Positions 1 through 64,000 of a stretch of 64,000 nucleotides of DNA are shown piece after piece. The position numbers and the translations under genes were made by a program. The notes beneath the pieces are model-generated. The model was given only the letters and a program-made list of their open reading frames with translations. It did not search any database and was not told the origin of the DNA. Origin of the DNA: an uncultured Carboxylicivirga sp. (GTDB taxonomy: Bacteria > Bacteroidota > Bacteroidia > Bacteroidales > Marinilabiliaceae); contig NZ_OY764327.1 of NCBI RefSeq assembly GCF_963668385.1, forward strand, positions 4,746,501 to 4,810,500. The letters are read 5' to 3'. Every line of letters starts with the position of its first letter. Within the stretch, counting starts at the first letter, position 1.

Positions 1-33
1 AGGCAAACTTAAAAATACGTTCAATAAATTCAT
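1..33 (-). CDS. Possible start of YajC-like preprotein translocase subunit (partial)
   Basis: A minus-strand ATG at 33-31 opens a frame that reads MNLLNVFLSLP to the window edge. A purine-rich GAGAG stretch lies just upstream. In Bacteroidota the order nusB, DUF1573 lipoprotein, yajC is common, and this is the position directly after the DUF1573 gene, so yajC is the natural candidate. Only eleven codons are visible, so this rests mainly on synteny. Confidence 0.4.
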   Translation of the reverse strand, partial: MNLLNVFLSLP

Positions 34-59
34 AACTCTCTATTATATTTCAAATTCTC

Positions 60-452
60 TTACTCTACATCGGCCCAGATCCTCAGCTCTCTTACTCCGA
101 GTGAGTCGTTAGCCAAAACTTTTACCTGTTTAACCTGACGACCGCTCCATCCTCTTGTATCAAAAACCATCTCAACAAAAGCAGAATCGCCAGCCCTAAC
201 CGGAGTTTGTGGATATTTCACATCTGTACATCCACAGCTTTTTTCAACATTTAGAATCATTACGGGTTCAATACCTGTATTGATAAATGTAAAGCGATGC
301 CCAACTACATCACCTTCATTTAAGGTTCCAAAACTAAAAGATTTTTCTTTGAATTCAACAAAACCTTTACTTATTCCTTTTCGCTGGTTTTTATTATTAC
401 CGCACGAAACTAATAAGCATAAAACAATAAATGAAGTAAAAAACAATCGCAT
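60..452 (-). CDS. DUF1573 domain lipoprotein
   Basis: This 130-residue protein has a short hydrophobic signal with lipobox LVSC (Cys17), so it should be a lipoprotein exported across the inner membrane. The rest is a single DUF1573 beta-sandwich-like domain, recognisable from FGTLNEGDVVGHRFTF, the phrase FINTGIEPVMILNV and the hallmark SCGCT motif. The biochemical role of DUF1573 proteins is not established; the fold resembles ASH/MSP-type domains. It starts 3 bp after the nusB stop and is almost certainly co-transcribed with it. The nusB-DUF1573 pair is a recurrent Bacteroidota arrangement. Confidence 0.85.
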   Translation of the reverse strand: MRLFFTSFIVLCLLVSCGNNKNQRKGISKGFVEFKEKSFSFGTLNEGDVVGHRFTFINTGIEPVMILNVEKSCGCTDVKYPQTPVRAGDSAFVEMVFDTRGWSGRQVKQVKVLANDSLGVRELRIWADVE

Positions 453-455
453 ATA

Positions 456-1391
456 CTATGCTTTTCCAGGTTTATTAATGATTTTTTGCTCGATCAAATG
501 TTCAACTATTTTATCTAACACACCATTAATAAACAATCCACTTTTATTGGTAGAGTAAAATTTAGCGATCTCAATATATTCGTTCAGCGAAACATTAACC
601 GGAATATTTTTGAATTCGGTAATTTCCGCAATAGCAATTTGCATCAAGATAATATCCATATAAGCCACCCGGTCGTAATCCCAGTTTTTGGTAAACTTTT
701 TAATCAGCTCCATATTTTCTTTATGGTTAACTAAAGTTTTACGCAAAAGCTTTTTTACAAAATCGTAATCTTCTTCATCCTTAAACTCAGGGAGAAGTCG
801 CTCACTTGAACCGTTTTCTTTAGAAAAGCCTTTTACTGTTTTTACGACCATTGAAATAACAAATTCAATTTCGTCGTTCCAATAAACACTTTGCTCTTCA
901 AACAGTGAAAATAAGCCATCGTAAGGTGCAATAACTTTCTCAATTAGCTTAGCAATAAATTTAGTATCCAATTCATAATCACCTGATTGAGTTTGCATGT
1001 ATTCTTCAAACATCTGCGACTTGGTGATAGCTTCAAATACACCCTTTACTACTTCCGGATTATTTACCCATGGATCTCCGTTTTTAGAGTTGTAAGCTAA
1101 CAATTCAGTATTATCAGCTAATTGCAACAATAAAGCATTTTCGACAAAACGTAAATTGGGATTCAAATCTTCTTCGGTAGGACGATTCTTTTGTCTACGC
1201 ACCTCAATTCTTTTCTCTGCAAAGGCTTTTAAATCCAACAGCAGCAATAGAAAAGTATGATATAACTCGTGAGATTTGGTAATGCTATGAAATAACTCTT
1301 TTTCGGTTTGCTGAATGGATGATTCACCTTTTTGATAATGTGCGTAAGCCATTTGCATAACCTTTACCCTTAACAATCTTCTACTTAACAT
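456..1391 (-). CDS. nusB: Transcription antitermination factor NusB
   Basis: The protein has 311 residues, about twice the length of E. coli NusB, which is usual in Bacteroidota where an N-terminal extension precedes the conserved domain. The C-terminal third carries the NusB fold: WDYDRVAYMDIILMQIAIAE near residues 230-250 and NVSLNEYIEIAKFY followed by FINGVLDKI near 260-290. NusB binds boxA RNA with NusE and suppresses termination in rRNA operons. The ATG at 1391 is preceded by a perfect minus-strand TACTTTTG promoter element. It heads the operon with the DUF1573 lipoprotein. Confidence 0.93.
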   Translation of the reverse strand: MLSRRLLRVKVMQMAYAHYQKGESSIQQTEKELFHSITKSHELYHTFLLLLLDLKAFAEKRIEVRRQKNRPTEEDLNPNLRFVENALLLQLADNTELLAYNSKNGDPWVNNPEVVKGVFEAITKSQMFEEYMQTQSGDYELDTKFIAKLIEKVIAPYDGLFSLFEEQSVYWNDEIEFVISMVVKTVKGFSKENGSSERLLPEFKDEEDYDFVKKLLRKTLVNHKENMELIKKFTKNWDYDRVAYMDIILMQIAIAEITEFKNIPVNVSLNEYIEIAKFYSTNKSGLFINGVLDKIVEHLIEQKIINKPGKA

Positions 1392-1419
1392 CCTATAAGA
1401 ACTTTTTTACTATTTGCTG

Positions 1420-1427
1420 CAAAAGTA
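1420..1427 (-). promoter_or_regulatory. Bacteroidota -7 element upstream of nusB
   Basis: Read on the minus strand the bases are TACTTTTG, a perfect match to the TAnnTTTG consensus used by the Bacteroidota primary sigma factor. It lies about 29 bp upstream of the nusB ATG, giving a leader of roughly 20 nt. No clear -33 TTTG is seen. Confidence 0.55.
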
Positions 1428-1746
1428 GAGTTTTTTTGGTGGATAATATGCATTTTATCATTAAAAATAAATGTTAAAAAAACACATTATTATCTCTTCC
1501 CAAACTCTGTTTAATTAATTCTGATAAATCGATTAATATATTTTATTAAATAAAATACACCTGTATTTTCATTTCATATCTATTAAAAGGTTATATTTTT
1601 CACCTGTTTAATAAATTGTAATTCTGTCACAAAAGCTTTATTTAATATACGATACAGCTGCTCATACCTTCAAACAGTTTGTGTAAAGAAGATTAAAAAA
1701 CATTGAATTTTTGTAAAAAAAGATTGGTTAATACCGAAATATTTAC

Positions 1747-1754
1747 CACTTTTG
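1747..1754 (+). promoter_or_regulatory. Probable promoter of the DUF3276 gene
   Basis: CACTTTTG matches TAnnTTTG with one mismatch, and ATTG (1723-1726) lies 20 bp upstream as a -33-like element. The same ATTG-20 bp arrangement occurs before feoAB. Transcription would begin near 1761, which supports the ATG at 1790 over the in-frame codons at 1703 and 1766 as the real start. Confidence 0.4.
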
Positions 1755-1789
1755 AAGCATACAATATGTTTCCTAAACGTAAAAACACA

Positions 1790-2158
1790 ATGGAAGGATT
1801 TGATAAAAAAGAAGAAATTGAAAAGAATGAAAGAGAGGAGATCTTTTCAAAAGCAGTAAGGGCAGGAAAACGCACATACTTCTTTGATGTAAAAGCTACT
1901 CGAAAAGAAGATTATTACTTGACCATAACTGAAAGCAAAAAAAGATTTGATCAGGATGGTAGGTATCATTTTGAAAAACATAAAGTTTTCTTATATAAAG
2001 AAGATTTCGATAAATTTATCGACGGTCTGCAGGAAACAATTGATTTCATCAAAAAGAACCACAACTTTGATTTACCACAATCAGAAAGAGTATTAGAAGA
2101 AGAAACTATTTCTTCGAGAGAATACACTAGTGTTGAGTTTGAAGACCTGCATGAATAG
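1790..2158 (+). CDS. Pur-alpha-like DUF3276 family protein
   Basis: With the start at 1790 the product has 122 residues. It matches the bacterial PUR/DUF3276 family: the core reads GKRTYFFDVKATRKEDYYLT, then ITESKKRF, HFEKHKVFLYKEDFDKFIDGL and an acidic tail. Family members form a PUR-repeat fold that binds single-stranded nucleic acid, as shown for the Borrelia homologue; the cellular job in Bacteroidota is not defined. An in-frame extension to 1703 exists, but its sequence (MNFCKKRLVNTEIFTTF) does not look like the family and spans the probable promoter. The gene stands alone and ends in a shared terminator hairpin. Confidence 0.85.
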   Translation: MEGFDKKEEIEKNEREEIFSKAVRAGKRTYFFDVKATRKEDYYLTITESKKRFDQDGRYHFEKHKVFLYKEDFDKFIDGLQETIDFIKKNHNFDLPQSERVLEEETISSREYTSVEFEDLHE

Positions 2159-2176
2159 TATTTTTATTACGAAATA

Positions 2177-2205
2177 AAAAAAGGCTGTTTTTAACAGCCT
2201 TTTTT
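2177..2205. terminator. Bidirectional rho-independent terminator
   Basis: Stem AAAAAAGGCTGTT with loop TTT and complementary arm AACAGCCTTTTTT, flanked by A- and T-runs, between two convergent genes. Its right arm overlaps the last codons (Lys-Lys-Gly-Cys-stop) of the minus-strand gene ending at 2191. Confidence 0.9.
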
Positions 2206-2505
2206 ATTATCATATTTTCCCGTTTTGTCTTCAATAGTAACATCGTTAACCGAATGGGATTGAATTTTTAAATTACAAAGCAAACTTTCAGCTCCTTCTC
2301 CCTCATAGCACGCTTCCTGAGCCTTTAAAACAACCTCCATCACTTCGGAGTATTTACCTTCTATCACAGTTTCAAAAGGTGTAACTCTATACTTTAAACC
2401 TGAATTTTCGATTATAGCTATTGCTTTATCAACTACTCCGTATGTTTTAGCCGGATCGGTAAATGGTAGAACCTGAATGGCTACATTAACTTGTTTATTC
2501 TTCAT
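2191..2505 (-). CDS. Thiamine-binding (MTH1187/YqgV, DUF77) family protein
   Basis: The 104-residue product matches the small MTH1187/YkoF-like family: VNVAIQVLPFTDPAKTYGVVDKAI at the N terminus, the GLKYRVTPFETVIEGKYSEV core and a second half with hydrophobic strands. Known members are ferredoxin-fold proteins that bind thiamine or its hydroxymethylpyrimidine part; the physiological role is mostly unproven. The last codons form one arm of the terminator at 2177-2205. It follows an unknown gene by about 31 bp on the same strand and is probably co-transcribed. No thiamine biosynthesis genes or TPP riboswitch are seen nearby. Confidence 0.8.
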   Translation of the reverse strand: MKNKQVNVAIQVLPFTDPAKTYGVVDKAIAIIENSGLKYRVTPFETVIEGKYSEVMEVVLKAQEACYEGEGAESLLCNLKIQSHSVNDVTIEDKTGKYDNKKGC

Positions 2506-2536
2506 TATTGTATATTTCTGTAGCCATTAAATATTC

Positions 2537-3271
2537 TTATTCTTTCTTTTCCGAATTATCAATGGCTTTTTTTATTTGGTTTAATGTTAGTTTTCTTGAG
2601 TTTGTAATCATCATTCGGCCATCAACAAAATCTCCCATCTCATTGCAGCTTTTTATTATACTACCTAAAAACTGTTTTAATCCAACCTCTAATGGCACCA
2701 ATGCTGTAAGCGTAGCAAAGTAACCAAAAAATCGCAGGTCTTCCAACTCTGCCTCTTTACTTTTAAATGCATGATAAATTTCTTTGGCAACCACTTGTTG
2801 CTGAAAATCGGAGAAGTATTTTTTAGTTCTGGCCTTAATCACAATAAAATAACGGAGCTTTGTCCCTTTTCCTCCCAAACCAGTAGAAATAAATAAAGGT
2901 GGCTTGTCCAAAAGTGAGCTTTGCATAAGCATTTTACTTTCCTGATATGCTAAAACACTCCATTCCATCAAAGATTTATCAGGTTTTTGACGATATGCTT
3001 CCAACGTTCGATATGCTTCAACATTATTTATCGAAGCAAGTTTTGATAACAAGAGTCTTTTTTCGTTAAGACTCATTCCATCATCAAAGAGCCTATTTTT
3101 ATCTTTTAGCACTTTTTCAATATCAATTGTTTTCTTTACTACAGCACTCTCCTTCAAATACTCCATCTGTAATCTCAAATCAATCTCCTCTTCTAATATC
3201 ACAACATTGTTGCCATATTGTTTGATCTTATCGCTAAACCTTTCCATTAATGTGTTATCTTTAACCCGCAT
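2537..3271 (-). CDS. Conserved-looking hypothetical protein, function unknown
   Basis: I do not recognise a family. The product (244 residues from the ATG at 3271) is soluble, rich in Lys, Leu and Glu, with no signal peptide or membrane segment. The middle is predicted mostly helical (MSLNEKRLLLSKLASINNVE), followed by a region with a beta-rich stretch (LRYFIVIKARTKKYFSDFQQ). A TTG at 3289 would add six residues; I prefer the ATG. Upstream neighbour on the other strand is feoAB; downstream on the same strand is the thiamine-binding-type gene, 31 bp away. Confidence 0.65.
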   Translation of the reverse strand: MRVKDNTLMERFSDKIKQYGNNVVILEEEIDLRLQMEYLKESAVVKKTIDIEKVLKDKNRLFDDGMSLNEKRLLLSKLASINNVEAYRTLEAYRQKPDKSLMEWSVLAYQESKMLMQSSLLDKPPLFISTGLGGKGTKLRYFIVIKARTKKYFSDFQQQVVAKEIYHAFKSKEAELEDLRFFGYFATLTALVPLEVGLKQFLGSIIKSCNEMGDFVDGRMMITNSRKLTLNQIKKAIDNSEKKE

Positions 3272-3367
3272 TAAACCTACAGAATTCAATTATACCATCG
3301 GAAATACAAAAAATTCAACAAAATTAAATCCCCATATGTTGGTATTGTAACAACCAATCGTGTAATC

Positions 3368-3375
3368 TATTTTTG
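3368..3375 (+). promoter_or_regulatory. Promoter of the feoAB operon
   Basis: TATTTTTG is a perfect TAnnTTTG element, with ATTG (3344-3347) 20 bp upstream as the -33-like element. Transcription should start near 3382, about 42 nt before the feoAB ATG. No palindrome resembling a classical Fur box is obvious by eye. Confidence 0.6.
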
Positions 3376-3423
3376 TAAACGAAATTAATAACAAACCGTT
3401 TCAAGTTTGAGGATATTTTTTGA

Positions 3424-5898
3424 ATGAAATTATCGGAACTAACTAATGGCAACGAAGGCGTTATCGTAAAAGTTAAGGGACATGGTGCCTTTCGGAAACG
3501 CATTTTAGAAATGGGTTTTGTAAAAGGCAAAAAGGTAACAGTTATCAAAAATGCCCCACTAAGAGACCCCATAGAATATCAGATTCTAGAATATAAAATA
3601 TCTCTTCGCCGCAGTGAAGCTGACTTAATTGAAGTGGTAACAGTTGAAGAGGCAAAAGAAATACAAGCACAGGAATATCATGGAACATTTGATGATGAAC
3701 TATTAAAGAAATCGGCAACTCATAAACACAAAACCATTAATGTGGCTTTGGTTGGAAACCCTAATTGTGGAAAAACAACCATCTTCAATTTTGCTAGTGG
3801 AGCAAAAGAGCATGTTGGGAATTATAGTGGAGTTACAGTAGATTCAAAACTAGCTACGTTTAACCACAATGGTTATAAGTTTAATATCATTGACTTACCG
3901 GGCACCTATAGTATATCGGCTTACACTCCTGAAGAAACCTATGTAAGAGAATATATTCTTGGAGAAGCACCCGACATTATCGTAAATGTTGTTGATGGAT
4001 CTAATTTGGAACGCAATTTATTTTTAACCACTCAACTAATCGATCTTGATTTAAAAGTTGTTGTGGCTTTAAATATGTATGATGAGTTAGAACGGAATGG
4101 AGATGATTTTAACTATCATAAACTAGGAAAGATGCTGGGTATTCCCTTTATTCCAACTGTTGGATCAAAGGGAAAAGGATTAGATAATCTTTTTGACAAA
4201 TTAATAGATGTATATGAAGATAAAGAATCAATTTTACGTCATATTCACATCAACTATGGCGATTTAATTGAAAATGCCATTCAAAAAATTCAGCCACACC
4301 TTAAAATCCAAAAGGGTGATATTAAAAACCGCATGTCGCCGCGCTATATTGCTATTCGGGCGCTTGAAAAAGACAAACAGCTACTCGATTTTTTATCTAA
4401 AAAGGGTATTTATAACGAATTACTTGTTGAGATAGAAAAACAAGTCAATAAAATTGAAAAGCAAATCGGTGAAGATACCGAAACATTAATTACCGATGCT
4501 AAATTTGGGTTTGTTGCCGGAGCTTTAAAGGAAACTTTTAAGGAAAAACCACGCACACGCAGACGAACAACCGATTTGATCGATAATGTTTTAACACATA
4601 AATACCTGGGATTTCCGTTTTTCATCTTTTTTATGTGGCTTATGTTTATGGCTACATTTCGCTTGGGCGAATATCCGATGAATTGGATTGATGCCGGTGT
4701 TGGTGCTTTATCAGACTATCTATCGAATACCATGGCCGAAGGTTCTTTTAAACACTTATTGGTTGATGGAATTATTGGAGGTGTTGGTGGTGTCATCATA
4801 TTTTTACCCAATATTCTGATTTTATTTTTGTTTATCTCCTTTATGGAAGATACCGGTTATATGGCTCGAGCGGCCTTTATTATGGATCGTATCATGCATA
4901 AAATGGGTTTACATGGTAAATCGTTTATTCCACTGGTAATGGGTTTTGGTTGCAACGTTCCGGCCATAATGGCAACTCGTACCATCGAAAACCGAAATAA
5001 CCGGATACTAACGATGCTTATCAATCCATTTATGTCGTGCAGTGCCCGTTTACCGGTTTACATTCTAATTATTGGAGCATTTTTTCCTGAGCATGCCAGT
5101 ACGGTATTATTTGCAATGTATGGTTTGGGTATTCTAATAGCTGTAATTATGGCTCGCCTGTTCAAACGATTATTATTTAAGCATGATGATGTACCATTTG
5201 TAATGGAGCTTCCTCCCTATCGAGTACCAACTTTACGAAATTCACTTCGTCATATGTGGCATAAGGGATACCAGTATCTTAAAAAGATGGGAGGAATCAT
5301 CTTAGTAGCTTCCATCATTATATGGTTTTTAGGATATTATCCTCAAAATACAGAATTAGCCAATAAATACGATTCTCAGATAGAGCAATTACAATTAACA
5401 AAAGCTAATTCAGCTGATTCTTTACAAAAACAGAATATCCAAAAACATATTGTTCAGCTTCATGCCGAAAAAATGAGTAAGCTTCAGGAAGAGACTTACA
5501 TTGGTCAATTGGGACAAGTAATTAAACCTGTAATTAAACCTTTAGGTTTCGATTGGAAAATGGGTGTTAGTTTAATAACCGGAGTTGCAGCAAAAGAGAT
5601 TGTGGTTAGCACCATGGCAGTACTTTATCAAAGTGACGATGGCGATGAAAACAACACTCATCTAATGAAGCGTTTAAGAGAAGAAAAGTACGATAACGGC
5701 CAAATGGTATTCAATAAAGTAAATGCCTTAGCCTTTCTTGTTTTTATTCTGATTTATTTTCCATGCGTTGCTGTTATTGCCGCAATTAAAAAGGAATCGG
5801 GTACCTGGAAATGGGCTTTATTTACCATTGTTTATACAACGGGTTTGGCCTGGATTTTAGCATTTACCGTGAACCATATTGGAAACTGGATGTTTTGA
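3424..5898 (+). CDS. feoB: FeoA-FeoB fusion, ferrous iron transporter
   Basis: This 824-residue protein joins FeoA (SH3-like, residues 1-75: LSELTNGNEGVIVKVKGHG, then RKRILEMGFVKGKKV) to FeoB. The G domain has G1 GNPNCGKTT (about 111-119), G2-like GVTVD, G3 DLPG and G4 NMYD. The membrane part carries the Gate motifs GFGCNVPAIMATRTIEN and GVAAKEIVVSTM. FeoB imports Fe2+ across the inner membrane; in most other phyla FeoA is a separate small protein, whereas the fusion is frequent in Bacteroidota. All core motifs look intact. A small membrane protein gene follows at once, and a promoter element lies upstream. Confidence 0.95.
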   Translation: MKLSELTNGNEGVIVKVKGHGAFRKRILEMGFVKGKKVTVIKNAPLRDPIEYQILEYKISLRRSEADLIEVVTVEEAKEIQAQEYHGTFDDELLKKSATHKHKTINVALVGNPNCGKTTIFNFASGAKEHVGNYSGVTVDSKLATFNHNGYKFNIIDLPGTYSISAYTPEETYVREYILGEAPDIIVNVVDGSNLERNLFLTTQLIDLDLKVVVALNMYDELERNGDDFNYHKLGKMLGIPFIPTVGSKGKGLDNLFDKLIDVYEDKESILRHIHINYGDLIENAIQKIQPHLKIQKGDIKNRMSPRYIAIRALEKDKQLLDFLSKKGIYNELLVEIEKQVNKIEKQIGEDTETLITDAKFGFVAGALKETFKEKPRTRRRTTDLIDNVLTHKYLGFPFFIFFMWLMFMATFRLGEYPMNWIDAGVGALSDYLSNTMAEGSFKHLLVDGIIGGVGGVIIFLPNILILFLFISFMEDTGYMARAAFIMDRIMHKMGLHGKSFIPLVMGFGCNVPAIMATRTIENRNNRILTMLINPFMSCSARLPVYILIIGAFFPEHASTVLFAMYGLGILIAVIMARLFKRLLFKHDDVPFVMELPPYRVPTLRNSLRHMWHKGYQYLKKMGGIILVASIIIWFLGYYPQNTELANKYDSQIEQLQLTKANSADSLQKQNIQKHIVQLHAEKMSKLQEETYIGQLGQVIKPVIKPLGFDWKMGVSLITGVAAKEIVVSTMAVLYQSDDGDENNTHLMKRLREEKYDNGQMVFNKVNALAFLVFILIYFPCVAVIAAIKKESGTWKWALFTIVYTTGLAWILAFTVNHIGNWMF

Positions 5899-5902
5899 TG
5901 AT

Positions 5903-6106
5903 ATGATACAAGAAATTATTACATATCTGATTGTTGCCTGGGCTTTTTACAAAGTTGGTGTATTCTTTTACCGGATATTTAAACCTTCGAAAGGAACATC
6001 TTCTTGTATTAGTGGCGGAGCTTGTCCATCATGCGAAGCAAAAACCAGTTTATTTAAAGACATAAAAAATGGAAAGTATCCAACTTTAGTTGAAGATATA
6101 AAGTGA
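5903..6106 (+). CDS. FeoB-associated Cys-containing small membrane protein
   Basis: From the ATG at 5903 the product has 67 residues: one N-terminal transmembrane helix (IITYLIVAWAFYKVGVFFY) and a short cytoplasmic-looking tail with three Cys, CISGGACPSC. This matches the FeoB-associated Cys-rich membrane proteins found after feoB in many bacteria, proposed to assist FeoB in the place of FeoC. An earlier in-frame codon at 5879 would overlap the end of feoB and place polar residues before the helix, so the ATG is preferred. It starts 4 bp after the feoB stop. Confidence 0.82.
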   Translation: MIQEIITYLIVAWAFYKVGVFFYRIFKPSKGTSSCISGGACPSCEAKTSLFKDIKNGKYPTLVEDIK

Positions 6107-6115
6107 ATCATTAAT

Positions 6116-6156
6116 AAACAACAAGCCCCGATAGCAGATATCGGGGCTTGTTGTTT
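6116..6156. terminator. Bidirectional rho-independent terminator
   Basis: An 18-bp perfect stem (core AACAAGCCCCGATA / TATCGGGGCTTGTT) around loop GCAGA, with A-rich left and T-rich right flanks. It separates the convergent feo operon and pepD. Confidence 0.93.
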
Positions 6157-6174
6157 ATATAGTATTTACATTTA

Positions 6175-7629
6175 TTATTCTGGTATGTTTTTTAGAACAT
6201 CGAGTAAATGATTCCAAAATTTTTGAACGGTTTCAATATTGATACGCTCGTCTGGCGAGTGAGCTCCTTTGATTGTCGGTCCGAAAGAAACCATATCCAT
6301 ACCCGGATATTTCTCTAAAAACAAACCACACTCCAATCCTGCGTGTATTGCTCTTACCAAAGGCTCTTTCTCAAACAATTGAATGTAAGAATCTTTTGTA
6401 ATCTGTAATATTTCCGAATCCGTGTTTGGTGTCCATCCAGGGTAACCATCGGTATGAGTCACCTTTGCTCCCGCCAATGAAAAAACAGATTCTACCATAT
6501 TGGCAATATCATCCTTGGCACTTTCAACTGAGCTACGTTGACTTGTTGTAACAATAATGGAATTATCCACTACTTTAACTGAAGCCAAATTAGTAGATGT
6601 TTCAACCAAACCTTCAATATCACGACTCATTGCTATTACGCCATGCGGACAAGCATATAAAGCATTTAAAAGTCGTTTTTGCGTCTCCTCATCTATCATT
6701 TTTTCAGGACGATCAACCGATTCCAGTTTCATACGAAGCTCAGGCTCGGTAACTTTATGCTCCATCTGAACATCATGAAAAAATAGATTTAAGGCAATAC
6801 GGGCTGGTTCTTTATATTTTTGAGGAACAATACAAACAGCGCTTGCCTCACGGGCAATTGCGTTTCTAAGATTACCACCATCAATGGAAGCCAAACGCAT
6901 ATCGCAATCGCGTTGCATTTCCCACAAATAGCGATTAAGAATTTTATTGGCATTCCCTAATCCTTTCTCGATATCATCACCCGAATGCCCACCTTTTAAT
7001 CCGGTAACAGTTACTTTAAAAGCGAAGCCATTTTCAGGTGTGTTTTCATATTCAAAAGGAAATTCGGCAATGGTATCTACACCTCCGGCACAACCAATAA
7101 ATAACTCACCTTCATCTTCCGAATCAAGATTTAATAATACACGAGAATTAAAAAATCCTTCTTTTAACTCAAAAGCACCGGTTAAACCTGTCTCTTCATC
7201 AACGGTAAATAAACATTCGATTGGACCATGCTCAATATCTGTAGATGTTAAAATAGCCATTTGAGTTGCAATACCAATTCCATCATCAGCCCCAAGTGTT
7301 GTACCATTGGCTTTTACCCAATCTCCATCAACCATTGGCTGAATAGCATCTGTTTCGAAATTAAATTTAGTATCATTGTTTTTTTCGCAAACCATATCCA
7401 TATGCGATTGTAAAACCACCGATTTTACATTTTCAAAACCTTGGGTAGCTGGTTTCGAAATTAGCACATTACCAATATGATCTTTTTTTGCTTCAAGATT
7501 ATGCTTTTTGGCAAAATCGAGCAAAAACTGAATTATTTTTTCTTCTTTCTTTGAAATCCTGGGTACTTGACATATTTCTTCGAAATAGTCCCATACTACC
7601 TTAGGTTCAAGATTTGATAATTTACCCAT
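6175..7629 (-). CDS. pepD: Aminoacyl-histidine dipeptidase (peptidase M20C)
   Basis: The 484-residue product is a full-length PepD/carnosinase-like cytosolic dipeptidase. Metal ligands and catalytic residues of M20 are visible: SHMDMV (His76, Asp78), GADDGIGIA (Asp115), DEETG (Glu145/146), LDSEDEG (Asp169) and a C-terminal GAHSPDERI histidine. The lid/dimerisation domain follows TGLKGGHSGDDIEKG. It hydrolyses Xaa-His and related dipeptides. No clear promoter is visible, and the gene stands 38 bp downstream of the SirB1-like gene on the same strand, so it may be the last gene of a three-gene operon. Confidence 0.93.
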   Translation of the reverse strand: MGKLSNLEPKVVWDYFEEICQVPRISKKEEKIIQFLLDFAKKHNLEAKKDHIGNVLISKPATQGFENVKSVVLQSHMDMVCEKNNDTKFNFETDAIQPMVDGDWVKANGTTLGADDGIGIATQMAILTSTDIEHGPIECLFTVDEETGLTGAFELKEGFFNSRVLLNLDSEDEGELFIGCAGGVDTIAEFPFEYENTPENGFAFKVTVTGLKGGHSGDDIEKGLGNANKILNRYLWEMQRDCDMRLASIDGGNLRNAIAREASAVCIVPQKYKEPARIALNLFFHDVQMEHKVTEPELRMKLESVDRPEKMIDEETQKRLLNALYACPHGVIAMSRDIEGLVETSTNLASVKVVDNSIIVTTSQRSSVESAKDDIANMVESVFSLAGAKVTHTDGYPGWTPNTDSEILQITKDSYIQLFEKEPLVRAIHAGLECGLFLEKYPGMDMVSFGPTIKGAHSPDERINIETVQKFWNHLLDVLKNIPE

Positions 7630-7667
7630 TATTAAAACATTTATTAATTAGGATATTAGTTAAGTTA

Positions 7668-8537
7668 CTATGTAAAAAGGGTTAAAAAATGAGCAACTTC
7701 TTTTTTCTTGGCTTCATCGCCTTTGTTTTCATAGGCATTAACCAAATTATTAAAAAGTCGTCGTACTATTACTTCGTTATCGCATGGTAAAAAATACTCG
7801 TCTTTAATTTCGAGTTTTTGTTGCTTAATAAAATACTCAATTTCTTTACGGCCTAATACAGCTCCCTTATTAATTGGGTTGATGTAGAACATAACCGAAG
7901 TTGTATCTACAATGGATCCCTCCTCAACAACTGCAGATTCGTCCATAAAAGCCAGAATAAAGTTCTTAGGCAGATTAACCCCAAAAACAGGTAATCCCAG
8001 CTGATTACATAAAAGCGAATAAATTATTGACAACGAAATAGGGTTTCCTTTCCGAGTTGTAAGAACCTCGCTGATAAAGTTATTCTCGGGTGCTAAAAAA
8101 CGACTTGTATTTCGCGAATACTTGTGTTCATCGAACAATACATGATTAACAACCCTTATTTTTTCCAGCGAAGTAAGATGCTCATTAAGCTCCATCCAAA
8201 TTTCTTTCTTTAGTTGGGCTAATACATCCGTTATATTCGAAAGGGCAAGCTCAGGATACTGATATTTACAAACCAGGTACACACCTTGTAAAAGATCCTG
8301 ATGATCGGTTTTAAGCCATTTTTTCAATTCGCTGTAAATATCTTTCAGCTGAATATTATGAATGATGCTTTCAATCCTCTCCTGAAACAAATTGCTAAAC
8401 GAGTTTTCCCACGCCTCTTCCAACTCGGGAACAATATCCACTCTTTCTTTTAACAATTCATTTTCAACCGAAGAATAAATCTCTTCATTCGGATCATCTA
8501 ACAAAGTAATAAGAGCTTGTATCCTTTCTTTCTTCAT
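7668..8537 (-). CDS. SirB1-like transglutaminase-core protein
   Basis: This 289-residue protein matches the SirB1/transglutaminase-like core 2 family: RKGNPISLSIIYSLLCNQLG, then LPVFGVNLPKNFILAF, near residues 165-205. The N-terminal half is helical, HEAT-like. In this family the transglutaminase fold is often without a proven activity, and I cannot assign a substrate. It begins 3 bp after the stop of the nucleoside phosphorylase gene, so the two are translationally close and co-transcribed. Confidence 0.8.
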   Translation of the reverse strand: MKKERIQALITLLDDPNEEIYSSVENELLKERVDIVPELEEAWENSFSNLFQERIESIIHNIQLKDIYSELKKWLKTDHQDLLQGVYLVCKYQYPELALSNITDVLAQLKKEIWMELNEHLTSLEKIRVVNHVLFDEHKYSRNTSRFLAPENNFISEVLTTRKGNPISLSIIYSLLCNQLGLPVFGVNLPKNFILAFMDESAVVEEGSIVDTTSVMFYINPINKGAVLGRKEIEYFIKQQKLEIKDEYFLPCDNEVIVRRLFNNLVNAYENKGDEAKKKEVAHFLTLFT

Positions 8538-8540
8538 AAA

Positions 8541-9416
8541 CTATTTGGTAAGTTTATTCAAAACATAAGTGATTAATTCCTTCACTACCGGCTTATAATC
8601 GGCACTCGCTGTTCCGGCTAAACGATTTGCTATAATAGCACAAACAGTTGCTGCGTGGTGACCTAATAAAGCACTCAATCCATAAATAGCAGAGCATTCC
8701 ATTTCGTAATTGGTTACTCTTAAATCATTGTATCTAAAGTTAGTAATTTTATCATTAATATCCGGATCGGCTAACTCTAAACGTAAAACTCTACCTTGTG
8801 GTCCATAAAAACCTGGTGCCGAAATTGTAATACCTTTAACAACCTCAGGACCTTCTAGTTTTGCTATCAAGTCAGTAGATGCATCAATTACATAAGGTGA
8901 AGTCAATTGAGGATTCCAATTCAAACTTTTCTTAAAGCTTTCTTCAAAATCTAAATCACTCACATCGTTACGGTTGGCATAATAATTTAATAAACCATCA
9001 AAACCAATGCCTTTACCACTTAGCAACCAAGTATCTACCGGAAGATCTTCCTGTAATGAACCTGAAGTTCCAATTCGAACAAAATTTAATGAAGTTAGTT
9101 CTGGTTTAACGGTTCTGGTCTCGAAATCGATATTTACCAATGCATCTAACTCATTAACTACAATATCAATATTATCGGTTCCAATACCGGTTGCTACAAC
9201 TGTAATTCGTTTGCCATTATATTTCCCGGTACAAGATACGAACTCACGATTCGATCTCTTTACCTCTATTTCATCAAAGTGACCTGCAACAATTTCTACC
9301 CTACCCGGGTCTCCAACAAGTATAATATTATCAGCTATCTCACCTGGTTTCAAATGCAAGTGAAATACGCTCCCATCTTGATTAATAATCAACTCTGAGG
9401 CTTCTATTTTTCTCAT
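8541..9416 (-). CDS. Nucleoside phosphorylase (uridine phosphorylase-like)
   Basis: The 291-residue product belongs to the PNP/UDP phosphorylase superfamily. Visible landmarks are the phosphate-binding GDPGRVEIV near the N terminus, TGIGTDNIDIVVNEL, IGTSGSLQ and NYEMECSAIYGLSALLG, whose ME pair contacts the ribose. The closest pattern is uridine phosphorylase, acting in pyrimidine salvage in the cytosol, although purine or mixed specificity cannot be excluded. It is the first gene of a probable operon with the SirB1-like gene and pepD. Confidence 0.88.
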   Translation of the reverse strand: MRKIEASELIINQDGSVFHLHLKPGEIADNIILVGDPGRVEIVAGHFDEIEVKRSNREFVSCTGKYNGKRITVVATGIGTDNIDIVVNELDALVNIDFETRTVKPELTSLNFVRIGTSGSLQEDLPVDTWLLSGKGIGFDGLLNYYANRNDVSDLDFEESFKKSLNWNPQLTSPYVIDASTDLIAKLEGPEVVKGITISAPGFYGPQGRVLRLELADPDINDKITNFRYNDLRVTNYEMECSAIYGLSALLGHHAATVCAIIANRLAGTASADYKPVVKELITYVLNKLTK

Positions 9417-9571
9417 GTTAACTTAATTTTAGTTCAAATTAATCATTTTTTTTCGAGAAAACAGATGGCAAAAATCACATTCAGCAATTAAAACAAGCTT
9501 TCTTTCTAAATGATTTGCAATTACACATGCTCATTTTTCTATTAGGATTAGAAGAATAATTTTAAACAATG

Positions 9572-9579
9572 TACTTTTG
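9572..9579 (+). promoter_or_regulatory. Bacteroidota -7 element before the DEAD-box helicase
   Basis: TACTTTTG, a perfect TAnnTTTG, 23 bp upstream of the GTG start. No convincing -33 element. The predicted leader is only about 17 nt. Confidence 0.55.
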
Positions 9580-9602
9580 TAGCCAAATTAAAAGACGAAA
9601 GT

Positions 9603-10934
9603 GTGAAGTTCTCTGAATTAAATATCAATACAGTTTTATTAAATGCCTTAACCGATTTAGGTTTTGAGGAAGCAACACCCATTCAGGAAAAAGCTTTTCC
9701 GGTAGTGATGTCGGGTAAAGATATGGTAGGAATTGCTCAAACCGGAACCGGTAAAACTTTTGCCTACATTTTGCCATTGTTGCGTCAGTTAAAATTTTCG
9801 AATCAACGCCATCCTCGCATTTTGGTGCTTGTTCCAACACGCGAATTAGTTGAACAGGTTGCCGGCGAATTTAAAAAGTTAACCGAATATATGTCGGTGC
9901 GTATTGGTGGTGTGTATGGTGGTACCAATATTAATACGCAAAAAGCATTGGTGTACGATGGATTAGATATTTTAGTAGCCACACCGGGTCGTTTAATCGA
10001 TTTATCGTTAACGGGAGTACTCCGTCTTAAATCAATCCAAAAACTGGTAATTGACGAGGTGGATGAGATGCTTAATCTGGGTTTCCGATCACAGTTGGAA
10101 CAAATTATGGATTTATTACCCGATCGTCGTCAGAACCTGATGTTTTCTGCAACAATCACCGAAGATGTTGATAAGCTGATTGAACATCACTTTTATCAAC
10201 CCGAAAGAGTAGAAGTAGCAGCTACAGGAACTCCATTGGAAAACATCTTCCAGAGTGGTTACCTCGCCCCTAACTTTTATACAAAACGTAACTTACTAAT
10301 TCATTTGCTCGAATCAAATGAAGAAATGCATAAAGTACTTGTATTCGTTAAAAACAAGCAGATTGCAGATCTTCTGTTTAACGAGCTCGATCAGCAATAT
10401 CCCGAATTAATTGGTGTAATTCATTCCAATAAATCGCAAAACAACCGTTTCCGCACGGTTGAAGAGTTCTTGAATGGTACACGTCGCGTTTTAATTGCAA
10501 CCGATGTAATTGCACGTGGTATGGATATTCAACATGTTAGCCATGTGGTAAACTACGATATGCCAGAAGCACCAGAAGCATATATTCATAGAATTGGCCG
10601 AACCGGACGTGCCGATGCTAAAGGTTTAGCCATCGCTTTTGTATCAGATAATGAAATGGAAGAATGGGAGGCTGTACAGAAATTAATGAAAAAAACGGTA
10701 ACAATAGATCCTCTTCCTGATGATGTAAAAACATCTGAAATGTTACTTCCATCAGAAGAAGAAGTTTTGGCGGGGCTTAAAATTAACAAAGCACCCAAAC
10801 CAGTTATCAAAAGTGGTCCGGCATTTCACGAAAAGAAAGAAAAAAACAAAAAAGTTAATTTGGGAGGTTCCTATCGACGAAAATTAGCTGCGAAATATAA
10901 AAAACCTAAAACCCGAGGTCAGAAACGCAAATAA
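9603..10934 (+). CDS. DEAD-box family ATP-dependent RNA helicase (DEVD variant)
   Basis: The 443-residue protein starts at a GTG and has all helicase motifs in order: Q motif GFEEATPIQ, motif I AQTGTGKT (45-52), PTREL, TPGR, motif II, SAT, IARGMDI and HRIGRTGR. Motif II reads DEVD (151-154) rather than DEAD; the catalytic acidic residues are retained. A basic C-terminal tail (about 400-443, ending RGQKRK) is suited to RNA binding. Likely role is RNA remodelling in ribosome assembly or mRNA decay, as for RhlE-type enzymes. The lipid kinase gene follows 22 bp downstream. Confidence 0.92.
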   Translation: MKFSELNINTVLLNALTDLGFEEATPIQEKAFPVVMSGKDMVGIAQTGTGKTFAYILPLLRQLKFSNQRHPRILVLVPTRELVEQVAGEFKKLTEYMSVRIGGVYGGTNINTQKALVYDGLDILVATPGRLIDLSLTGVLRLKSIQKLVIDEVDEMLNLGFRSQLEQIMDLLPDRRQNLMFSATITEDVDKLIEHHFYQPERVEVAATGTPLENIFQSGYLAPNFYTKRNLLIHLLESNEEMHKVLVFVKNKQIADLLFNELDQQYPELIGVIHSNKSQNNRFRTVEEFLNGTRRVLIATDVIARGMDIQHVSHVVNYDMPEAPEAYIHRIGRTGRADAKGLAIAFVSDNEMEEWEAVQKLMKKTVTIDPLPDDVKTSEMLLPSEEEVLAGLKINKAPKPVIKSGPAFHEKKEKNKKVNLGGSYRRKLAAKYKKPKTRGQKRK

Positions 10935-10956
10935 GCTATCGATACACCCGCATTCA

Positions 10957-11955
10957 ATGAAAAATAAAATACTGTTTTTAATCAATCCCATTTCGGGTAT
11001 TGGTAAGCAAAAAACAATTGAAAACCTCCTTGAAAAGGATTTTGACACCGAAAAAGGAGAATATGAAATACAATATACACAGTATGCCGGACATGCTCAT
11101 GAGTTAGCAAAGGATGCTGTAAACAAATTTGATGCAGTGGTTGCTGTTGGTGGCGACGGAACTGTTAACGAAGTTGGTTCTGCTTTGATCAACAGCAAAA
11201 CAGCCATGGCTATTATCCCAACCGGTTCGGGAAATGGTTTGGCTCGTTATCTGCAAATACCACTTCGAATAAACAGAGCGATACAGGTTATCAATCATAT
11301 GAAGATAAAAAACATTGATACCTTAACTATCAATGGCAAAGCTTCATTAAATGTGGCAGGTATTGGTTTTGATGCTTTCATCAGTCATAAGTTCGCAAAT
11401 ATTAAGGAACGTGGCCCAATTGCCTATATGAAGATGATTCCTAAAGAATTTGCCAACTACAAATCACAAACCTATACTATTAGTATCGAAGGCGAAAAAT
11501 ATAAACTTCCGGCTTTTCTAATAAGTTTTGCCAATTCATCGCAATGGGGAAATAACGTACATATTGCACCTCAAGCTAAAATTGATGATGGTTTGATAGA
11601 TGTATGCATCATCAAGGAATTTCCAAAATTTACAGCTCCGGCACTATTGATCAGTCTTTTGGATCAAAGTCTTGATCAACGCCCCTACGATGTTATTACT
11701 CGCACAAAAAAAATATTGATAGAATGCGAAGAATCAATGTTAGGGCATGTTGATGGCGAACCCGTTGAATTGGGATCTAAAGCAGAAATAAAAATCAATC
11801 CTTTATCGTTAAAAGTAATTGTTCCTCCTGATGATTTTAATAAAAACATTTTACTGGAACCTTTACATTCATTAAAAGAATTGATTCCACCATTACCACA
11901 CATTCCCAACCTACCTCATTTGCATAAAGGTTTGTTGGGAAATGATGACAAATAA
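10957..11955 (+). CDS. YegS/DgkB-type diacylglycerol or lipid kinase
   Basis: The 332-residue product has the DAGK catalytic signature: FLINPISGIGKQKT at the N terminus, GGDGTVNEVG (65-74) and PTGSGNGLARYL (about 87-98). The C-terminal half includes APQAKIDDGLIDVCII, typical of YegS/BmrU lipid kinases. It should phosphorylate diacylglycerol or a related lipid at the cytosolic face of the membrane. The C-terminal tail is rich in Pro, His and Leu. It follows the helicase by 22 bp on the same strand and converges with an unknown gene, with only 2 bp between the stops. Confidence 0.9.
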   Translation: MKNKILFLINPISGIGKQKTIENLLEKDFDTEKGEYEIQYTQYAGHAHELAKDAVNKFDAVVAVGGDGTVNEVGSALINSKTAMAIIPTGSGNGLARYLQIPLRINRAIQVINHMKIKNIDTLTINGKASLNVAGIGFDAFISHKFANIKERGPIAYMKMIPKEFANYKSQTYTISIEGEKYKLPAFLISFANSSQWGNNVHIAPQAKIDDGLIDVCIIKEFPKFTAPALLISLLDQSLDQRPYDVITRTKKILIECEESMLGHVDGEPVELGSKAEIKINPLSLKVIVPPDDFNKNILLEPLHSLKELIPPLPHIPNLPHLHKGLLGNDDK

Positions 11956-11957
11956 AA

Positions 11958-12428
11958 TCACTGTTTTGCCAATTGAATAGAATCAAAGTCAAGATGATGC
12001 AAAATTTCTCGTAATATCAGAATGATTGCAACATCTTGCTGATTAACGTCAATACCCGAAATCACAGGAGAAGCCCCCATAACAATGTAGGCATACTGAT
12101 TAAACAAATCTTCAACCCGTTGACGCGCATAGCTATCTTCTGTTAATCCATTTTTTCGAAATAAATTCATAACATTTTCATCTACCGAAACCAATTGATC
12201 ATTTGTGTTGAGCAGAGCTTTATTACTCATCAATTCATCCTCGATATAATTTATAGCATATTCTATTTCTGCCTCTGTAGGTAACTCATGTTTAAAATAC
12301 GTAGATCGGATATATTCATATCCAATTGGCAACATTAATTCATCAATCAACGAATTATTATCTAAGATTTGAAAACGAATCACATCTTCTTCAATAAATA
12401 GTTTGCGAATATTATTTTGTTTGTTCAT
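11958..12428 (-). CDS. Hypothetical protein, function unknown
   Basis: I do not recognise this 156-residue protein. It is acidic and soluble, with no signal or membrane segment, and looks mostly helical (PTEAEIEYAINYIEDELMSN; QRVEDLFNQYAYIVMGASPV). It has its own ATG just downstream of the terminator of the adjoining oxidoreductase gene, so it is probably transcribed separately. Its stop lies 2 bp from the convergent lipid kinase stop. Confidence 0.65.
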   Translation of the reverse strand: MNKQNNIRKLFIEEDVIRFQILDNNSLIDELMLPIGYEYIRSTYFKHELPTEAEIEYAINYIEDELMSNKALLNTNDQLVSVDENVMNLFRKNGLTEDSYARQRVEDLFNQYAYIVMGASPVISGIDVNQQDVAIILILREILHHLDFDSIQLAKQ

Positions 12429-12445
12429 CTGTCTGTTCTTTAAAT

Positions 12446-12485
12446 AAATTAAAAAGGTTCTGAATGGATAACCAAACAGAACCTT
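12446..12485 (-). terminator. Rho-independent terminator of the oxidoreductase gene
   Basis: On the minus strand, stem AAGGTTCTG / CAGAACCTT (12454-12462 with 12477-12485) is followed by a run of five T and further T-rich sequence. Confidence 0.82.
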
Positions 12486-12508
12486 CCAGTATTAATAATC
12501 GAAATAAA

Positions 12509-13354
12509 TTAGTTTAAAACTTGTTTTACCGATTCTGCAATTGGAGTGGTTGGTCTACCAATTAGTTTTGATAACTGACGACGATTGTCGTATAAATCAT
12601 CTTTAGATGCGCTAAAATCCCAACTTGCAATGGCATCAGCAAATCCCTCTGGAATACCAATACTTTTTAATATTTTAGAGTATTCAGCCTCTGGTAAATT
12701 ATTGTAAGGAATGTCTTTTCCTGTTTGTTTTGAAATTTCAGCAGCTAAATCTGTTAATGTGTAATAATTATCTCCAGCTAATTCAAATATTTTACCTTTT
12801 AAGCTATCATCTGTAATTACTACAGCTGCAGCTTCGGCGTAATCAGCACGTGCAGCCGATGAAATTTTACCCTCTCCGGCGCTTCCAATAAATGCACCCG
12901 CTTCAACCGATCCTGGGATTGATCCTGTATAATTTTCAGAATACCATCCATTACGTAATATTGTATGTTCAATACCTGACTCTTTCAAAGATTTTTCTGT
13001 TGCCAAATGCTCTTCAGCCAACGTTAATGTTGATGAATCGGCATTTAATAAACTTGTGTAAACAATCCACTTAACACCAGCTGCTTTTGCAGCATCAATT
13101 ACATTTTGATGTTGAGTAGCTCTTTGACCAACTTCACTGCCGGAAATTAATAGTAAATAATCAATTCCTTTTAGTGAATCCTCCAGCCCTTCGCGTTGTG
13201 AATAATCAAAAGATCGAGCTTCAACTCCTAAACCACTTGCTTTTTCAGGTGTACGTACTAAAGCTACTACATCCTCGGGTGCTACTCTTTTTTTCAATTG
13301 TTCAACTACTAATTGTCCTAATTGGCCTGTTGCACCTGTTACTCCTAATTTCAT
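12509..13354 (-). CDS. NmrA/QorB-like NAD(P)-binding oxidoreductase
   Basis: The 281-residue product is an atypical short-chain dehydrogenase of the NmrA-like type. The Rossmann motif is GVTGATGQLGQLV (4-16), followed by LVRTPEKA, which suits NADP(H). YTSLLNADSS and LRNGWYSENY are typical of QorB/YtfG quinone oxidoreductases, which reduce quinones in the cytosol. It has its own perfect promoter element upstream and a terminator downstream, so it is monocistronic. No MarR/HxlR regulator is adjacent. Confidence 0.87.
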   Translation of the reverse strand: MKLGVTGATGQLGQLVVEQLKKRVAPEDVVALVRTPEKASGLGVEARSFDYSQREGLEDSLKGIDYLLLISGSEVGQRATQHQNVIDAAKAAGVKWIVYTSLLNADSSTLTLAEEHLATEKSLKESGIEHTILRNGWYSENYTGSIPGSVEAGAFIGSAGEGKISSAARADYAEAAAVVITDDSLKGKIFELAGDNYYTLTDLAAEISKQTGKDIPYNNLPEAEYSKILKSIGIPEGFADAIASWDFSASKDDLYDNRRQLSKLIGRPTTPIAESVKQVLN

Positions 13355-13397
13355 AATCTTATATTTTAAATGTTTTTATTTTGTTATTTCTTTGATA

Positions 13398-13405
13398 CAA
13401 ATGTA
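13398..13405 (-). promoter_or_regulatory. Promoter of the QorB-like gene
   Basis: Minus strand reads TACATTTG, a perfect TAnnTTTG. A minus-strand TTTG (13422-13425) lies 16 bp further upstream as a possible -33 element. The leader would be about 35-40 nt. Confidence 0.55.
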
Positions 13406-13536
13406 CGCTCAAGCTCCTTATCAAATACTTGACCTATGATAAGAAATTGAATTGATCTATATCAAATGCTACTATTTAAACAGCCAATTTGAGAATAAGT
13501 TGAACATGCTATCTACTTTATCTTCATAGCAAAACA

Positions 13537-13570
13537 AGAAAAGGCTGCCCTTTTCGGAACAGCCTTTTCT
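13537..13570 (-). terminator. Rho-independent terminator after yidC
   Basis: Stem AGAAAAGGCTG / CAGCCTTTTCT (13537-13547 with 13560-13570) with T-rich sequence on the minus-strand exit side. Confidence 0.85.
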
Positions 13571-13594
13571 ATAACTATCTAATTCTCTATATTT

Positions 13595-15448
13595 CTATTT
13601 TTTGCGATTGCGAGCAGCCATTTGCTGTTGCTTTTGCATATCTTCTAATCGTTGTTGAAATTTCGATTTCTTGGATGGTTTTTTCTGATTTGCCTTCAAT
13701 TTTGCTAACAAAGCTTCTTCATCTACAAAACGACGAATCAACAATGTTTGACCAATTGTAATTAATGTTGAGATGAAATAATAATAACTCAAACCGGCCG
13801 CATAATTATTAAAGAAAACCAGGAACATTACCGGCATCATATACATCATACCTTTCATACCAGGCATTTGCTGACTACTTTGAGTCATTTCCTGATTAAT
13901 GTAAGTATAAACAATATTTGTGATTGCCATTAATAAACAGAACAAACTAACGTGATTACCATAGAATTTCGTAATCAATGGGATATCTGTTGTCCAGGTT
14001 ATAATTGCATCATACGATGATAAATCGGTTGCCCATAAGAAGCTTTCTCCACGCAACTCGATAGATGCTGGGAAGAACTGGAACATGGCAAACAAAATTG
14101 GCATCTGGAATAACATAGGTAAACATCCACCCATAGGATTTACACCTGCTTTTCGGTATAATGCCATGGTTGCCTGCTGACGCTCCATCGCCTTTTCCTT
14201 AGGTATCTTATTATTGATTTCCTCAATCTGAGGTTTCAATACTTTCATTTTAGCAGTTGACACATACGATTTGTATGTGAATGGGAAAATGATCAGTTTA
14301 ATAAGAATGGTTAGAATTAAAATGATCAAACCATAATTACTAATGTATCTTTCAAGGAAGTGGAATACCTCAATAACACCCAAGTTGATATAACGCAAGA
14401 AACTCCATCCTAAATATACCAATTGACGAAGACCTAAATCTTCATATGGCTTTAAGGCTTTAAAATCGTTTGGTCCAAAATAGAAATTGAAGCTTTCTTT
14501 GCTGTTTCCATCAAAAGGAACCGCAACCATAGCTGTAGCATCCATAATATTTGGGTGCTTATCATCGCTTGGCGCTTCAGCTTTCACATTTCCACTTAAG
14601 AAATGATCTTTTGAGATAAATACCGATGAAAAGAACTGATCTTTAAAGGCAACCCATTTCAACTTAGTACGTAATTCTTCTGATTTTGTACCACTTGCAC
14701 TGATATGATCAACATCTTCCTCGGCAAAACGGTAATAAATACCTGAATAACGACGTTCGAAACTTATACCTTTTTCCTGTGCTGGAACTTCCATATCCCA
14801 ATCGATATCTAAGGATCCATTAGCGGTTGCAATAACATTACCCAAATTTTGAGTAGTGATATCAAAATCCACCATATAACTATCCTCTGGCAACTCGTAT
14901 GAGAACATTAATTGACCTTCGGCAGCATTTACCACAAAATCAATTTTGTTAGAAGATGTTTGAGGAAGTGCTTTAAAGTATAAATCGTTGGTATGAAAAA
15001 AGCGACTATTGTGAGTGAATTTAAAACCAAAACGGTTTTGATCACCATCCATTAAAATAACAGGACTTTCGTCGTATCTTTTGTAATTCTTAAGCTCAAC
15101 AGAATAAACACGAGCACCTTTATTGCTAAGTGTTAGTTTCATAACATCATTTTCTAATGTTACAAAGCTTTGTTCACCTTGGGCAGCTTCGGCTAACAAT
15201 CCGTATTTATTACTCATTTCTTCCGCAATAGTAGCCGAATCTTTTTCTGCTTCAGCTTTTGCTTCTTTTTCTAACTGTGCTGCTTTGGCAATTCGATCAG
15301 CTTTGGCTTGTTGACTTTCAACACGTTCAATGGAATCGCGCTGGCGTTTCTGTTGCGCTAGCTGCTCCTCCGATGGTCTGTTCCACCACGTGAAGAACCC
15401 AAAGATGAGAACGATTAATACTATTCCAGTTATTGAATTTTTATCCAT
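13595..15448 (-). CDS. yidC: Membrane protein insertase YidC
   Basis: The 617-residue protein is a full-length YidC/Oxa1/Alb3 insertase. It has an N-terminal TM helix (ITGIVLIVLIFGFFTWW), a coiled-coil-like charged region, a large periplasmic beta domain (about 90-350), then the conserved five-helix core beginning NYGLIILILTILIKLIIFP and containing MGGCLPMLFQMPILFAMF. The C terminus is basic (RNRKK), suited to ribosome contact. It helps insert inner-membrane proteins with or after Sec. It lies 19 bp downstream of pyrG and is co-transcribed; this pairing is common in Bacteroidota. Confidence 0.96.
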   Translation of the reverse strand: MDKNSITGIVLIVLIFGFFTWWNRPSEEQLAQQKRQRDSIERVESQQAKADRIAKAAQLEKEAKAEAEKDSATIAEEMSNKYGLLAEAAQGEQSFVTLENDVMKLTLSNKGARVYSVELKNYKRYDESPVILMDGDQNRFGFKFTHNSRFFHTNDLYFKALPQTSSNKIDFVVNAAEGQLMFSYELPEDSYMVDFDITTQNLGNVIATANGSLDIDWDMEVPAQEKGISFERRYSGIYYRFAEEDVDHISASGTKSEELRTKLKWVAFKDQFFSSVFISKDHFLSGNVKAEAPSDDKHPNIMDATAMVAVPFDGNSKESFNFYFGPNDFKALKPYEDLGLRQLVYLGWSFLRYINLGVIEVFHFLERYISNYGLIILILTILIKLIIFPFTYKSYVSTAKMKVLKPQIEEINNKIPKEKAMERQQATMALYRKAGVNPMGGCLPMLFQMPILFAMFQFFPASIELRGESFLWATDLSSYDAIITWTTDIPLITKFYGNHVSLFCLLMAITNIVYTYINQEMTQSSQQMPGMKGMMYMMPVMFLVFFNNYAAGLSYYYFISTLITIGQTLLIRRFVDEEALLAKLKANQKKPSKKSKFQQRLEDMQKQQQMAARNRKK

Positions 15449-15467
15449 TTTTTGCTAGTTATATTTT

Positions 15468-17084
<1,617 letters not shown>

Positions 17085-17125
17085 TTATCATTCCAACAAC
17101 TCTGACGAGTCAAAATTAAAAACCA

Positions 17126-17133
17126 CAAAGGTA
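17126..17133 (-). promoter_or_regulatory. Bacteroidota -7 element upstream of pyrG-yidC
   Basis: Minus strand TACCTTTG, a perfect TAnnTTTG, giving a leader of about 50 nt before the pyrG ATG. No clear -33 element. Confidence 0.55.
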
Positions 17134-17173
17134 GAAAAATACCATCAAAAATGATGATACATTAGCGGTTTGA

Positions 17174-17204
17174 AACAAAAAAAGGTCAACTTTTAGTCGA
17201 CCTT
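17174..17204 (-). terminator. Rho-independent terminator after the DUF349 gene
   Basis: Stem AAGGTCGAC / GTTGACCTT on the minus strand (17182-17190 with 17196-17204, one A-C mismatch), followed by a run of seven T. Confidence 0.85.
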
Positions 17205-17213
17205 CTATTTTTA

Positions 17214-19154
17214 TTATTCATTTACATTGTCTAACATATCCAACTTCTTATTGAGAAGCTTGATATTTCGGCGTCCGGTTTCGATTTTATGTTTAAAATC
17301 TCGAACCAAAGCTTCCGATTTTTTCGATTTGGCAAAAAATCCAATATTGTTTTCCCAAACCGTAATATCATTCTCTAATTGTTTCAGTTTATTGATGATC
17401 TTATTTCGTTCAATCGTTAATCGATCGCCCGACATATCGTTTGACTTATAATTTTCGATTTTGTTACGGAATTTCTCCACATTTTTGTGATACTCATCCA
17501 TATTTAAATTATCGAAATATTGATTGATCAAACCTCTGAATTCCTGGTTTACACGGTCTTTATCTTTAATTGGCACATGCCCTATTTCGGACCAACGATG
17601 TTGGAAACTCTGAAGTTTTTCGAAATTCTCTTCTGAATTATCCGATGCATCAAAAGCTGCAACTTCTTTAATTAAAGCTTCTTTTAATTCAAGATTTTTA
17701 TCTTGTTCTTCATCCTTATGACTAAAGAAATTTGATTTATGATCGAAAAAGGCATCACATGCTGATCGGAAACGTTTCCAAATGGCATCACTTTGCTTGC
17801 GTGGTACAGGTCCAATTTCTTTCCAACGCTTCTGAATTTTAATAAACTCATCAGTAGTACGTTTCCAATCGGTACTTTCTTTCATCGATTCGGCTTGCAA
17901 ACAAAGTTCTGTTTTCAGCTGCAGATTATGCGATTGTTCCGATTTGTATGTTTTAAAGAATTCACGCTTTGCATTAAAAAACGAATCACAAGCTGTACGA
18001 AAACGATCGTATATTTTATTATTGTCTTTTTTAGGAGCAAAGCCGATTGTTTTCCAGATATTCTGTAGTTCAATCAATTCTTTACTTTTTGCTTCCCACT
18101 CTTTAGGAGTATGCAAGCCTTCTGTTTTTAAAGCTTCAGCTTTTTCGCAAAGTTCAGTTTTAGCTTCCAGATTTTTTTGCAACTGATCTTTTAATCCTTC
18201 AAAATACTCTTGATGACGTTTATTAATTAGTGAAGTAGCTTCTTTAAAACGCGCCCATAATTCTTCTTTTTTATCGTGAGGAACAGGACCTATTTCGCGC
18301 CACTGATCGTGATATTTCTGTAGGGTTTTAAAAGCCTTAACAATTGTTGGTTCTAACAATAATTTTTCAGCTTTTTCGCACAAATCAATCTTGGCTTCCA
18401 TATTCTTTTTCAAATCAAGATCGCGAAGCTCTTTATTGATTTTTATATAATTGTAAAAATTCTCAATATGATAGTTATATGTCTCCCACAAATCATGTAC
18501 TTTTTCTTGTGGAATATGACCTATGTTTCTCCATCGTTGCTGTAACTCTCTGAAAGAATTAAAAGTTTCGTTTAACGATTCCTGGCCGTTAATCAACTCT
18601 TTAATTGCTTCAATTACATCAAGCTTTGCCTGGTAGTTATTTTGTCTTTCTTCTTCTAAACGACGATTAAATTCTGCCCTGCGAGCTTTAAACTCCTGAA
18701 GCATACGCTTTAAGTCTATTTCAAGACTATCAACTGGTGGAGCAAAATTTTCTTCAGCTTCGCCTGTTTCAACAAACTTACGTTTTAAATCTTCAAGCTC
18801 AGCTTTGTGTTTTTTGTAGAAAGCAGCTTTTATTGCTTCAACTTCATCCTTAATCTTTTCAACAGGATAGTTTTTCAGAACATCTTTCAATCGTTTTACA
18901 AGCTCCTCTTTATGAAGCATTATATGATCAACAGGTTCTAGTTCTGCCACCTGTTCTTCCTTATCAGCCGAATCTTCAGCTACCTCTTCTTCCGAAACAG
19001 CATTCACATCTGCTGATTCCACTTGCTCTACACTATCGCTATTACTTCCCTCTTTCTCAGACGATGTGTTCTCTACCGACATATTTTCAGATTGTTCTTC
19101 TGAATTCAAACCATTCTCGTTTTCAAGAGGTTTGTTTAGGTCATTTGCTTCCAT
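17214..19154 (-). CDS. DUF349 repeat protein
   Basis: This 646-residue protein begins with an acidic low-complexity region (about 1-75, rich in Glu, Ser and Asn). It then carries five clear DUF349 repeats with the Trp-x-x-Ile-Gly signature: WRNIGHIP (about 205), WREIGPVP (282), WKTIGFAP (364), WKEIGPVP (440) and WSEIGHVP (518), a period of 76-82 residues. The C terminus is a charged coiled coil. DUF349 proteins are cytosolic helical repeat proteins of unproven function. Start is the ATG at 19154. It is monocistronic and ends in a terminator. Confidence 0.9.
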   Translation of the reverse strand: MEANDLNKPLENENGLNSEEQSENMSVENTSSEKEGSNSDSVEQVESADVNAVSEEEVAEDSADKEEQVAELEPVDHIMLHKEELVKRLKDVLKNYPVEKIKDEVEAIKAAFYKKHKAELEDLKRKFVETGEAEENFAPPVDSLEIDLKRMLQEFKARRAEFNRRLEEERQNNYQAKLDVIEAIKELINGQESLNETFNSFRELQQRWRNIGHIPQEKVHDLWETYNYHIENFYNYIKINKELRDLDLKKNMEAKIDLCEKAEKLLLEPTIVKAFKTLQKYHDQWREIGPVPHDKKEELWARFKEATSLINKRHQEYFEGLKDQLQKNLEAKTELCEKAEALKTEGLHTPKEWEAKSKELIELQNIWKTIGFAPKKDNNKIYDRFRTACDSFFNAKREFFKTYKSEQSHNLQLKTELCLQAESMKESTDWKRTTDEFIKIQKRWKEIGPVPRKQSDAIWKRFRSACDAFFDHKSNFFSHKDEEQDKNLELKEALIKEVAAFDASDNSEENFEKLQSFQHRWSEIGHVPIKDKDRVNQEFRGLINQYFDNLNMDEYHKNVEKFRNKIENYKSNDMSGDRLTIERNKIINKLKQLENDITVWENNIGFFAKSKKSEALVRDFKHKIETGRRNIKLLNKKLDMLDNVNE

Positions 19155-19375
19155 AAGCTTTCAGTTCTTTTTCGCAAAACCCACAGGCCTTGTCTCAATT
19201 CATTTATCCTACGAATATATTGTTTATCGCGTAAGTGGCAAACTTTTTAGCTAAAAATAAGAGAATAACATCCATTTTGTCCAACACATTTAATCTTATA
19301 AATTAATATACTTTAGTTGATATGCTCTTTCTCTTGATCTGATAAAAGATTGACGTGAACTTGAATCAATATTAC

Positions 19376-19383
19376 TATATTTG
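19376..19383 (+). promoter_or_regulatory. Promoter element of trmD
   Basis: TATATTTG, a perfect TAnnTTTG, with ATTG (19349-19352) 23 bp upstream. Since the TTG of an upstream in-frame extension (19381) lies inside this element, translation must start further downstream, at the ATG 19405. Confidence 0.6.
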
Positions 19384-19404
19384 CGCCAAAAATTACAGAC
19401 TGTC

Positions 19405-20082
19405 ATGCGAATTGATATACTTACACTTTTTCCTGAAATGTTTCAAGGTCCTTTAACCGAATCGATTGTTAAACGTGCAGTGGATAAAGGATTAGTAGAA
19501 ATGTATTTTCATAACATCAGGGACTATTCGCTTGATAAACACAATAAAGTAGATGATTACTCTTTTGGTGGTGGTGCAGGCATGGTTATGACCATTCAAC
19601 CCATTGCCGATTTAATCGATAAACTGAAAGCCGAAAGAGACTACGACCATATAATATATGTTACTCCTGACGGAGAACGTTTTAACCAAAAAGTTGCTAA
19701 TACACTGTCATTATCAGGTAATATCATTATTCTTTGCGGGCATTACAAAGGTGTCGATCAGCGAATACGCGATCATTACATTACCATGGAACTAACCATT
19801 GGCGACTATGTATTAACTGGCGGTGAACTGGCGGCAGCAGTTATTAGCGATGCCATTATTCGTTTAATACCTGGCGTAATGTCTGATGAGACTTCGGCTT
19901 TAACCGATAGTTTTCAGGATGGATTATTATCTCACCCTGTTTACACTCGTCCGGCAGATTATAATGGATGGAAAGTGCCTGATGTACTTTTAAGTGGTAA
20001 CAATGCAAAGATTGATGAATGGCGCGAACAAAAAGCTTTTGAGCGCACCAAACAAATCAGGCCAGACCTTTTAAATGATTAA
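19405..20082 (+). CDS. trmD: tRNA (guanosine(37)-N1)-methyltransferase
   Basis: The 225-residue product is a SPOUT methyltransferase that makes m1G37 next to the anticodon and prevents +1 frameshifting. Visible landmarks are the start [23 protein letters not shown], the knot region [19 protein letters not shown] and [19 protein letters not shown]. The start at 19405 gives the canonical N terminus; an in-frame TTG at 19381 is excluded because it lies in the promoter element. Unlike in many bacteria, rimM, rpsP and rplS are not adjacent. The gene is convergent with the AddB-like gene. Confidence 0.95.
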
Positions 20083-20210
20083 TGTTTAATTGTTGAGTCG
20101 CGCAATTGTTAAATTGTAAATGATTACCAATTAATTGATGAGATGATTACCGATTACCAATTCAATGATTCTATTTTCATTTATCATTAACCAATCACCA
20201 TTAACAATTA
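20083..20210. repeat. Short AT-rich direct repeats between trmD and the AddB-like gene
   Basis: GATTACCAATT occurs at 20122-20132 and 20152-20162, with a partial GATTACC copy at 20145-20151, among further degenerate ATTA-rich repeats. No strong hairpin or gene is seen. Confidence 0.5.
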
Positions 20211-23069
20211 CTACCTGTTACATAAGACTTTAAACGTACAGTAGCGACATTTATCGGTATCTTCAGCTGCATTAAAAGGAATTGTCTCATCATAAATTTC
20301 TTCCAACAAATTCTCAAGATTAGCTTTGAATTCGTCTTTTACCGATTGTAAAAGAATAGGATTTTTAGAACTTCTACCCTCCTTCAAATACAGTTTAGTA
20401 TCGTAATTGGCTTTAAATACATCGCGTACCCAAATAACAGAAGGTTGTTTGGGCACCAAGGCATTCTCTGTTTCATCCAATATCAAAGAATACAATAAAG
20501 TCTGAAAGATGGCTTTGTTTTTCTTATGCTTATCCGTATCAAACAAATCTTCCACAGCACTAACTTCTGCAACACCCGATCCGGTTTTGTAATCCATCAC
20601 ATTCCAGATTCCATCTTTTTCCTCTAAACGGTCAATAATACCACCTAACTTCAGGTTTAAACCATCTGTGGTTGTGTAGTTCCATTCCACATGTTTCTCC
20701 AAATCAATTATCGTAAAGGGTGCTTTTTTCTTCTCTAACTTCAGGAATTGAATCAGATAACGTTTTATCACCTCAAACACCATTACATTACGTCCTTGTA
20801 TTTCGGCAAACGATTGTCGTCCCTGATCGTAATCCATCAGATACTTGCGGAAACCATCTTTAATTAGCTGATCAATCAATGCAGTATTTTTCAGCCAATA
20901 ATCAATATCATCAGCCTGAACTTCTTTGCCAGCCTTTCCTTTATAAAGATGCTCAACAGCATCGTGAAAAATCAGACCAAAAATACGAGCATCTGCTTCT
21001 TCGGTAATTTCATCCGGCTCTTTTATACCTACAATTTTTTGATAGAAAAATCGCATCGGACATTCGATGTAAACGGAAAGAGCACTTGGTGAGAGCAATT
21101 TTTTTCCGTCCGTTTTAAACGAAGATAAACGCTCTTTAACCTCTTCGTTTTTATTAGCCGTAACCAAAGGCGGGTTCATCAAAGAAACCTGCCCTGAAAG
21201 GGTACGCATATTTATTTGGGCATTAAACTCGTATTTAAGCTGATACAGGTATCGACTCATCTCGTTCGATTTCATCCCTTGTGCACCGGTTGAATAAAGT
21301 ACTTCCACCTTTTTAGCCCTGTGAATCAAACGAAAGAAGTAATACGAAAAAATTGTATCCTGAAACTCAATGGTAGGCAAACTAAATCCAGAGCGTAAAG
21401 TAGCAGGTATAAAAGTATTAGGGGCTGATGTACGCGGAAAAACGCCTTCGTTTAAATCCAGAATAATTAACTTATCGAAATCCAGAGCACGGGTTTCTAA
21501 TATCCCCATCACCTGTAATCCGGCCAATGGTTCACCTCGGAAAGGAACCGTTTGAAATTCAGCCAACTTCTTAAACAATCGCACCCAGGTTCGAGAATCG
21601 ATATCTGCCTGTGCATTTTGCTCCAACAAGTCTTGCAATCGAACAATACACTTTTGAAGGGCAAAAATAAATTCCTTTTCGAGAATCTTATTCTCATCGG
21701 GCTGTAATAACTCATATACTTTGCCCAATATTTCAATCAAATAGGCTGATAACTCAGAACCGGTACTAACCTTTGTAAAAATACTTCTAAAAAGTTCGTT
21801 GATATGCAAGCTGCTTGCCTTCACAAAAATGGCATTATTTTTCACCAGTTGCTTATGCAAACTTCGGGTATCAGCCTCGGCCAACATCGAAATATATTGC
21901 TGTTGCAGCAGTGGTAACACATGACGGTGATACATCCACACATCACTTCCGCTACCTTTACGTATTTGTTGTTGAAGATTCAATAACAAATCAATCAAAC
22001 CGTAAGCCGGCGTATGATTCAACGGATATCCCATGGTTACATTCACCTTATCAACTTTTGGCGGAATACCATGCAATACAGGCATCAGCAATGTTTCATC
22101 GGCCAAAACTACAGCCGATTTCATATCGCTGACATATTCTTGATCTAAAAACTGATGAACCGATTTTAACTGCTCTGTTGGATTGGCAACTGCTGTTATG
22201 GTAATTTCCGGACCTTCGGTATTCAAAGGCATATTGAAATCTTTTGGTGAAGGAAACTGAAGTAAATTCTCTTCTATAAAGAAACCGGGACCTCTACGCT
22301 TAAACTTGACATCCTCATCCTTCTCCATCATCCAAGGCGAATAATCCCAGAAGAAATCGGCCATTTGCTTTTTCTGCAATTGCTTCATCAATTTATTTTC
22401 GGCAGGAGTTAAGGCATTTAAGCCTACAAAAACCACTCTGTCCCATTTGATATCCATATCAACACCAACTGTGATTTTTTCAGCTATGAGGCGATATACC
22501 ATTCCTTCGTAAGCCAAATCATCCTTTTGTAATTCCTCACGATAGGCCTTATACACTTTAGGAATCTGTTTCCATGCTTCGAGAAAATAATCCTGGTGTT
22601 CCGATCTTTTTTTCTGTTCAAAAGCACTCCAAAACGATTGAATAGCTTCTAACTGTTGCTCCGAAAGATGCGAATAATCATCATCCAGTTCTTTTAACGA
22701 CACCAAATTCGAAAACAATTGCTCTACAGAAACCAAATATTTATCAATATCGTCAAAATCATTCAACAACATTTCGCCCCATGGCAAAAATTCTTCGAAG
22801 CTGACTTCCTTCCCCGTTACCTTTATATAAACCTTGTGTAAGGTAAAAAGTAGGGTAATATTATCGGCAATTATTGAAGAAGATAATGAGGCAAAAAGAT
22901 CATTAACAGTAATAATTTTAGGTGCCCAGGTTGGATCCTTTACCAACTGTCGTAAATAATTTGTAAAAAAAATACCTGCCCTTTGACTCGGGAACACGAA
23001 ACAATATTTCGACAAGTCTGTTTTTTCATAATAATATGAGGCAATGGAGTTAAGGAATCCTGGTGTCAT
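20211..23069 (-). CDS. AddB-like PD-(D/E)XK nuclease protein
   Basis: This 952-residue protein resembles the AddB/RexB-type subunit of bacterial recombinational repair nucleases. The N-terminal part is an inactive-helicase-like region (YCFVFPSQRAGIFFTNYLRQ). The C-terminal nuclease domain has HDAVEHLY, GGIIDRLE and VMDYKTGS, giving the D...DxK catalytic pattern. Cysteines in VYIECPMRFFYQ and at the end in DKCRYCTFKVLC fit the four-Cys iron-sulfur staple of AddB. The partner helicase-nuclease AddA is usually adjacent in Bacteroidota but is absent here: neighbours are trmD and sucA. Confidence 0.85.
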   Translation of the reverse strand: MTPGFLNSIASYYYEKTDLSKYCFVFPSQRAGIFFTNYLRQLVKDPTWAPKIITVNDLFASLSSSIIADNITLLFTLHKVYIKVTGKEVSFEEFLPWGEMLLNDFDDIDKYLVSVEQLFSNLVSLKELDDDYSHLSEQQLEAIQSFWSAFEQKKRSEHQDYFLEAWKQIPKVYKAYREELQKDDLAYEGMVYRLIAEKITVGVDMDIKWDRVVFVGLNALTPAENKLMKQLQKKQMADFFWDYSPWMMEKDEDVKFKRRGPGFFIEENLLQFPSPKDFNMPLNTEGPEITITAVANPTEQLKSVHQFLDQEYVSDMKSAVVLADETLLMPVLHGIPPKVDKVNVTMGYPLNHTPAYGLIDLLLNLQQQIRKGSGSDVWMYHRHVLPLLQQQYISMLAEADTRSLHKQLVKNNAIFVKASSLHINELFRSIFTKVSTGSELSAYLIEILGKVYELLQPDENKILEKEFIFALQKCIVRLQDLLEQNAQADIDSRTWVRLFKKLAEFQTVPFRGEPLAGLQVMGILETRALDFDKLIILDLNEGVFPRTSAPNTFIPATLRSGFSLPTIEFQDTIFSYYFFRLIHRAKKVEVLYSTGAQGMKSNEMSRYLYQLKYEFNAQINMRTLSGQVSLMNPPLVTANKNEEVKERLSSFKTDGKKLLSPSALSVYIECPMRFFYQKIVGIKEPDEITEEADARIFGLIFHDAVEHLYKGKAGKEVQADDIDYWLKNTALIDQLIKDGFRKYLMDYDQGRQSFAEIQGRNVMVFEVIKRYLIQFLKLEKKKAPFTIIDLEKHVEWNYTTTDGLNLKLGGIIDRLEEKDGIWNVMDYKTGSGVAEVSAVEDLFDTDKHKKNKAIFQTLLYSLILDETENALVPKQPSVIWVRDVFKANYDTKLYLKEGRSSKNPILLQSVKDEFKANLENLLEEIYDETIPFNAAEDTDKCRYCTFKVLCNR

Positions 23070-23153
23070 AATTCTATTTCATTTTGGCGGATGAAATTAA
23101 ACATTTGTACTTAAATATAGACAATACTGACACATCATGGATGACATTTTACT

Positions 23154-23161
23154 TAACTTTG
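23154..23161 (+). promoter_or_regulatory. Promoter element of sucA-sucB
   Basis: TAACTTTG, a perfect TAnnTTTG, about 66 bp upstream of the sucA ATG. No clear -33 element. Confidence 0.55.
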
Positions 23162-23226
23162 TCGCCCCAAAAGCAGAACCAATTGTTCTGAACATATATT
23201 TATAATCAATAGGAAACGCAATTCTT

Positions 23227-26052
23227 ATGGATAAATTTTCATTCGTTGGCAACAGCAATATAGAAGCCATCGATCAATTATACCAACAGTATCAAAATGA
23301 TCCCGAATCGGTAGATGAGAGCTACCAACGCTTTTTTCAGGGATTCGACTTCGCTCTTAAAAATTATCAGCAACCCAATGGATCTTCCGGACTGGTAGAT
23401 AAAGAATTTCTGGTATTAGATTTGATTCATGCTTATCGTCAGAGAGGACATTTATTTACTAAAACAAATCCAGTTCGTTCGCGCCGCAAGTACTATCCGA
23501 CTCTTGACATCGAAAATTTTAAATTATCGGAAAAAGATTTAGATACTACCTTTCATGCGGGGAATGAAATTGGTATTGGTAAAGCTCCACTTCGAAAGAT
23601 TATTGAGCATTTGCAACAAACCTATTGCCAATCGGTTGCTGTGGAATACCTTTACATTCGCCATCCTGAGATCATTAGTTGGCTAAAAGGAAAAATGGAG
23701 CTGGAGTGTAATACACCTAATTTCAGTGCTGAAAAAAAGCGTAAGATTTTTCATCAGCTAAATATGGCTGCCGGCTTCGAAAATTTTATACACCGTAAAT
23801 TTGTTGGACAAAAACGCTTCTCTTTAGAAGGATCAGAGGTTTTAATTCCCGGATTAAGCGCTATTATTAATAAAGGTGCAGAAATGGGTGTTGAAGAAGT
23901 GATGATTGGAATGGCACATCGCGGTCGTTTAAATGTATTAACTAACATACTTCAAAAACCTTATAAAAACGTATTCAAAGAATTTAATGGAGATGAATAC
24001 GAAGACGGTATTTCGTTGGGTGATGTAAAATACCATTTGGGTTACACCAACGAAATTGAAACCGAAACAGGAAAAAAAGTTAAAGTTAATTTAGCTCCCA
24101 ACCCATCTCACCTCGAGACTGTGGCTCCTGTAATTGAAGGAATTTCAAGATCAAAAATCGATCATAAATACGATAAAAATTACGATAAAGTTATACCTGT
24201 TGTAATTCATGGTGATGCTGCTATCGCTGGTCAGGGAATTGCCTACGAGGTAGTTCAAATGGCACAGCTACAAGGATATAAAACAGGTGGAACCATACAT
24301 ATTGTAATTAACAACCAGGTTGGCTTTACTACCAACTACCTCGACGCCCGTTCGTCGACATACAGTACCGATGTGGGAAAGGTAACCCGATCGCCGGTTT
24401 TTCATGTGAATGGTGATGATGTAGAAGCTTTGGTTTATGCGGTTGAGTTAGCTCTTGAGTTTAGACAAAACTTCAATTCTGATGTATTTATAGATATTCT
24501 ATCGTATCGTAAATACGGACATAACGAAGGTGATGAACCACGCTTTACCCAACCAACCTTATATAAAGCAATTGCAAAGCATCCAAATCCGCGCGACATT
24601 TATAATTTGAAACTTCAACAAGAAAATGTGGTTTCAAAGGAAGATGCTCAAAAAGAAGCTGAACTTTTTAACCAAAAGATGGAGGACGCTTTATCCGAAT
24701 CAAAAGAAATTGATAAGGTTATCATCCAACGCTTTTTACATGACGATTGGAAAGAATACGATTACTCAAGCGATAATGACTTTGTTGTCTCACCTGATAC
24801 CGGAATAGATAAAGAAAAAGCTCTCTTCTTATTGGATCGTATTAATCATCTACCCGAAGACAAGAAGTTCTTTAAAAAGTTGGAGAAGATTGTTAAAGAT
24901 CGAGTAACAATGGTTGAGAAAGACAAACTCGATTGGGCTTTGGGGGAACAATTAGCTTACGCTTCACTGCTAACCGAAGGTCATCCGGTGCGCATCAGTG
25001 GTCAGGATGCTGAGCGTGGAACGTTTGCACACCGACATGCTGTAATGACAGTTGAAGACAGTGAAGAAAGATATCGCCCATTGCAATTTGTTTCCGAAGA
25101 TCAGGCGCCATTTGAAATTTACAACTCACTTCTGTCTGAATATGGAGTGATGGGGTTTGAATACGGTTATGCCTTGGCAAAACCTAATGCATTAACTGTT
25201 TGGGAAGCTCAATTTGGAGATTTTTATAACGTAGCTCAGGTAATTATTGACCAATATATTTCATCGGCCGAAGAAAAATGGGGGCTGATGAATGGTTTGG
25301 TTCTATACCTTCCCCACGGTTTTGAAGGACAAGGACCTGAACATTCAAGTGCACGTATCGAACGTTTCTTATCATTAGCAGCACGTAATAACATGCAGCT
25401 TGTGAATTGTACAACTCCGGCTAACTTCTTCCATGTATTACGTCGTCAGATGAAACGTAATTTCAGAGTTCCTTTGGTGATATTTACGCCTAAAAGTTTG
25501 TTACGTCATCCTAAATGTATTTCATCTATTGACGATTTTACAAAAGAAGGGTTTAAGGAAGTTATTGACGACAACAATGTTGAAGTTGAAACTGTAAAAA
25601 GAGTTGTTTACTGTTCGGGTAAAATTTATTACGATTTGCTTGCTCGTAAAGAAGAACTCAATGCCACAGATATTGCTTTAATCCGATTGGAACAAATTCA
25701 TCCATATCCTAAAAAGCAGGTTGAAGCCATCAATAAAAAATACAGTAACGCATTGTTACATTTATGGGTTCAGGAAGAGCCTGAAAACATGGGTGCCTGG
25801 TATTATATTCAAGATAAGATGACTGATGTAGAGCTGGTACCTGTTGCCCGACTTGCTAGTGGTAGTCCAGCAACCGGATTAAACGGTTTACATGTAGTAG
25901 GTCAGAATGAAATCATTAATAAGGTATTTAAGAACTGTCATTGCAAACGGAAACAGAAATATTGTGGTTTACAATGTGTTGAAGGCCTTACAAGAAAAGA
26001 AATTCTGAAACAACATAAGTATTTTGAAGAACCATCGAGGTTCTCTATATAA
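23227..26052 (+). CDS. sucA: 2-oxoglutarate dehydrogenase E1 component
   Basis: The 941-residue thiamine-diphosphate enzyme decarboxylates 2-oxoglutarate in the TCA cycle. The N terminus has the E2-binding segment (FVGNSNIEAIDQLYQQYQND), then VMIGMAHRGRLNVLTNI (about 223-240), HGDAAIAGQGIAYE, the ThDP region HIVINNQVGFTTN and YRKYGHNEGDEP. The second half carries FEGQGPEHSSARIERFL and the transketolase C-terminal region. All key motifs are present. The C terminus bears a Cys-rich tail, CHCKRKQKYCGLQC, which is not part of the classical E. coli enzyme. sucB follows 59 bp downstream; no E3 (lpd) gene is adjacent. Confidence 0.96.
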   Translation: MDKFSFVGNSNIEAIDQLYQQYQNDPESVDESYQRFFQGFDFALKNYQQPNGSSGLVDKEFLVLDLIHAYRQRGHLFTKTNPVRSRRKYYPTLDIENFKLSEKDLDTTFHAGNEIGIGKAPLRKIIEHLQQTYCQSVAVEYLYIRHPEIISWLKGKMELECNTPNFSAEKKRKIFHQLNMAAGFENFIHRKFVGQKRFSLEGSEVLIPGLSAIINKGAEMGVEEVMIGMAHRGRLNVLTNILQKPYKNVFKEFNGDEYEDGISLGDVKYHLGYTNEIETETGKKVKVNLAPNPSHLETVAPVIEGISRSKIDHKYDKNYDKVIPVVIHGDAAIAGQGIAYEVVQMAQLQGYKTGGTIHIVINNQVGFTTNYLDARSSTYSTDVGKVTRSPVFHVNGDDVEALVYAVELALEFRQNFNSDVFIDILSYRKYGHNEGDEPRFTQPTLYKAIAKHPNPRDIYNLKLQQENVVSKEDAQKEAELFNQKMEDALSESKEIDKVIIQRFLHDDWKEYDYSSDNDFVVSPDTGIDKEKALFLLDRINHLPEDKKFFKKLEKIVKDRVTMVEKDKLDWALGEQLAYASLLTEGHPVRISGQDAERGTFAHRHAVMTVEDSEERYRPLQFVSEDQAPFEIYNSLLSEYGVMGFEYGYALAKPNALTVWEAQFGDFYNVAQVIIDQYISSAEEKWGLMNGLVLYLPHGFEGQGPEHSSARIERFLSLAARNNMQLVNCTTPANFFHVLRRQMKRNFRVPLVIFTPKSLLRHPKCISSIDDFTKEGFKEVIDDNNVEVETVKRVVYCSGKIYYDLLARKEELNATDIALIRLEQIHPYPKKQVEAINKKYSNALLHLWVQEEPENMGAWYYIQDKMTDVELVPVARLASGSPATGLNGLHVVGQNEIINKVFKNCHCKRKQKYCGLQCVEGLTRKEILKQHKYFEEPSRFSI

Positions 26053-26111
26053 AAAACAATCTGAATAACCCTGGCAGACCATGCGTCTGTTATCGATACA
26101 AATTTTGAATT

Positions 26112-27386
26112 ATGATAGTTGAAATAAAAGTCCCTTCACCAGGAGAATCAATCTCAGAAGTAGAACTAGCCAGCTGGCTAGTGTCGGATGGTGATATAGT
26201 GACTAAAGATCAAGAAATAGCAGAAATTGAATCCGATAAAGCAACTCTATCACTATTAGCAACCGAAGCTGGTAAAATAAAATTATTAGTTGAAGGTGGC
26301 GAAACCGTTGCTGTTGATTCAGTTGCCTGTAGTATTGATACCGATTTTGCAGGAGAAGCTCCTGCAGCTCCTCAGGCTGATACTTCAATTGAAGAAGAGC
26401 CAAAGAAAGCAGAGCCAAAACAAGAGGAACTGGTAAAAGAAACAGCAAAACCAAAGGAAGATAAACCGACACAATACGATAAAGCTAAAATATCTCCATT
26501 AGCTAAAAAGATGATGGAAGAAGCTAATTTATCGGTTGATGATGTAATTAACGGATTGAAAAGAATTTCGTCACGAGAAGTAGAGTTGGCTAAAAATGCA
26601 CCTACATCAAGTGGTTCAGAAAATAATACTTCGGCTTTTGTTTCAGCTGATGCCAGTCGTGAGATGGCGCGCCAAAAAATGACTAACCTTCGTAAAAAGT
26701 TAAGTCAAAGATTGGTTGCCGTTAAAAATGAAACAGCCATGCTAACTACCTTCAATGAGGTGGATATGTCAGCAGTAATGGCACTAAGAAAAAAATATCA
26801 GAATAAGTTTGTCGAAACTCATGGGGTAAAATTGGGCTTTATGTCATTCTTTATCAAAGCAGCATCTTTAGCATTAAAACATCACCCAATGGTGAATGCT
26901 ATGATTGATGGTGAAGAGATTGTAATGCCTGAATTTCATGATGTATCTGTTGCTGTTCAAACCCCTAAAGGGCTAATGGTTCCGGTAATAAGAAACGTTG
27001 AGACATTACAACTTCATGATATTGAATCAACATTGAAGAGCCTGGCTGAAAAAGCTCGTAAAGGTAAAATAAGTATTGAAGAGATGAGTGGAGGAACTTT
27101 TACTGTTACCAATGGAGGTGTTTTTGGCTCAATGTTGAGTACTCCTATCATCAACCCGCCACAATCGGCTATAATGGGAATGCACAATATTGTTGAGCGT
27201 CCGGTTGCTGTAAACGGAAAAGTGGAAATACGTCCTATTATGTATTTGGCTCTATCTTACGATCACCGCATAATTGATGGTAAAGATTCGGTTGGTTTTT
27301 TGGTGAAAGTAAAGCAAATGCTTGAAGATCCGGCCAAACTATTACAGGGAGGTTTCAATCCAGAAGAAATGGTATTAGGATTATAA
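26112..27386 (+). CDS. sucB: Dihydrolipoyl succinyltransferase E2 of 2-oxoglutarate dehydrogenase
   Basis: The 424-residue protein has three parts. A lipoyl domain (1-78) has the lipoylated lysine in [11 protein letters not shown] (Lys43). An Ala/Glu/Pro/Lys linker leads to an E1/E3-binding domain (about 130-165: [19 protein letters not shown]). The catalytic domain (195-424) has [34 protein letters not shown] and the active site SYDHRIIDG (His385). It transfers the succinyl group to CoA. It is co-transcribed with sucA and ends at a strong bidirectional terminator. Confidence 0.96.
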
Positions 27387-27407
27387 TAGCTGTGGCTACT
27401 AGCTATA

Positions 27408-27441
27408 AAAAACGGGATTTCATTTATGAAATCCCGTTTTT
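27408..27441. terminator. Bidirectional rho-independent terminator after sucB
   Basis: Stem AAAAACGGGATTTCA / TGAAATCCCGTTTTT around a four-base loop, with T-rich continuation on the plus strand. It lies between convergent sucB and the DUF4293 gene. Confidence 0.93.
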
Positions 27442-27458
27442 ATTTTTGTTATATCTGA

Positions 27459-27908
27459 TTATCGAATACGATCCATTGATTTAATTAAAGCTTCATCTTT
27501 ACCTATAGAGCGAATAGCCAAAAAGGTTAATATCAATGCTACAATTGGAAAAACCATTGGAATATTGTACGATATTTCAGCTGATAAATCTTTAGACAAT
27601 TGCGACCCCAAGAAATAAATCATTCCTGTAGTACCTAATAATAAGCCCATATTCAAACCACATAAACGGATTTGAATCATTCGTTTTTTGTATAAAAATA
27701 TTGTAACAATCGAAACTAATGTGGTTAGTGTTACCAATATAGCCAATGCCAATGTTGGTGTCGATAATTGCTCACTATTTGCTAATCCTCTGTATAAAAG
27801 AGTATAGGTATCATTATCGTTAGCCAATTCGGCCAATGGTACAAAAAACATACTACCAGTCAACAATGCACTGATGAGTAGATAAATTGATTGAATACGT
27901 TGTATCAT
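27459..27908 (-). CDS. DUF4293 four-TM membrane protein
   Basis: From the ATG at 27908 the product has 149 residues and starts MIQRIQSIYLLISALL, the usual start of the DUF4293 family, which is confined to Bacteroidota. Four transmembrane helices are visible (ISALLTGSMFF; LALAILVTLTTLVSIVTIF; LNMGLLLGTTGMIYFL; MVFPIVALILTFLAI). Function is unknown. An in-frame extension to 27965 adds 19 residues (MRYLWLNIKF...) and is not expected for the family. Confidence 0.85.
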   Translation of the reverse strand: MIQRIQSIYLLISALLTGSMFFVPLAELANDNDTYTLLYRGLANSEQLSTPTLALAILVTLTTLVSIVTIFLYKKRMIQIRLCGLNMGLLLGTTGMIYFLGSQLSKDLSAEISYNIPMVFPIVALILTFLAIRSIGKDEALIKSMDRIR

Positions 27909-28347
27909 GTTTATTAATTTCTTTTCTAAAAATGCGAATTTAATATTTAGCCATAAATACCGCAACTAAATATTTAATGCAAAGTACCCAAATTGCATAC
28001 TTTGAAAAAACGCGCCCAATATTTACACTTTTGACTTCCCACTAATTCTGTATAATTATACAATAACAACATATAAAATATTGCAACTTCCAGATTACAT
28101 TTTGTCGCAAAAATAGTAAAACACTCATTTACCATTGCAAATTTCGCTTGCATTAAAAATGCATATTAATTCGTTAAAAATATATACTTATACATCAATA
28201 TAACAGTGCTTTTGCACTGTTTAGACAAATAAAATCAAGCATGTAATACATCTTGTAATCAATGACATTCATGTTAATTTAATTTTAATTTTTCGATTTT
28301 TTTTTTATATTTATTACTCAGTATTGTGTCACTTAAAACATTTCGAA
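27909..28347. other. Long AT-rich divergent intergenic region with a leader hairpin
   Basis: About 440 bp with no gene I can support. It contains an 8-bp perfect hairpin AACAGTGC-TTTT-GCACTGTT (28202-28221) without a T-run, an inverted repeat CAAAGTA/TACTTTG (27980-28004), a minus-strand TATTTTTG promoter-like element (28108-28115) and a U-rich stretch about 30-60 bp before the HTH gene start. It may hold a long 5' leader for the HTH gene or an untranslated RNA. Confidence 0.4.
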
Positions 28348-28614
28348 ATGAGTACAGCGACAATCACATTTAATCAACTCAGGAGAATTAAAGATAGTCT
28401 ACCTGATGGAAGTATTAAGACAATTGCAGAAGAACTGCACCTCGACGTAGAGACTGTAAGAAATTACTTTGGCGGTGCCAACTACGATCGGGGAAGAAGC
28501 GTAGGAATCCACTTAGAACAAGGCCCGGATGGCGGCATTGTCGAATTGGATGATACTACAATATTAGAAATGGCCCGCGAAATTTTAAGTCATGGTAAGA
28601 TGGCTGAAAGTTAA
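28348..28614 (+). CDS. Small helix-turn-helix DNA-binding protein
   Basis: From the ATG at 28348 the product has 88 residues and begins MSTATITFNQLRRIKDSLP. Residues about 20-42 (SIKTIAEELHLDVETVRNYF) form a convincing helix-turn-helix, followed by a Gly-rich segment (GGANYDRGRSVG) and a short C-terminal part ending in a helix. Homologous small proteins occur in Bacteroidota, but I know no defined regulon. It is monocistronic, preceded by an unusually long AT-rich region and followed at once by a strong terminator. A GTG at 28324 is an alternative but less natural start. Confidence 0.78.
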   Translation: MSTATITFNQLRRIKDSLPDGSIKTIAEELHLDVETVRNYFGGANYDRGRSVGIHLEQGPDGGIVELDDTTILEMAREILSHGKMAES

Positions 28615-28636
28615 TGCTGAATATTATTATCATATA

Positions 28637-28662
28637 AAAAAAGCGCCTAAAGGCGCTTTTTT
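28637..28662. terminator. Bidirectional rho-independent terminator
   Basis: Stem AAAAAAGCGCC-TAAA-GGCGCTTTTTT between the HTH gene and the 3' end of the RND/ABC operon. It closes the efflux operon on the minus strand. Confidence 0.93.
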
Positions 28663-28670
28663 CCTTTATT

Positions 28671-29399
28671 CTATTTTATAAACTTCTCTCGTTGCTGAAG
28701 ATTAAGTAAGCCCCACAAGCCAGCCACCACAGAAACAATCGTCCAAATTCGGATGTGTTTGAGAACAATATTTGCCCAAACAGCCTCACTCATATTACTG
28801 GGTAAATCAAATGGATTTAAAAACAAGTTCCACCCACTATTTCCCAAAATTTCCATAAATATCCAGGCTAATAAACCAATTATAACTACTATAACAGCAG
28901 TACCATTTCCATTTTTAATTACAGTACTAAAGAAAAAGCCGAGCATACCAATTAATACAACCGGAACCATTAAGCGTAAGGTCATTTCCCATTTAGGTAC
29001 ATTAATCAATAAAATACTGCTTAATGAAGCCAAAATAAACACAAACCAAAACACTATAAAAAATGAGATTGCCAAACGGAACAGCCAAACTTTATAGCGA
29101 TAATTAGGTATGCCGAATAAAATCTCTAAAATACGAGCATCTTCATCATTCTGAATTCCATATGAAGTTGGAAAGAAAACGAGTAAAAAAGCCGGAAACA
29201 TCAGCTGATAATAAACTCCTTGAACCGTTTCTGTATCTGAAGTAAATAAATTAATCAAAGTCACTAAAAAGTAGAAAATAAGAGATGATCCAAGAAAATA
29301 AACAAATTTATTTCCAAAAACCACCTTCAGATTATATTTCACAAAGGTGATAGATGATCCGCTCATTACTTTATTCAGATAATATTTTATTTTATTCAT
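28671..29399 (-). CDS. ABC-2 type transporter permease
   Basis: From the ATG at 29399 the product has 242 residues with six hydrophobic helices, among them FVYFLGSSLIFYFLVTLI, LMFPAFLLVFFPTSYG, FFIVFWFVFILASLSSIL and TAVIVVIIGLLAWIFMEI. The pattern is that of an ABC-2 permease without its own ATPase. A GTG at 29423 would start 9 bp after the upstream stop; the ATG gives 33 bp. The nearest ATPase is the C-terminal domain of the upstream RND-ABC fusion, its likely partner. It is the last gene of the efflux operon. Confidence 0.82.
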   Translation of the reverse strand: MNKIKYYLNKVMSGSSITFVKYNLKVVFGNKFVYFLGSSLIFYFLVTLINLFTSDTETVQGVYYQLMFPAFLLVFFPTSYGIQNDEDARILEILFGIPNYRYKVWLFRLAISFFIVFWFVFILASLSSILLINVPKWEMTLRLMVPVVLIGMLGFFFSTVIKNGNGTAVIVVIIGLLAWIFMEILGNSGWNLFLNPFDLPSNMSEAVWANIVLKHIRIWTIVSVVAGLWGLLNLQQREKFIK

Positions 29400-29432
29400 T
29401 CGCTTCCATTTAGCATTAAACACAGCTTACAA

Positions 29433-32400
29433 TCAAATAGCTTTATTATTCATTTCCTTATTCTTCAACAACCACATATATGCGTCTTCAAGAACAGCCT
29501 GAACAGGAATGGCATTTTCTGTTGGTTTATCTTCAGTAAGACATCGAACTCTTATGTTATCTCCATCGCGCATATGATGGACAATGGTAAATTTCTGATT
29601 GACCTCATCAAACTCTGTTGCCTTAACATCGAATTGCCAAACTTTGCCCTTGGCAATATTCACCATATCGGTTGGAACTCCCCAATATTTCAAATCACCT
29701 TTTTTCATTACTGCCACCTGATTACACGAACTTGAAATATCTTCGATAATATGAGTTGAGAACAACACAACACGATTTTTACTTAACTCAACCAACAAAT
29801 TACGGAATCGGATACGCTCGCGAGGATCAAGCCCAGCTGTTGGTTCGTCAACCACCAATATTTTAGGTAGATGAAGTAAGATCATGGCTATACCAATACG
29901 CTGTTTCATACCACCCGAAAAAGATCCAATTTTATCATCTTTTCGCTCCCACATATGCACTGATTTCAACACATATTCCAATCGTTCTTTTCGGATAGAA
30001 TCAATCTTAATTCCTCGCAACATGGCTTGATAATCGAGAAACTCAAATGCACTCATGTTTTCGTAGGTACCAAATTCCTGAGGCAGGTAACCAATTAATC
30101 CTTGCAATTCTTCGCGTTTTTCAGCCGTATCAAATCCATTGATGTATACCTTACCGTAACTCTGATCAAGAATACCACAGATAATACGCATTAAAGTTGT
30201 TTTACCGGCTCCATTGGGCCCTAACAGACCAATCATACCAGTTTTCATTTCTAACGAAACGCCTTTTAAAGCTTTAAACGGTGTTTTTTCTTTACCAATA
30301 AATGGAATACCTTTTAATAATCGATAGTAACTTCTTCTGATACCTGCAAAACGCCCCGAAATTCGCTCAATATTCATTTTCTCCCTTTTGAGCTTATTCC
30401 CCGAAGCAATTAAGCCATACAATACATACCAGATTAACAGCATGCATATTGACGTAGCTGGCGAATCCCAATGAATAAAGAAAACAATGGCCGTTACCAA
30501 AGGATAAAACCACTTGATGACAAACAAAGCGCGTTTATCCCATTTCTCTGATTTTTCTGTATGCCTTTCATACCTCCATAAAAGAGCCACAGCATTGTAA
30601 ATGCTTCTTAAAATGAAATAATTTAAAATGGTAAAAACCAATCCTAAAAATGCCGAATCGAGATACCACCAAGTAAAATAAGCCATAAAACCCAATAACG
30701 GTATTTGCCAAATGAGCCTTTTAAGGGTTTCTTTCAACGATACTTCTTTTTGTGATAAAAGAAATTTATGCTTTACATCCCGTGCTTTTCGTTCGCGATT
30801 AAAACGGCCGTCTCTATCGTAAACCTTTACCAGATTTCGAACCCTTATAGTAACCTCATCCTCCTGTCCTATTAACTCACTATTGGCCATGCGAAGCGAT
30901 GATCTGACAAAATATACAATCGCCGGAACTCCTGCTATTATCAATACATAGTATAATAATTGCCATGCAAATGAAGCATCAGACCAATAGTAAACGGCTG
31001 ACATACATGCCCCCCATAGAATGAAAATGACAAGTTTTAAAGTGATCGATAACGATCGTATCCAATCAAGCGATTGCTCTAAACCAAATGCAAAAGTTGG
31101 CATAAATACTAGTGTAAGCAAAGTACTAAACGTTAAACCACCCACAACAGTAATTGCAAATGGAGCACCTAAAACACTTACATACTCCGATTTACCCATT
31201 GCCAAAGGCATCATAGCAATAATAGTGGTTATAGCTGTTATGGTTATAGGACGGATGCGTGAAATACCTGCCTGAATCAACGAACGAGCATGTCCATAAC
31301 CTTCGCGTCTTAGTTGGCGGGAGTAATCAATGAGCAAAATACCATTATTGACAACCACGCCCAACAGTATTAAAAACCCAATAAAACTATTGAAATTCAA
31401 TAATGAGTTGCCAGTAAGAACCAAAGCAAGTAATGAACCAATGGCAGCTAATGGAACAGAAAACAGCATAACAACAGGAGCAGTCAATGATTCAAAAACC
31501 GATGCTAAAATCATAAAGATAAGTATCAGACCTACGGTGGCTAAAAACTTATAATCGGCATAAATATCTTCTTCGTGAATTACATCTACTGAAACCGAAG
31601 TAGGTACAGGTATAGTTGCAACCAAATCGTCTATCTGTTGACGGGCATCTTGCAATAATGTATTAGACGAATTAACCTCATCGGCAAAACGATAAGTAAC
31701 TTCGATCTGTTTTTCCTGATTGACCCTTAATATCTCTGATCGACCTGAAGCATAATTAATTTCAGCAAAATCTCGTAAAGGAACAATGGTGTTGGCCGTT
31801 GTAGTAACATTCAACTTTTGAAGATCTTCCATGGTTTTGGCAGGAACTTCTGATTGCTGAGGATCATCAAGCGTTTTCATAACAATATCGTAGCTCTCGT
31901 TATTTACCTTCAACTGACCGCCCGAGCTCACTTCTCCTCTAAACGTTGATAACTCTGACAGTACATTTTGAGGAGCTACATTGTATAATCCCATAAGGTA
32001 AGCATCCATGTTTAAATGTACTTCGGGACGATTATTAGCTGTTGAGATACTGACACGTTGCATGTTGTCAATATTATTTTCGAGATAATATTTTATATCA
32101 TTGGCAACCATCAGCATCTGATCGTAATCTTCTCCTTTAATCACCACCTTCTCTTGCTGTTCTCCAAGCCCCATAACCGATAACATACCAGCCCCTGGAT
32201 TAACGCCAAATCCGCCACCGCCACCACCCATGGCCGATGTTGAACTTTGGGTTAAGTTTATTTCTCCTCCTTCAACATTATCTATTCGTTGTTGAATATC
32301 TTGTTTGATTTCAGGAATCGTTCTTCGGGCAATCTTCTTATAATCTTCCTTGAGTTTTACGGTTATTGCAGCTTGCTCATCCTGAACCCTACTTATTACA

Positions 32401-34175
32401 TCCTCTTTTTCTTCCAATCCATCCAATCGCTTTTCGATCTCTCGAACCACCAAATCGGTATTTGCCAATGTTGATCCCGACGACATCTCTACGCTAATAT
32501 TAAATTCGGTTGTTTCAGCCTCTCGTGCTGTTGCAATGCTTAATCCTACCGAAATGATCAAAACAACAAAAAATAAGAGTACAACACCTAAAATGGTTAC
32601 TGCTGGTTTTCGTAGTGTAGCTTTTAATAAAAGAATATAATACTGAACCACCCTATTATGGAGCGAAAGCTTTTCGAGTGCTACAATTTTATGCTTCATT
32701 ATACCCGATAAGAACAGATGACTCAACATCGGGATTAATAGCAATGCAACCAAAAGAGATACCACTAAGGTTGAAACAATTGAAACACTGACATGACGAG
32801 CCACTTCGCGAAACATCATATCTTTTGCAAAAACAAATGGTAAAAAAACAGATACCGTGGTAAGTGTTGCCGCAGCTACAGATCTCCACACCTCTTTTGT
32901 TCCCTTTATAACACTTTCTTCGTTGGAATAAATGCCTTTTGATGCTACCCGATAAATGTTTTCCATTACCACAACACTGTTATCGAGCAACATACCAATA
33001 GCTAATGCCAAACCTACCAAAGTTAGCACGTTGATAGAAATATCGGCAGCAAAAAAGAAATTGAATGCTCCATAAACCGATAATGGTATTGAAAGCATTA
33101 CCATTCCAACCAAAGGAATATTATTCAGAAAGATCCAAAGGATGAACAACGCTAAAATACCACCCACAATAGCCAATTCAATAATGCTATCAAGATTTTT
33201 CTCCATGGTATCGGCGGTATTGGTTTCAACCACCAGTTCAATCCCTTTGCTTTTATACTCCTTATTAATCTTATCAATTACTTGTAGGGTATTTTTCGAT
33301 AAATCAATCAGATTTACCTGCGAAGCCTTTGACATGGCTACCGATACTGTTTCCATGCCATTAACACGACTGTATGAGTCTTCTTCTTTTACCCCAAAGT
33401 TTATAGTTGCAATATCCTTTAATAAAACAGGACCTTCGGCTTTAACAACAATATTTCGGATTTCATCGATGGAGTTATAATCCGCTTCGGCAGTTACATA
33501 ATACCTTCGACCGTCTTTATGGACTTCTCCTGCAAAGATCTTTTCATTCTGCCCTTGGGTAATCATTTGCTGTACCTGACCTGAGGTAAGACCATAACTA
33601 TCCAGCACTTCTTGATTAAAAATGATCTCAACCGATTTTTGACGACCTCCATTAACCTGCACACTCGAAATTCCATCTATGCTTTCGAGTTGTTCGAGCA
33701 GATCCTGTTCAATAATATTTCGAATACGATCAACTCCGCCTTCGCCCCTCACCTGTATGGTCATAAACTGATTGTTCATTTGCTCCAGATCAGCCTTAAT
33801 CACCCTTGCTATCATATTTTCAGGTAAAACAGACGATGATCCTTCGATTTTTTCAACCAGTTTCAGATAGGCATACTTAGTATTGGTTTCTTTGGTCAGA
33901 TAAACAAATACAGTGGCACTACCAGGATTTATGCGGGTTTCAATCTTTTCAATTCCTTCAAGTGTACTAATCAGGCCTTCGATTGGAATCACCCCCTCCT
34001 GCTCCATATGTTTAGGATCGAGTTGCGCCGTTGCCTGAATATTGACAAACAGCATCGGAAACTCGGTATTGGGAATCAATTCAAACTTTAATTGTTTGTA
34101 TGATATGATCCCAAGCATTGTGAGTGCTACAAAAAGCATGCTGATCAGTACCTTCCTATTTATAACTTCTCTCAT
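29433..34175 (-). CDS. RND efflux permease fused to an ABC transporter ATPase
   Basis: This is one uninterrupted 1580-codon frame. Residues 1 to about 1035 are a complete RND pump: N-terminal TM helix, porter and docking region, the TM4 segment GMLLDNSVVVMENIYR, and a second TM bundle with GVVVNNGILLIDYSRQLR and ITAITTIIAMMPLAMG. Residues about 1035-1295 form a linker with about six hydrophobic helices. Residues about 1300-1580 are an ABC ATPase with Walker A GPNGAGKTT (about 1318), Q-loop GYLPQEFG, signature SGGMKQR and Walker B ILVVDEPTAGLD. The next gene is an ABC-2 permease. I infer a protein combining a proton-driven RND module with an NBD for the separate permease. Confidence 0.9.
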   Translation of the reverse strand: MREVINRKVLISMLFVALTMLGIISYKQLKFELIPNTEFPMLFVNIQATAQLDPKHMEQEGVIPIEGLISTLEGIEKIETRINPGSATVFVYLTKETNTKYAYLKLVEKIEGSSSVLPENMIARVIKADLEQMNNQFMTIQVRGEGGVDRIRNIIEQDLLEQLESIDGISSVQVNGGRQKSVEIIFNQEVLDSYGLTSGQVQQMITQGQNEKIFAGEVHKDGRRYYVTAEADYNSIDEIRNIVVKAEGPVLLKDIATINFGVKEEDSYSRVNGMETVSVAMSKASQVNLIDLSKNTLQVIDKINKEYKSKGIELVVETNTADTMEKNLDSIIELAIVGGILALFILWIFLNNIPLVGMVMLSIPLSVYGAFNFFFAADISINVLTLVGLALAIGMLLDNSVVVMENIYRVASKGIYSNEESVIKGTKEVWRSVAAATLTTVSVFLPFVFAKDMMFREVARHVSVSIVSTLVVSLLVALLLIPMLSHLFLSGIMKHKIVALEKLSLHNRVVQYYILLLKATLRKPAVTILGVVLLFFVVLIISVGLSIATAREAETTEFNISVEMSSGSTLANTDLVVREIEKRLDGLEEKEDVISRVQDEQAAITVKLKEDYKKIARRTIPEIKQDIQQRIDNVEGGEINLTQSSTSAMGGGGGGFGVNPGAGMLSVMGLGEQQEKVVIKGEDYDQMLMVANDIKYYLENNIDNMQRVSISTANNRPEVHLNMDAYLMGLYNVAPQNVLSELSTFRGEVSSGGQLKVNNESYDIVMKTLDDPQQSEVPAKTMEDLQKLNVTTTANTIVPLRDFAEINYASGRSEILRVNQEKQIEVTYRFADEVNSSNTLLQDARQQIDDLVATIPVPTSVSVDVIHEEDIYADYKFLATVGLILIFMILASVFESLTAPVVMLFSVPLAAIGSLLALVLTGNSLLNFNSFIGFLILLGVVVNNGILLIDYSRQLRREGYGHARSLIQAGISRIRPITITAITTIIAMMPLAMGKSEYVSVLGAPFAITVVGGLTFSTLLTLVFMPTFAFGLEQSLDWIRSLSITLKLVIFILWGACMSAVYYWSDASFAWQLLYYVLIIAGVPAIVYFVRSSLRMANSELIGQEDEVTIRVRNLVKVYDRDGRFNRERKARDVKHKFLLSQKEVSLKETLKRLIWQIPLLGFMAYFTWWYLDSAFLGLVFTILNYFILRSIYNAVALLWRYERHTEKSEKWDKRALFVIKWFYPLVTAIVFFIHWDSPATSICMLLIWYVLYGLIASGNKLKREKMNIERISGRFAGIRRSYYRLLKGIPFIGKEKTPFKALKGVSLEMKTGMIGLLGPNGAGKTTLMRIICGILDQSYGKVYINGFDTAEKREELQGLIGYLPQEFGTYENMSAFEFLDYQAMLRGIKIDSIRKERLEYVLKSVHMWERKDDKIGSFSGGMKQRIGIAMILLHLPKILVVDEPTAGLDPRERIRFRNLLVELSKNRVVLFSTHIIEDISSSCNQVAVMKKGDLKYWGVPTDMVNIAKGKVWQFDVKATEFDEVNQKFTIVHHMRDGDNIRVRCLTEDKPTENAIPVQAVLEDAYMWLLKNKEMNNKAI

Positions 34176-34200
34176 TTACGATTTCTTTGGATGATAATGA

Positions 34201-37200
34201 TCAAATCTTTGGCTTTCTTACAAATACGCTATCAAACACATAATAGACACACGGAATTACAACTAAGGTCAACAAGGTTGATGTTATTAAGCCACCAATC
34301 ACTGCAATTGCCATTGGAGCACGAAGCGAAGCACTATCGCCAAAACCTATTGTAAGAGGCACCAAAGCAAGTATAGTTGTTAAACTTGTCATCAAAATAG
34401 GGCGAATACGCTGTTGACCAGCAGCTATAATTGCCTCGTTCAGTTGCATTCCCAATCGTTTAAACTGGTTAATAGCATCTACCAAAATAATTGAGTCATT
34501 TACCGCAATACCTCCTAACATTACAATGCCGATATAAGCCATGATATTAAAAGGTTGACCTAAAATAAAGAAAGCCCAAACGGCACCAACTCCGGCCAAT
34601 GGAATAGTGAGTAAAATGGTAAAGGGATGAATCAACGATTCAAATTGCGAAGCCATAACCATATACACCAATACGATGGAAAGTATAAGTGCAAATTGCA
34701 AACTACCGAAAGCCTCTTTTCGTTTTTGCTCTTGGCCTAATACACTTATGGTAGAAGTATAGGGTTTATCCAACTGATGAATACTTTCTTCCACTTCTTT
34801 CACAAGATGATCGAACGGTAAGCGATCGCTTACCATGGCTGTTATTTTAGCTACCCTCTTTTGATTATTACGAATCAACTCTCGTGGTGCCTGACCAATA
34901 TTGATAGTAGCTACTTCCGATAATAATACTTCCCTCTCTCCATTGGATACTTTCAAATCTTTTAGTTGATCTAACCTAACATCAGGAGATTCCAATTTAA
35001 TACTGGTTAATTCGCCTTTCAGCTCCATACTTCCTCCGTCGCGGGCCGATAAATAATCAGATACGGCAGACATAATGGTGCTAACATTCAAATCGAATAT
35101 CCCGGCTCTGACTCTGTCAATAACAATATTTACTTCAGGAGCTCCATCTTCAAACGAGCTCTTTACATTATATACATTCTCATCAGTACGAAGCAAATCA
35201 GCTACTTTTTTAGCAGTCTCTTCCAAATTATCTGAATTCTCGTCAGCTACCTGTATCAACAAAGGAGCTTCGTCCGTTCCCAACATTGTTTGCAAAGCCG
35301 ATTGATCCTGAACATAGCGTAATTCAACACCATCTATTCCATCAAATAATTTATTCAGATGACTTACCAAATCATTAAAGGCTATGTGCACATCTTCGTG
35401 AAGAACCAACTTCAGATATCCGGTATTTTCGCCTTGCTCGGTTGATGATGAAGACTCACTAGACTCTGGTCCGGCATGAGTATAAATCGTTTGTAATTGA
35501 TCACCAAACGAAGCCTTTACCATCTGTTCCATTTGTAATAAAGTGGCATCAGTTCGTTTTAAAGCGGTACCGGCAGGCAAAACCGTTTCGATGGTGACTT
35601 CATTCGATTGTGTTTCTGGCATAAATTCACTTCCCACCATTGGAATCATACAAACAGTGATACCCACTAAAACAACAGCTCCAATAATAATCCAGGATTT
35701 TCGCTCTAGTACCTTTTGCAGAAACATTCCATACGATTTAAAACCGGTTTCTTGCGAAGTAACTTGTTTAGGTTTACTTTTTTTATTCTTTAAAAGAATA
35801 TTACTCAAAACAGGAATTACCAACAATGCCACTACCAGTGATGATAGCAACGAAAAAGCAACTGTCCAGGCCTGATCTTTGAATAATTCTCCCGAAGCAC
35901 CATGAAGATATACAATTGGCAAAAACACCACAATGGTTGTTAAGGTTGATGCTATTAAAGCTCCGGAAACTTCACTTGTACCATCTATGGCTGCTTCTTT
36001 TAAAGGAATTCCTTGTTCAAGCTTACGGAATATGTTTTCAACTACCACAATTGCATTATCAACTAGCATACCTGCCCCAAGTGCAAGTCCACCCAATGTC
36101 ATAATATTTAAGGTAAGTCCATTAAAATACATCAGATTAAATGTGGCAACAATTGAAATTGGGATAGCCAAACTTACAATTAAGGTAACTCCAAAGCGAC
36201 GTAGGAAAATAAACAGAATAAATATAGCGAATATCACACCTATCAATGCACTATCCTGCACTTCGCCAATGGCGCTTTGAATGAATTTCCCCTGATTATT
36301 AACAACAACCAGCTCGTATGAAGGCAAACGTTTTTGAATGGAAGCAAAAGCAGTTTCGAGCTTCTCAACAGCCTCAACGGTGTTGAATTTTGTCTCTTTA
36401 TAAATTGAAATTCCCAAACATCGATCTCCATTTAAACGAACAATACTTTCCGGATCACGATTTTTAAATCGTACTTGGGCAACATCTTTTAATAGTATAG
36501 CAGCATTGGTTGATGATGAATTTTCTGCACTTGTTGAAGACGTTTGTGAAGACGTTGTTTTGACAACTAAATTCTGCACATCTTCTAACGAAGTTAAAGC
36601 GCTTAATCCTTTAATGATGTATCGTTGTCCCATTTCTTCGATGGAGCCACCCGAAACATTCTGATTAAAACTGTTGATGGTACTTAACACCGATGACATG
36701 GTTAAACCATTTACCTCCAATAATCCTGGATCGACTACCACTAAAACTTCAGCTTGTTCATCACCCGTTATTCTAACATCTGCAATTCCTTCAACCCTTA
36801 TTAATTCATTACGGATATAATTTTCGGCCACCTTACGCAGCTCATTCATATCTGCTATATTCTCGCTTCGGAATGCGGCTTTAATAACCGGTGAAGCATT
36901 CGGGTCAAAACGTGTGATATTCAATTCTTCAATATCATCATCCTGACTTATTGTAGTAAGCGCTTTTTGAAGATCAAGAAAAGCTTCATCAATATCTTTG
37001 CTCCAGTCAAATTCTACAGTTATTACTGCAGAACCTACACGGCTCACCGATGATACATTTATAACACCGTTTTGCCGAACAGATAAAGCTTCGATTTGCT
37101 CCACAAAACGTTTTTCTATCTCTTCAGGTGATCGTTCTCCTGCATCTAACTCAACGTAAATACGCGGATTTTGCATCTCCGGAAACAAATCTGTTCCTAA

Positions 37201-37296
37201 ACGCGACAATGATATAAAACCTAGCAGAATAGTTGCCAGCACAATCATTGCAACGGTAACCGGATAATTCACTGAGAATCGTGAAATGGCTCTCAT
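34201..37296 (-). CDS. RND efflux transporter permease
   Basis: The 1031-residue protein has the usual AcrB-family length and layout: TM1 VNYPVTVAMIVLATILLGFI, two large periplasmic loops, TM4 motif GAGMLVDNAIVVVENIF and TM10 region GGIAVNDSIILVDAINQF. As in many Bacteroidota RND pumps the positions equivalent to AcrB Asp408 and Lys940 are Asn; one Asp is kept. It should export hydrophobic compounds from the periplasm or membrane using proton motive force, with the adjacent fusion protein and TolC. It lies 16 bp after the adaptor gene and 25 bp before the RND-ABC fusion gene; the two RND modules may form a heteromeric pump. Confidence 0.93.
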   Translation of the reverse strand: MRAISRFSVNYPVTVAMIVLATILLGFISLSRLGTDLFPEMQNPRIYVELDAGERSPEEIEKRFVEQIEALSVRQNGVINVSSVSRVGSAVITVEFDWSKDIDEAFLDLQKALTTISQDDDIEELNITRFDPNASPVIKAAFRSENIADMNELRKVAENYIRNELIRVEGIADVRITGDEQAEVLVVVDPGLLEVNGLTMSSVLSTINSFNQNVSGGSIEEMGQRYIIKGLSALTSLEDVQNLVVKTTSSQTSSTSAENSSSTNAAILLKDVAQVRFKNRDPESIVRLNGDRCLGISIYKETKFNTVEAVEKLETAFASIQKRLPSYELVVVNNQGKFIQSAIGEVQDSALIGVIFAIFILFIFLRRFGVTLIVSLAIPISIVATFNLMYFNGLTLNIMTLGGLALGAGMLVDNAIVVVENIFRKLEQGIPLKEAAIDGTSEVSGALIASTLTTIVVFLPIVYLHGASGELFKDQAWTVAFSLLSSLVVALLVIPVLSNILLKNKKSKPKQVTSQETGFKSYGMFLQKVLERKSWIIIGAVVLVGITVCMIPMVGSEFMPETQSNEVTIETVLPAGTALKRTDATLLQMEQMVKASFGDQLQTIYTHAGPESSESSSSTEQGENTGYLKLVLHEDVHIAFNDLVSHLNKLFDGIDGVELRYVQDQSALQTMLGTDEAPLLIQVADENSDNLEETAKKVADLLRTDENVYNVKSSFEDGAPEVNIVIDRVRAGIFDLNVSTIMSAVSDYLSARDGGSMELKGELTSIKLESPDVRLDQLKDLKVSNGEREVLLSEVATINIGQAPRELIRNNQKRVAKITAMVSDRLPFDHLVKEVEESIHQLDKPYTSTISVLGQEQKRKEAFGSLQFALILSIVLVYMVMASQFESLIHPFTILLTIPLAGVGAVWAFFILGQPFNIMAYIGIVMLGGIAVNDSIILVDAINQFKRLGMQLNEAIIAAGQQRIRPILMTSLTTILALVPLTIGFGDSASLRAPMAIAVIGGLITSTLLTLVVIPCVYYVFDSVFVRKPKI

Positions 37297-37312
37297 AGAT
37301 TAGTTTTACAGG

Positions 37313-38377
37313 TTATTTTTTAACAATGTTAATTTTAGAACGATTTCTTAAGGTTTCGAATCCTTTTACAATCAATCTATCATTCTCATTTAGTTCCTTA
37401 CCAATCACTTCCACCTCACTCAATGTTTCAATTCCGGTACGGATGTATATCTTTTCAGCCACTTCTTTTTTAGCTACATATACCAATTTTCGGTTTCCTT
37501 CGGTTAGAATAACATCTTTGGGAATAACCAAAGCACTATCGCGATGATCAACAACTATCTCAGCTTTAACAAACATACCCGGCTTTAATAAGCTCTGTTT
37601 ATTATCAACATTTATTCGTCCTTTAAAAGTACGTGCATCCACATCTATTGCAGGAGAAAGCTCCGATATTTTACCTTTCAATGTATCGTTGGGAAGTGAA
37701 TAATTCATGATATTCACGGGCTGACCAATTTTAACATGCCCCATTAGGTTTTCAGGCATACTCAAATCCATAACCATGGTTGTATATTCCATCATTCCTA
37801 ATAAAACGGTTCCACTCTCAACTCGTACACCCGGCGAAAAATAAGGCAGGTTGGTGATAGTACCCGAAAAAGGAGCAACAATTTGCATTTTAGCCAAAGC
37901 TATCTCTGCATTCTCATATGTTTGTTTCGATGTTAGAAGCGTTTGTTCGGCATTAACCAGTTCGCGCTTGGTTACACCTCCTTTTTCAAACAAAGCTTGC
38001 TGTTTGGTGTATTCCATTTGCGAGATATCCATATCTAACTTAGCACCTTCAACATTGGCATTATTCTCGTACTCTTTATCTTCGAGCTTTATAATTACCT
38101 GTCCCATCTTAACCTGATCGCCCATTTTGAACTTATGACCAGTTGCCGGATTTGTCTGTAAGAAATAGTTACCCGCCATTTCGGAAGTTATACTTACCTC
38201 CATTGTAGGATTGATAGAACCTGTAGTTACCAAGGTTTGCTCAATGGGTTTGTACTTAACCTCCTGAACAGATACGTTTACAGCAACATCTGTATCAAAG
38301 CTAGTAGCTTCATTACGGCACGATGAAAGTGCAGTTAAGGTAGCTACAGCTATTGTAATATATGATAGTTTTTTCAT
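37313..38377 (-). CDS. RND periplasmic adaptor (membrane fusion lipoprotein)
   Basis: The 354-residue protein has a lipoprotein signal with lipobox LSSC (Cys20). It then shows the HlyD/AcrA adaptor pattern: barrel-sandwich halves (GSINPTMEVSITSEMAGNYF and MQIVAPFSGTITNLPYFSPG) flanking a helical hairpin, a beta-barrel domain (MGHVKIGQPVNI) and a membrane-proximal domain (GFETLRNRSKINIV). It should bridge the RND pumps and the outer membrane channel. It lies between the tolC-type gene and the RND genes with gaps of 18 and 16 bp. Confidence 0.93.
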   Translation of the reverse strand: MKKLSYITIAVATLTALSSCRNEATSFDTDVAVNVSVQEVKYKPIEQTLVTTGSINPTMEVSITSEMAGNYFLQTNPATGHKFKMGDQVKMGQVIIKLEDKEYENNANVEGAKLDMDISQMEYTKQQALFEKGGVTKRELVNAEQTLLTSKQTYENAEIALAKMQIVAPFSGTITNLPYFSPGVRVESGTVLLGMMEYTTMVMDLSMPENLMGHVKIGQPVNIMNYSLPNDTLKGKISELSPAIDVDARTFKGRINVDNKQSLLKPGMFVKAEIVVDHRDSALVIPKDVILTEGNRKLVYVAKKEVAEKIYIRTGIETLSEVEVIGKELNENDRLIVKGFETLRNRSKINIVKK

Positions 38378-38395
38378 CGATTATCTATTAATAGC

Positions 38396-39883
38396 TTATT
38401 GAATGGTTTCGTATTTAACTACATCAGGCATAATACTTCGCTGATTTTCGAAATCGTATAACGTCTGTAGTTTCATATTTAACAGCTCTAATTTATAGTT
38501 GATTAAAGCGTCTATTTTATCATTTTTAGCTTGTGTCAACTGGTTTTGTACCAGATTAAGATCCATGCTGGTTAAATCACCGTTTTGGTATTTTTCCAGA
38601 TTGATTTCGTAAGTTAACTGAGCATTTTCTTCATTCTTTCTGGCAATTTCTATTTGCTTCAGATAATTTTTTAGATTACGCTCAATCTGACGAACCGTTA
38701 ACACTATATTTTTCTTTTCATCAAGCAAATTATACTCATTTGTTTTTTGAGCTAATTCAGCTGCTTTCACACGCGATTTTTTTTCTCCCCAATCCCACAA
38801 AGGCACTGCCAGCGTAAATTGAATATCCTGATTATCGTTACGATTGGTATTGTCGTAAATATTTGGGAGTTTCTCTGCATTTCCAAATAATCCAACCTGA
38901 ACGGATAAATTTCCTTTAAACTCATTGGAAGCATTGGCCCTTACGACATCAAACAAACCTACTTCTATATCAATCTGACGTTGACGAATTTCCATACGAT
39001 TCTCAAGTGCAAAATCAGTAGCTGATTGCAAATCGATATCTACTGGTAACACTGAAACTTCAGCAATAACCATAATTTCTTCTGAGAAATCCATACCAAG
39101 CATCTGCTTAAAGTTATCTTTAATGTTCTCAAGATTTACTTCATTATTCTGCACAGTTGATTCACTCGACATCATATCTAACTCAGCCTGAAGCATTTCT
39201 TCTTTAGCAGTTAAACCTGCTTCTACCTTATTTTTAATGATTCCATAACTTTTTTTACGATTAGCATATTCTTCACGCGAGGTAATTAGCTCCATTTGAG
39301 CCTGGTAAATCTGATAAAAATATTGAGTAATCTGTTTCTCAACATTTAAGGCTTGCAAAGCATAATTGAGCTGCGAATTTTCGTAATTAAATTCAATCTC
39401 TTTGTACTGCATTTTGCGTGTATTGTAGGTAAAAAGAGGTTGATCTAAACGCAGATTTAAGCTATTTGTAAAACCTGTAAAAGGATTGGCCATTGGATCA
39501 TCGCGCTTATTGGTTTGCCAGCCAAAGTTGTTATTAAGCGATATAACCCCGTCGGTTAACAATATAGGCTGACTCACATTGAAAGCACCCGATGTAGTAA
39601 AGTTCTCATCGTGATACCAGGTTTGATTAGCCTGATAATAATTGCGGCTATTACTATACTGGAAGGGTGAAAGATCCAAACTAAAATTTGATTTAAGCGA
39701 TGCTTTTTGAGCATTTAATAATTCGCGGTTACGCTCCAGATTGTAGCGGGCCGTTACAATATTCGGACTGAGTTTTAAAGCTTCGTCAACTGATTGTTTT
39801 AAAGTCATCAGTCGCTGAGCTTGACTTTGCTGGGCAATCAGAGCAAAGAGAAACACAAACCATCCAAGCAAATAATTCTTCAT
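38396..39883 (-). CDS. TolC-family outer membrane efflux protein
   Basis: The 495-residue product has a cleavable signal (LGWFVFLFALIAQQSQAQ) and then two outer-membrane-efflux repeats of long amphipathic helices (for example LLNAQKASLKSNF and NYLKQIEIARKNEENAQLTY) separated by strand segments. This is the standard TolC/OprM layout, forming a trimeric channel through the outer membrane. It follows the long ABC permease gene by 20 bp, placing the outer-membrane exit between ABC and RND genes in one operon. Confidence 0.92.
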   Translation of the reverse strand: MKNYLLGWFVFLFALIAQQSQAQRLMTLKQSVDEALKLSPNIVTARYNLERNRELLNAQKASLKSNFSLDLSPFQYSNSRNYYQANQTWYHDENFTTSGAFNVSQPILLTDGVISLNNNFGWQTNKRDDPMANPFTGFTNSLNLRLDQPLFTYNTRKMQYKEIEFNYENSQLNYALQALNVEKQITQYFYQIYQAQMELITSREEYANRKKSYGIIKNKVEAGLTAKEEMLQAELDMMSSESTVQNNEVNLENIKDNFKQMLGMDFSEEIMVIAEVSVLPVDIDLQSATDFALENRMEIRQRQIDIEVGLFDVVRANASNEFKGNLSVQVGLFGNAEKLPNIYDNTNRNDNQDIQFTLAVPLWDWGEKKSRVKAAELAQKTNEYNLLDEKKNIVLTVRQIERNLKNYLKQIEIARKNEENAQLTYEINLEKYQNGDLTSMDLNLVQNQLTQAKNDKIDALINYKLELLNMKLQTLYDFENQRSIMPDVVKYETIQ

Positions 39884-39903
39884 AGATGTATGATTAGTTT
39901 TTA

Positions 39904-42900
39904 TTATTTTTTAATCCATTTAACAGCATCAGCTATTACATATTCACTTTTGGTGATATCGGATAATTTAATGGTTGCTGGTCCTTCTGAGTAATAATAG
40001 TCACCGACATACAGCCATCCATTATTATCCTGTGTAATTTTCAACTCAACATCATCATCGCCATCATCGTGTTCAACGGTGTAATGAAAATCACGCTCGT
40101 AACCTCTATTTCCTCCTCTGGGTCCTCTAAACCGATCTCTTATATCAGGTACATACACATAAACAGCATAATTACCCGGAGCCGTAATCTGACCTGTCCA
40201 GCTTACATAGCCTTCGCCTGTACCTTTTCGTTTATAATAGGCTGATTTTAGATACTGCCCAAAATACTCCTGCCCGGCAACCGGTTGCCATTTAACCGGA
40301 GTATTCCAAAAGCGAATACTACTGTAAGTCTCCTTGTCATCATCTTCATTCTGACGACTCAACCACCAATCTTTAATGGTTCGGCTTTCGCCAGTATTTA
40401 CATATTTACAACCAGGATCTTCATTGTCGACAATCAGTTCATTTTTATCGGCATACCTTAATTTATTTTTTGATAGTCGAAGCCCTTCAAAATAGTCGAC
40501 CACCCTCTGATCTTTTATTACAGGATTCACTGTTAACCTTTGGGTCGATGGTATATTTCGTGCTAAATATGTATTGACGCTTACATCGCGTGGCACATCA
40601 TCCAAAAGAAAACCAATATCAACGGTTGTTCCCTTCTCAATCAAAAATCCTTTTTCATTGGATGATTGATCACCTCCCATCATAAACTCGGAACGAAAAC
40701 GTCCGCGGCCGCCTCTGCGCTCTCCTTCTCGCACTGTGAAACCAACTATGCCATCAACATTTCCTTCGTTAGCAACCGACACTTTAACAAAGTACCGGAT
40801 TCGATTGCCTTCTTTTATTTCCCAAACATCAGCATCGCTGAATCTAAAAGCAGGTATATTATCATCTTCTAACCAATTAGAATATAACTCATTAAAATTT
40901 TCACCAGCTAATTGATTCATATAGGGATTAAACTGCTGAGTTGTAAGATTCTGAAACCGGGTATTAGTTACAATATCATTCAATTTTCGATCAAAAGTAA
41001 CAGCATCAGAGTTTACTTTAAAGGTAGAAATCAACTGATTACCTTTTGAAGCAAAAACATTACCCAATACATTTACATCTTCTTCTTCGATCAGTTGGTT
41101 TAAACTTCGGTCTTTCAACTTAAGAATCACTTCGTCGTTGGTCGATAGTCCACCAAAACCTCCGGGAGGCCCATCTGAACTTAGTCGACCATGCAAGTAA
41201 TTTTCTAAAGCAATGGTTAACAAAGGGTATCCTTCTTCGTTAATGGAATTTGTATACGTAAAATAGTTTGGAAAAACCTGGTATCGTCCCCAATTCTCTA
41301 CACTACGCTCACCTTCTTCACTACGACCGAAAAAGAATCGCCGAGGCCTGATGAAATTATCTCCTATATAGCTTTTAAAAATCTCAATTTGAACATCTTT
41401 ATCCGACATTTCTTCATTGCGATCCTTTCCTCTATTCTTAATTCTTCGTTTTTGATTCGATAAATCATTTTGCCAGTTGCCACCACCACATTCGGGATAA
41501 AACACCATTTCGGGCATTACCTCTTCGGTTGATAAACACCAGTTGCGCAAATAGCTATATAAATTAATTGGCGATTCTACAATTGAAAATCGTTTGAAAG
41601 GATAACTAATTGCCAACTGTCTTTCAAAATCATCTTTCATGCTTTTGATTAAAACAGAAGTTGTATCACCCAACTCGTTAAAGTAAGGTTTGAAAAAATC
41701 ATGTTTGGGATGGTAGTATAAGTTAAATTCAACACTATCTATTACAGTACTTAATTTATCAAAACGACCAATTACGATACTATGCGCATTTAATGGCTGA
41801 TCAGGCTTAAAACTCCACTTTCCATCGCCTTTATCTTGTGCCTCTCCTTGCGATATTACCGTTAACCCTGATTTCGATGTAACATCAAGATTCATTTTTA
41901 TAAAAGGATAACGAGTCCAATACAACGATGCTGCAATAACCGGATACCAGTTTGCTTCGCGCGTTAATAACACATAATCGTTTTTGATAAAACTGAACTG
42001 TTTATTAGCAACAAGGGGATCTAATTGATGCAATGACAACAATGTTTCGTCGCTCACCTCCGGAAACATTGCCATATCGTTAATAGCACCTTTATAATTT
42101 AAATAAATATCGAAATTACCTTTGGGAATAGCAGATTTTTTAATGATAACCAGATGTGCCTCTCTCGAGAAATTAACATTTTTATTTTCAATGCTAACAC
42201 TTTGCAATTTTAATCCGGGATTTAAAGCAAATACCAAATCACCTGTTTTACCTTCAGTTAGTTTAACACTTAATTTAGCGTCAACTCCAACCGTTTCTCC
42301 CAAGTGAGTTAAATTGATATCGTAATTTGTTATTTGATAATCGCTAGGTTTTAGTTGTTGATTCAGCTTATTTATTTCTGCTCTCAGTTTTTGATTTCCA
42401 TTATCTCGGATAGCTTTAAACGACATCATACTTACAGCTCCTAGACCAGTTATAAGCAAAGCTGCAATTAATATTGTTTTCGAAAATTTTTGTTGCTCAA
42501 GGCGAGGTAAGCGCCAAATGGTAGCAAAAATAAAAAAGAGGCCCAAAAGTAAATACGATGAACGTACTAGTATCAAATCAATTTCGTTTCCAAATCCGGT
42601 AAAATCTGATCGCATAAACGGCATAAAGAAGCCCAAAACATCCATCAATCCATAAAACTTGTTTTGAAGGTAGAATAACGATAAGGCCACTACACCCAAC
42701 AATACAACAAACGTTACTGCCTGATTACGAATAAGAGTCATCGCAAAAAACGAAAGGCCCAATATAAATAATAAGGTAGGCAGTGATATTAGCAAAGGAT
42801 AAATAAGATATGATGACCAAATTACTGAGGTATCGCTTCCTATAAATGAAAAGATAATGCCTATGAATAATACAACAGCATTCAATACAAAAAATACTTT

Positions 42901-43248
42901 CAGCACTCCCAATGTTTTGCCCACAACATAATCGATATTGGACATGTTTCGCACATAAAAGGCTTCGGTGGTATCCAACTTTTTATCTCTTCCTAAAAAA
43001 TCAGCTGATAAAAAAATAGCTATGATTGATTGCGCTATGTTTAAGATCCACATATTAAAATACGGTACTCCCGATGGAATTATTCGTCCGGGCCACGCTC
43101 CTCCATCCCCCAAACCTGCAACACCAAATAAGTTAAACATCAATAGAAACAGAATGGCAATGGCTGCAAAAATTCTAAAAAACCAGCTCCGTAGTAATGT
43201 TTTTGATTCGAACCGCGCTATTGTTCTAACATTAAATAATGAAATCAT
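39904..43248 (-). CDS. ABC-2 permease with degenerate M1-peptidase-like and golvesin-like domains
   Basis: This 1114-residue protein has an ABC-2 permease part (about 1-290, six to seven TM helices, ending near ILIAALLITGLGAVSMMSF). A long periplasmic region (about 300-900) resembles the peptidase M1 portion of ABC-permease/M1 proteins: a beta-sandwich part, then YPFKRFSIVESPINLYSY and EEVMPEMVFYPE. I find no HExxH zinc motif, so it is probably not a peptidase. The last about 130 residues (VKWQPVAGQEYFGQY to EYVIADAVKWIKK) look like a golvesin/xanthan-lyase C-terminal beta-sandwich. Its ATG overlaps the ATPase stop by 1 bp, so the two form one transporter. Confidence 0.85.
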   Translation of the reverse strand: MISLFNVRTIARFESKTLLRSWFFRIFAAIAILFLLMFNLFGVAGLGDGGAWPGRIIPSGVPYFNMWILNIAQSIIAIFLSADFLGRDKKLDTTEAFYVRNMSNIDYVVGKTLGVLKVFFVLNAVVLFIGIIFSFIGSDTSVIWSSYLIYPLLISLPTLLFILGLSFFAMTLIRNQAVTFVVLLGVVALSLFYLQNKFYGLMDVLGFFMPFMRSDFTGFGNEIDLILVRSSYLLLGLFFIFATIWRLPRLEQQKFSKTILIAALLITGLGAVSMMSFKAIRDNGNQKLRAEINKLNQQLKPSDYQITNYDINLTHLGETVGVDAKLSVKLTEGKTGDLVFALNPGLKLQSVSIENKNVNFSREAHLVIIKKSAIPKGNFDIYLNYKGAINDMAMFPEVSDETLLSLHQLDPLVANKQFSFIKNDYVLLTREANWYPVIAASLYWTRYPFIKMNLDVTSKSGLTVISQGEAQDKGDGKWSFKPDQPLNAHSIVIGRFDKLSTVIDSVEFNLYYHPKHDFFKPYFNELGDTTSVLIKSMKDDFERQLAISYPFKRFSIVESPINLYSYLRNWCLSTEEVMPEMVFYPECGGGNWQNDLSNQKRRIKNRGKDRNEEMSDKDVQIEIFKSYIGDNFIRPRRFFFGRSEEGERSVENWGRYQVFPNYFTYTNSINEEGYPLLTIALENYLHGRLSSDGPPGGFGGLSTNDEVILKLKDRSLNQLIEEEDVNVLGNVFASKGNQLISTFKVNSDAVTFDRKLNDIVTNTRFQNLTTQQFNPYMNQLAGENFNELYSNWLEDDNIPAFRFSDADVWEIKEGNRIRYFVKVSVANEGNVDGIVGFTVREGERRGGRGRFRSEFMMGGDQSSNEKGFLIEKGTTVDIGFLLDDVPRDVSVNTYLARNIPSTQRLTVNPVIKDQRVVDYFEGLRLSKNKLRYADKNELIVDNEDPGCKYVNTGESRTIKDWWLSRQNEDDDKETYSSIRFWNTPVKWQPVAGQEYFGQYLKSAYYKRKGTGEGYVSWTGQITAPGNYAVYVYVPDIRDRFRGPRGGNRGYERDFHYTVEHDDGDDDVELKITQDNNGWLYVGDYYYSEGPATIKLSDITKSEYVIADAVKWIKK

Positions 43249-44168
43249 TAGAATTGAGTTTTGGTAAGGTACTCCATAAAATATACATAAGCATGCTCAA
43301 GATTTGGTTGAACAGCGCTTGCATTCCAACCATTTAGCTTATCCGCAACAAATTCAACTTCGTAACCTGCTGCATCAGGTATAGAAGTAATTACCGGAAA
43401 CTGTTCGCTGATATTCTTCATCTGTTCGAATGAAACAGAGGTTTTAAAAACATGACCTTCGCTTTGTTTGATAAACTGCTCTGGCGATCCTGAGAAATGT
43501 ACCTGTCCACTGTTTAACAATGCCATTTGGCTACAGGTCGAAGATATATCTCCCACAATATGAGTGGATAAAATAATAATAACATCTTTCTGACTAAGAT
43601 TGGATAGAATATTTCTGAATCGTATTCTTTCTTCGGGATCTAGCCCCGTAGTAGGTTCGTCAACAATCACAATTTTAGGATCTCCGATTAACGCCTGTGC
43701 AATTCCCAATCGACGTTTCATACCTCCTGATAATTTATTGGCAAATCGATTTCGTACATCAAACAATCCTACTTGTTCCAACAGTTCATCTACGGCAACT
43801 AAACGTTCTTTCTTGCTTTTAATGCCAGCTAACGAAGCTGCGTAATCCAAAAATTCCCATGTGCGAAGTTTGGCAAAAAATCTAAAATCCTGAGGTAGGT
43901 ACCCTAAAAACGAGCGAACTTCGCGTCGATGTTTTGATAAAGGCATATCATTTACATAAACCTCACCATTCGTTGGTTTCAAGAGCGTAACGAGTATTCG
44001 CATTAAAGTAGATTTGCCGGCTCCATTAGGTCCCAGCAATCCAAACATACCCGGATCGATCTCTAGATTAACCCGATTAAGTGCTCTGAAATCATTTTTA
44101 TATATCTGACTCAGATCTTTGATTTCTATTTTCAAGATTTTATGATTTAGGTTAATTTGTTTTAGCAA
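43248..44168 (-). CDS. ABC transporter ATP-binding protein
   Basis: The product (up to 306 residues) is a canonical NBD: Walker A GPNGAGKSTLMRI, Q-loop GYLPQDFR, signature LSGGMKRRLGIAQ, Walker B IVIVDEPTTGLDPEERIRFR and switch His in LSTHI. No ATG is available; TTG codons at 44168 and 44135 are the start candidates, the second giving MKIEIKDLSQIYKND. It overlaps the permease gene by 1 bp (TAATG), implying translational coupling. Its sequence is strikingly like the C-terminal NBD of the RND-ABC fusion. It is the first gene of the seven-gene efflux operon. Confidence 0.93.
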   Translation of the reverse strand: MLKQINLNHKILKIEIKDLSQIYKNDFRALNRVNLEIDPGMFGLLGPNGAGKSTLMRILVTLLKPTNGEVYVNDMPLSKHRREVRSFLGYLPQDFRFFAKLRTWEFLDYAASLAGIKSKKERLVAVDELLEQVGLFDVRNRFANKLSGGMKRRLGIAQALIGDPKIVIVDEPTTGLDPEERIRFRNILSNLSQKDVIIILSTHIVGDISSTCSQMALLNSGQVHFSGSPEQFIKQSEGHVFKTSVSFEQMKNISEQFPVITSIPDAAGYEVEFVADKLNGWNASAVQPNLEHAYVYFMEYLTKTQF

Positions 44169-44235
44169 AAAGCATACTATTTACAATAGAGTACTATATT
44201 TCTGCATCTTAACATGAAATTAGGTTTTAAAATAG

Positions 44236-44261
44236 TGTACGTTTTTGATACTCTATGTACG
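44236..44261. promoter_or_regulatory. Candidate operator: two TGTACG direct repeats 20 bp apart
   Basis: TGTACG occurs at 44236-44241 and 44256-44261, start-to-start 20 bp or about two helical turns, 68-93 bp upstream of the ABC ATPase gene in the 243-bp gap before the operon. The placement suits a regulator binding site. No perfect TAnnTTTG element is seen in this gap, so a different sigma factor may act here. Confidence 0.3.
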
Positions 44262-44354
44262 AAAGCGAACATATTAATATCAATTTAATAATAAGACGAT
44301 TGTTTTAATAACAATCCTTCATTTTAATTCCGATTTTCTTATTAAATGCAATTA

Positions 44355-44386
44355 AAAAGAGGAAATATTATTACCTATCTCCTCTT
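44355..44386 (-). terminator. Probable rho-independent terminator after the Spy-like gene
   Basis: Minus-strand stem AAGAGGA / TCCTCTT (44357-44363 with 44380-44386) followed by TTTTTAAT. The loop is long (16 nt), so it may be partial and allow read-through into the ABC/RND genes. Confidence 0.55.
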
Positions 44387-44411
44387 CTCCTTTCGCTAAA
44401 TCTATGAAAAA

Positions 44412-45308
44412 CTATAATCTACCATGTCTACCTTTGTGTTGGAAACCTCTGGTATCAAATGCCATTTTTTGCTCATCGGTTAATTGACTGCGCACTTCAA
44501 TACGATGGTCGGCTTTAATTTGTGCTAATTGTAAGCGTATTTTTCCTTGTTCTGTAATTATTTTATCTACTTTTTTCAAATCAATATTCTTACCTGTGGT
44601 TTGAGTTTTGAGTTGAGCATTCAATTCATTTAACTGATTTTTAAATCCTTGCTCCTTTTTCAATAATTCAAGGCGTGAACTTTCCATAAATGCTTTCTGC
44701 TCGTCGTTTAAATTCAATGCTGCCAATCCTTTGCCCTGTCCTTGCCCAATTCGTGGACATGCATTACGACCTTGCCCCTGGCCATTACCTTTGTTCATTC
44801 CCTGTCCTTTACTGCGCTGACCATTACCCCGATTCATCTCTTTGCCGTTACATCCAACGCATTGTCTCTGGCCTTTACCATTCCTCATTTGCTTATTACC
44901 ATGAGCCATGGAGCCATTAGGCCCTTTTCTGCGAGCATCAAACAAAACAATCTGATCATCGGTTAAATTTGCCTTTACATCCTGATCATGTCTGATTCTT
45001 TCTTTTTGCAGTTGAGTTTGAATAGTATTAATTGACGCTAAACAATCGTATAGGGCTTCTTTATTTAGTGGCTCAGTTGTTTCCAAAGTGCGTTTTTTTG
45101 CATGTAATTCATTTAACTCGTTATGCTGAGCCTGTGTTTTTTGAAAAAAAGTAACACGCAATTCGTTTACTTTATCTTGCTGTTCTTGTGTCAAATCTTG
45201 CAAAATACAAGTTTGAGATTTGTTTCCTGCTCTACGCTGCGCTTGGGCTGTTGTCGATACGGCAACCATAGCAATTGCTATAAAACCCACAAAAAGTTTT
45301 GTTTTCAT
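44412..45308 (-). CDS. Tandem Spy/CpxP-like (LTxxQ) periplasmic protein
   Basis: The 298-residue product has a Sec signal (LFVGFIAIAMVAVSTTAQAQ) and two Spy/CpxP-like helical modules. LTxxQ-type motifs are LTQEQ (about 38), LTDDQ (115), LNDEQ (198) and LTDEQ (274), so the module is duplicated. Between them lies a low-complexity linker (about 130-190) of Gly, Asn, Gln, Lys and Arg with three Cys, including CVGC. Spy and CpxP are periplasmic chaperone or stress-sensing proteins. It lies downstream of the sigma factor group and upstream of the efflux operon. Confidence 0.85.
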   Translation of the reverse strand: MKTKLFVGFIAIAMVAVSTTAQAQRRAGNKSQTCILQDLTQEQQDKVNELRVTFFQKTQAQHNELNELHAKKRTLETTEPLNKEALYDCLASINTIQTQLQKERIRHDQDVKANLTDDQIVLFDARRKGPNGSMAHGNKQMRNGKGQRQCVGCNGKEMNRGNGQRSKGQGMNKGNGQGQGRNACPRIGQGQGKGLAALNLNDEQKAFMESSRLELLKKEQGFKNQLNELNAQLKTQTTGKNIDLKKVDKIITEQGKIRLQLAQIKADHRIEVRSQLTDEQKMAFDTRGFQHKGRHGRL

Positions 45309-45406
45309 TATACCAAAATTTTACTTGTAAATTGATGTAATTATCCCATTAAGCCAAATGCGCATTTGTCTTTTAATTGATATTCAATAATTTTAAAGTG
45401 ATAATA

Positions 45407-45913
45407 CTAACGAGGTCCTTTACCTCTCCTATGCCTTCCCCGCGGTTTTTCCATCCAATGTCGGAAAGTTTGATCTAGTTTCTGTTTTTGCTCTTCATTT
45501 TTACATACCCGTCTAACCTTACGGTAGTGAGTGAAGTTCAAATATTCTATATTTTTCTGTAATTCTGCTATTTTCTCTATACTCTCATCAACAACACTTG
45601 TATCAGCTACACCTGTAAAAGTTTGATCCATTAAAACCTCTTTTAGGCTATCAATTTGTTTTTGATAAGCGAAAATCTGACTTAAATGCTCTCCTCGCAA
45701 GCGTTCAAATTCATTAAACTGTATAGTGTCTAAATCTAACTTCTGCATGAATTGTTGCTTCCATTGCTTTTTCATCTTCTCTTGGCTAGCATTTTTAAGA
45801 CCACCAGCTTCGTTACTATCGCCCGAGTTAGCTAACCATAAACCCAATACAATTATGTTGCCTACAAAAAATACAGCCAAAATAACCCAACATATTTTAC
45901 AACTCCTGCCCAT
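45407..45913 (-). CDS. Membrane-anchored CnrX/Spy-like periplasmic sensor protein
   Basis: The 168-residue protein has one N-terminal TM helix (ICWVILAVFFVGNIIVLGLWL) and a helical periplasmic domain resembling heavy-metal sensor/CpxP-like proteins (KLDLDTIQFNEFERLRGEHL; IEYLNFTHYRKVRRVCKNEE; FRHWMEKPRG) with a basic end. In cnr-type systems such a protein controls an ECF sigma factor through an anti-sigma protein. It starts 2 bp after the stop of the putative anti-sigma gene. Confidence 0.78.
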   Translation of the reverse strand: MGRSCKICWVILAVFFVGNIIVLGLWLANSGDSNEAGGLKNASQEKMKKQWKQQFMQKLDLDTIQFNEFERLRGEHLSQIFAYQKQIDSLKEVLMDQTFTGVADTSVVDESIEKIAELQKNIEYLNFTHYRKVRRVCKNEEQKQKLDQTFRHWMEKPRGRHRRGKGPR

Positions 45914-45915
45914 AA

Positions 45916-46260
45916 TTATTTAGTTTTTTCTGAAGAAGCTAAAAGCTCAATATCATAGTAAACCGACCAATGACTATTCTCATTATTTTCATAAGCACTT
46001 GCCCACTCTTCAACTACCTGATTTTCTGCTGAAGCATTAATTTGTTTCAAAACCAATAGTAAATTGCCTATTAACATCACAAAAGCCAAAGATGCAGCGA
46101 TATTAACCATGTATCGTAAATATGGATGAATCTTTGATATATTATCTACTCGATCCATTACCTTATTAATAAAATCACTGCTTATATTCAGTTCTTTATC
46201 AACTAAAGGTGTATCGATAATATCTTCAACTTTTCCTGTATGTTTACTAAATTCTTTCAT
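45916..46260 (-). CDS. Putative anti-sigma factor, single-TM protein
   Basis: From the ATG at 46260 the protein has 114 residues: a cytoplasmic N-terminal segment (about 1-58), one TM helix (MVNIAASLAFVMLIGNLLLVL) and a short periplasmic tail. This topology and its position between an ECF sigma gene and a CnrX/Spy-like gene suggest an anti-sigma factor, though no zinc-binding HxxxCxxC motif is present and I do not recognise a family. A TTG at 46293 with AGGAAG upstream is an alternative start that adds 11 residues. Confidence 0.65.
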   Translation of the reverse strand: MKEFSKHTGKVEDIIDTPLVDKELNISSDFINKVMDRVDNISKIHPYLRYMVNIAASLAFVMLIGNLLLVLKQINASAENQVVEEWASAYENNENSHWSVYYDIELLASSEKTK

Positions 46261-46312
46261 CTCTTTGCTTTCATTATATTTGACGATAATCAATCAAGCT
46301 TCCTGCGTTTTT

Positions 46313-46888
46313 CTAGTAAATTTTCTCTTTTTGCATCATTAAGATCTCTTTCAACTTCTTTTTTGCTCTAACCAAAAGAGATTCTACAGAGCCTTCAGAA
46401 ACTCCCATCACATCAGCTACTTCTTTTTGCGATAATTCATCTAGTTTTGATAACGTTAATGCTACTTTTTGTCTTTCAGGCAATTTTTCCATTGCCTGAA
46501 GTAAAATTTTCTTCCGCTCTTCCAATTCTATATCCTGATCAACATCTTCACTTGAAACTATTGATAAGTTAGATAATTCGGTATTGTCCATTGATGATAA
46601 AACTCCGTATCCACGCTTCTTTCGCTTTTTTTGCCTCAAATAATCCAATGATTTATTCACCGACAATCGATATAACCACGTTGATAAACTAGCTTCCTCT
46701 CGATAACTCGAAATAGATTTATATACTTCAACAAAAACTTCCTGAGCAATATCCTCCGCATCTTCTAATTGATTAACAAACGACATACAAATATAAATCA
46801 CCCTCTGATGATGTAAGGTAACCAGCTGCCTAAAAGCATCTCTATTACCTTCCTTTACCTGTTTTATTATTAGTTTGTCGTCAATCAT
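46313..46888 (-). CDS. ECF (RpoE-like) sigma factor
   Basis: The 191-residue product has region 2 (VTLHHQRVIYICMSFVNQ, EDAEDIAQEVFVEVYKSI, TWLYRLSVNKSLDYLRQ) and region 4 with its helix-turn-helix (LSQKEVADVMGVSEGSVESL), with an unconserved acidic linker between. It should direct RNA polymerase to envelope-stress promoters. It is followed by the putative anti-sigma gene and the two CpxP/Spy-like genes, the usual arrangement of an autoregulated ECF operon. A sensor kinase gene is divergent, 182 bp away. No TAnnTTTG element is found upstream, consistent with autoregulation. Confidence 0.92.
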   Translation of the reverse strand: MIDDKLIIKQVKEGNRDAFRQLVTLHHQRVIYICMSFVNQLEDAEDIAQEVFVEVYKSISSYREEASLSTWLYRLSVNKSLDYLRQKKRKKRGYGVLSSMDNTELSNLSIVSSEDVDQDIELEERKKILLQAMEKLPERQKVALTLSKLDELSQKEVADVMGVSEGSVESLLVRAKKKLKEILMMQKEKIY

Positions 46889-47070
46889 TATAAATCGTTC
46901 ATTGTTTATGACGCTTTATATGGAATTATCCTTCACCTTACCAATAAAAATACAACATTTATTAAGTTTCGATGCATATTAACCAAATACGATAAACTTA
47001 TTGGATTTATTTTATGTATAATTTCATTATATTTAACACAAGCTTACATCACAATCAAAGGTCCCGTTAA

Positions 47071-49341
47071 ATGGCTCAAAAGAAAACAGTACAACTAATT
47101 TCTTTTTTCTTCTTACTGCTATTTCAAATTCAATCATTACTAGGTAATGAAATGAAAGAAATTGTAGTATTAAGCTCGTATCACATTGGTTTTAAATGGT
47201 CTTCAGATATAAATAATTCTATCATTAATTTTTTTAAACATGATGAATCAGTTCGACTATACCATGAGTTTATGGATAGTAAACGATTTAACAACGATGA
47301 ATACTTTGAAGCTCTTCGATTAACCTATCAAAATAAATACGCAAATTACAAAATAGATGGAGTCATATGTTCTGATAATAAAGCATTTGATTTTTTCATT
47401 CAAAATGGGTCCTCTATATGGGGCGATGTTCCTGCTGTATTTTGTGGGGTTAACGACATTGAAGAAAATGCTTATCTGTTGGATTCGACCAAACATGCTG
47501 TTGTACTAGAAAAGATAGATATAAAAGGTACTATTGACATTATTACTGAATTACAACCTGATATTAAAGAAATTATTACTATTTCGGACCAAACGTTATC
47601 TGGTAAAATTTTTACAGAACAATTTATAAAAGCAATACAACCCTATTCGAATCGAATTTCCTATCAATTATTGGATGCTACAGACCCTTTACTATTAAAA
47701 AACAAACTCCAAACAATTAATAAACACCATAGTGCAATCTATTTACTAAGCTTATATACAAATAGAAATGGCATTGCAAATGAAATGATTAAAGAAAGTA
47801 ATTATTTCTTTGGAGATATTAATGTTCCTGTATACAGCAACTGGGATTTCCTAATTAATAACTGCATTGTTGGCGGCAAGATACTTAAAGCTTCCGAACA
47901 AGGCTTAAGTGCTGCCAGATTAATGGATCAATTCCTACATAACAAAAAAACACCACTCTATACCACTCCTCATCAATACAACATATTTGATTATCAACAA
48001 ATTAAAAAATTTCATTTTAGTATACCAGATTCAATCAGTAATTACCAATTAATCAATAAACCGCGTACTTTTCTTTCGGAGTTTAAACACGAATTATTTT
48101 TTATTCTTATCATTCTTGTAACTCTTATAATTGTAATTACAATACTTGTTTCTGACATGATTAAGAGAAAGAAAATCGAATTGGATTTGGTTAAAAGTGA
48201 AAAAAGACTTGAATTAGCTGTTGATGGTGCGAGAGAGGGTTTATGGGATATAGATTACAAAACAAACGAAAGTTATTTCAACGATCGTTTTGCACTTCTT
48301 CTTGGTTTTGATAACACAGAAGAAATGAATTTCAATATTGGATCTGCCAATTGGATGAGCTACATTCATCCTGAAGACAAATCTTTTCTGGAAAAATCTT
48401 TTGATCAACACAAATCAAATCATACCAATAATTTCAGATGTGAGGTAAGACTAAAAACCAAACAAGGAAAATATTTTTGGTTTTCGATACTGGGAAAAAT
48501 CACAGAGATGTCTAGTAATACCCCAAGTAGGATTACTGGTATCATTCAAAACATCGATCAACAAAAAAACTTCGAACAAGAATTGCGTTATGCTAAAGAA
48601 AAAGCTGAAGAAAGTGATCGTTTAAAATCATCATTTTTGGCAAATATGTCGCATGAAATTCGCACACCAATGAATGCCATCTTAGGTTTCACCGATTTAA
48701 TTCTCGAAAGCAATTTGCGTGAGGAAGAACAACATGAGTATTTATCATTAGTCAAAAAAAGTGGTGAAAATTTATTAACTCTCATTAACGACATTATTGA
48801 TATTAGTAAAATAGAATCAGGTCAGATGAAAATGAATGTCCAGGTTACTAACTTAAATTCTTTACTTAAGGATATTCAATCTGTTGGGAAATCTTTAATT
48901 AAGTCGCTTAATAAAACAATCCAATTTCATATAGTAAATGAAAATATTGACACACCATTCTATATTAGAACCGATCGCTTGAGACTGTATCAAATAATGC
49001 TCAATTTAATTTCGAATGCTATTAAATTTACAGATAGTGGACACATACGCATAAGCTATTACGCAATAGACAAAGATACTTTAGAAATATCAGTTAAAGA
49101 TACTGGACCAGGAATTTCGAATAATGATCAGAAAATAATCTTTGAGCGTTTCAGGCAGATTGACGAATCAACAATAAAAAAACATGGTGGCACTGGTTTA
49201 GGACTATCTATCACAAAAAGCCTTACTGAACTTATGGATGGCAGTATAAAAGTTAATGCAGAAGTCAACAAAGGAACCGAATTTATTATTGCTCTACCTT
49301 GTTTGGTTTTGGAACCTGTACTTATTGATGATCATTCTTAA
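47071..49341 (+). CDS. Sensor histidine kinase with periplasmic substrate-binding-like domain
   Basis: The 756-residue protein has a signal segment (LISFFFLLLFQIQSLL), a periplasmic domain (about 27-335) resembling ABC-type substrate-binding proteins (IVVLSSYHIGFKWSSDINNS, VPAVFCGVNDIEENAY), a TM helix (about 341-363), a PAS domain (about 380-510), a HisKA domain with phospho-His in SHEIRTPMNAILGF (His528) and an HATPase domain (NLISNAIKFT, DTGPGIS, HGGTGLGLSI). There is no receiver domain and no response regulator gene nearby, so it is an orphan kinase. It is divergent from the ECF sigma gene. Confidence 0.9.
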   Translation: MAQKKTVQLISFFFLLLFQIQSLLGNEMKEIVVLSSYHIGFKWSSDINNSIINFFKHDESVRLYHEFMDSKRFNNDEYFEALRLTYQNKYANYKIDGVICSDNKAFDFFIQNGSSIWGDVPAVFCGVNDIEENAYLLDSTKHAVVLEKIDIKGTIDIITELQPDIKEIITISDQTLSGKIFTEQFIKAIQPYSNRISYQLLDATDPLLLKNKLQTINKHHSAIYLLSLYTNRNGIANEMIKESNYFFGDINVPVYSNWDFLINNCIVGGKILKASEQGLSAARLMDQFLHNKKTPLYTTPHQYNIFDYQQIKKFHFSIPDSISNYQLINKPRTFLSEFKHELFFILIILVTLIIVITILVSDMIKRKKIELDLVKSEKRLELAVDGAREGLWDIDYKTNESYFNDRFALLLGFDNTEEMNFNIGSANWMSYIHPEDKSFLEKSFDQHKSNHTNNFRCEVRLKTKQGKYFWFSILGKITEMSSNTPSRITGIIQNIDQQKNFEQELRYAKEKAEESDRLKSSFLANMSHEIRTPMNAILGFTDLILESNLREEEQHEYLSLVKKSGENLLTLINDIIDISKIESGQMKMNVQVTNLNSLLKDIQSVGKSLIKSLNKTIQFHIVNENIDTPFYIRTDRLRLYQIMLNLISNAIKFTDSGHIRISYYAIDKDTLEISVKDTGPGISNNDQKIIFERFRQIDESTIKKHGGTGLGLSITKSLTELMDGSIKVNAEVNKGTEFIIALPCLVLEPVLIDDHS

Positions 49342-49373
49342 AATTTGTCTCCTGTAAATACTCAACTTATTAC

Positions 49374-49381
49374 TACCTTTG
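49374..49381 (+). promoter_or_regulatory. Bacteroidota -7 element upstream of rsmE
   Basis: TACCTTTG, a perfect TAnnTTTG, 15 bp before the ATG. TTTG at 49344-49347 is 26 bp upstream, longer than usual. The leader would be under 10 nt. Confidence 0.5.
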
Positions 49382-49396
49382 TGAAAATTTTTTTTA

Positions 49397-50092
49397 ATGG
49401 AACTTTTTTTCGATCCTGAATTCAATGGCGAAGGTGTACTTTGCGAATCAGAAAGTAAACATTGCATTAATGTTTTACGTCATAAAACAGGCGATATTAT
49501 TACAATTGCCAATGGTAAAGGACAGTATTTTAAAGGAGAAATTACCGATGCACATCCAAAACGATGCAATATAGCAGCAATAGAAACCATTAATCATGGC
49601 CTACCTGAATATGGAATTCATTTGGCCGTTGCCCCAACAAAAAGCATCGATCGATTTGAATGGTTAATTGAAAAAGCGGTTGAATTAGGAGTCCAAGAAA
49701 TTACCCCTCTTCTTTGTAGTCACTCCGAACGTAAAAAGCTAAGGATAGACCGAATTGAACGCATAGCTATATCGGCAATGAAACAATCATTAAAAGCCTA
49801 CATGCCTATTGTTAATGAATTAACCCCATTCGATTCATTTCTTCAAAAAGTTAATCCATCAGAAACTTATTTGGCACATTGCTACGATGAAGAAAAAGAC
49901 CTTTTAAAAAATGCTTATCAAAACAATACAAACGCCGTTTTATGCATTGGACCTGAAGGTGATTTTTCGATGGAAGAAATTAATTTAGCCAAACAAGCAG
50001 GATTTAAAATGGTTTCGTTAGGCACCAGCCGCTTACGTACAGAAACAGCAGGCATGGCAGCCTGTCATACCATTCACCTTTTAAATCAGTAA
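49397..50092 (+). CDS. rsmE: 16S rRNA (uracil(1498)-N3)-methyltransferase
   Basis: The 231-residue SPOUT enzyme methylates U1498 of 16S rRNA. It has an N-terminal PUA-like part (CESESKHCINVLRHKTGDII) and the SPOUT core: LAVAPTKSIDRFEWLIEKAVELG, ITPLLCSHSERK, CIGPEGDFSMEEI and SLGTSRLRTETA. The product is complete. It is convergent with the Rrf2 gene with no base between the stops. Confidence 0.95.
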   Translation: MELFFDPEFNGEGVLCESESKHCINVLRHKTGDIITIANGKGQYFKGEITDAHPKRCNIAAIETINHGLPEYGIHLAVAPTKSIDRFEWLIEKAVELGVQEITPLLCSHSERKKLRIDRIERIAISAMKQSLKAYMPIVNELTPFDSFLQKVNPSETYLAHCYDEEKDLLKNAYQNNTNAVLCIGPEGDFSMEEINLAKQAGFKMVSLGTSRLRTETAGMAACHTIHLLNQ

Positions 50093-50491
50093 TTAAATAT
50101 ATTCGCTTAAGTAATGGCTTTCCATATAAGCCTTAAATTCACGCGTCATATTTTTTGATAAATCACCTAACATACAAGCTCCAATAACACAAGTACGCTT
50201 ATCGCCCGGACATGTTTGTATGGATATTTTTCCTTCAATAGCCTCATATATTTCCAGCAACGATAATTGTTCAGGGTCGCATTTAATAACAAAGCCTCCA
50301 CTAGGTCCCCTGTTTGAACTTACAAAATCTTCTTTAGCCAATCGCTGCATTACTTTAGCAACATGATGTTTAGAACTTTCAATGGCTTCGGCAATTTGAT
50401 TAACATTTAATTTCTTTTCACTTCTGGCAATTAAAACCATTGAATGAAGGGCTATTGAGGCCGCTTCTGATAATGTTATGATTTTCGACAT
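50093..50491 (-). CDS. Rrf2 family transcriptional regulator
   Basis: The 132-residue protein has a winged helix-turn-helix (LNVNQIAEAIESSKHHVAKVM; GPSGGF) and a Cys cluster CPGDKRTCVIGAC, giving Cys94-x6-Cys101-x4-Cys106, the region used by IscR/NsrR/RsrR-type members to bind an iron-sulfur cluster. It may sense NO, redox state or iron-sulfur status. No iron-sulfur or nitric-oxide genes are adjacent; the neighbours are rsmE and a phosphofructokinase gene. Confidence 0.92.
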   Translation of the reverse strand: MSKIITLSEAASIALHSMVLIARSEKKLNVNQIAEAIESSKHHVAKVMQRLAKEDFVSSNRGPSGGFVIKCDPEQLSLLEIYEAIEGKISIQTCPGDKRTCVIGACMLGDLSKNMTREFKAYMESHYLSEYI

Positions 50492-50545
50492 ATTATTGAT
50501 AACAGCTATTGAATACTTAAATAACTTATTTGCGGTAAAAATACA

Positions 50546-50575
50546 AAAAAACCCGCAACCATAGGCTGCGGGTTT
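50546..50575 (-). terminator. Rho-independent terminator after the PPi-phosphofructokinase gene
   Basis: Stem AAACCCGCA / TGCGGGTTT, possibly extended in the loop by CC/GG, followed on the minus strand by TTTTTTGTAT. Confidence 0.88.
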
Positions 50576-50590
50576 CCAATATTTTATGAA

Positions 50591-52234
50591 TTACGCTTGC
50601 TCGTATTGCAATGTTTTAGTTGTAATATCACAAACTTCTGATGGTCCAAAGTATTGGATTGGTCCAGGATATACATATTTTGTATTCAAAGCCCAATCTT
50701 CTCTTTGCTCAACAAATTTCTTGTAAGGAGCGCCATCTAAACGAACCAATGCTTTTTGAATTACTGGTTTCATTTCACCATGACGTTTTTCCATGTTCAT
50801 CATCATAGTTACAGGAACACCACCAGCAATCCACTCTTCTGAAGAAGCAGTTAGGTTACGTACCGAAGCCATATAACCAGTTTTACCTTCTGCAATTAAA
50901 ACAGACGCTGTATTTCCTAATGCGTAACAGTAATCAGCATCGAAGTTAGAAGGAGCAGCACAACGACCTTCGTAACCGAAAAAGTGACCTTGTCCACTGA
51001 ATTTACCAGAGAATTTACCTTCTTTTTTCCATGCTTTTAATTTAGCTTTAACCATATCGATCAACATCTTTTCAGTTTCGATCAATGATACCTGAACGTT
51101 TCCATGAGGATCACGGTCAGCCATCAACTGGTTAGCAATTGTATTAGGAAGAGATACAAATACTTCGCGAGAATCAGCTGAAAGTAATCCAGCAACGAAT
51201 TCACGTTTTTCTTTATTTCCTTCTAAAGCATTTACTTTTTCTTCGTTGTGAGCTAACAAATCGTTTAACTCAGCAATCAAAGTTTTCATTGCAGGAATAA
51301 ACTCAACTAAACCTTCAGGAATTAATACAGTTCCGAAGTTCATACCATTAGCAGCACGTTTGGCAACTGCATCGGCAATATAAGTAACTACATCATCCAA
51401 AGTTTGTTGCTTAGCTTCAACTTCTTCAGAAATAATACAGATATTTGGTTGAGTTTGTAAAGCACATTCTAAACCAATATGAGAAGCAGAGCGTCCCATT
51501 AATTTAATAAAGTGCCAGTATTTTTTAGCTGAGTTAGCATCGCGTTGGATGTTACCAATTAACTCGCTGTATACTTTACATGCAGTATCAAAACCAAATG
51601 AAGTTTCAATCATTTCGTTTTTAAGGTCACCATCAATGGTTTTAGGACAACCAATTACTTGAACACCTGCATCTTTAGCTTTATAATACTCAGCTAATAC
51701 ACATGCATTTGTATTTGAATCATCACCACCAATAATCACTAATGCAGTAATATCTAAAGCTTTACAGTTAACTAAAGCTTTTTCAAACTGATCTTCTTCT
51801 TCTAATTTTGTACGACCAGAACCGATGATATCGAAACCACCAGTATTACGATAGTGATCAACAACTTCAGCAGTTAATTCTACAAATTCGTTGTCTACTA
51901 ATCCACCAGGACCACCTAAAAATCCGTATAATTTATTTTCTGGATTTAATTTTTTTAATCCGTCAAAAATACCAGAAATCACATTGTGACCTCCAGGAGC
52001 CTGACCACCCGATAAAATTACACCAACGTTGCGAGCAGCTGTTGGAGCAGCATCACCTGGTTCAAATGTCAATAATGGCATTCCGTAGGTATTCGGAAAC
52101 ATTTTTTCAATATCAGCTTGATCGGCAACTGATTCAGTTTCTTTTCCTTCAACTATTTTTACGCTTCCTTTTAATGCTGTTGGCAATTTTGGAGCGTAAC
52201 TTTCTCTTGCAATTTGAAGTGGACTCTTAATCAT
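50591..52234 (-). CDS. pfp: Diphosphate-fructose-6-phosphate 1-phosphotransferase
   Basis: The 547-residue protein is of the long PFP type (plant beta-subunit-like). It shows [29 protein letters not shown] (about 167) and CPKTIDGDL (about 193). Asp at the second position after GG and Lys before TIDGD are the residues that distinguish pyrophosphate- from ATP-dependent enzymes. It catalyses reversible phosphorylation of fructose 6-phosphate with PPi in glycolysis/gluconeogenesis. The second phosphofructokinase gene is divergent, 326 bp away. Confidence 0.92.
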
Positions 52235-52560
52235 TTTCTTTTGTTATTATGATAACACTTTAGGTATTATTCTAGATTCAGAAAGTTATCTTCTAATAAT
52301 CCTGCAAATTTGCTGATATTTTTTCAGAATAGAAATATTAAGCCTCTATTATTTACAATCATTAACTAATTTATATCAATTATCTATTAGATAGATACAG
52401 TTTCTTCTGAATTAATTAACACTATCTTCATCTAACTACCTTTTATAGGCACATTTATACTTATAATTATCAAATATTTTTACTACATTTAAAAGTGATC
52501 TTTTTAATAAAACAGATCAATTGAATTAAGATAATATCAGTCAAACTAAAACACAGTGTT
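52235..52560. other. Divergent promoter region between the two phosphofructokinase genes
   Basis: 326 bp, AT-rich, no gene. TACATTTA (52484-52491) is a near match to the -7 consensus for the plus-strand gene. I see no perfect minus-strand element and no strong hairpin. Confidence 0.4.
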
Positions 52561-53778
52561 ATGATACTTCATACGCATACGCCTAAAACAATTGGTATTT
52601 TAACAGGAGGAGGCGACGTGCCCGGTTTAAATCCAGCGATACGTGCCGTAACCATCAGAGCCATACGCGAAGGATATAAAGTTATTGGTATCCGAAATGG
52701 TTGGAAAGGTATTATTTCCATCAATCCTTCATTACCGATACAAGATCAGGAATACTGCGTTGAATTGACTGAAAATATGGTAAATCGGTTAGGAAGAACA
52801 GGAGGTACATTTCTGCACTCGAGCAGAACTAAAGCTAATAAAGTTCATATCTCGGATATACCAGATCATCTAAAACCCATGTATAAAGATGAGTTTAATG
52901 ACTTAACCGATGCTGCTGTAGCTAATATTAAATATTTGGGTATTGATTATTTGATTCCAATAGGTGGTGATGATACTCTTAGCTACGGTGTTAGATTACA
53001 CCACGAAGGAATAAAACTAGTTGCCATACCCAAAACAATGGACGGAGATGTTCCGGGAACGGAATATTGCATTGGATTTAGTACTTGTGTTACCCGAACC
53101 ATCGAATTAACTCATGCATTACGTACTTGTGCCGGATCGCACGAACGTTTTCTTGTGCTAGAGGTCTTTGGACGCAATGCCGGTTTTTCGGCCTTACTAC
53201 CAACTGTTGGTGGGGCTGCAGACAGATGCGTCATTCCTGAACATCAATTCAATATAGAACAACTTACCGCACTAATGGTAGAAGACAGAAACAATAATCC
53301 AAGTAAATATTCTGTTGTGTTAGTTTCGGAAGGAGCCACATTTGAAGGCGGACAAATAGTATACAGTAATCAGGAAATTGATGCATTTGGCCACAAAAAA
53401 TTAGGTGGTATCGGCGAAACGATTGGTCAGCAACTTAAAAAGTTATCTCCAAAATTCAATAATGGTAAAGAGGTAAACGTAATCAACCAAAAATTAGGCT
53501 ACCTAGTACGATCTGGCGAACCCGATGCTCTAGATTCAATTGTTCCAACTGCATATGCTAACCTTGCCATGGATTTAATTATTAAAGATCATAGCGGACA
53601 AATGGTATGTATTAACGATGGTAAATACAATCACATAAGCATTGAAGCTGTAAAAAAAGATGCGCTCGGCGAAAGCACAAAAAAAGTGAATGTAGCTAAA
53701 TTTTATGATACGAATAGATATAGGCCTATATATTCAAATATCTTAGGAGATCCGATGATGATTTTAACAAAAGAATAA
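52561..53778 (+). CDS. 6-phosphofructokinase with PPi-type signature residues
   Basis: The 405-residue product is a phosphofructokinase of the shorter group: IGILTGGGDVPGLNPAIRAV, IPIGGDDTLSYGV (GGDD 135-138), IPKTMDGDVPGTEYCIGF (Lys158, Asp161) and EVFGRNAGFSALL. The Asp of GGDD and the Lys of PKTMDGD are the combination found in pyrophosphate-dependent enzymes, although many relatives are annotated as ATP-dependent. It is complete, divergent from the longer paralogue and followed by a glycosyltransferase gene about 100 bp away. Confidence 0.88.
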   Translation: MILHTHTPKTIGILTGGGDVPGLNPAIRAVTIRAIREGYKVIGIRNGWKGIISINPSLPIQDQEYCVELTENMVNRLGRTGGTFLHSSRTKANKVHISDIPDHLKPMYKDEFNDLTDAAVANIKYLGIDYLIPIGGDDTLSYGVRLHHEGIKLVAIPKTMDGDVPGTEYCIGFSTCVTRTIELTHALRTCAGSHERFLVLEVFGRNAGFSALLPTVGGAADRCVIPEHQFNIEQLTALMVEDRNNNPSKYSVVLVSEGATFEGGQIVYSNQEIDAFGHKKLGGIGETIGQQLKKLSPKFNNGKEVNVINQKLGYLVRSGEPDALDSIVPTAYANLAMDLIIKDHSGQMVCINDGKYNHISIEAVKKDALGESTKKVNVAKFYDTNRYRPIYSNILGDPMMILTKE

Positions 53779-53878
53779 CAATTTAACATCTTTTTTAAGG
53801 TTTATTAATTCATCTAAACATTGTATTAACTATAATGGACATGAAGATTTATTATCTTTACGTCCAAAGTAGGTTCAA

Positions 53879-54874
53879 ATGCAATTTTCAGTTATAATCC
53901 CAGTATATAATCGTCCCGAAGAAATAGGCGAGCTTTTAGAGTCGCTAACTCTTCAGTCATCTAAATCCAAATTCGAAGTAATAATCGTCGAAGATGGTTC
54001 TGCGGTTAGTTCCGAAGACATAGTTGAACATTATTATAGTCAACTGGATTTACATTATTATTATCAGGAAAACCAAGGTCCGGGACTTGCCCGTAACTTT
54101 GGTGCTTCTAAAGCCAAAAGCGATTTTCTTGTTTTTTTTGATAGTGATTGTATCATACCTTCTAATTACTTCAATGTTGTAATTGAAGAATTTGAAAAAA
54201 CTGAAATTGAATGCTATGGCGGACCGGATAGCTCGCATCCTTTCTTTACTCCCATTCAGAAAGCAATTAGCTACTCTATGACATCACCGTTAACGACAGG
54301 AGGTATTCGTGGTGGTAAAAAGAATTTAGACAAATTTTATCCCCGAAGCTTTAACCTTGGAGTTAGCAAAAAAGCATTTAATAAGTTAGGTGGCTTTGGC
54401 ACCATGCGCTTTGGTGAGGATTTAGATTTTAGTATGAGAATCGCCAAAGCAGGTTATGACATTAAACTCATTAGAGATGCCTATGTCTACCATAAAAGAC
54501 GAACCAAATTCAAAGCTTTTTACAAGCAAGTATTTAATTCAGGTATTGCACGAATTGATTTATCACTGATGCACCCAGGAACATTAAAGCTGGTGCATCT
54601 ACTTCCCTCTGCATTTGCAATTGGTTATCCAATACTAATTTTAGCAGCCTTATTTTTAAGTCCTATATTTTGGATATTAGTTTTAATTTTTCCGTTAAGT
54701 GTGATTACCGATGCATGGATTAGAACCAATAAATTTAATGTCGCTTTGCTTTGTTCAATGGCATCATTGGTTCAGCTCTTTGGATACGGATATGGATTTA
54801 TTAATGCCTTTTGGGTGAGAATAATTAGGGGCAAAGGTAGTTTTCACAGCTTTGCCCAATCATTCTACGATTAA
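53879..54874 (+). CDS. Family 2 glycosyltransferase, membrane-associated
   Basis: The 331-residue protein has a GT-A domain: FSVIIPVYNRPEEIGELLESL, VEDGS, GPGLARNFG, the metal-binding FFDSDC and GEDLDFSMRI. The C-terminal part has two to three hydrophobic helices (LVHLLPSAFAIGYPILILAAL; IFWILVLIFPLSVI). It should transfer a sugar to a lipid-linked or cell-surface acceptor at the inner membrane; the substrate cannot be read from sequence. A near-consensus TATCTTTA (53853-53860) may be its promoter. No polysaccharide cluster surrounds it. Confidence 0.9.
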   Translation: MQFSVIIPVYNRPEEIGELLESLTLQSSKSKFEVIIVEDGSAVSSEDIVEHYYSQLDLHYYYQENQGPGLARNFGASKAKSDFLVFFDSDCIIPSNYFNVVIEEFEKTEIECYGGPDSSHPFFTPIQKAISYSMTSPLTTGGIRGGKKNLDKFYPRSFNLGVSKKAFNKLGGFGTMRFGEDLDFSMRIAKAGYDIKLIRDAYVYHKRRTKFKAFYKQVFNSGIARIDLSLMHPGTLKLVHLLPSAFAIGYPILILAALFLSPIFWILVLIFPLSVITDAWIRTNKFNVALLCSMASLVQLFGYGYGFINAFWVRIIRGKGSFHSFAQSFYD

Positions 54875-54884
54875 AAAATACATA

Positions 54885-55094
54885 TTAATTAATTATTATT
54901 TCAGCATCACCATTTCGAAGACTCATGTTTTGATATACGCGAGCAAACCCTTTAAGCTTACGTACTATCAATTCAACAGAACTTCGCCGATCATTAAAAT
55001 GATCATCCGGAAGGCGATCGAAAATTTCTAAAAGACGATCTGCGTCTTTTTCTAATTGTGAATAATCTTGTGTAAACAATCTTTTCATAGGCAT
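54885..55094 (-). CDS. Small hypothetical protein downstream of ECF sigma factor
   Basis: A 69-residue (67 from the second ATG at 55088) soluble, helical, charged protein beginning MKRLFTQDYSQLEKDADRLL. I do not recognise it. It lies 54 bp downstream of an ECF sigma gene on the same strand and may be co-transcribed. It has no TM helix and so is not a classical membrane anti-sigma factor. Confidence 0.6.
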   Translation of the reverse strand: MPMKRLFTQDYSQLEKDADRLLEIFDRLPDDHFNDRRSSVELIVRKLKGFARVYQNMSLRNGDAEIIIN

Positions 55095-55148
55095 TATTTA
55101 TAGCTGTTAGTTAAGTAACGCAACCTATAAAAATATATTGTGCTTTAA

Positions 55149-55748
55149 TTAAGTTAATGTAAATGAAAGATTACGCTCCTCCATCATTCTTCTTAAATTC
55201 ATTAAGGCATAACGCATTCTTCCTAAAGCAGTATTGATACTCACATTTGTCTCTTCAGCAATCTCCTTAAAGCTTAATCCTTTATAATGACGCATTTCCA
55301 CAACTTCGCGCTGATTATCAGGTAACATTTTAACCAACATACTAACTTCACTTAATATCTGATCAAACACCAGTTTTTCTTCTATTGATTTATCTGAAAA
55401 ACGCGATGAATTAAACAAATCAAACTCATAATTATCGTTCGAAATCATTACCTGATTCTTTTGCTTACGATAATGATCAATTATCAAATTGTGTGAAATA
55501 CGCATCACCCACGAAGAAAATTTACCTGTATCAGAATACTTACCTTTCTTCAATGTTTTAATAACCCTAATAAATGCTTCCTGAAAAATATCTTCGGCTA
55601 GTTCTTGCTGTTTGACACACATCATTATATACGAAAATACCTTTGTCTTGTGTCTGTCAATAAGAATATCAATAGATGACACATTCCCCTTTATAAAACT
55701 CTTTACAAGTTCTTCATCAGAAAGCAATGTTTGCTTTTCCATAATCAT
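55149..55748 (-). CDS. ECF-type sigma-70 family factor
   Basis: The 199-residue protein shows region 2 (IDILIDRHKTKVFSYIMMCV, LAEDIFQEAFIRVIKTL, SWVMRISHNLIIDHYRKQ) and region 4 (VVEMRHYKGLSFKEIAEETN, SINTALGRMRYALMNLR). It is a full-length group IV sigma factor. Unlike the sigma gene at 46.3 kb it has no adjacent TM anti-sigma gene, only a small soluble unknown. ATGs at 55748 and 55742 are both possible starts. It is divergent from uvrA. Confidence 0.9.
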   Translation of the reverse strand: MIMEKQTLLSDEELVKSFIKGNVSSIDILIDRHKTKVFSYIMMCVKQQELAEDIFQEAFIRVIKTLKKGKYSDTGKFSSWVMRISHNLIIDHYRKQKNQVMISNDNYEFDLFNSSRFSDKSIEEKLVFDQILSEVSMLVKMLPDNQREVVEMRHYKGLSFKEIAEETNVSINTALGRMRYALMNLRRMMEERNLSFTLT

Positions 55749-55914
55749 ACTTTTTTAAAATCTTGTAAAGGTTTTCCTATAGGCTATATGTTTTATTTTG
55801 AATTTTCAATTGATGGGTTAAAAAAAGTAAAAATTCATTTTAAAAACAAATTTTTAACTTTTATATGTTAATGCTCCCCTAAAAAATAAGTTTTAGTTAG
55901 TGTAAACCGATAGT

Positions 55915-55922
55915 TATATTTG
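55915..55922 (+). promoter_or_regulatory. Promoter element of uvrA
   Basis: TATATTTG, a perfect TAnnTTTG. The GTG of an upstream in-frame extension begins inside this element at 55922, so the ATG at 55949, about 20 nt after the expected transcription start, is the real start. Confidence 0.58.
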
Positions 55923-55948
55923 TGCTTGATTTTGAAAAGGACATTAGG

Positions 55949-58744
55949 ATGCAGGAGAAAACAATAATTGTTAAAGGTGCCAGGGTTCATAACTTAAAAA
56001 ATATTGACCTCGAAATTCCAAGAAATGAGTTTATAGTTATTACTGGAGTTTCAGGAAGCGGAAAGTCTTCGCTTGCATTTGACACTTTGTATGCTGAAGG
56101 TCAGCGACGATATGTCGAAAGTTTAAGTAGTTACGCGCGACAGTTTCTTGGCCGGTTAGATAAGCCTGAGGTAGATTTTATCAAGGGTATCCCACCTGCA
56201 ATTGCCATTGAGCAAAAAGTAAACACTCGAAATCCCAGATCGACAGTTGGCACCAGCACCGAGATATATGATTACCTGAAACTTCTTTATGCCAGAATTG
56301 GAAAAACCATTTCGCCGGTTAGTGGTAATGAAGTTAAAAGACAATACGTTGGTGATGTGGTTGATTTTGTTAAAAATCTGCCACAGGGAACCAAATTAGC
56401 TGTGATTACTCCGGTAATTCATTCTTCGGATCGCACCTGCCTCGAACATTTAGAAATATTGTTAAAGCAAGGTTTTAGCAGAATTGAGAAGAATAATGAG
56501 TTTATTCGAATAGATGATATTCTATCAAATAATGACGAAAGCAATTGCGAATCAATTAACCTGGTAATTGACCGTTTATCGGCTACTGATGATGAAGAAA
56601 CATTAAGCCGATTAGCCGACTCTGTACAAACAGCCTTTTACGAAGGGAAAGGTGAATGTTCGATAAAAACCTTTACAAAAGAAGGCTCAGAAACCATTAA
56701 CTTTTCTAATAAGTTTGAGTTAGACGGAATAACCTTTGAAGAACCAACTGAGCATCTGTTTACCTTTAATAATCCGGTTGGGGCCTGTCCTCGATGCGAA
56801 GGCTTTGGAAATGTAATTGGTATTGACGAAGATCTGGTAATTCCAAATAAAAGCTTATCGATTTACGAAGGTGCTATCGCTTGTTGGAAAGGCGAAAAAA
56901 TGGGCGAATGGCGCGATGTGTTGGTTAACAATGCCCACCGCTTTGATTTTCCGGTGCACAAACCTTATTTCGAATTATCGAAAGAACAAAAGCAATTACT
57001 TTGGACTGGTAACGAATTCTTTTATGGATTAGATCAGTTCTTTCGTCATGTAGAAGAACAACAATACAAAATTCAATACCGGGTAATGCTATCGCGCTAC
57101 AGAGGTAAAACAACATGCCCGGAGTGTGGTGGAGCTCGATTAAAAAAGGAAGCTGGCTGGGTAAAAATTAATGACAGAAACATTCATGAATTGGTAAATT
57201 TACCAATCTCTGAACTGAATATTTTCTTTAACGAACTAAAATTAAATCAGCACGACCAGAAAGTGGGAGGTCGCTTATTAACAGAAATTCAAACCAGATT
57301 GCAGTTTTTGAACGATGTGGGATTAGGCTATTTAACACTTAACCGCCTCTCTTCCACCCTATCCGGTGGCGAAAGTCAGCGCATAAACCTTGCAACCAGC
57401 CTAGGTAGTAGCTTAATTGGTTCGCTTTATATTTTAGATGAACCAAGCATTGGCCTACACTCAAGAGATACGCATTTATTAATTAAAGTATTGCGTAATC
57501 TTCAAAAAATAGGAAACACTGTTATTGTGGTTGAACACGATGAGGACATCATTCGATCATCAGATAAAATTATAGATATTGGTCCATTAGCAGGAAGACT
57601 TGGAGGCGAATTGGTTTTTCAGGGCGATTTTAAGCAATTACAAGCATCAGAAAAGAGTTTAACTACTAAATATCTGAAAGGGATTGAGAAAATACCCGTA
57701 CCAACAGGACGTAGAAAATTCAATCAAACCATCAACATTAAAGGAGCTTGCGAAAACAACCTTAAAAACATTAATGTTTCATTTCCTCTTAATGTTATAT
57801 GTGCTGTTACTGGTGTATCTGGAAGTGGAAAATCGTCACTCGTTCGCAAAATTCTTTATCCTGCTTTAAAAAAGCAAATGGGTGGTTATGCTGATAAAAC
57901 CGGATCGTTTGAAAAACTAGATGGAGCCATTAAAAAAATTACTGATGTAGAATTTGTTGATCAGAATCCTATTGGGAAGAGTTCCAGATCAAATCCTGCA
58001 ACCTACCTAAAGGCATGGGATGAAGTAAGAAAATTAATGGCCGATCAACAAGCTTCGAAGCTTAATGGTTTTAAGCCTTCACACTTTTCATTTAACATTG
58101 ATGGTGGAAGATGTGATGAATGTCAAGGCGAAGGTACCATTAAAGTTGAAATGCAATTTATGGCCGATATTGTATTAAAATGCGAAAGTTGCCACGGGAA
58201 GAGATTTAAGGATGAAGTTTTGGAAGTTAAATTCCAGGATAAGAATGTTGCTGATATACTTGATATGACCATTGACCAAGCAATAGAGTTTTTCAGCCAA
58301 TCAAAAATTTCAACAGCTAAGCGTATTGTTAACCGCCTACAACCGCTAACCGACGTTGGTCTTGGATATATTAAAATGGGACAGGCTTCCAGCACATTAA
58401 GTGGAGGTGAAAGTCAGAGAGTTAAACTGGCTTTTTATTTGGCTAACGAAAAAAGTGATCCTACTTTGTTTATTTTCGATGAACCAACTACAGGGCTACA
58501 TTTTCATGATATCCGAAAACTACTAGACGCTTTTAATGCATTAGTTAAAAAAGGCCATTCCTTAATAATTGTTGAACACAATATGGATGTAATCAAATCG
58601 TCCGATTGGGTTATTGACTTGGGACCTGAAGGTGGTAACGAAGGTGGTAATCTTGTATTTTCAGGCACACCCGAAGACTTACTAAAAGTAAAAGAATCTT
58701 ATACTGGTAAATATCTCCAACCATATCTTACAAAAAAAGGCTGA
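55949..58744 (+). CDS. uvrA: Excinuclease ABC subunit A
   Basis: The 931-residue protein is complete UvrA, the damage-recognition ATPase of nucleotide excision repair. It has two ABC modules: Walker A GVSGSGKSSLAFDT (about 33) and GVSGSGKSSLVRK (about 620), signatures TLSGGESQR twice, and Walker B ILDEPSIGLH and IFDEPTTGLH. Zinc fingers show CPRC (about 279), CPEC (389) and CDEC/CESC (720 and 744). The final codons (Lys-Lys-Gly-stop) form part of the terminator stem. It is monocistronic; no uvrB or uvrC is nearby. Confidence 0.96.
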   Translation: MQEKTIIVKGARVHNLKNIDLEIPRNEFIVITGVSGSGKSSLAFDTLYAEGQRRYVESLSSYARQFLGRLDKPEVDFIKGIPPAIAIEQKVNTRNPRSTVGTSTEIYDYLKLLYARIGKTISPVSGNEVKRQYVGDVVDFVKNLPQGTKLAVITPVIHSSDRTCLEHLEILLKQGFSRIEKNNEFIRIDDILSNNDESNCESINLVIDRLSATDDEETLSRLADSVQTAFYEGKGECSIKTFTKEGSETINFSNKFELDGITFEEPTEHLFTFNNPVGACPRCEGFGNVIGIDEDLVIPNKSLSIYEGAIACWKGEKMGEWRDVLVNNAHRFDFPVHKPYFELSKEQKQLLWTGNEFFYGLDQFFRHVEEQQYKIQYRVMLSRYRGKTTCPECGGARLKKEAGWVKINDRNIHELVNLPISELNIFFNELKLNQHDQKVGGRLLTEIQTRLQFLNDVGLGYLTLNRLSSTLSGGESQRINLATSLGSSLIGSLYILDEPSIGLHSRDTHLLIKVLRNLQKIGNTVIVVEHDEDIIRSSDKIIDIGPLAGRLGGELVFQGDFKQLQASEKSLTTKYLKGIEKIPVPTGRRKFNQTINIKGACENNLKNINVSFPLNVICAVTGVSGSGKSSLVRKILYPALKKQMGGYADKTGSFEKLDGAIKKITDVEFVDQNPIGKSSRSNPATYLKAWDEVRKLMADQQASKLNGFKPSHFSFNIDGGRCDECQGEGTIKVEMQFMADIVLKCESCHGKRFKDEVLEVKFQDKNVADILDMTIDQAIEFFSQSKISTAKRIVNRLQPLTDVGLGYIKMGQASSTLSGGESQRVKLAFYLANEKSDPTLFIFDEPTTGLHFHDIRKLLDAFNALVKKGHSLIIVEHNMDVIKSSDWVIDLGPEGGNEGGNLVFSGTPEDLLKVKESYTGKYLQPYLTKKG

Positions 58745-58763
58745 TGGGAATCCATCAGCCTTT
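58736..58763. terminator. Terminator overlapping the uvrA stop codon
   Basis: Stem AAAGGCTGATGG / CCATCAGCCTTT with a short loop; the uvrA TGA (58742-58744) is within the left arm, and a T-rich tract follows. A-rich sequence on the left makes it suitable for the convergent gene as well. Confidence 0.88.
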
Positions 58764-58784
58764 CATTTTATTTCAAATATTATT

Positions 58785-59237
58785 TTATCTCTTCTTTCTC
58801 TTATCCTTTTCTACTTCCACTCCAAATAATACAGCTACACAACCAGATACTAAATCTTCCTCTTCTCTTTCTAATACTTCCATATCAATAATTAGCATCT
58901 GAGTAGTTTCCACTTCAAAATCCCATATTAAGGTATAATCATGGTCTTTATTATCGAATAAAACAACTCCATCATTATTCAGTAACTTAAAATGTATTGG
59001 TGGTAACTGATCTATTTTACTAATGCTAATGCGGTATTTCTCTCCTTCGAAAAAGGTTTTAAACATTTCTGCCTTTTCTCCTTCCGAAAGAATTGTTGCG
59101 TTATAATTACCATCGTGCACATAATCACCTAACTGTGATTTTCCAATATTTTTAGCAAAACTAAAACATTGACTACTTGCAGTTAACGAATAAAAAACGA
59201 TAGAAATTACAAGGATAATTCGCTTAAAAGCTAACAT
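58785..59237 (-). CDS. Secreted hypothetical protein
   Basis: The 150-residue product has a signal peptide (FKRIILVISIVFYSLTASSQ) followed by a small domain predicted to be beta-rich (KYRISISKIDQLPPIHFKLL; YTLIWDFEVETTQMLIIDM) and a highly charged Lys/Arg end. I do not recognise a family. It starts 13 bp after the stop of the lipoprotein gene, so the two are co-transcribed. Confidence 0.72.
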   Translation of the reverse strand: MLAFKRIILVISIVFYSLTASSQCFSFAKNIGKSQLGDYVHDGNYNATILSEGEKAEMFKTFFEGEKYRISISKIDQLPPIHFKLLNNDGVVLFDNKDHDYTLIWDFEVETTQMLIIDMEVLEREEEDLVSGCVAVLFGVEVEKDKRKKR

Positions 59238-59250
59238 ATACAGGACTTAT

Positions 59251-60180
59251 TTATGAAATAAACTCAGTTCTGATTTCTTCTACTTTATCAAGAAGTTTTT
59301 CAAACACATCTTTTGAAATGTACGTTTCCGAATCTGCTTTAATGGTTGTTACTTTATTTGCATCATCGGTATTAGCTTCAACTTTAGATGTATTTACGAT
59401 TTTAACCTGATCAAAAATAACTTTCAGTTCATTCACCTTTACTAAAAGATGCGCAACATCTTCGTTAGACTTGTATTCGTCTAAAAGATTAATAACTGTA
59501 TATAAGCTTAATTTTTGATAGATAATTCTTTCGATCAATCTTTTGTTATTATCTAACGATCCATTAGTAAGACGTGTTGCCAAATATAAACCTTCAACCC
59601 AACCTCCAACTAAAACCATAACTGCAATTGCCGGACGATCATTTTCTGTCAAATAAGCATTTGAAGTCATAAAAGTTTCAGAAATAATATCCATCATAAC
59701 ATCGCGGTTATTCATATTATTCTCCAACTTTTTCATGGTTGCCTCATCAATAGCATCCATAATACCTAACCCTTCGGCCAACTTCTTAGTATTTGCCATA
59801 TATTTAATCGAACTCTGGGTTTGATCAAATAAACTGGTATAACTTAAATCAGCTGAATATACTCCTAAATTTAATGCCATTTGCTTGTTAGTGGCATATT
59901 TATTTAAATTATCAAGAGGGTTCAATAATTCCTCGTTATAAGTAGCACCGGCTCTTTTTATAAGCATCGCGGTTTCAAGAGGTGAAGGCAACGAATAAAA
60001 AATCAACTTCGATTTTTTAAAATCATCTATTACTTTACCATCAGTGCTAACCGATTCCACAATTTTATCTTCTTCCGACTTTTGATCCTTTTTAGATCCC
60101 ATACCGCAAGAACTAATAACTGATATTCCTATTAATATCGAAGAAAAATAAAGGAATGGCTTGGTCAACTTTCTTCTCAT
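59251..60180 (-). CDS. Hypothetical lipoprotein
   Basis: The 309-residue protein has a lipoprotein signal with lipobox ISSC (Cys25), followed by a mostly helical Asn/Leu-rich domain (ETAMLIKRAGATYNEELLN; TNKQMALNLGVYSADLSYTS; AIAVMVLVGGWVEGLYLATR). I do not recognise a characterised family; similar lipoproteins occur in other Bacteroidota. It is the first gene of a two-gene unit with the secreted hypothetical. Confidence 0.75.
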   Translation of the reverse strand: MRRKLTKPFLYFSSILIGISVISSCGMGSKKDQKSEEDKIVESVSTDGKVIDDFKKSKLIFYSLPSPLETAMLIKRAGATYNEELLNPLDNLNKYATNKQMALNLGVYSADLSYTSLFDQTQSSIKYMANTKKLAEGLGIMDAIDEATMKKLENNMNNRDVMMDIISETFMTSNAYLTENDRPAIAVMVLVGGWVEGLYLATRLTNGSLDNNKRLIERIIYQKLSLYTVINLLDEYKSNEDVAHLLVKVNELKVIFDQVKIVNTSKVEANTDDANKVTTIKADSETYISKDVFEKLLDKVEEIRTEFIS

Positions 60181-60367
60181 GATGAAATATTTATTTTTTA
60201 TTTTGATTCAAAATTTAATTAAAAAACATCAATTTTCGAAAATTACTATAAAATTTCCAATTATAACACACGATCAAAGGATTTGCGCGTATTTTTTTTA
60301 ATCTGAGATCGATAATTTTTCAATGATTAGAATTAAATAACTTACCTTATAGGTATTTATAACGCAA

Positions 60368-60397
60368 CAAGCCCATAGCTGTATTGCTATGGGCTTG
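60368..60397 (-). terminator. Rho-independent terminator after the DHOD-like gene
   Basis: Perfect 12-bp stem CAAGCCCATAGC / GCTATGGGCTTG (loop TGTATT). The minus-strand exit is moderately T-rich. Confidence 0.8.
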
Positions 60398-60416
60398 ATT
60401 ACGATAAAAATATTAT

Positions 60417-61403
60417 TTACTCATGCTTAGAGAAATACTTCATAAACTGAGCTCTTTCGTACAAATGCGGGTCACCGATAGTACCATAATTCATTTTACC
60501 TTTAAAATCATTAATGGTTGCAAAGCCTTTTTTATCCATCCAACTTTCTAACTCTGCCTTCATATTAGCAATTACTGCAGCACCATTTTTATAAATGGTT
60601 GAACAAACCTGTACTGTACTTGCTCCTGCTAATAATTGTTTGATAACTGCTTCACCATCGTGTATTCCTGTTGATGCAGATATATCAATATTATCAACTT
60701 TATCTGACATAATAGCAACCCAGCGTAAAGTATGTTGCATATCGTGTGGTGAACTAAAAACTTCCGATGAAGTAATAGTCATCTTATCAATATCAATATC
60801 AGGCTCATAAAAGCGATTAAACATCACTACTCCTTTTGCCCCCGATACAGATAATTTATTGACAACATTAACCAAGTTAGAAAAATACATTCCTAATTTT
60901 ATTGAAATAGGAATACTTACTACTTTGCTTACATTTGTAATTACATCGTGATATAATTGCTCGTATTCAGCCGGATCGCTGTTTTTATCGGTATTAACCA
61001 TAAATACATTCAATTCTAATGCATCGGCACCCGACTCCTGAATTTGTTGAGCAAAATCAACCCACTCATCAGCAGAAAAACAATTTATACTTGCAATAAT
61101 CGGCACATCAAATTGTGCTTTTGCATTTTTGATTAATTGAAGATATTCACCTACAGCATTATCACGAGTATAACCTTTTATATAATCAATAGCTTCGGGA
61201 TAATCTACCCCTTCTCCTTTATAAATTGCATTATTGATTTCAACGTTGATTTGCTCTTCGAAAAGTGATTTTAAGACAACCGCTCCTGCTCCTGCTTCAA
61301 CTACTCTTGCAATTTTTTGAATACTGTTTGTTAAACCCGAGCTGCTTACTATAATTGGATTTTTAAGAGTTAATCCAAGATATTTAGTTTCTAAATTTGC
61401 CAT
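60417..61403 (-). CDS. Dihydroorotate dehydrogenase-like FMN protein
   Basis: The 328-residue product has the DHOD-family TIM-barrel pattern: YLGLTLKNPIIVSSSGLTNS, EAGAGAVVLKSLFEEQ, IASINCFSADEWVDFA, IPISIKLGMYFSNL and STGIHDGEAVIKQLLAGAST. These DHOD-like proteins differ from true PyrD enzymes and are often found with other genes than pyr; activity is unproven. The Cys position of class 1 enzymes is replaced by the NCFS stretch. It has its own promoter element and terminator, hence monocistronic. Confidence 0.85.
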   Translation of the reverse strand: MANLETKYLGLTLKNPIIVSSSGLTNSIQKIARVVEAGAGAVVLKSLFEEQINVEINNAIYKGEGVDYPEAIDYIKGYTRDNAVGEYLQLIKNAKAQFDVPIIASINCFSADEWVDFAQQIQESGADALELNVFMVNTDKNSDPAEYEQLYHDVITNVSKVVSIPISIKLGMYFSNLVNVVNKLSVSGAKGVVMFNRFYEPDIDIDKMTITSSEVFSSPHDMQHTLRWVAIMSDKVDNIDISASTGIHDGEAVIKQLLAGASTVQVCSTIYKNGAAVIANMKAELESWMDKKGFATINDFKGKMNYGTIGDPHLYERAQFMKYFSKHE

Positions 61404-61437
61404 TAGATATAATATTATAAGCTGTTTTTGACAGAAA

Positions 61438-61445
61438 CAAATATA
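61438..61445 (-). promoter_or_regulatory. Promoter of the DHOD-like gene
   Basis: Minus-strand TATATTTG is a perfect -7 element and TTTG (61463-61466) lies 17 bp upstream as a -33 element. This is the best complete match of both boxes in the window. Confidence 0.62.
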
Positions 61446-61523
61446 AAGAAATATGCTGCAGTCAAAAATTGAAATCAGTTTTTTGTACCCATGCTATCGT
61501 TAAATAGAATGATTTCAGTTTAT

Positions 61524-62198
61524 CTATTTGCTGTAATTCCTTTTGCCAAAGATAGAACTACCCACTCGAACCATTGTACTACCTTCTTCAATTGCCAAAA
61601 TAAAATCTCCTGACATGCCCATACTTATTTCAGTAAAATCATTATTGGTTGTAAAAACCTCTTGTTTTAACTCTTCGAATAAGTTTTTGAGCGATGCAAA
61701 TTCCTTCCTGATCTGCGCTTCATCATCCGTATAAGTTGCCATCCCCATAAGTCCTTTGATGGTAACATGAGTGAGTTCTTCCAATGTTTTTTGATTCAAA
61801 ATTTCAAGCAACTCTGATTTTGAAAAACCAAACTTGGTTTCTTCTTCGGCAATATGCATTTGCAATAAAACAGGTATCTTTCTATTATTCTTTAAACCTT
61901 CCTTATTGATCATTTTTAGCAATTTAATTGAATCAACACCATGAATCAATTGAACAAATGGAGCAATATACTTAACCTTGTTCGTTTGTAAATGACCAAT
62001 CATATGCCATTGAATATCTTTGGGCAAACTCTCATACTTTGCAGCTAGCTCCTGTACTTTGTTCTCACCAAAAATACGTTGACCTGCTTCATAAGCTTCT
62101 AAAATATCTTCGTTGGGTTTTGTTTTTGATACAGCTACCAGACAAGCTCTGCCTCCAACCTGCTGCGTAATATTCAGAAGATTCTCTTTGATTGACAT
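61524..62198 (-). CDS. YggS/PLPBP-family pyridoxal phosphate homeostasis protein
   Basis: The 224-residue protein has the PLP lysine in LVAVSKTKP (near the N terminus), FGENKVQEL, WHMIGHLQTNKVKYI, MGMATYTDD and the phosphate-binding SMGMSGDFILAIEEGSTMVRVG. YggS proteins bind PLP without known catalysis and buffer vitamin B6 and amino acid pools. The gene has its own promoter element. Confidence 0.93.
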   Translation of the reverse strand: MSIKENLLNITQQVGGRACLVAVSKTKPNEDILEAYEAGQRIFGENKVQELAAKYESLPKDIQWHMIGHLQTNKVKYIAPFVQLIHGVDSIKLLKMINKEGLKNNRKIPVLLQMHIAEEETKFGFSKSELLEILNQKTLEELTHVTIKGLMGMATYTDDEAQIRKEFASLKNLFEELKQEVFTTNNDFTEISMGMSGDFILAIEEGSTMVRVGSSIFGKRNYSK

Positions 62199-62215
62199 AC
62201 TAATATTATTTTATG

Positions 62216-62223
62216 CAAAGTTA
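62216..62223 (-). promoter_or_regulatory. Bacteroidota -7 element upstream of the yggS-type gene
   Basis: Minus-strand TAACTTTG, a perfect TAnnTTTG, 18 bp upstream of the ATG. No clear -33 element. Confidence 0.52.
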
Positions 62224-62244
62224 CATCAAGTAGTTCGAAAACGG

Positions 62245-62269
62245 AAAAGCCTCTTGAAAACAAGAGGCT
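62245..62269 (-). terminator. Rho-independent terminator after the DUF1015 gene
   Basis: Perfect stem AGCCTCTTG / CAAGAGGCT with loop AAAA (read on the plus strand); the minus-strand exit is TTTTCC. Confidence 0.8.
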
Positions 62270-62291
62270 CACTAATTGTCTGTATTCTCAA

Positions 62292-63548
62292 TTATTTCGA
62301 TTCAAGCTTATGAATAACCAAGCCTGAGCGAAGTTTAGGTTCAAACCAAGTTGTTTTAGGAGGCATGATATTACCTGTATCGGCAATATCAATTAATTGC
62401 TGCATCGACACTGGATACAAAGCAAAAGCGACAGCCATTTCACCTGAATCAACACGTTTTTGCAATTCACCTAAGCCTCTGATTCCACCAATAAAATCGA
62501 TTCGTTTTGAACGACGTAAATCCTCAATTCCTAACATTTTGTCCAATACGTGTTCCGACAAAATAGTAACATCCAATACTCCAATTGGATCACTATCATC
62601 ATAAGTACCTTGTTTGGCATTTAGCTTATACCATTTGCCTTGCAAATACATGCTGAATTCGTGCAATTCTGAAGGCTGATAAACATCCTCACCAACACAC
62701 TCAACCGTAAATACATCATTCAATTTGGCTAACAATTCATCTACTGTAAGCCCGTTCAGGTCTTTAACAACACGATTATAATCAATAATTTTTAATTGAT
62801 TATCAGGAAAATGGACAGCCATAAAATAATTATATGCCTCCTCTCCTGTATGATTTGGGTTTTGAGCCTGCTTTTCATCGCCAATATGAGCTGCCGCCGC
62901 TGTTCTGTGATGTCCATCTGCTACATAAGTTGCCGGAACTTTCGTTTTAAAAAGCTCTTCTAATTGTGCATTAACAGTAGCATCATTAATAGCCCAAAGC
63001 TGGTGCCCAAATCCATCTTCAGCAACAAAATCATAATCGGCATTCTGCGTATTTACAATATTTTCAACTATCGCATCAATTTCAGGTACTGCTTTATAAG
63101 AGAAAAACACTGGCTCAATATTAGCATCCAGATAGCGGGTTAATATCATTCTATCTTCTTCCTTATCCGGACGAGTTAATTCATGCTTTTTAATGATGCC
63201 ATTATCATAATCATCGCAGGCTGCTGCTCCAACAATACCGTATTGAGTCCGGCCTTCCATCGTTTGAGCATAAATGTAGTATTTTACCTCATCATCTTGC
63301 ACTAACCAGCCTTTCTCCTGAAAAGCTTTAAAATTGGAAACAGATTTTTCATACACTTCTTCCGAATGTATGTCTGTACCCTCGGGACAATCAATTTCAG
63401 CACGAGTTATATGCAGTAAAGAACAATCTTTACCATCCGCCATACGAGCTGCCTCTTCGCTGTTCATAACATCGTAAGGCAGGCAAGCTAAGTCCTGAGC
63501 AATGTTTTGGGGAGGTCTCAGGCCTTTAAAAGGTTTCACAATAGCCAT
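62292..63548 (-). CDS. DUF1015 family protein
   Basis: The 418-residue protein matches DUF1015: KPFKGLRPPQNIAQDLACLP, DVMNSEEAARMADG and YVADGHHRTAAAAHIGDE, where the GHHR stretch is highly conserved. Cytosolic, function unproven. In Bacteroidota this gene regularly follows serC-serA, and serA precedes it here, which suggests a link to serine or one-carbon metabolism. A hairpin separates it from serA. Confidence 0.9.
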   Translation of the reverse strand: MAIVKPFKGLRPPQNIAQDLACLPYDVMNSEEAARMADGKDCSLLHITRAEIDCPEGTDIHSEEVYEKSVSNFKAFQEKGWLVQDDEVKYYIYAQTMEGRTQYGIVGAAACDDYDNGIIKKHELTRPDKEEDRMILTRYLDANIEPVFFSYKAVPEIDAIVENIVNTQNADYDFVAEDGFGHQLWAINDATVNAQLEELFKTKVPATYVADGHHRTAAAAHIGDEKQAQNPNHTGEEAYNYFMAVHFPDNQLKIIDYNRVVKDLNGLTVDELLAKLNDVFTVECVGEDVYQPSELHEFSMYLQGKWYKLNAKQGTYDDSDPIGVLDVTILSEHVLDKMLGIEDLRRSKRIDFIGGIRGLGELQKRVDSGEMAVAFALYPVSMQQLIDIADTGNIMPPKTTWFEPKLRSGLVIHKLESK

Positions 63549-63593
63549 TTCTTGAATTTAATTTTGTTAAATATTGATTGGGTAGGCAAATTA

Positions 63594-63624
63594 AAGGCCT
63601 GTTGAAGGGTATACAACAGGCCTT
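63594..63624 (-). terminator. Hairpin between serA and the DUF1015 gene
   Basis: Stem AAGGCCTGTTG / CAACAGGCCTT (63594-63604 with 63614-63624). Only a short T-rich exit (TTTAAT) follows on the minus strand, so it may be a partial terminator lowering expression of the downstream gene. Confidence 0.65.
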
Positions 63625-63638
63625 ATGCTATAATTTTA

Positions 63639-64000
63639 TTACTTATTTACCTTGAAGGTATCGTCACCATTTTCGAGATAACCAATAATTTGCTTCGCAG
63701 CTGCTACTCCAGCATTGATGTTAGCTTCGGCAGTCTGAGCCCCCATCTTCTTAGGTGTAAAGAAGAAGCGGCCTTCAAACTTAGCTTCAAAATCAGCTTT
63801 GCAATCTGGTGCAATATCCGAAATATATGTAAAGTCTGGACGATCAGCCATCAACTTCAATATTTCTTCTTCGTTAATTACCTCCTTACGAGCTGTATTT
63901 ACCAAAGTACCTCCCTGAGGCATTTTGTTTAACAAGTCGTAATTGATTGAATTTTTAGTTTGTGCTGTAGCCGGAATGTGTAAAGAAACATAATCGCAAG
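63639..64000 (-). CDS. serA: D-3-phosphoglycerate dehydrogenase, C-terminal part (cut by window edge)
   Basis: The frame is open to the window end and encodes about 120 residues of a D-2-hydroxyacid dehydrogenase: CDYVSLHIPATAQTKNSINY at the edge, then MPQGGTLVNTARKEVINEEE, DIAPDCKADFEAKF, KKMGAQTAEANINAG and a short end. The N-terminal part lies outside. It catalyses the first step of serine synthesis. It lacks a long C-terminal ACT domain, as in the short type. The DUF1015 gene lies downstream. Confidence 0.85.
   Translation of the reverse strand, partial: CDYVSLHIPATAQTKNSINYDLLNKMPQGGTLVNTARKEVINEEEILKLMADRPDFTYISDIAPDCKADFEAKFEGRFFFTPKKMGAQTAEANINAGVAAAKQIIGYLENGDDTFKVNK

Follow-up and report, generated by a model that had tools for sequence, protein, structure and literature searches.

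Background

RND pumps, usually driven by protons, and ABC exporters, driven by ATP, are regarded as distinct classes of transporter. In the genome of an uncultured Carboxylicivirga sp., assembled as one contig of 6.27 Mb, a preliminary description of a stretch of 64,000 nucleotides (the window) reported a single protein containing both an RND permease and an ABC ATPase. Coupled energy inputs or obligate co-assembly of two transporters were offered as its possible meaning. What does such a covalent union join together, and is it a property of more than one genome? No description of an RND-ABC fusion was found in the partial full-text literature searched, which included few subscription papers and no bioRxiv preprints, and a search by locus tag found no paper on such a fusion in the same literature. 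A word search of a survey of HME, NFE and HAE-1 pumps (PMC10872679) found neither "ABC" nor "fused". Specialist databases may list the fusion.

Results and discussion

Domains of the fusion protein

The frame of 1580 codons proved to be open throughout (Table 1), and the mass calculated for its product is close to 178 kDa. The ACR_tran match covers positions 5-1016 of the 1021 in the profile, which is practically the complete profile and bears out the complete RND permease that had been placed at residues 1 to about 1035. The full ABC_tran profile (1-137 of 137) was matched at residues 1303-1447 with an E value of 6e-28. RND and ABC models of NCBIfam were also matched, all below their cut-offs (best 25 of 189 matches); for the RND subfamilies, the scores were 436.8 against a cut-off of 1250 (NF033617), 314.4 against 1250 (NF000282) and 297 against 940 (TIGR00915).

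Table 1. Positions in the window of the fusion gene, its parts and the neighbouring genes
Feature	Position	Strand	Evidence
RND-ABC fusion gene	29433..34175	(-)	Single open frame, 1580 codons/1580 aa; Pfam; conserved
RND permease module, residues 4-1028	31092..34166	(-)	PF00873 (ACR_tran), E 3e-152
Pair of additional membrane helices following the RND module, residues about 1036-1104	30864..31070	(-)	Hydropathy peaks at 1055 and 1082; model helices 1044-1064 and 1069-1098
First strand and A-loop of the split ATPase, residues 1109-1120 (Tyr1119)	30816..30851	(-)	Best-scoring 12-mer of the linker (1030-1299) in 72/72 fusion proteins; model strand 1110-1115; Tyr in 72/72
Membrane insert within the ATPase domain, residues about 1124-1298	30282..30806	(-)	Hydropathy and model; about 4 membrane helices (approximate)
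ATPase core (Walker A, Q-loop, signature, Walker B, H-loop), residues 1301-1510	29646..30275	(-)	PF00005 (ABC_tran); motifs; fold match
Stand-alone ABC ATPase, nearest kin of the fused ATPase	43248..44168	(-)	PF00005; tree
ABC-2 permease with large extramembrane part, 1114 aa	39904..43248	(-)	M1-aminopeptidase-like segment (weak); Golvesin_C; no HExxH in the window copy
TolC-like outer membrane factor	38396..39883	(-)	PF02321, E 5e-42
Membrane fusion protein (periplasmic adaptor)	37313..38377	(-)	TIGR01730 above cut-off
Partner RND permease, 1031 aa	34201..37296	(-)	PF00873, E 5e-217
ABC-2 type permease, 250 aa, last operon gene	28671..29423	(-)	Fold matches; Pfam matches of the family
Spy/CpxP-like protein (Metal_resist, LTXXQ)	44412..45308	(-)	Pfam; possible regulon member, putative role
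Small protein, perhaps CnrX/Spy-like (by eye)	45407..45913	(-)	No Pfam match above cut-off; comparable frames next to the operon in L049 and L051
ECF sigma factor	46313..46888	(-)	TIGR02937 above cut-off

An ATPase domain split by a membrane insert

The ABC ATPase is complete, as had been proposed, but it does not begin at about residue 1300, since its first strand (beta1) and A-loop lie at residues 1109-1120 and are parted from the core by a membrane insert. In the stand-alone ATPases of the operon and of the same genome, the strand and the A-loop aromatic are only about 20 residues ahead of Walker A. We made a position-specific score for this beta1/A-loop segment from 17 stand-alone ATPases of the operon and genome. 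Residues 1109-1120 were the top 12-mer not only of the linker (Table 1) but also of the entire protein in the window copy and in seven of seven divergent proteins, and the score of the window copy was equalled in 3 of 1000 shuffles. From the A-loop motif to Walker A there are 198 residues in the window protein (130 to 246 in the 74 of 79 proteins where the text pattern was found); Tyr1119 is present about 200 residues upstream of Walker A and not close ahead of it.

By hydropathy, the strand follows two helices and precedes about four more, whose peaks are modest. The AlphaFold2 model of residues 1030-1580 (60 rows, mean pLDDT 82, pTM 0.60) placed helices after the strand through residue 1265 and another helix to residue 1289, followed by the ATPase core, the fold of which matched solved ABC ATPases (4yer, E 5e-18). 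The 12-mer score and the predicted strand suggest that beta1 packs onto the core; as the fold search of the ATPase half reports no aligned ranges, this packing is read from the sequence and the predicted strand. The insert matched no Pfam family above cut-off. By eye, it is shorter and apparently of two helices in L166:6552-11078 and L167:5348-9943, and the inserts of L164 and L165 are longer, with extra polar sequence. PADLOC matches to the ATPase part were set aside as generic ATPase similarity. To our knowledge, an ATPase domain interrupted by membrane helices is an unusual arrangement.

The operon and a possible envelope-spanning machine

Neither the split domain nor the spread of the fusion nor its operon partners had been noticed in the preliminary description. 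The fusion is gene six of seven, in the order ATPase, ABC-2 permease with periplasmic part, outer membrane factor (channel), membrane fusion protein, RND permease, RND-ABC fusion and ABC-2 permease; the upstream genes of the operon run the same way and are spaced by -1 to 25 bases. The operon thus supplies the remaining subunits of a complete ABC-2 exporter, namely a second ATPase and two ABC-2 permeases. Both permeases look like ABC-2 proteins when judged by their families rather than by the window copies alone, the fold matches being weak. In the N-terminal membrane part of the 1114-aa permease, ABC2_membrane_2 was matched in seven of eight members (best 2e-7; window copy E 0.068). Golvesin_C was present in all eight, and a segment was weakly similar to M1 aminopeptidases (3cia, E 0.001); HExxH is missing from seven of the eight, the other having such a string at residue 885. 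For the 250-aa protein (model pLDDT 88), the first 14 fold matches were ABC permeases (NosY, ABCG), with probabilities up to 0.99 but E values of 0.17 or worse, which we count against our main reading. ABC2_membrane_3 was matched by 14 of 61 members of its family (best 6e-8), but no ABC-2 family by the window copy. This result and the matches of nine of the 61 to Acyl_transf_3 (best 0.0019) also count against this reading, and a PHROGs search with the 250-aa protein was without match.

We judge it somewhat more likely than not that the fusion ties an RND pump of the tripartite kind to a heteromeric ABC-2 exporter, the two working as one envelope-spanning machine. The two RND proteins would form a heterotrimer, for which MdtB2C, where two different RND proteins share one trimer, offers a precedent (available parts of PMC4338810 and PMC8277102). 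In a dimer with either the stand-alone ATPase or another fused copy, the fused ATPase would drive both ABC-2 permeases, the insert perhaps anchoring it in the membrane beside its permease. A trimer with two fused copies would offer two fused ATPase domains, whereas the single domain of a trimer with one fused copy could pair with the stand-alone ATPase. Since an RND trimer and an ABC dimer differ in symmetry, any stoichiometry is guesswork. The permeases might move a hydrophobic or lipid-like substrate from the cytoplasm or the inner leaflet; the sequences of solved ATPases nearest to the fused ATPase are those of the lipid exporters ABCA1/3/4/7. The RND part would then take the substrate on the periplasmic side and expel it from the cell by way of adaptor and channel. 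The genes for an ECF sigma factor and Spy-like proteins upstream of the operon suggest induction by envelope stress or metals; the same region (window positions 44412-46888) also contains a short protein that may be the anti-sigma factor of the ECF sigma factor.

Of the two meanings proposed at the outset, obligate co-assembly fits well with the operon and with the co-occurring subunits of an ABC-2 exporter, a support at the level of genes, and coupled energy inputs are possible. On a more tentative reading, to which we give rather less than even credence, there is one exporter with two engines in one chain, in which ATP hydrolysis by the ABC-2 part would load the substrate and the attached RND trimer would expel it. 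This reading includes, at the same tentative level, an ATPase domain whose chain passes through the membrane after the first strand and before the core.

Relay residues of the RND part

A different explanation is that the fused ATPase powers the RND part directly, ATP replacing or assisting the proton relay, so that the protein would be an ATP-driven RND pump. In the RND part of the fusion, the columns that we take to be those of AcrB D407, D408 and K940 contain D398 (72 of 72 proteins), N399 (71 of 72) and N943 (72 of 72). An AcrB-type relay of two TM4 acids and a TM10 lysine is therefore not present, and Asn in place of the second acid and of the lysine, found in all 15 aligned partner RND proteins as well, speaks for direct powering. 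However, among 15 other RND proteins fetched from the same genome, three (L154, L158 and L162) have Asn at both positions in frames of ordinary RND length (1018-1145 aa), and four (L003, L006, L155 and L156) have D, D and K in the matching columns. Loss of the relay is thus not special to the fusion, and the AcrB relay cannot be assumed. Furthermore, the two ABC-2 permeases of the operon would need an ATPase. We therefore regard direct powering of the RND part as unlikely. The earlier statement that both modules look functional by motif holds for the ABC part, the catalytic residues of which are described below; in the RND part, the two Asn residues qualify it.

Catalytic residues and selection in the ABC part

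The fusion could instead be a regulator, its ATPase sensing ATP or the state of the ABC exporter and gating or positioning the RND part while powering neither half. The membrane insert and the tether could serve such gating, and the second ATPase of the operon could by itself power the ABC half. Against this stands the conservation of the catalytic residues. Thirteen positions (A-loop Tyr, Walker A, Q-loop, signature, Walker B, D-loop and H-loop) were checked in 72 aligned proteins; 12 were invariant in all 72, and the remaining one, in Walker A, was Thr or Ser. Walker A, Q-loop, signature, Walker B Glu, D-loop and H-loop, by which we recognise an ABC ATPase, are accordingly found in every protein, and conservation within the fusion is highest in the core round Walker B and the H-loop. 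Among pairs that are mostly near or past saturation at silent sites, dN/dS was 0.01-0.03 in the ATPase core (four close pairs), which we count in favour of the main reading, 0.07-0.11 in the membrane insert (computable in two pairs) and 0.43 in the two extra helices (the one pair not saturated, with few changes). A purely regulatory ATPase seems to us quite improbable, and the proposed tie between pump and exporter is preferred.

Co-occurrence, spread and ancestry

Two independent transporters might merely share an operon, the fusion balancing their expression and nothing more. Each half, RND and ABC, does look complete. In eight further genomes, all seven genes were found in this order in six (one with the operon over two contigs, one with an extra frame), and the other two are cut by contig ends. 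The 250-aa permease follows the fusion in 70 of 80 loci, and in the other ten the sequence stops within the fusion or no more than about 0.7 kb from it, or the permease is cut. In L049, a 214-aa frame on the operon strand (L049:1944-2585) lies between the two genes, where most loci have little gap.

Of 295 genomes of the order, 39 have the linker, and exactly these 39 have the 250-aa permease. The 1114-aa permease was found in 41, namely 38 of these 39 and G049, G552 and G587. The contigs of the latter three stop within or ahead of the fusion, and that of G651 starts within it; in each of these four exceptions to co-occurrence, a contig end thus interrupts the operon. Further 1114-aa permease copies outside the operon in G585, G593, G510 (broken) and G674 count against the main reading. 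These copies (L179:10372-13818, L183:8331-11663, L184:6637-9975 and L181:3-5900, that of L183 being in two pieces) are in genomes that also carry the operon. The shared set of 39 genomes for the fusion and the 250-aa permease, and the persistence of the fusion, split domain included, at identities as low as about 29%, make mere co-location very unlikely.

The fusion is widespread but patchy. As a single frame, it was found over the whole protein in 24 of the 60 genomes searched (the source genome included), at 46-100% identity. One stop was flagged in five of these 24 matches, yet stop-to-stop frames exceed 1500 aa in all of them. In five further genomes of the 60, the fusion is cut by contig ends, and one of these, G013, also has an internal stop. 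Within the genus, 12 of 14 genomes have the single frame and the remaining two are cut. A linker profile (A1), built from 23 of the 24 rows, matched 284 stretches in a collection of named genomes, of which the best 80 were kept; some of these records are the same assemblies as in the set of 60. The frame is uninterrupted at no fewer than 1550 aa, that is at least 1550 aa, in 71 of the 80 loci. Five others are cut by contig ends, one (L111) has a 1525-aa frame with masked stretches, and three (L070, L075 with masked bases, and L122) are broken; these three and G013 count against the main reading.

Among the best 80 of the 284 matches, the closest named records carrying the linker are Carboxylicivirga and other Marinilabiliaceae. 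The linker is also present in records named Bacteroides bouchesdurhonensis, Parabacteroides sp. and Tannerella sp., so the system is not limited to the family of the window. Two metagenome records with the linker, L072 and L107, are titled as other phyla (titles only). In even samples, the linker was present in 39 of 295 genomes and 29 of 178 genera of the order, and in 6 of 394 genomes of the phylum, two of the six lying outside the class. The fusion frames listed in the search of the order are all at least 1515 aa, except for four (914, 567, 785 and 504 aa) that are each cut by a contig end. The same architecture, which it had been proposed to look for in other Bacteroidota, is thus present there. 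Neither a stop or frameshift between the modules nor confinement to this genome with a degenerate ATPase, the two outcomes named beforehand as fatal, was found: the frame is uninterrupted in many genomes and the ATPase is intact. An assembly or annotation artefact has next to no chance of being the explanation, because the single frame recurs in many separate assemblies (24 of the 60 genomes, 71 of the 80 named-record loci); an artefact of one assembly was accordingly rejected.

A distant form of the fusion and operon, with 28-29% identity, was observed in L168, L169 and L170, where the channel gene is the last of the operon; these contigs belong to two genomes with 7-8% contamination, so that the true host is uncertain. 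No unfused ancestor was found in the genomes searched, none of the searches being centred on another phylum, and an RND-only match in G049 was rejected as an unfused form because of a contig end.

In quick trees, the fused ATPases formed one group (30 rows, SH-aLRT 84) and the operon ATPases, all eight of the main form and none of the distant form, a separate one (support 99). Jointly they were set apart from 15 other ATPases of the genome (SH-aLRT 98), the nearest kin of the fused ATPase being the operon's own. Fused RND proteins (15 rows, support only 77) and partner RND proteins (15 rows, 100) were likewise separate groups. A duplicated ATPase may have been joined once to an RND protein before the operon spread, an ancestry that is tentative owing to long branches among the other ATPases.

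Relation to known systems and significance

MdtABC is not known to have an ATPase domain or ABC permeases and keeps the DD/K relay, and thereby differs from the fusion system. Exporters of the GldA/DrrA/ABCA type (TIGR03522, TIGR01188, ABCA1/3/4/7), families that use ABC-2 permeases, belong to the same ATPase sequence group as the fusion, but their ATPase is not joined to an RND protein, and the fusion is below the cut-offs of TIGR03522 and TIGR01188. The best PDB sequence match of the fusion is 9lyq, MdtB, and no PDB sequence had its best stretch over both halves (both among the best 60 of 170 matches). As far as the gene pair is concerned, E. coli MdtABC resembles the operon in having two adjacent RND genes, encoding related permeases, together with an adaptor (available parts of PMC4338810). 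MacAB-TolC is similar in combining an ABC exporter with an adaptor and a TolC-type channel, but the ATPase of MacB is joined to its own four-helix permease and not to an RND protein (PMC8277102 and PMC5595328, in the parts available). The same genome also has an RND protein with a C-terminal OEP (outer membrane efflux) domain (L008:1474-5817, 1447 aa), in which the partner is the OEP domain and not an ATPase.

The fusion poses the question of how a threefold pump accommodates a twofold ATPase. Its widely kept covalent union and fixed partner genes provide a route to test the mechanical linkage of proton- and ATP-driven steps. If the chain does hold two engines, tripartite pumps with a dual power supply would form a new class, present in Bacteroidales and perhaps in other groups as well.
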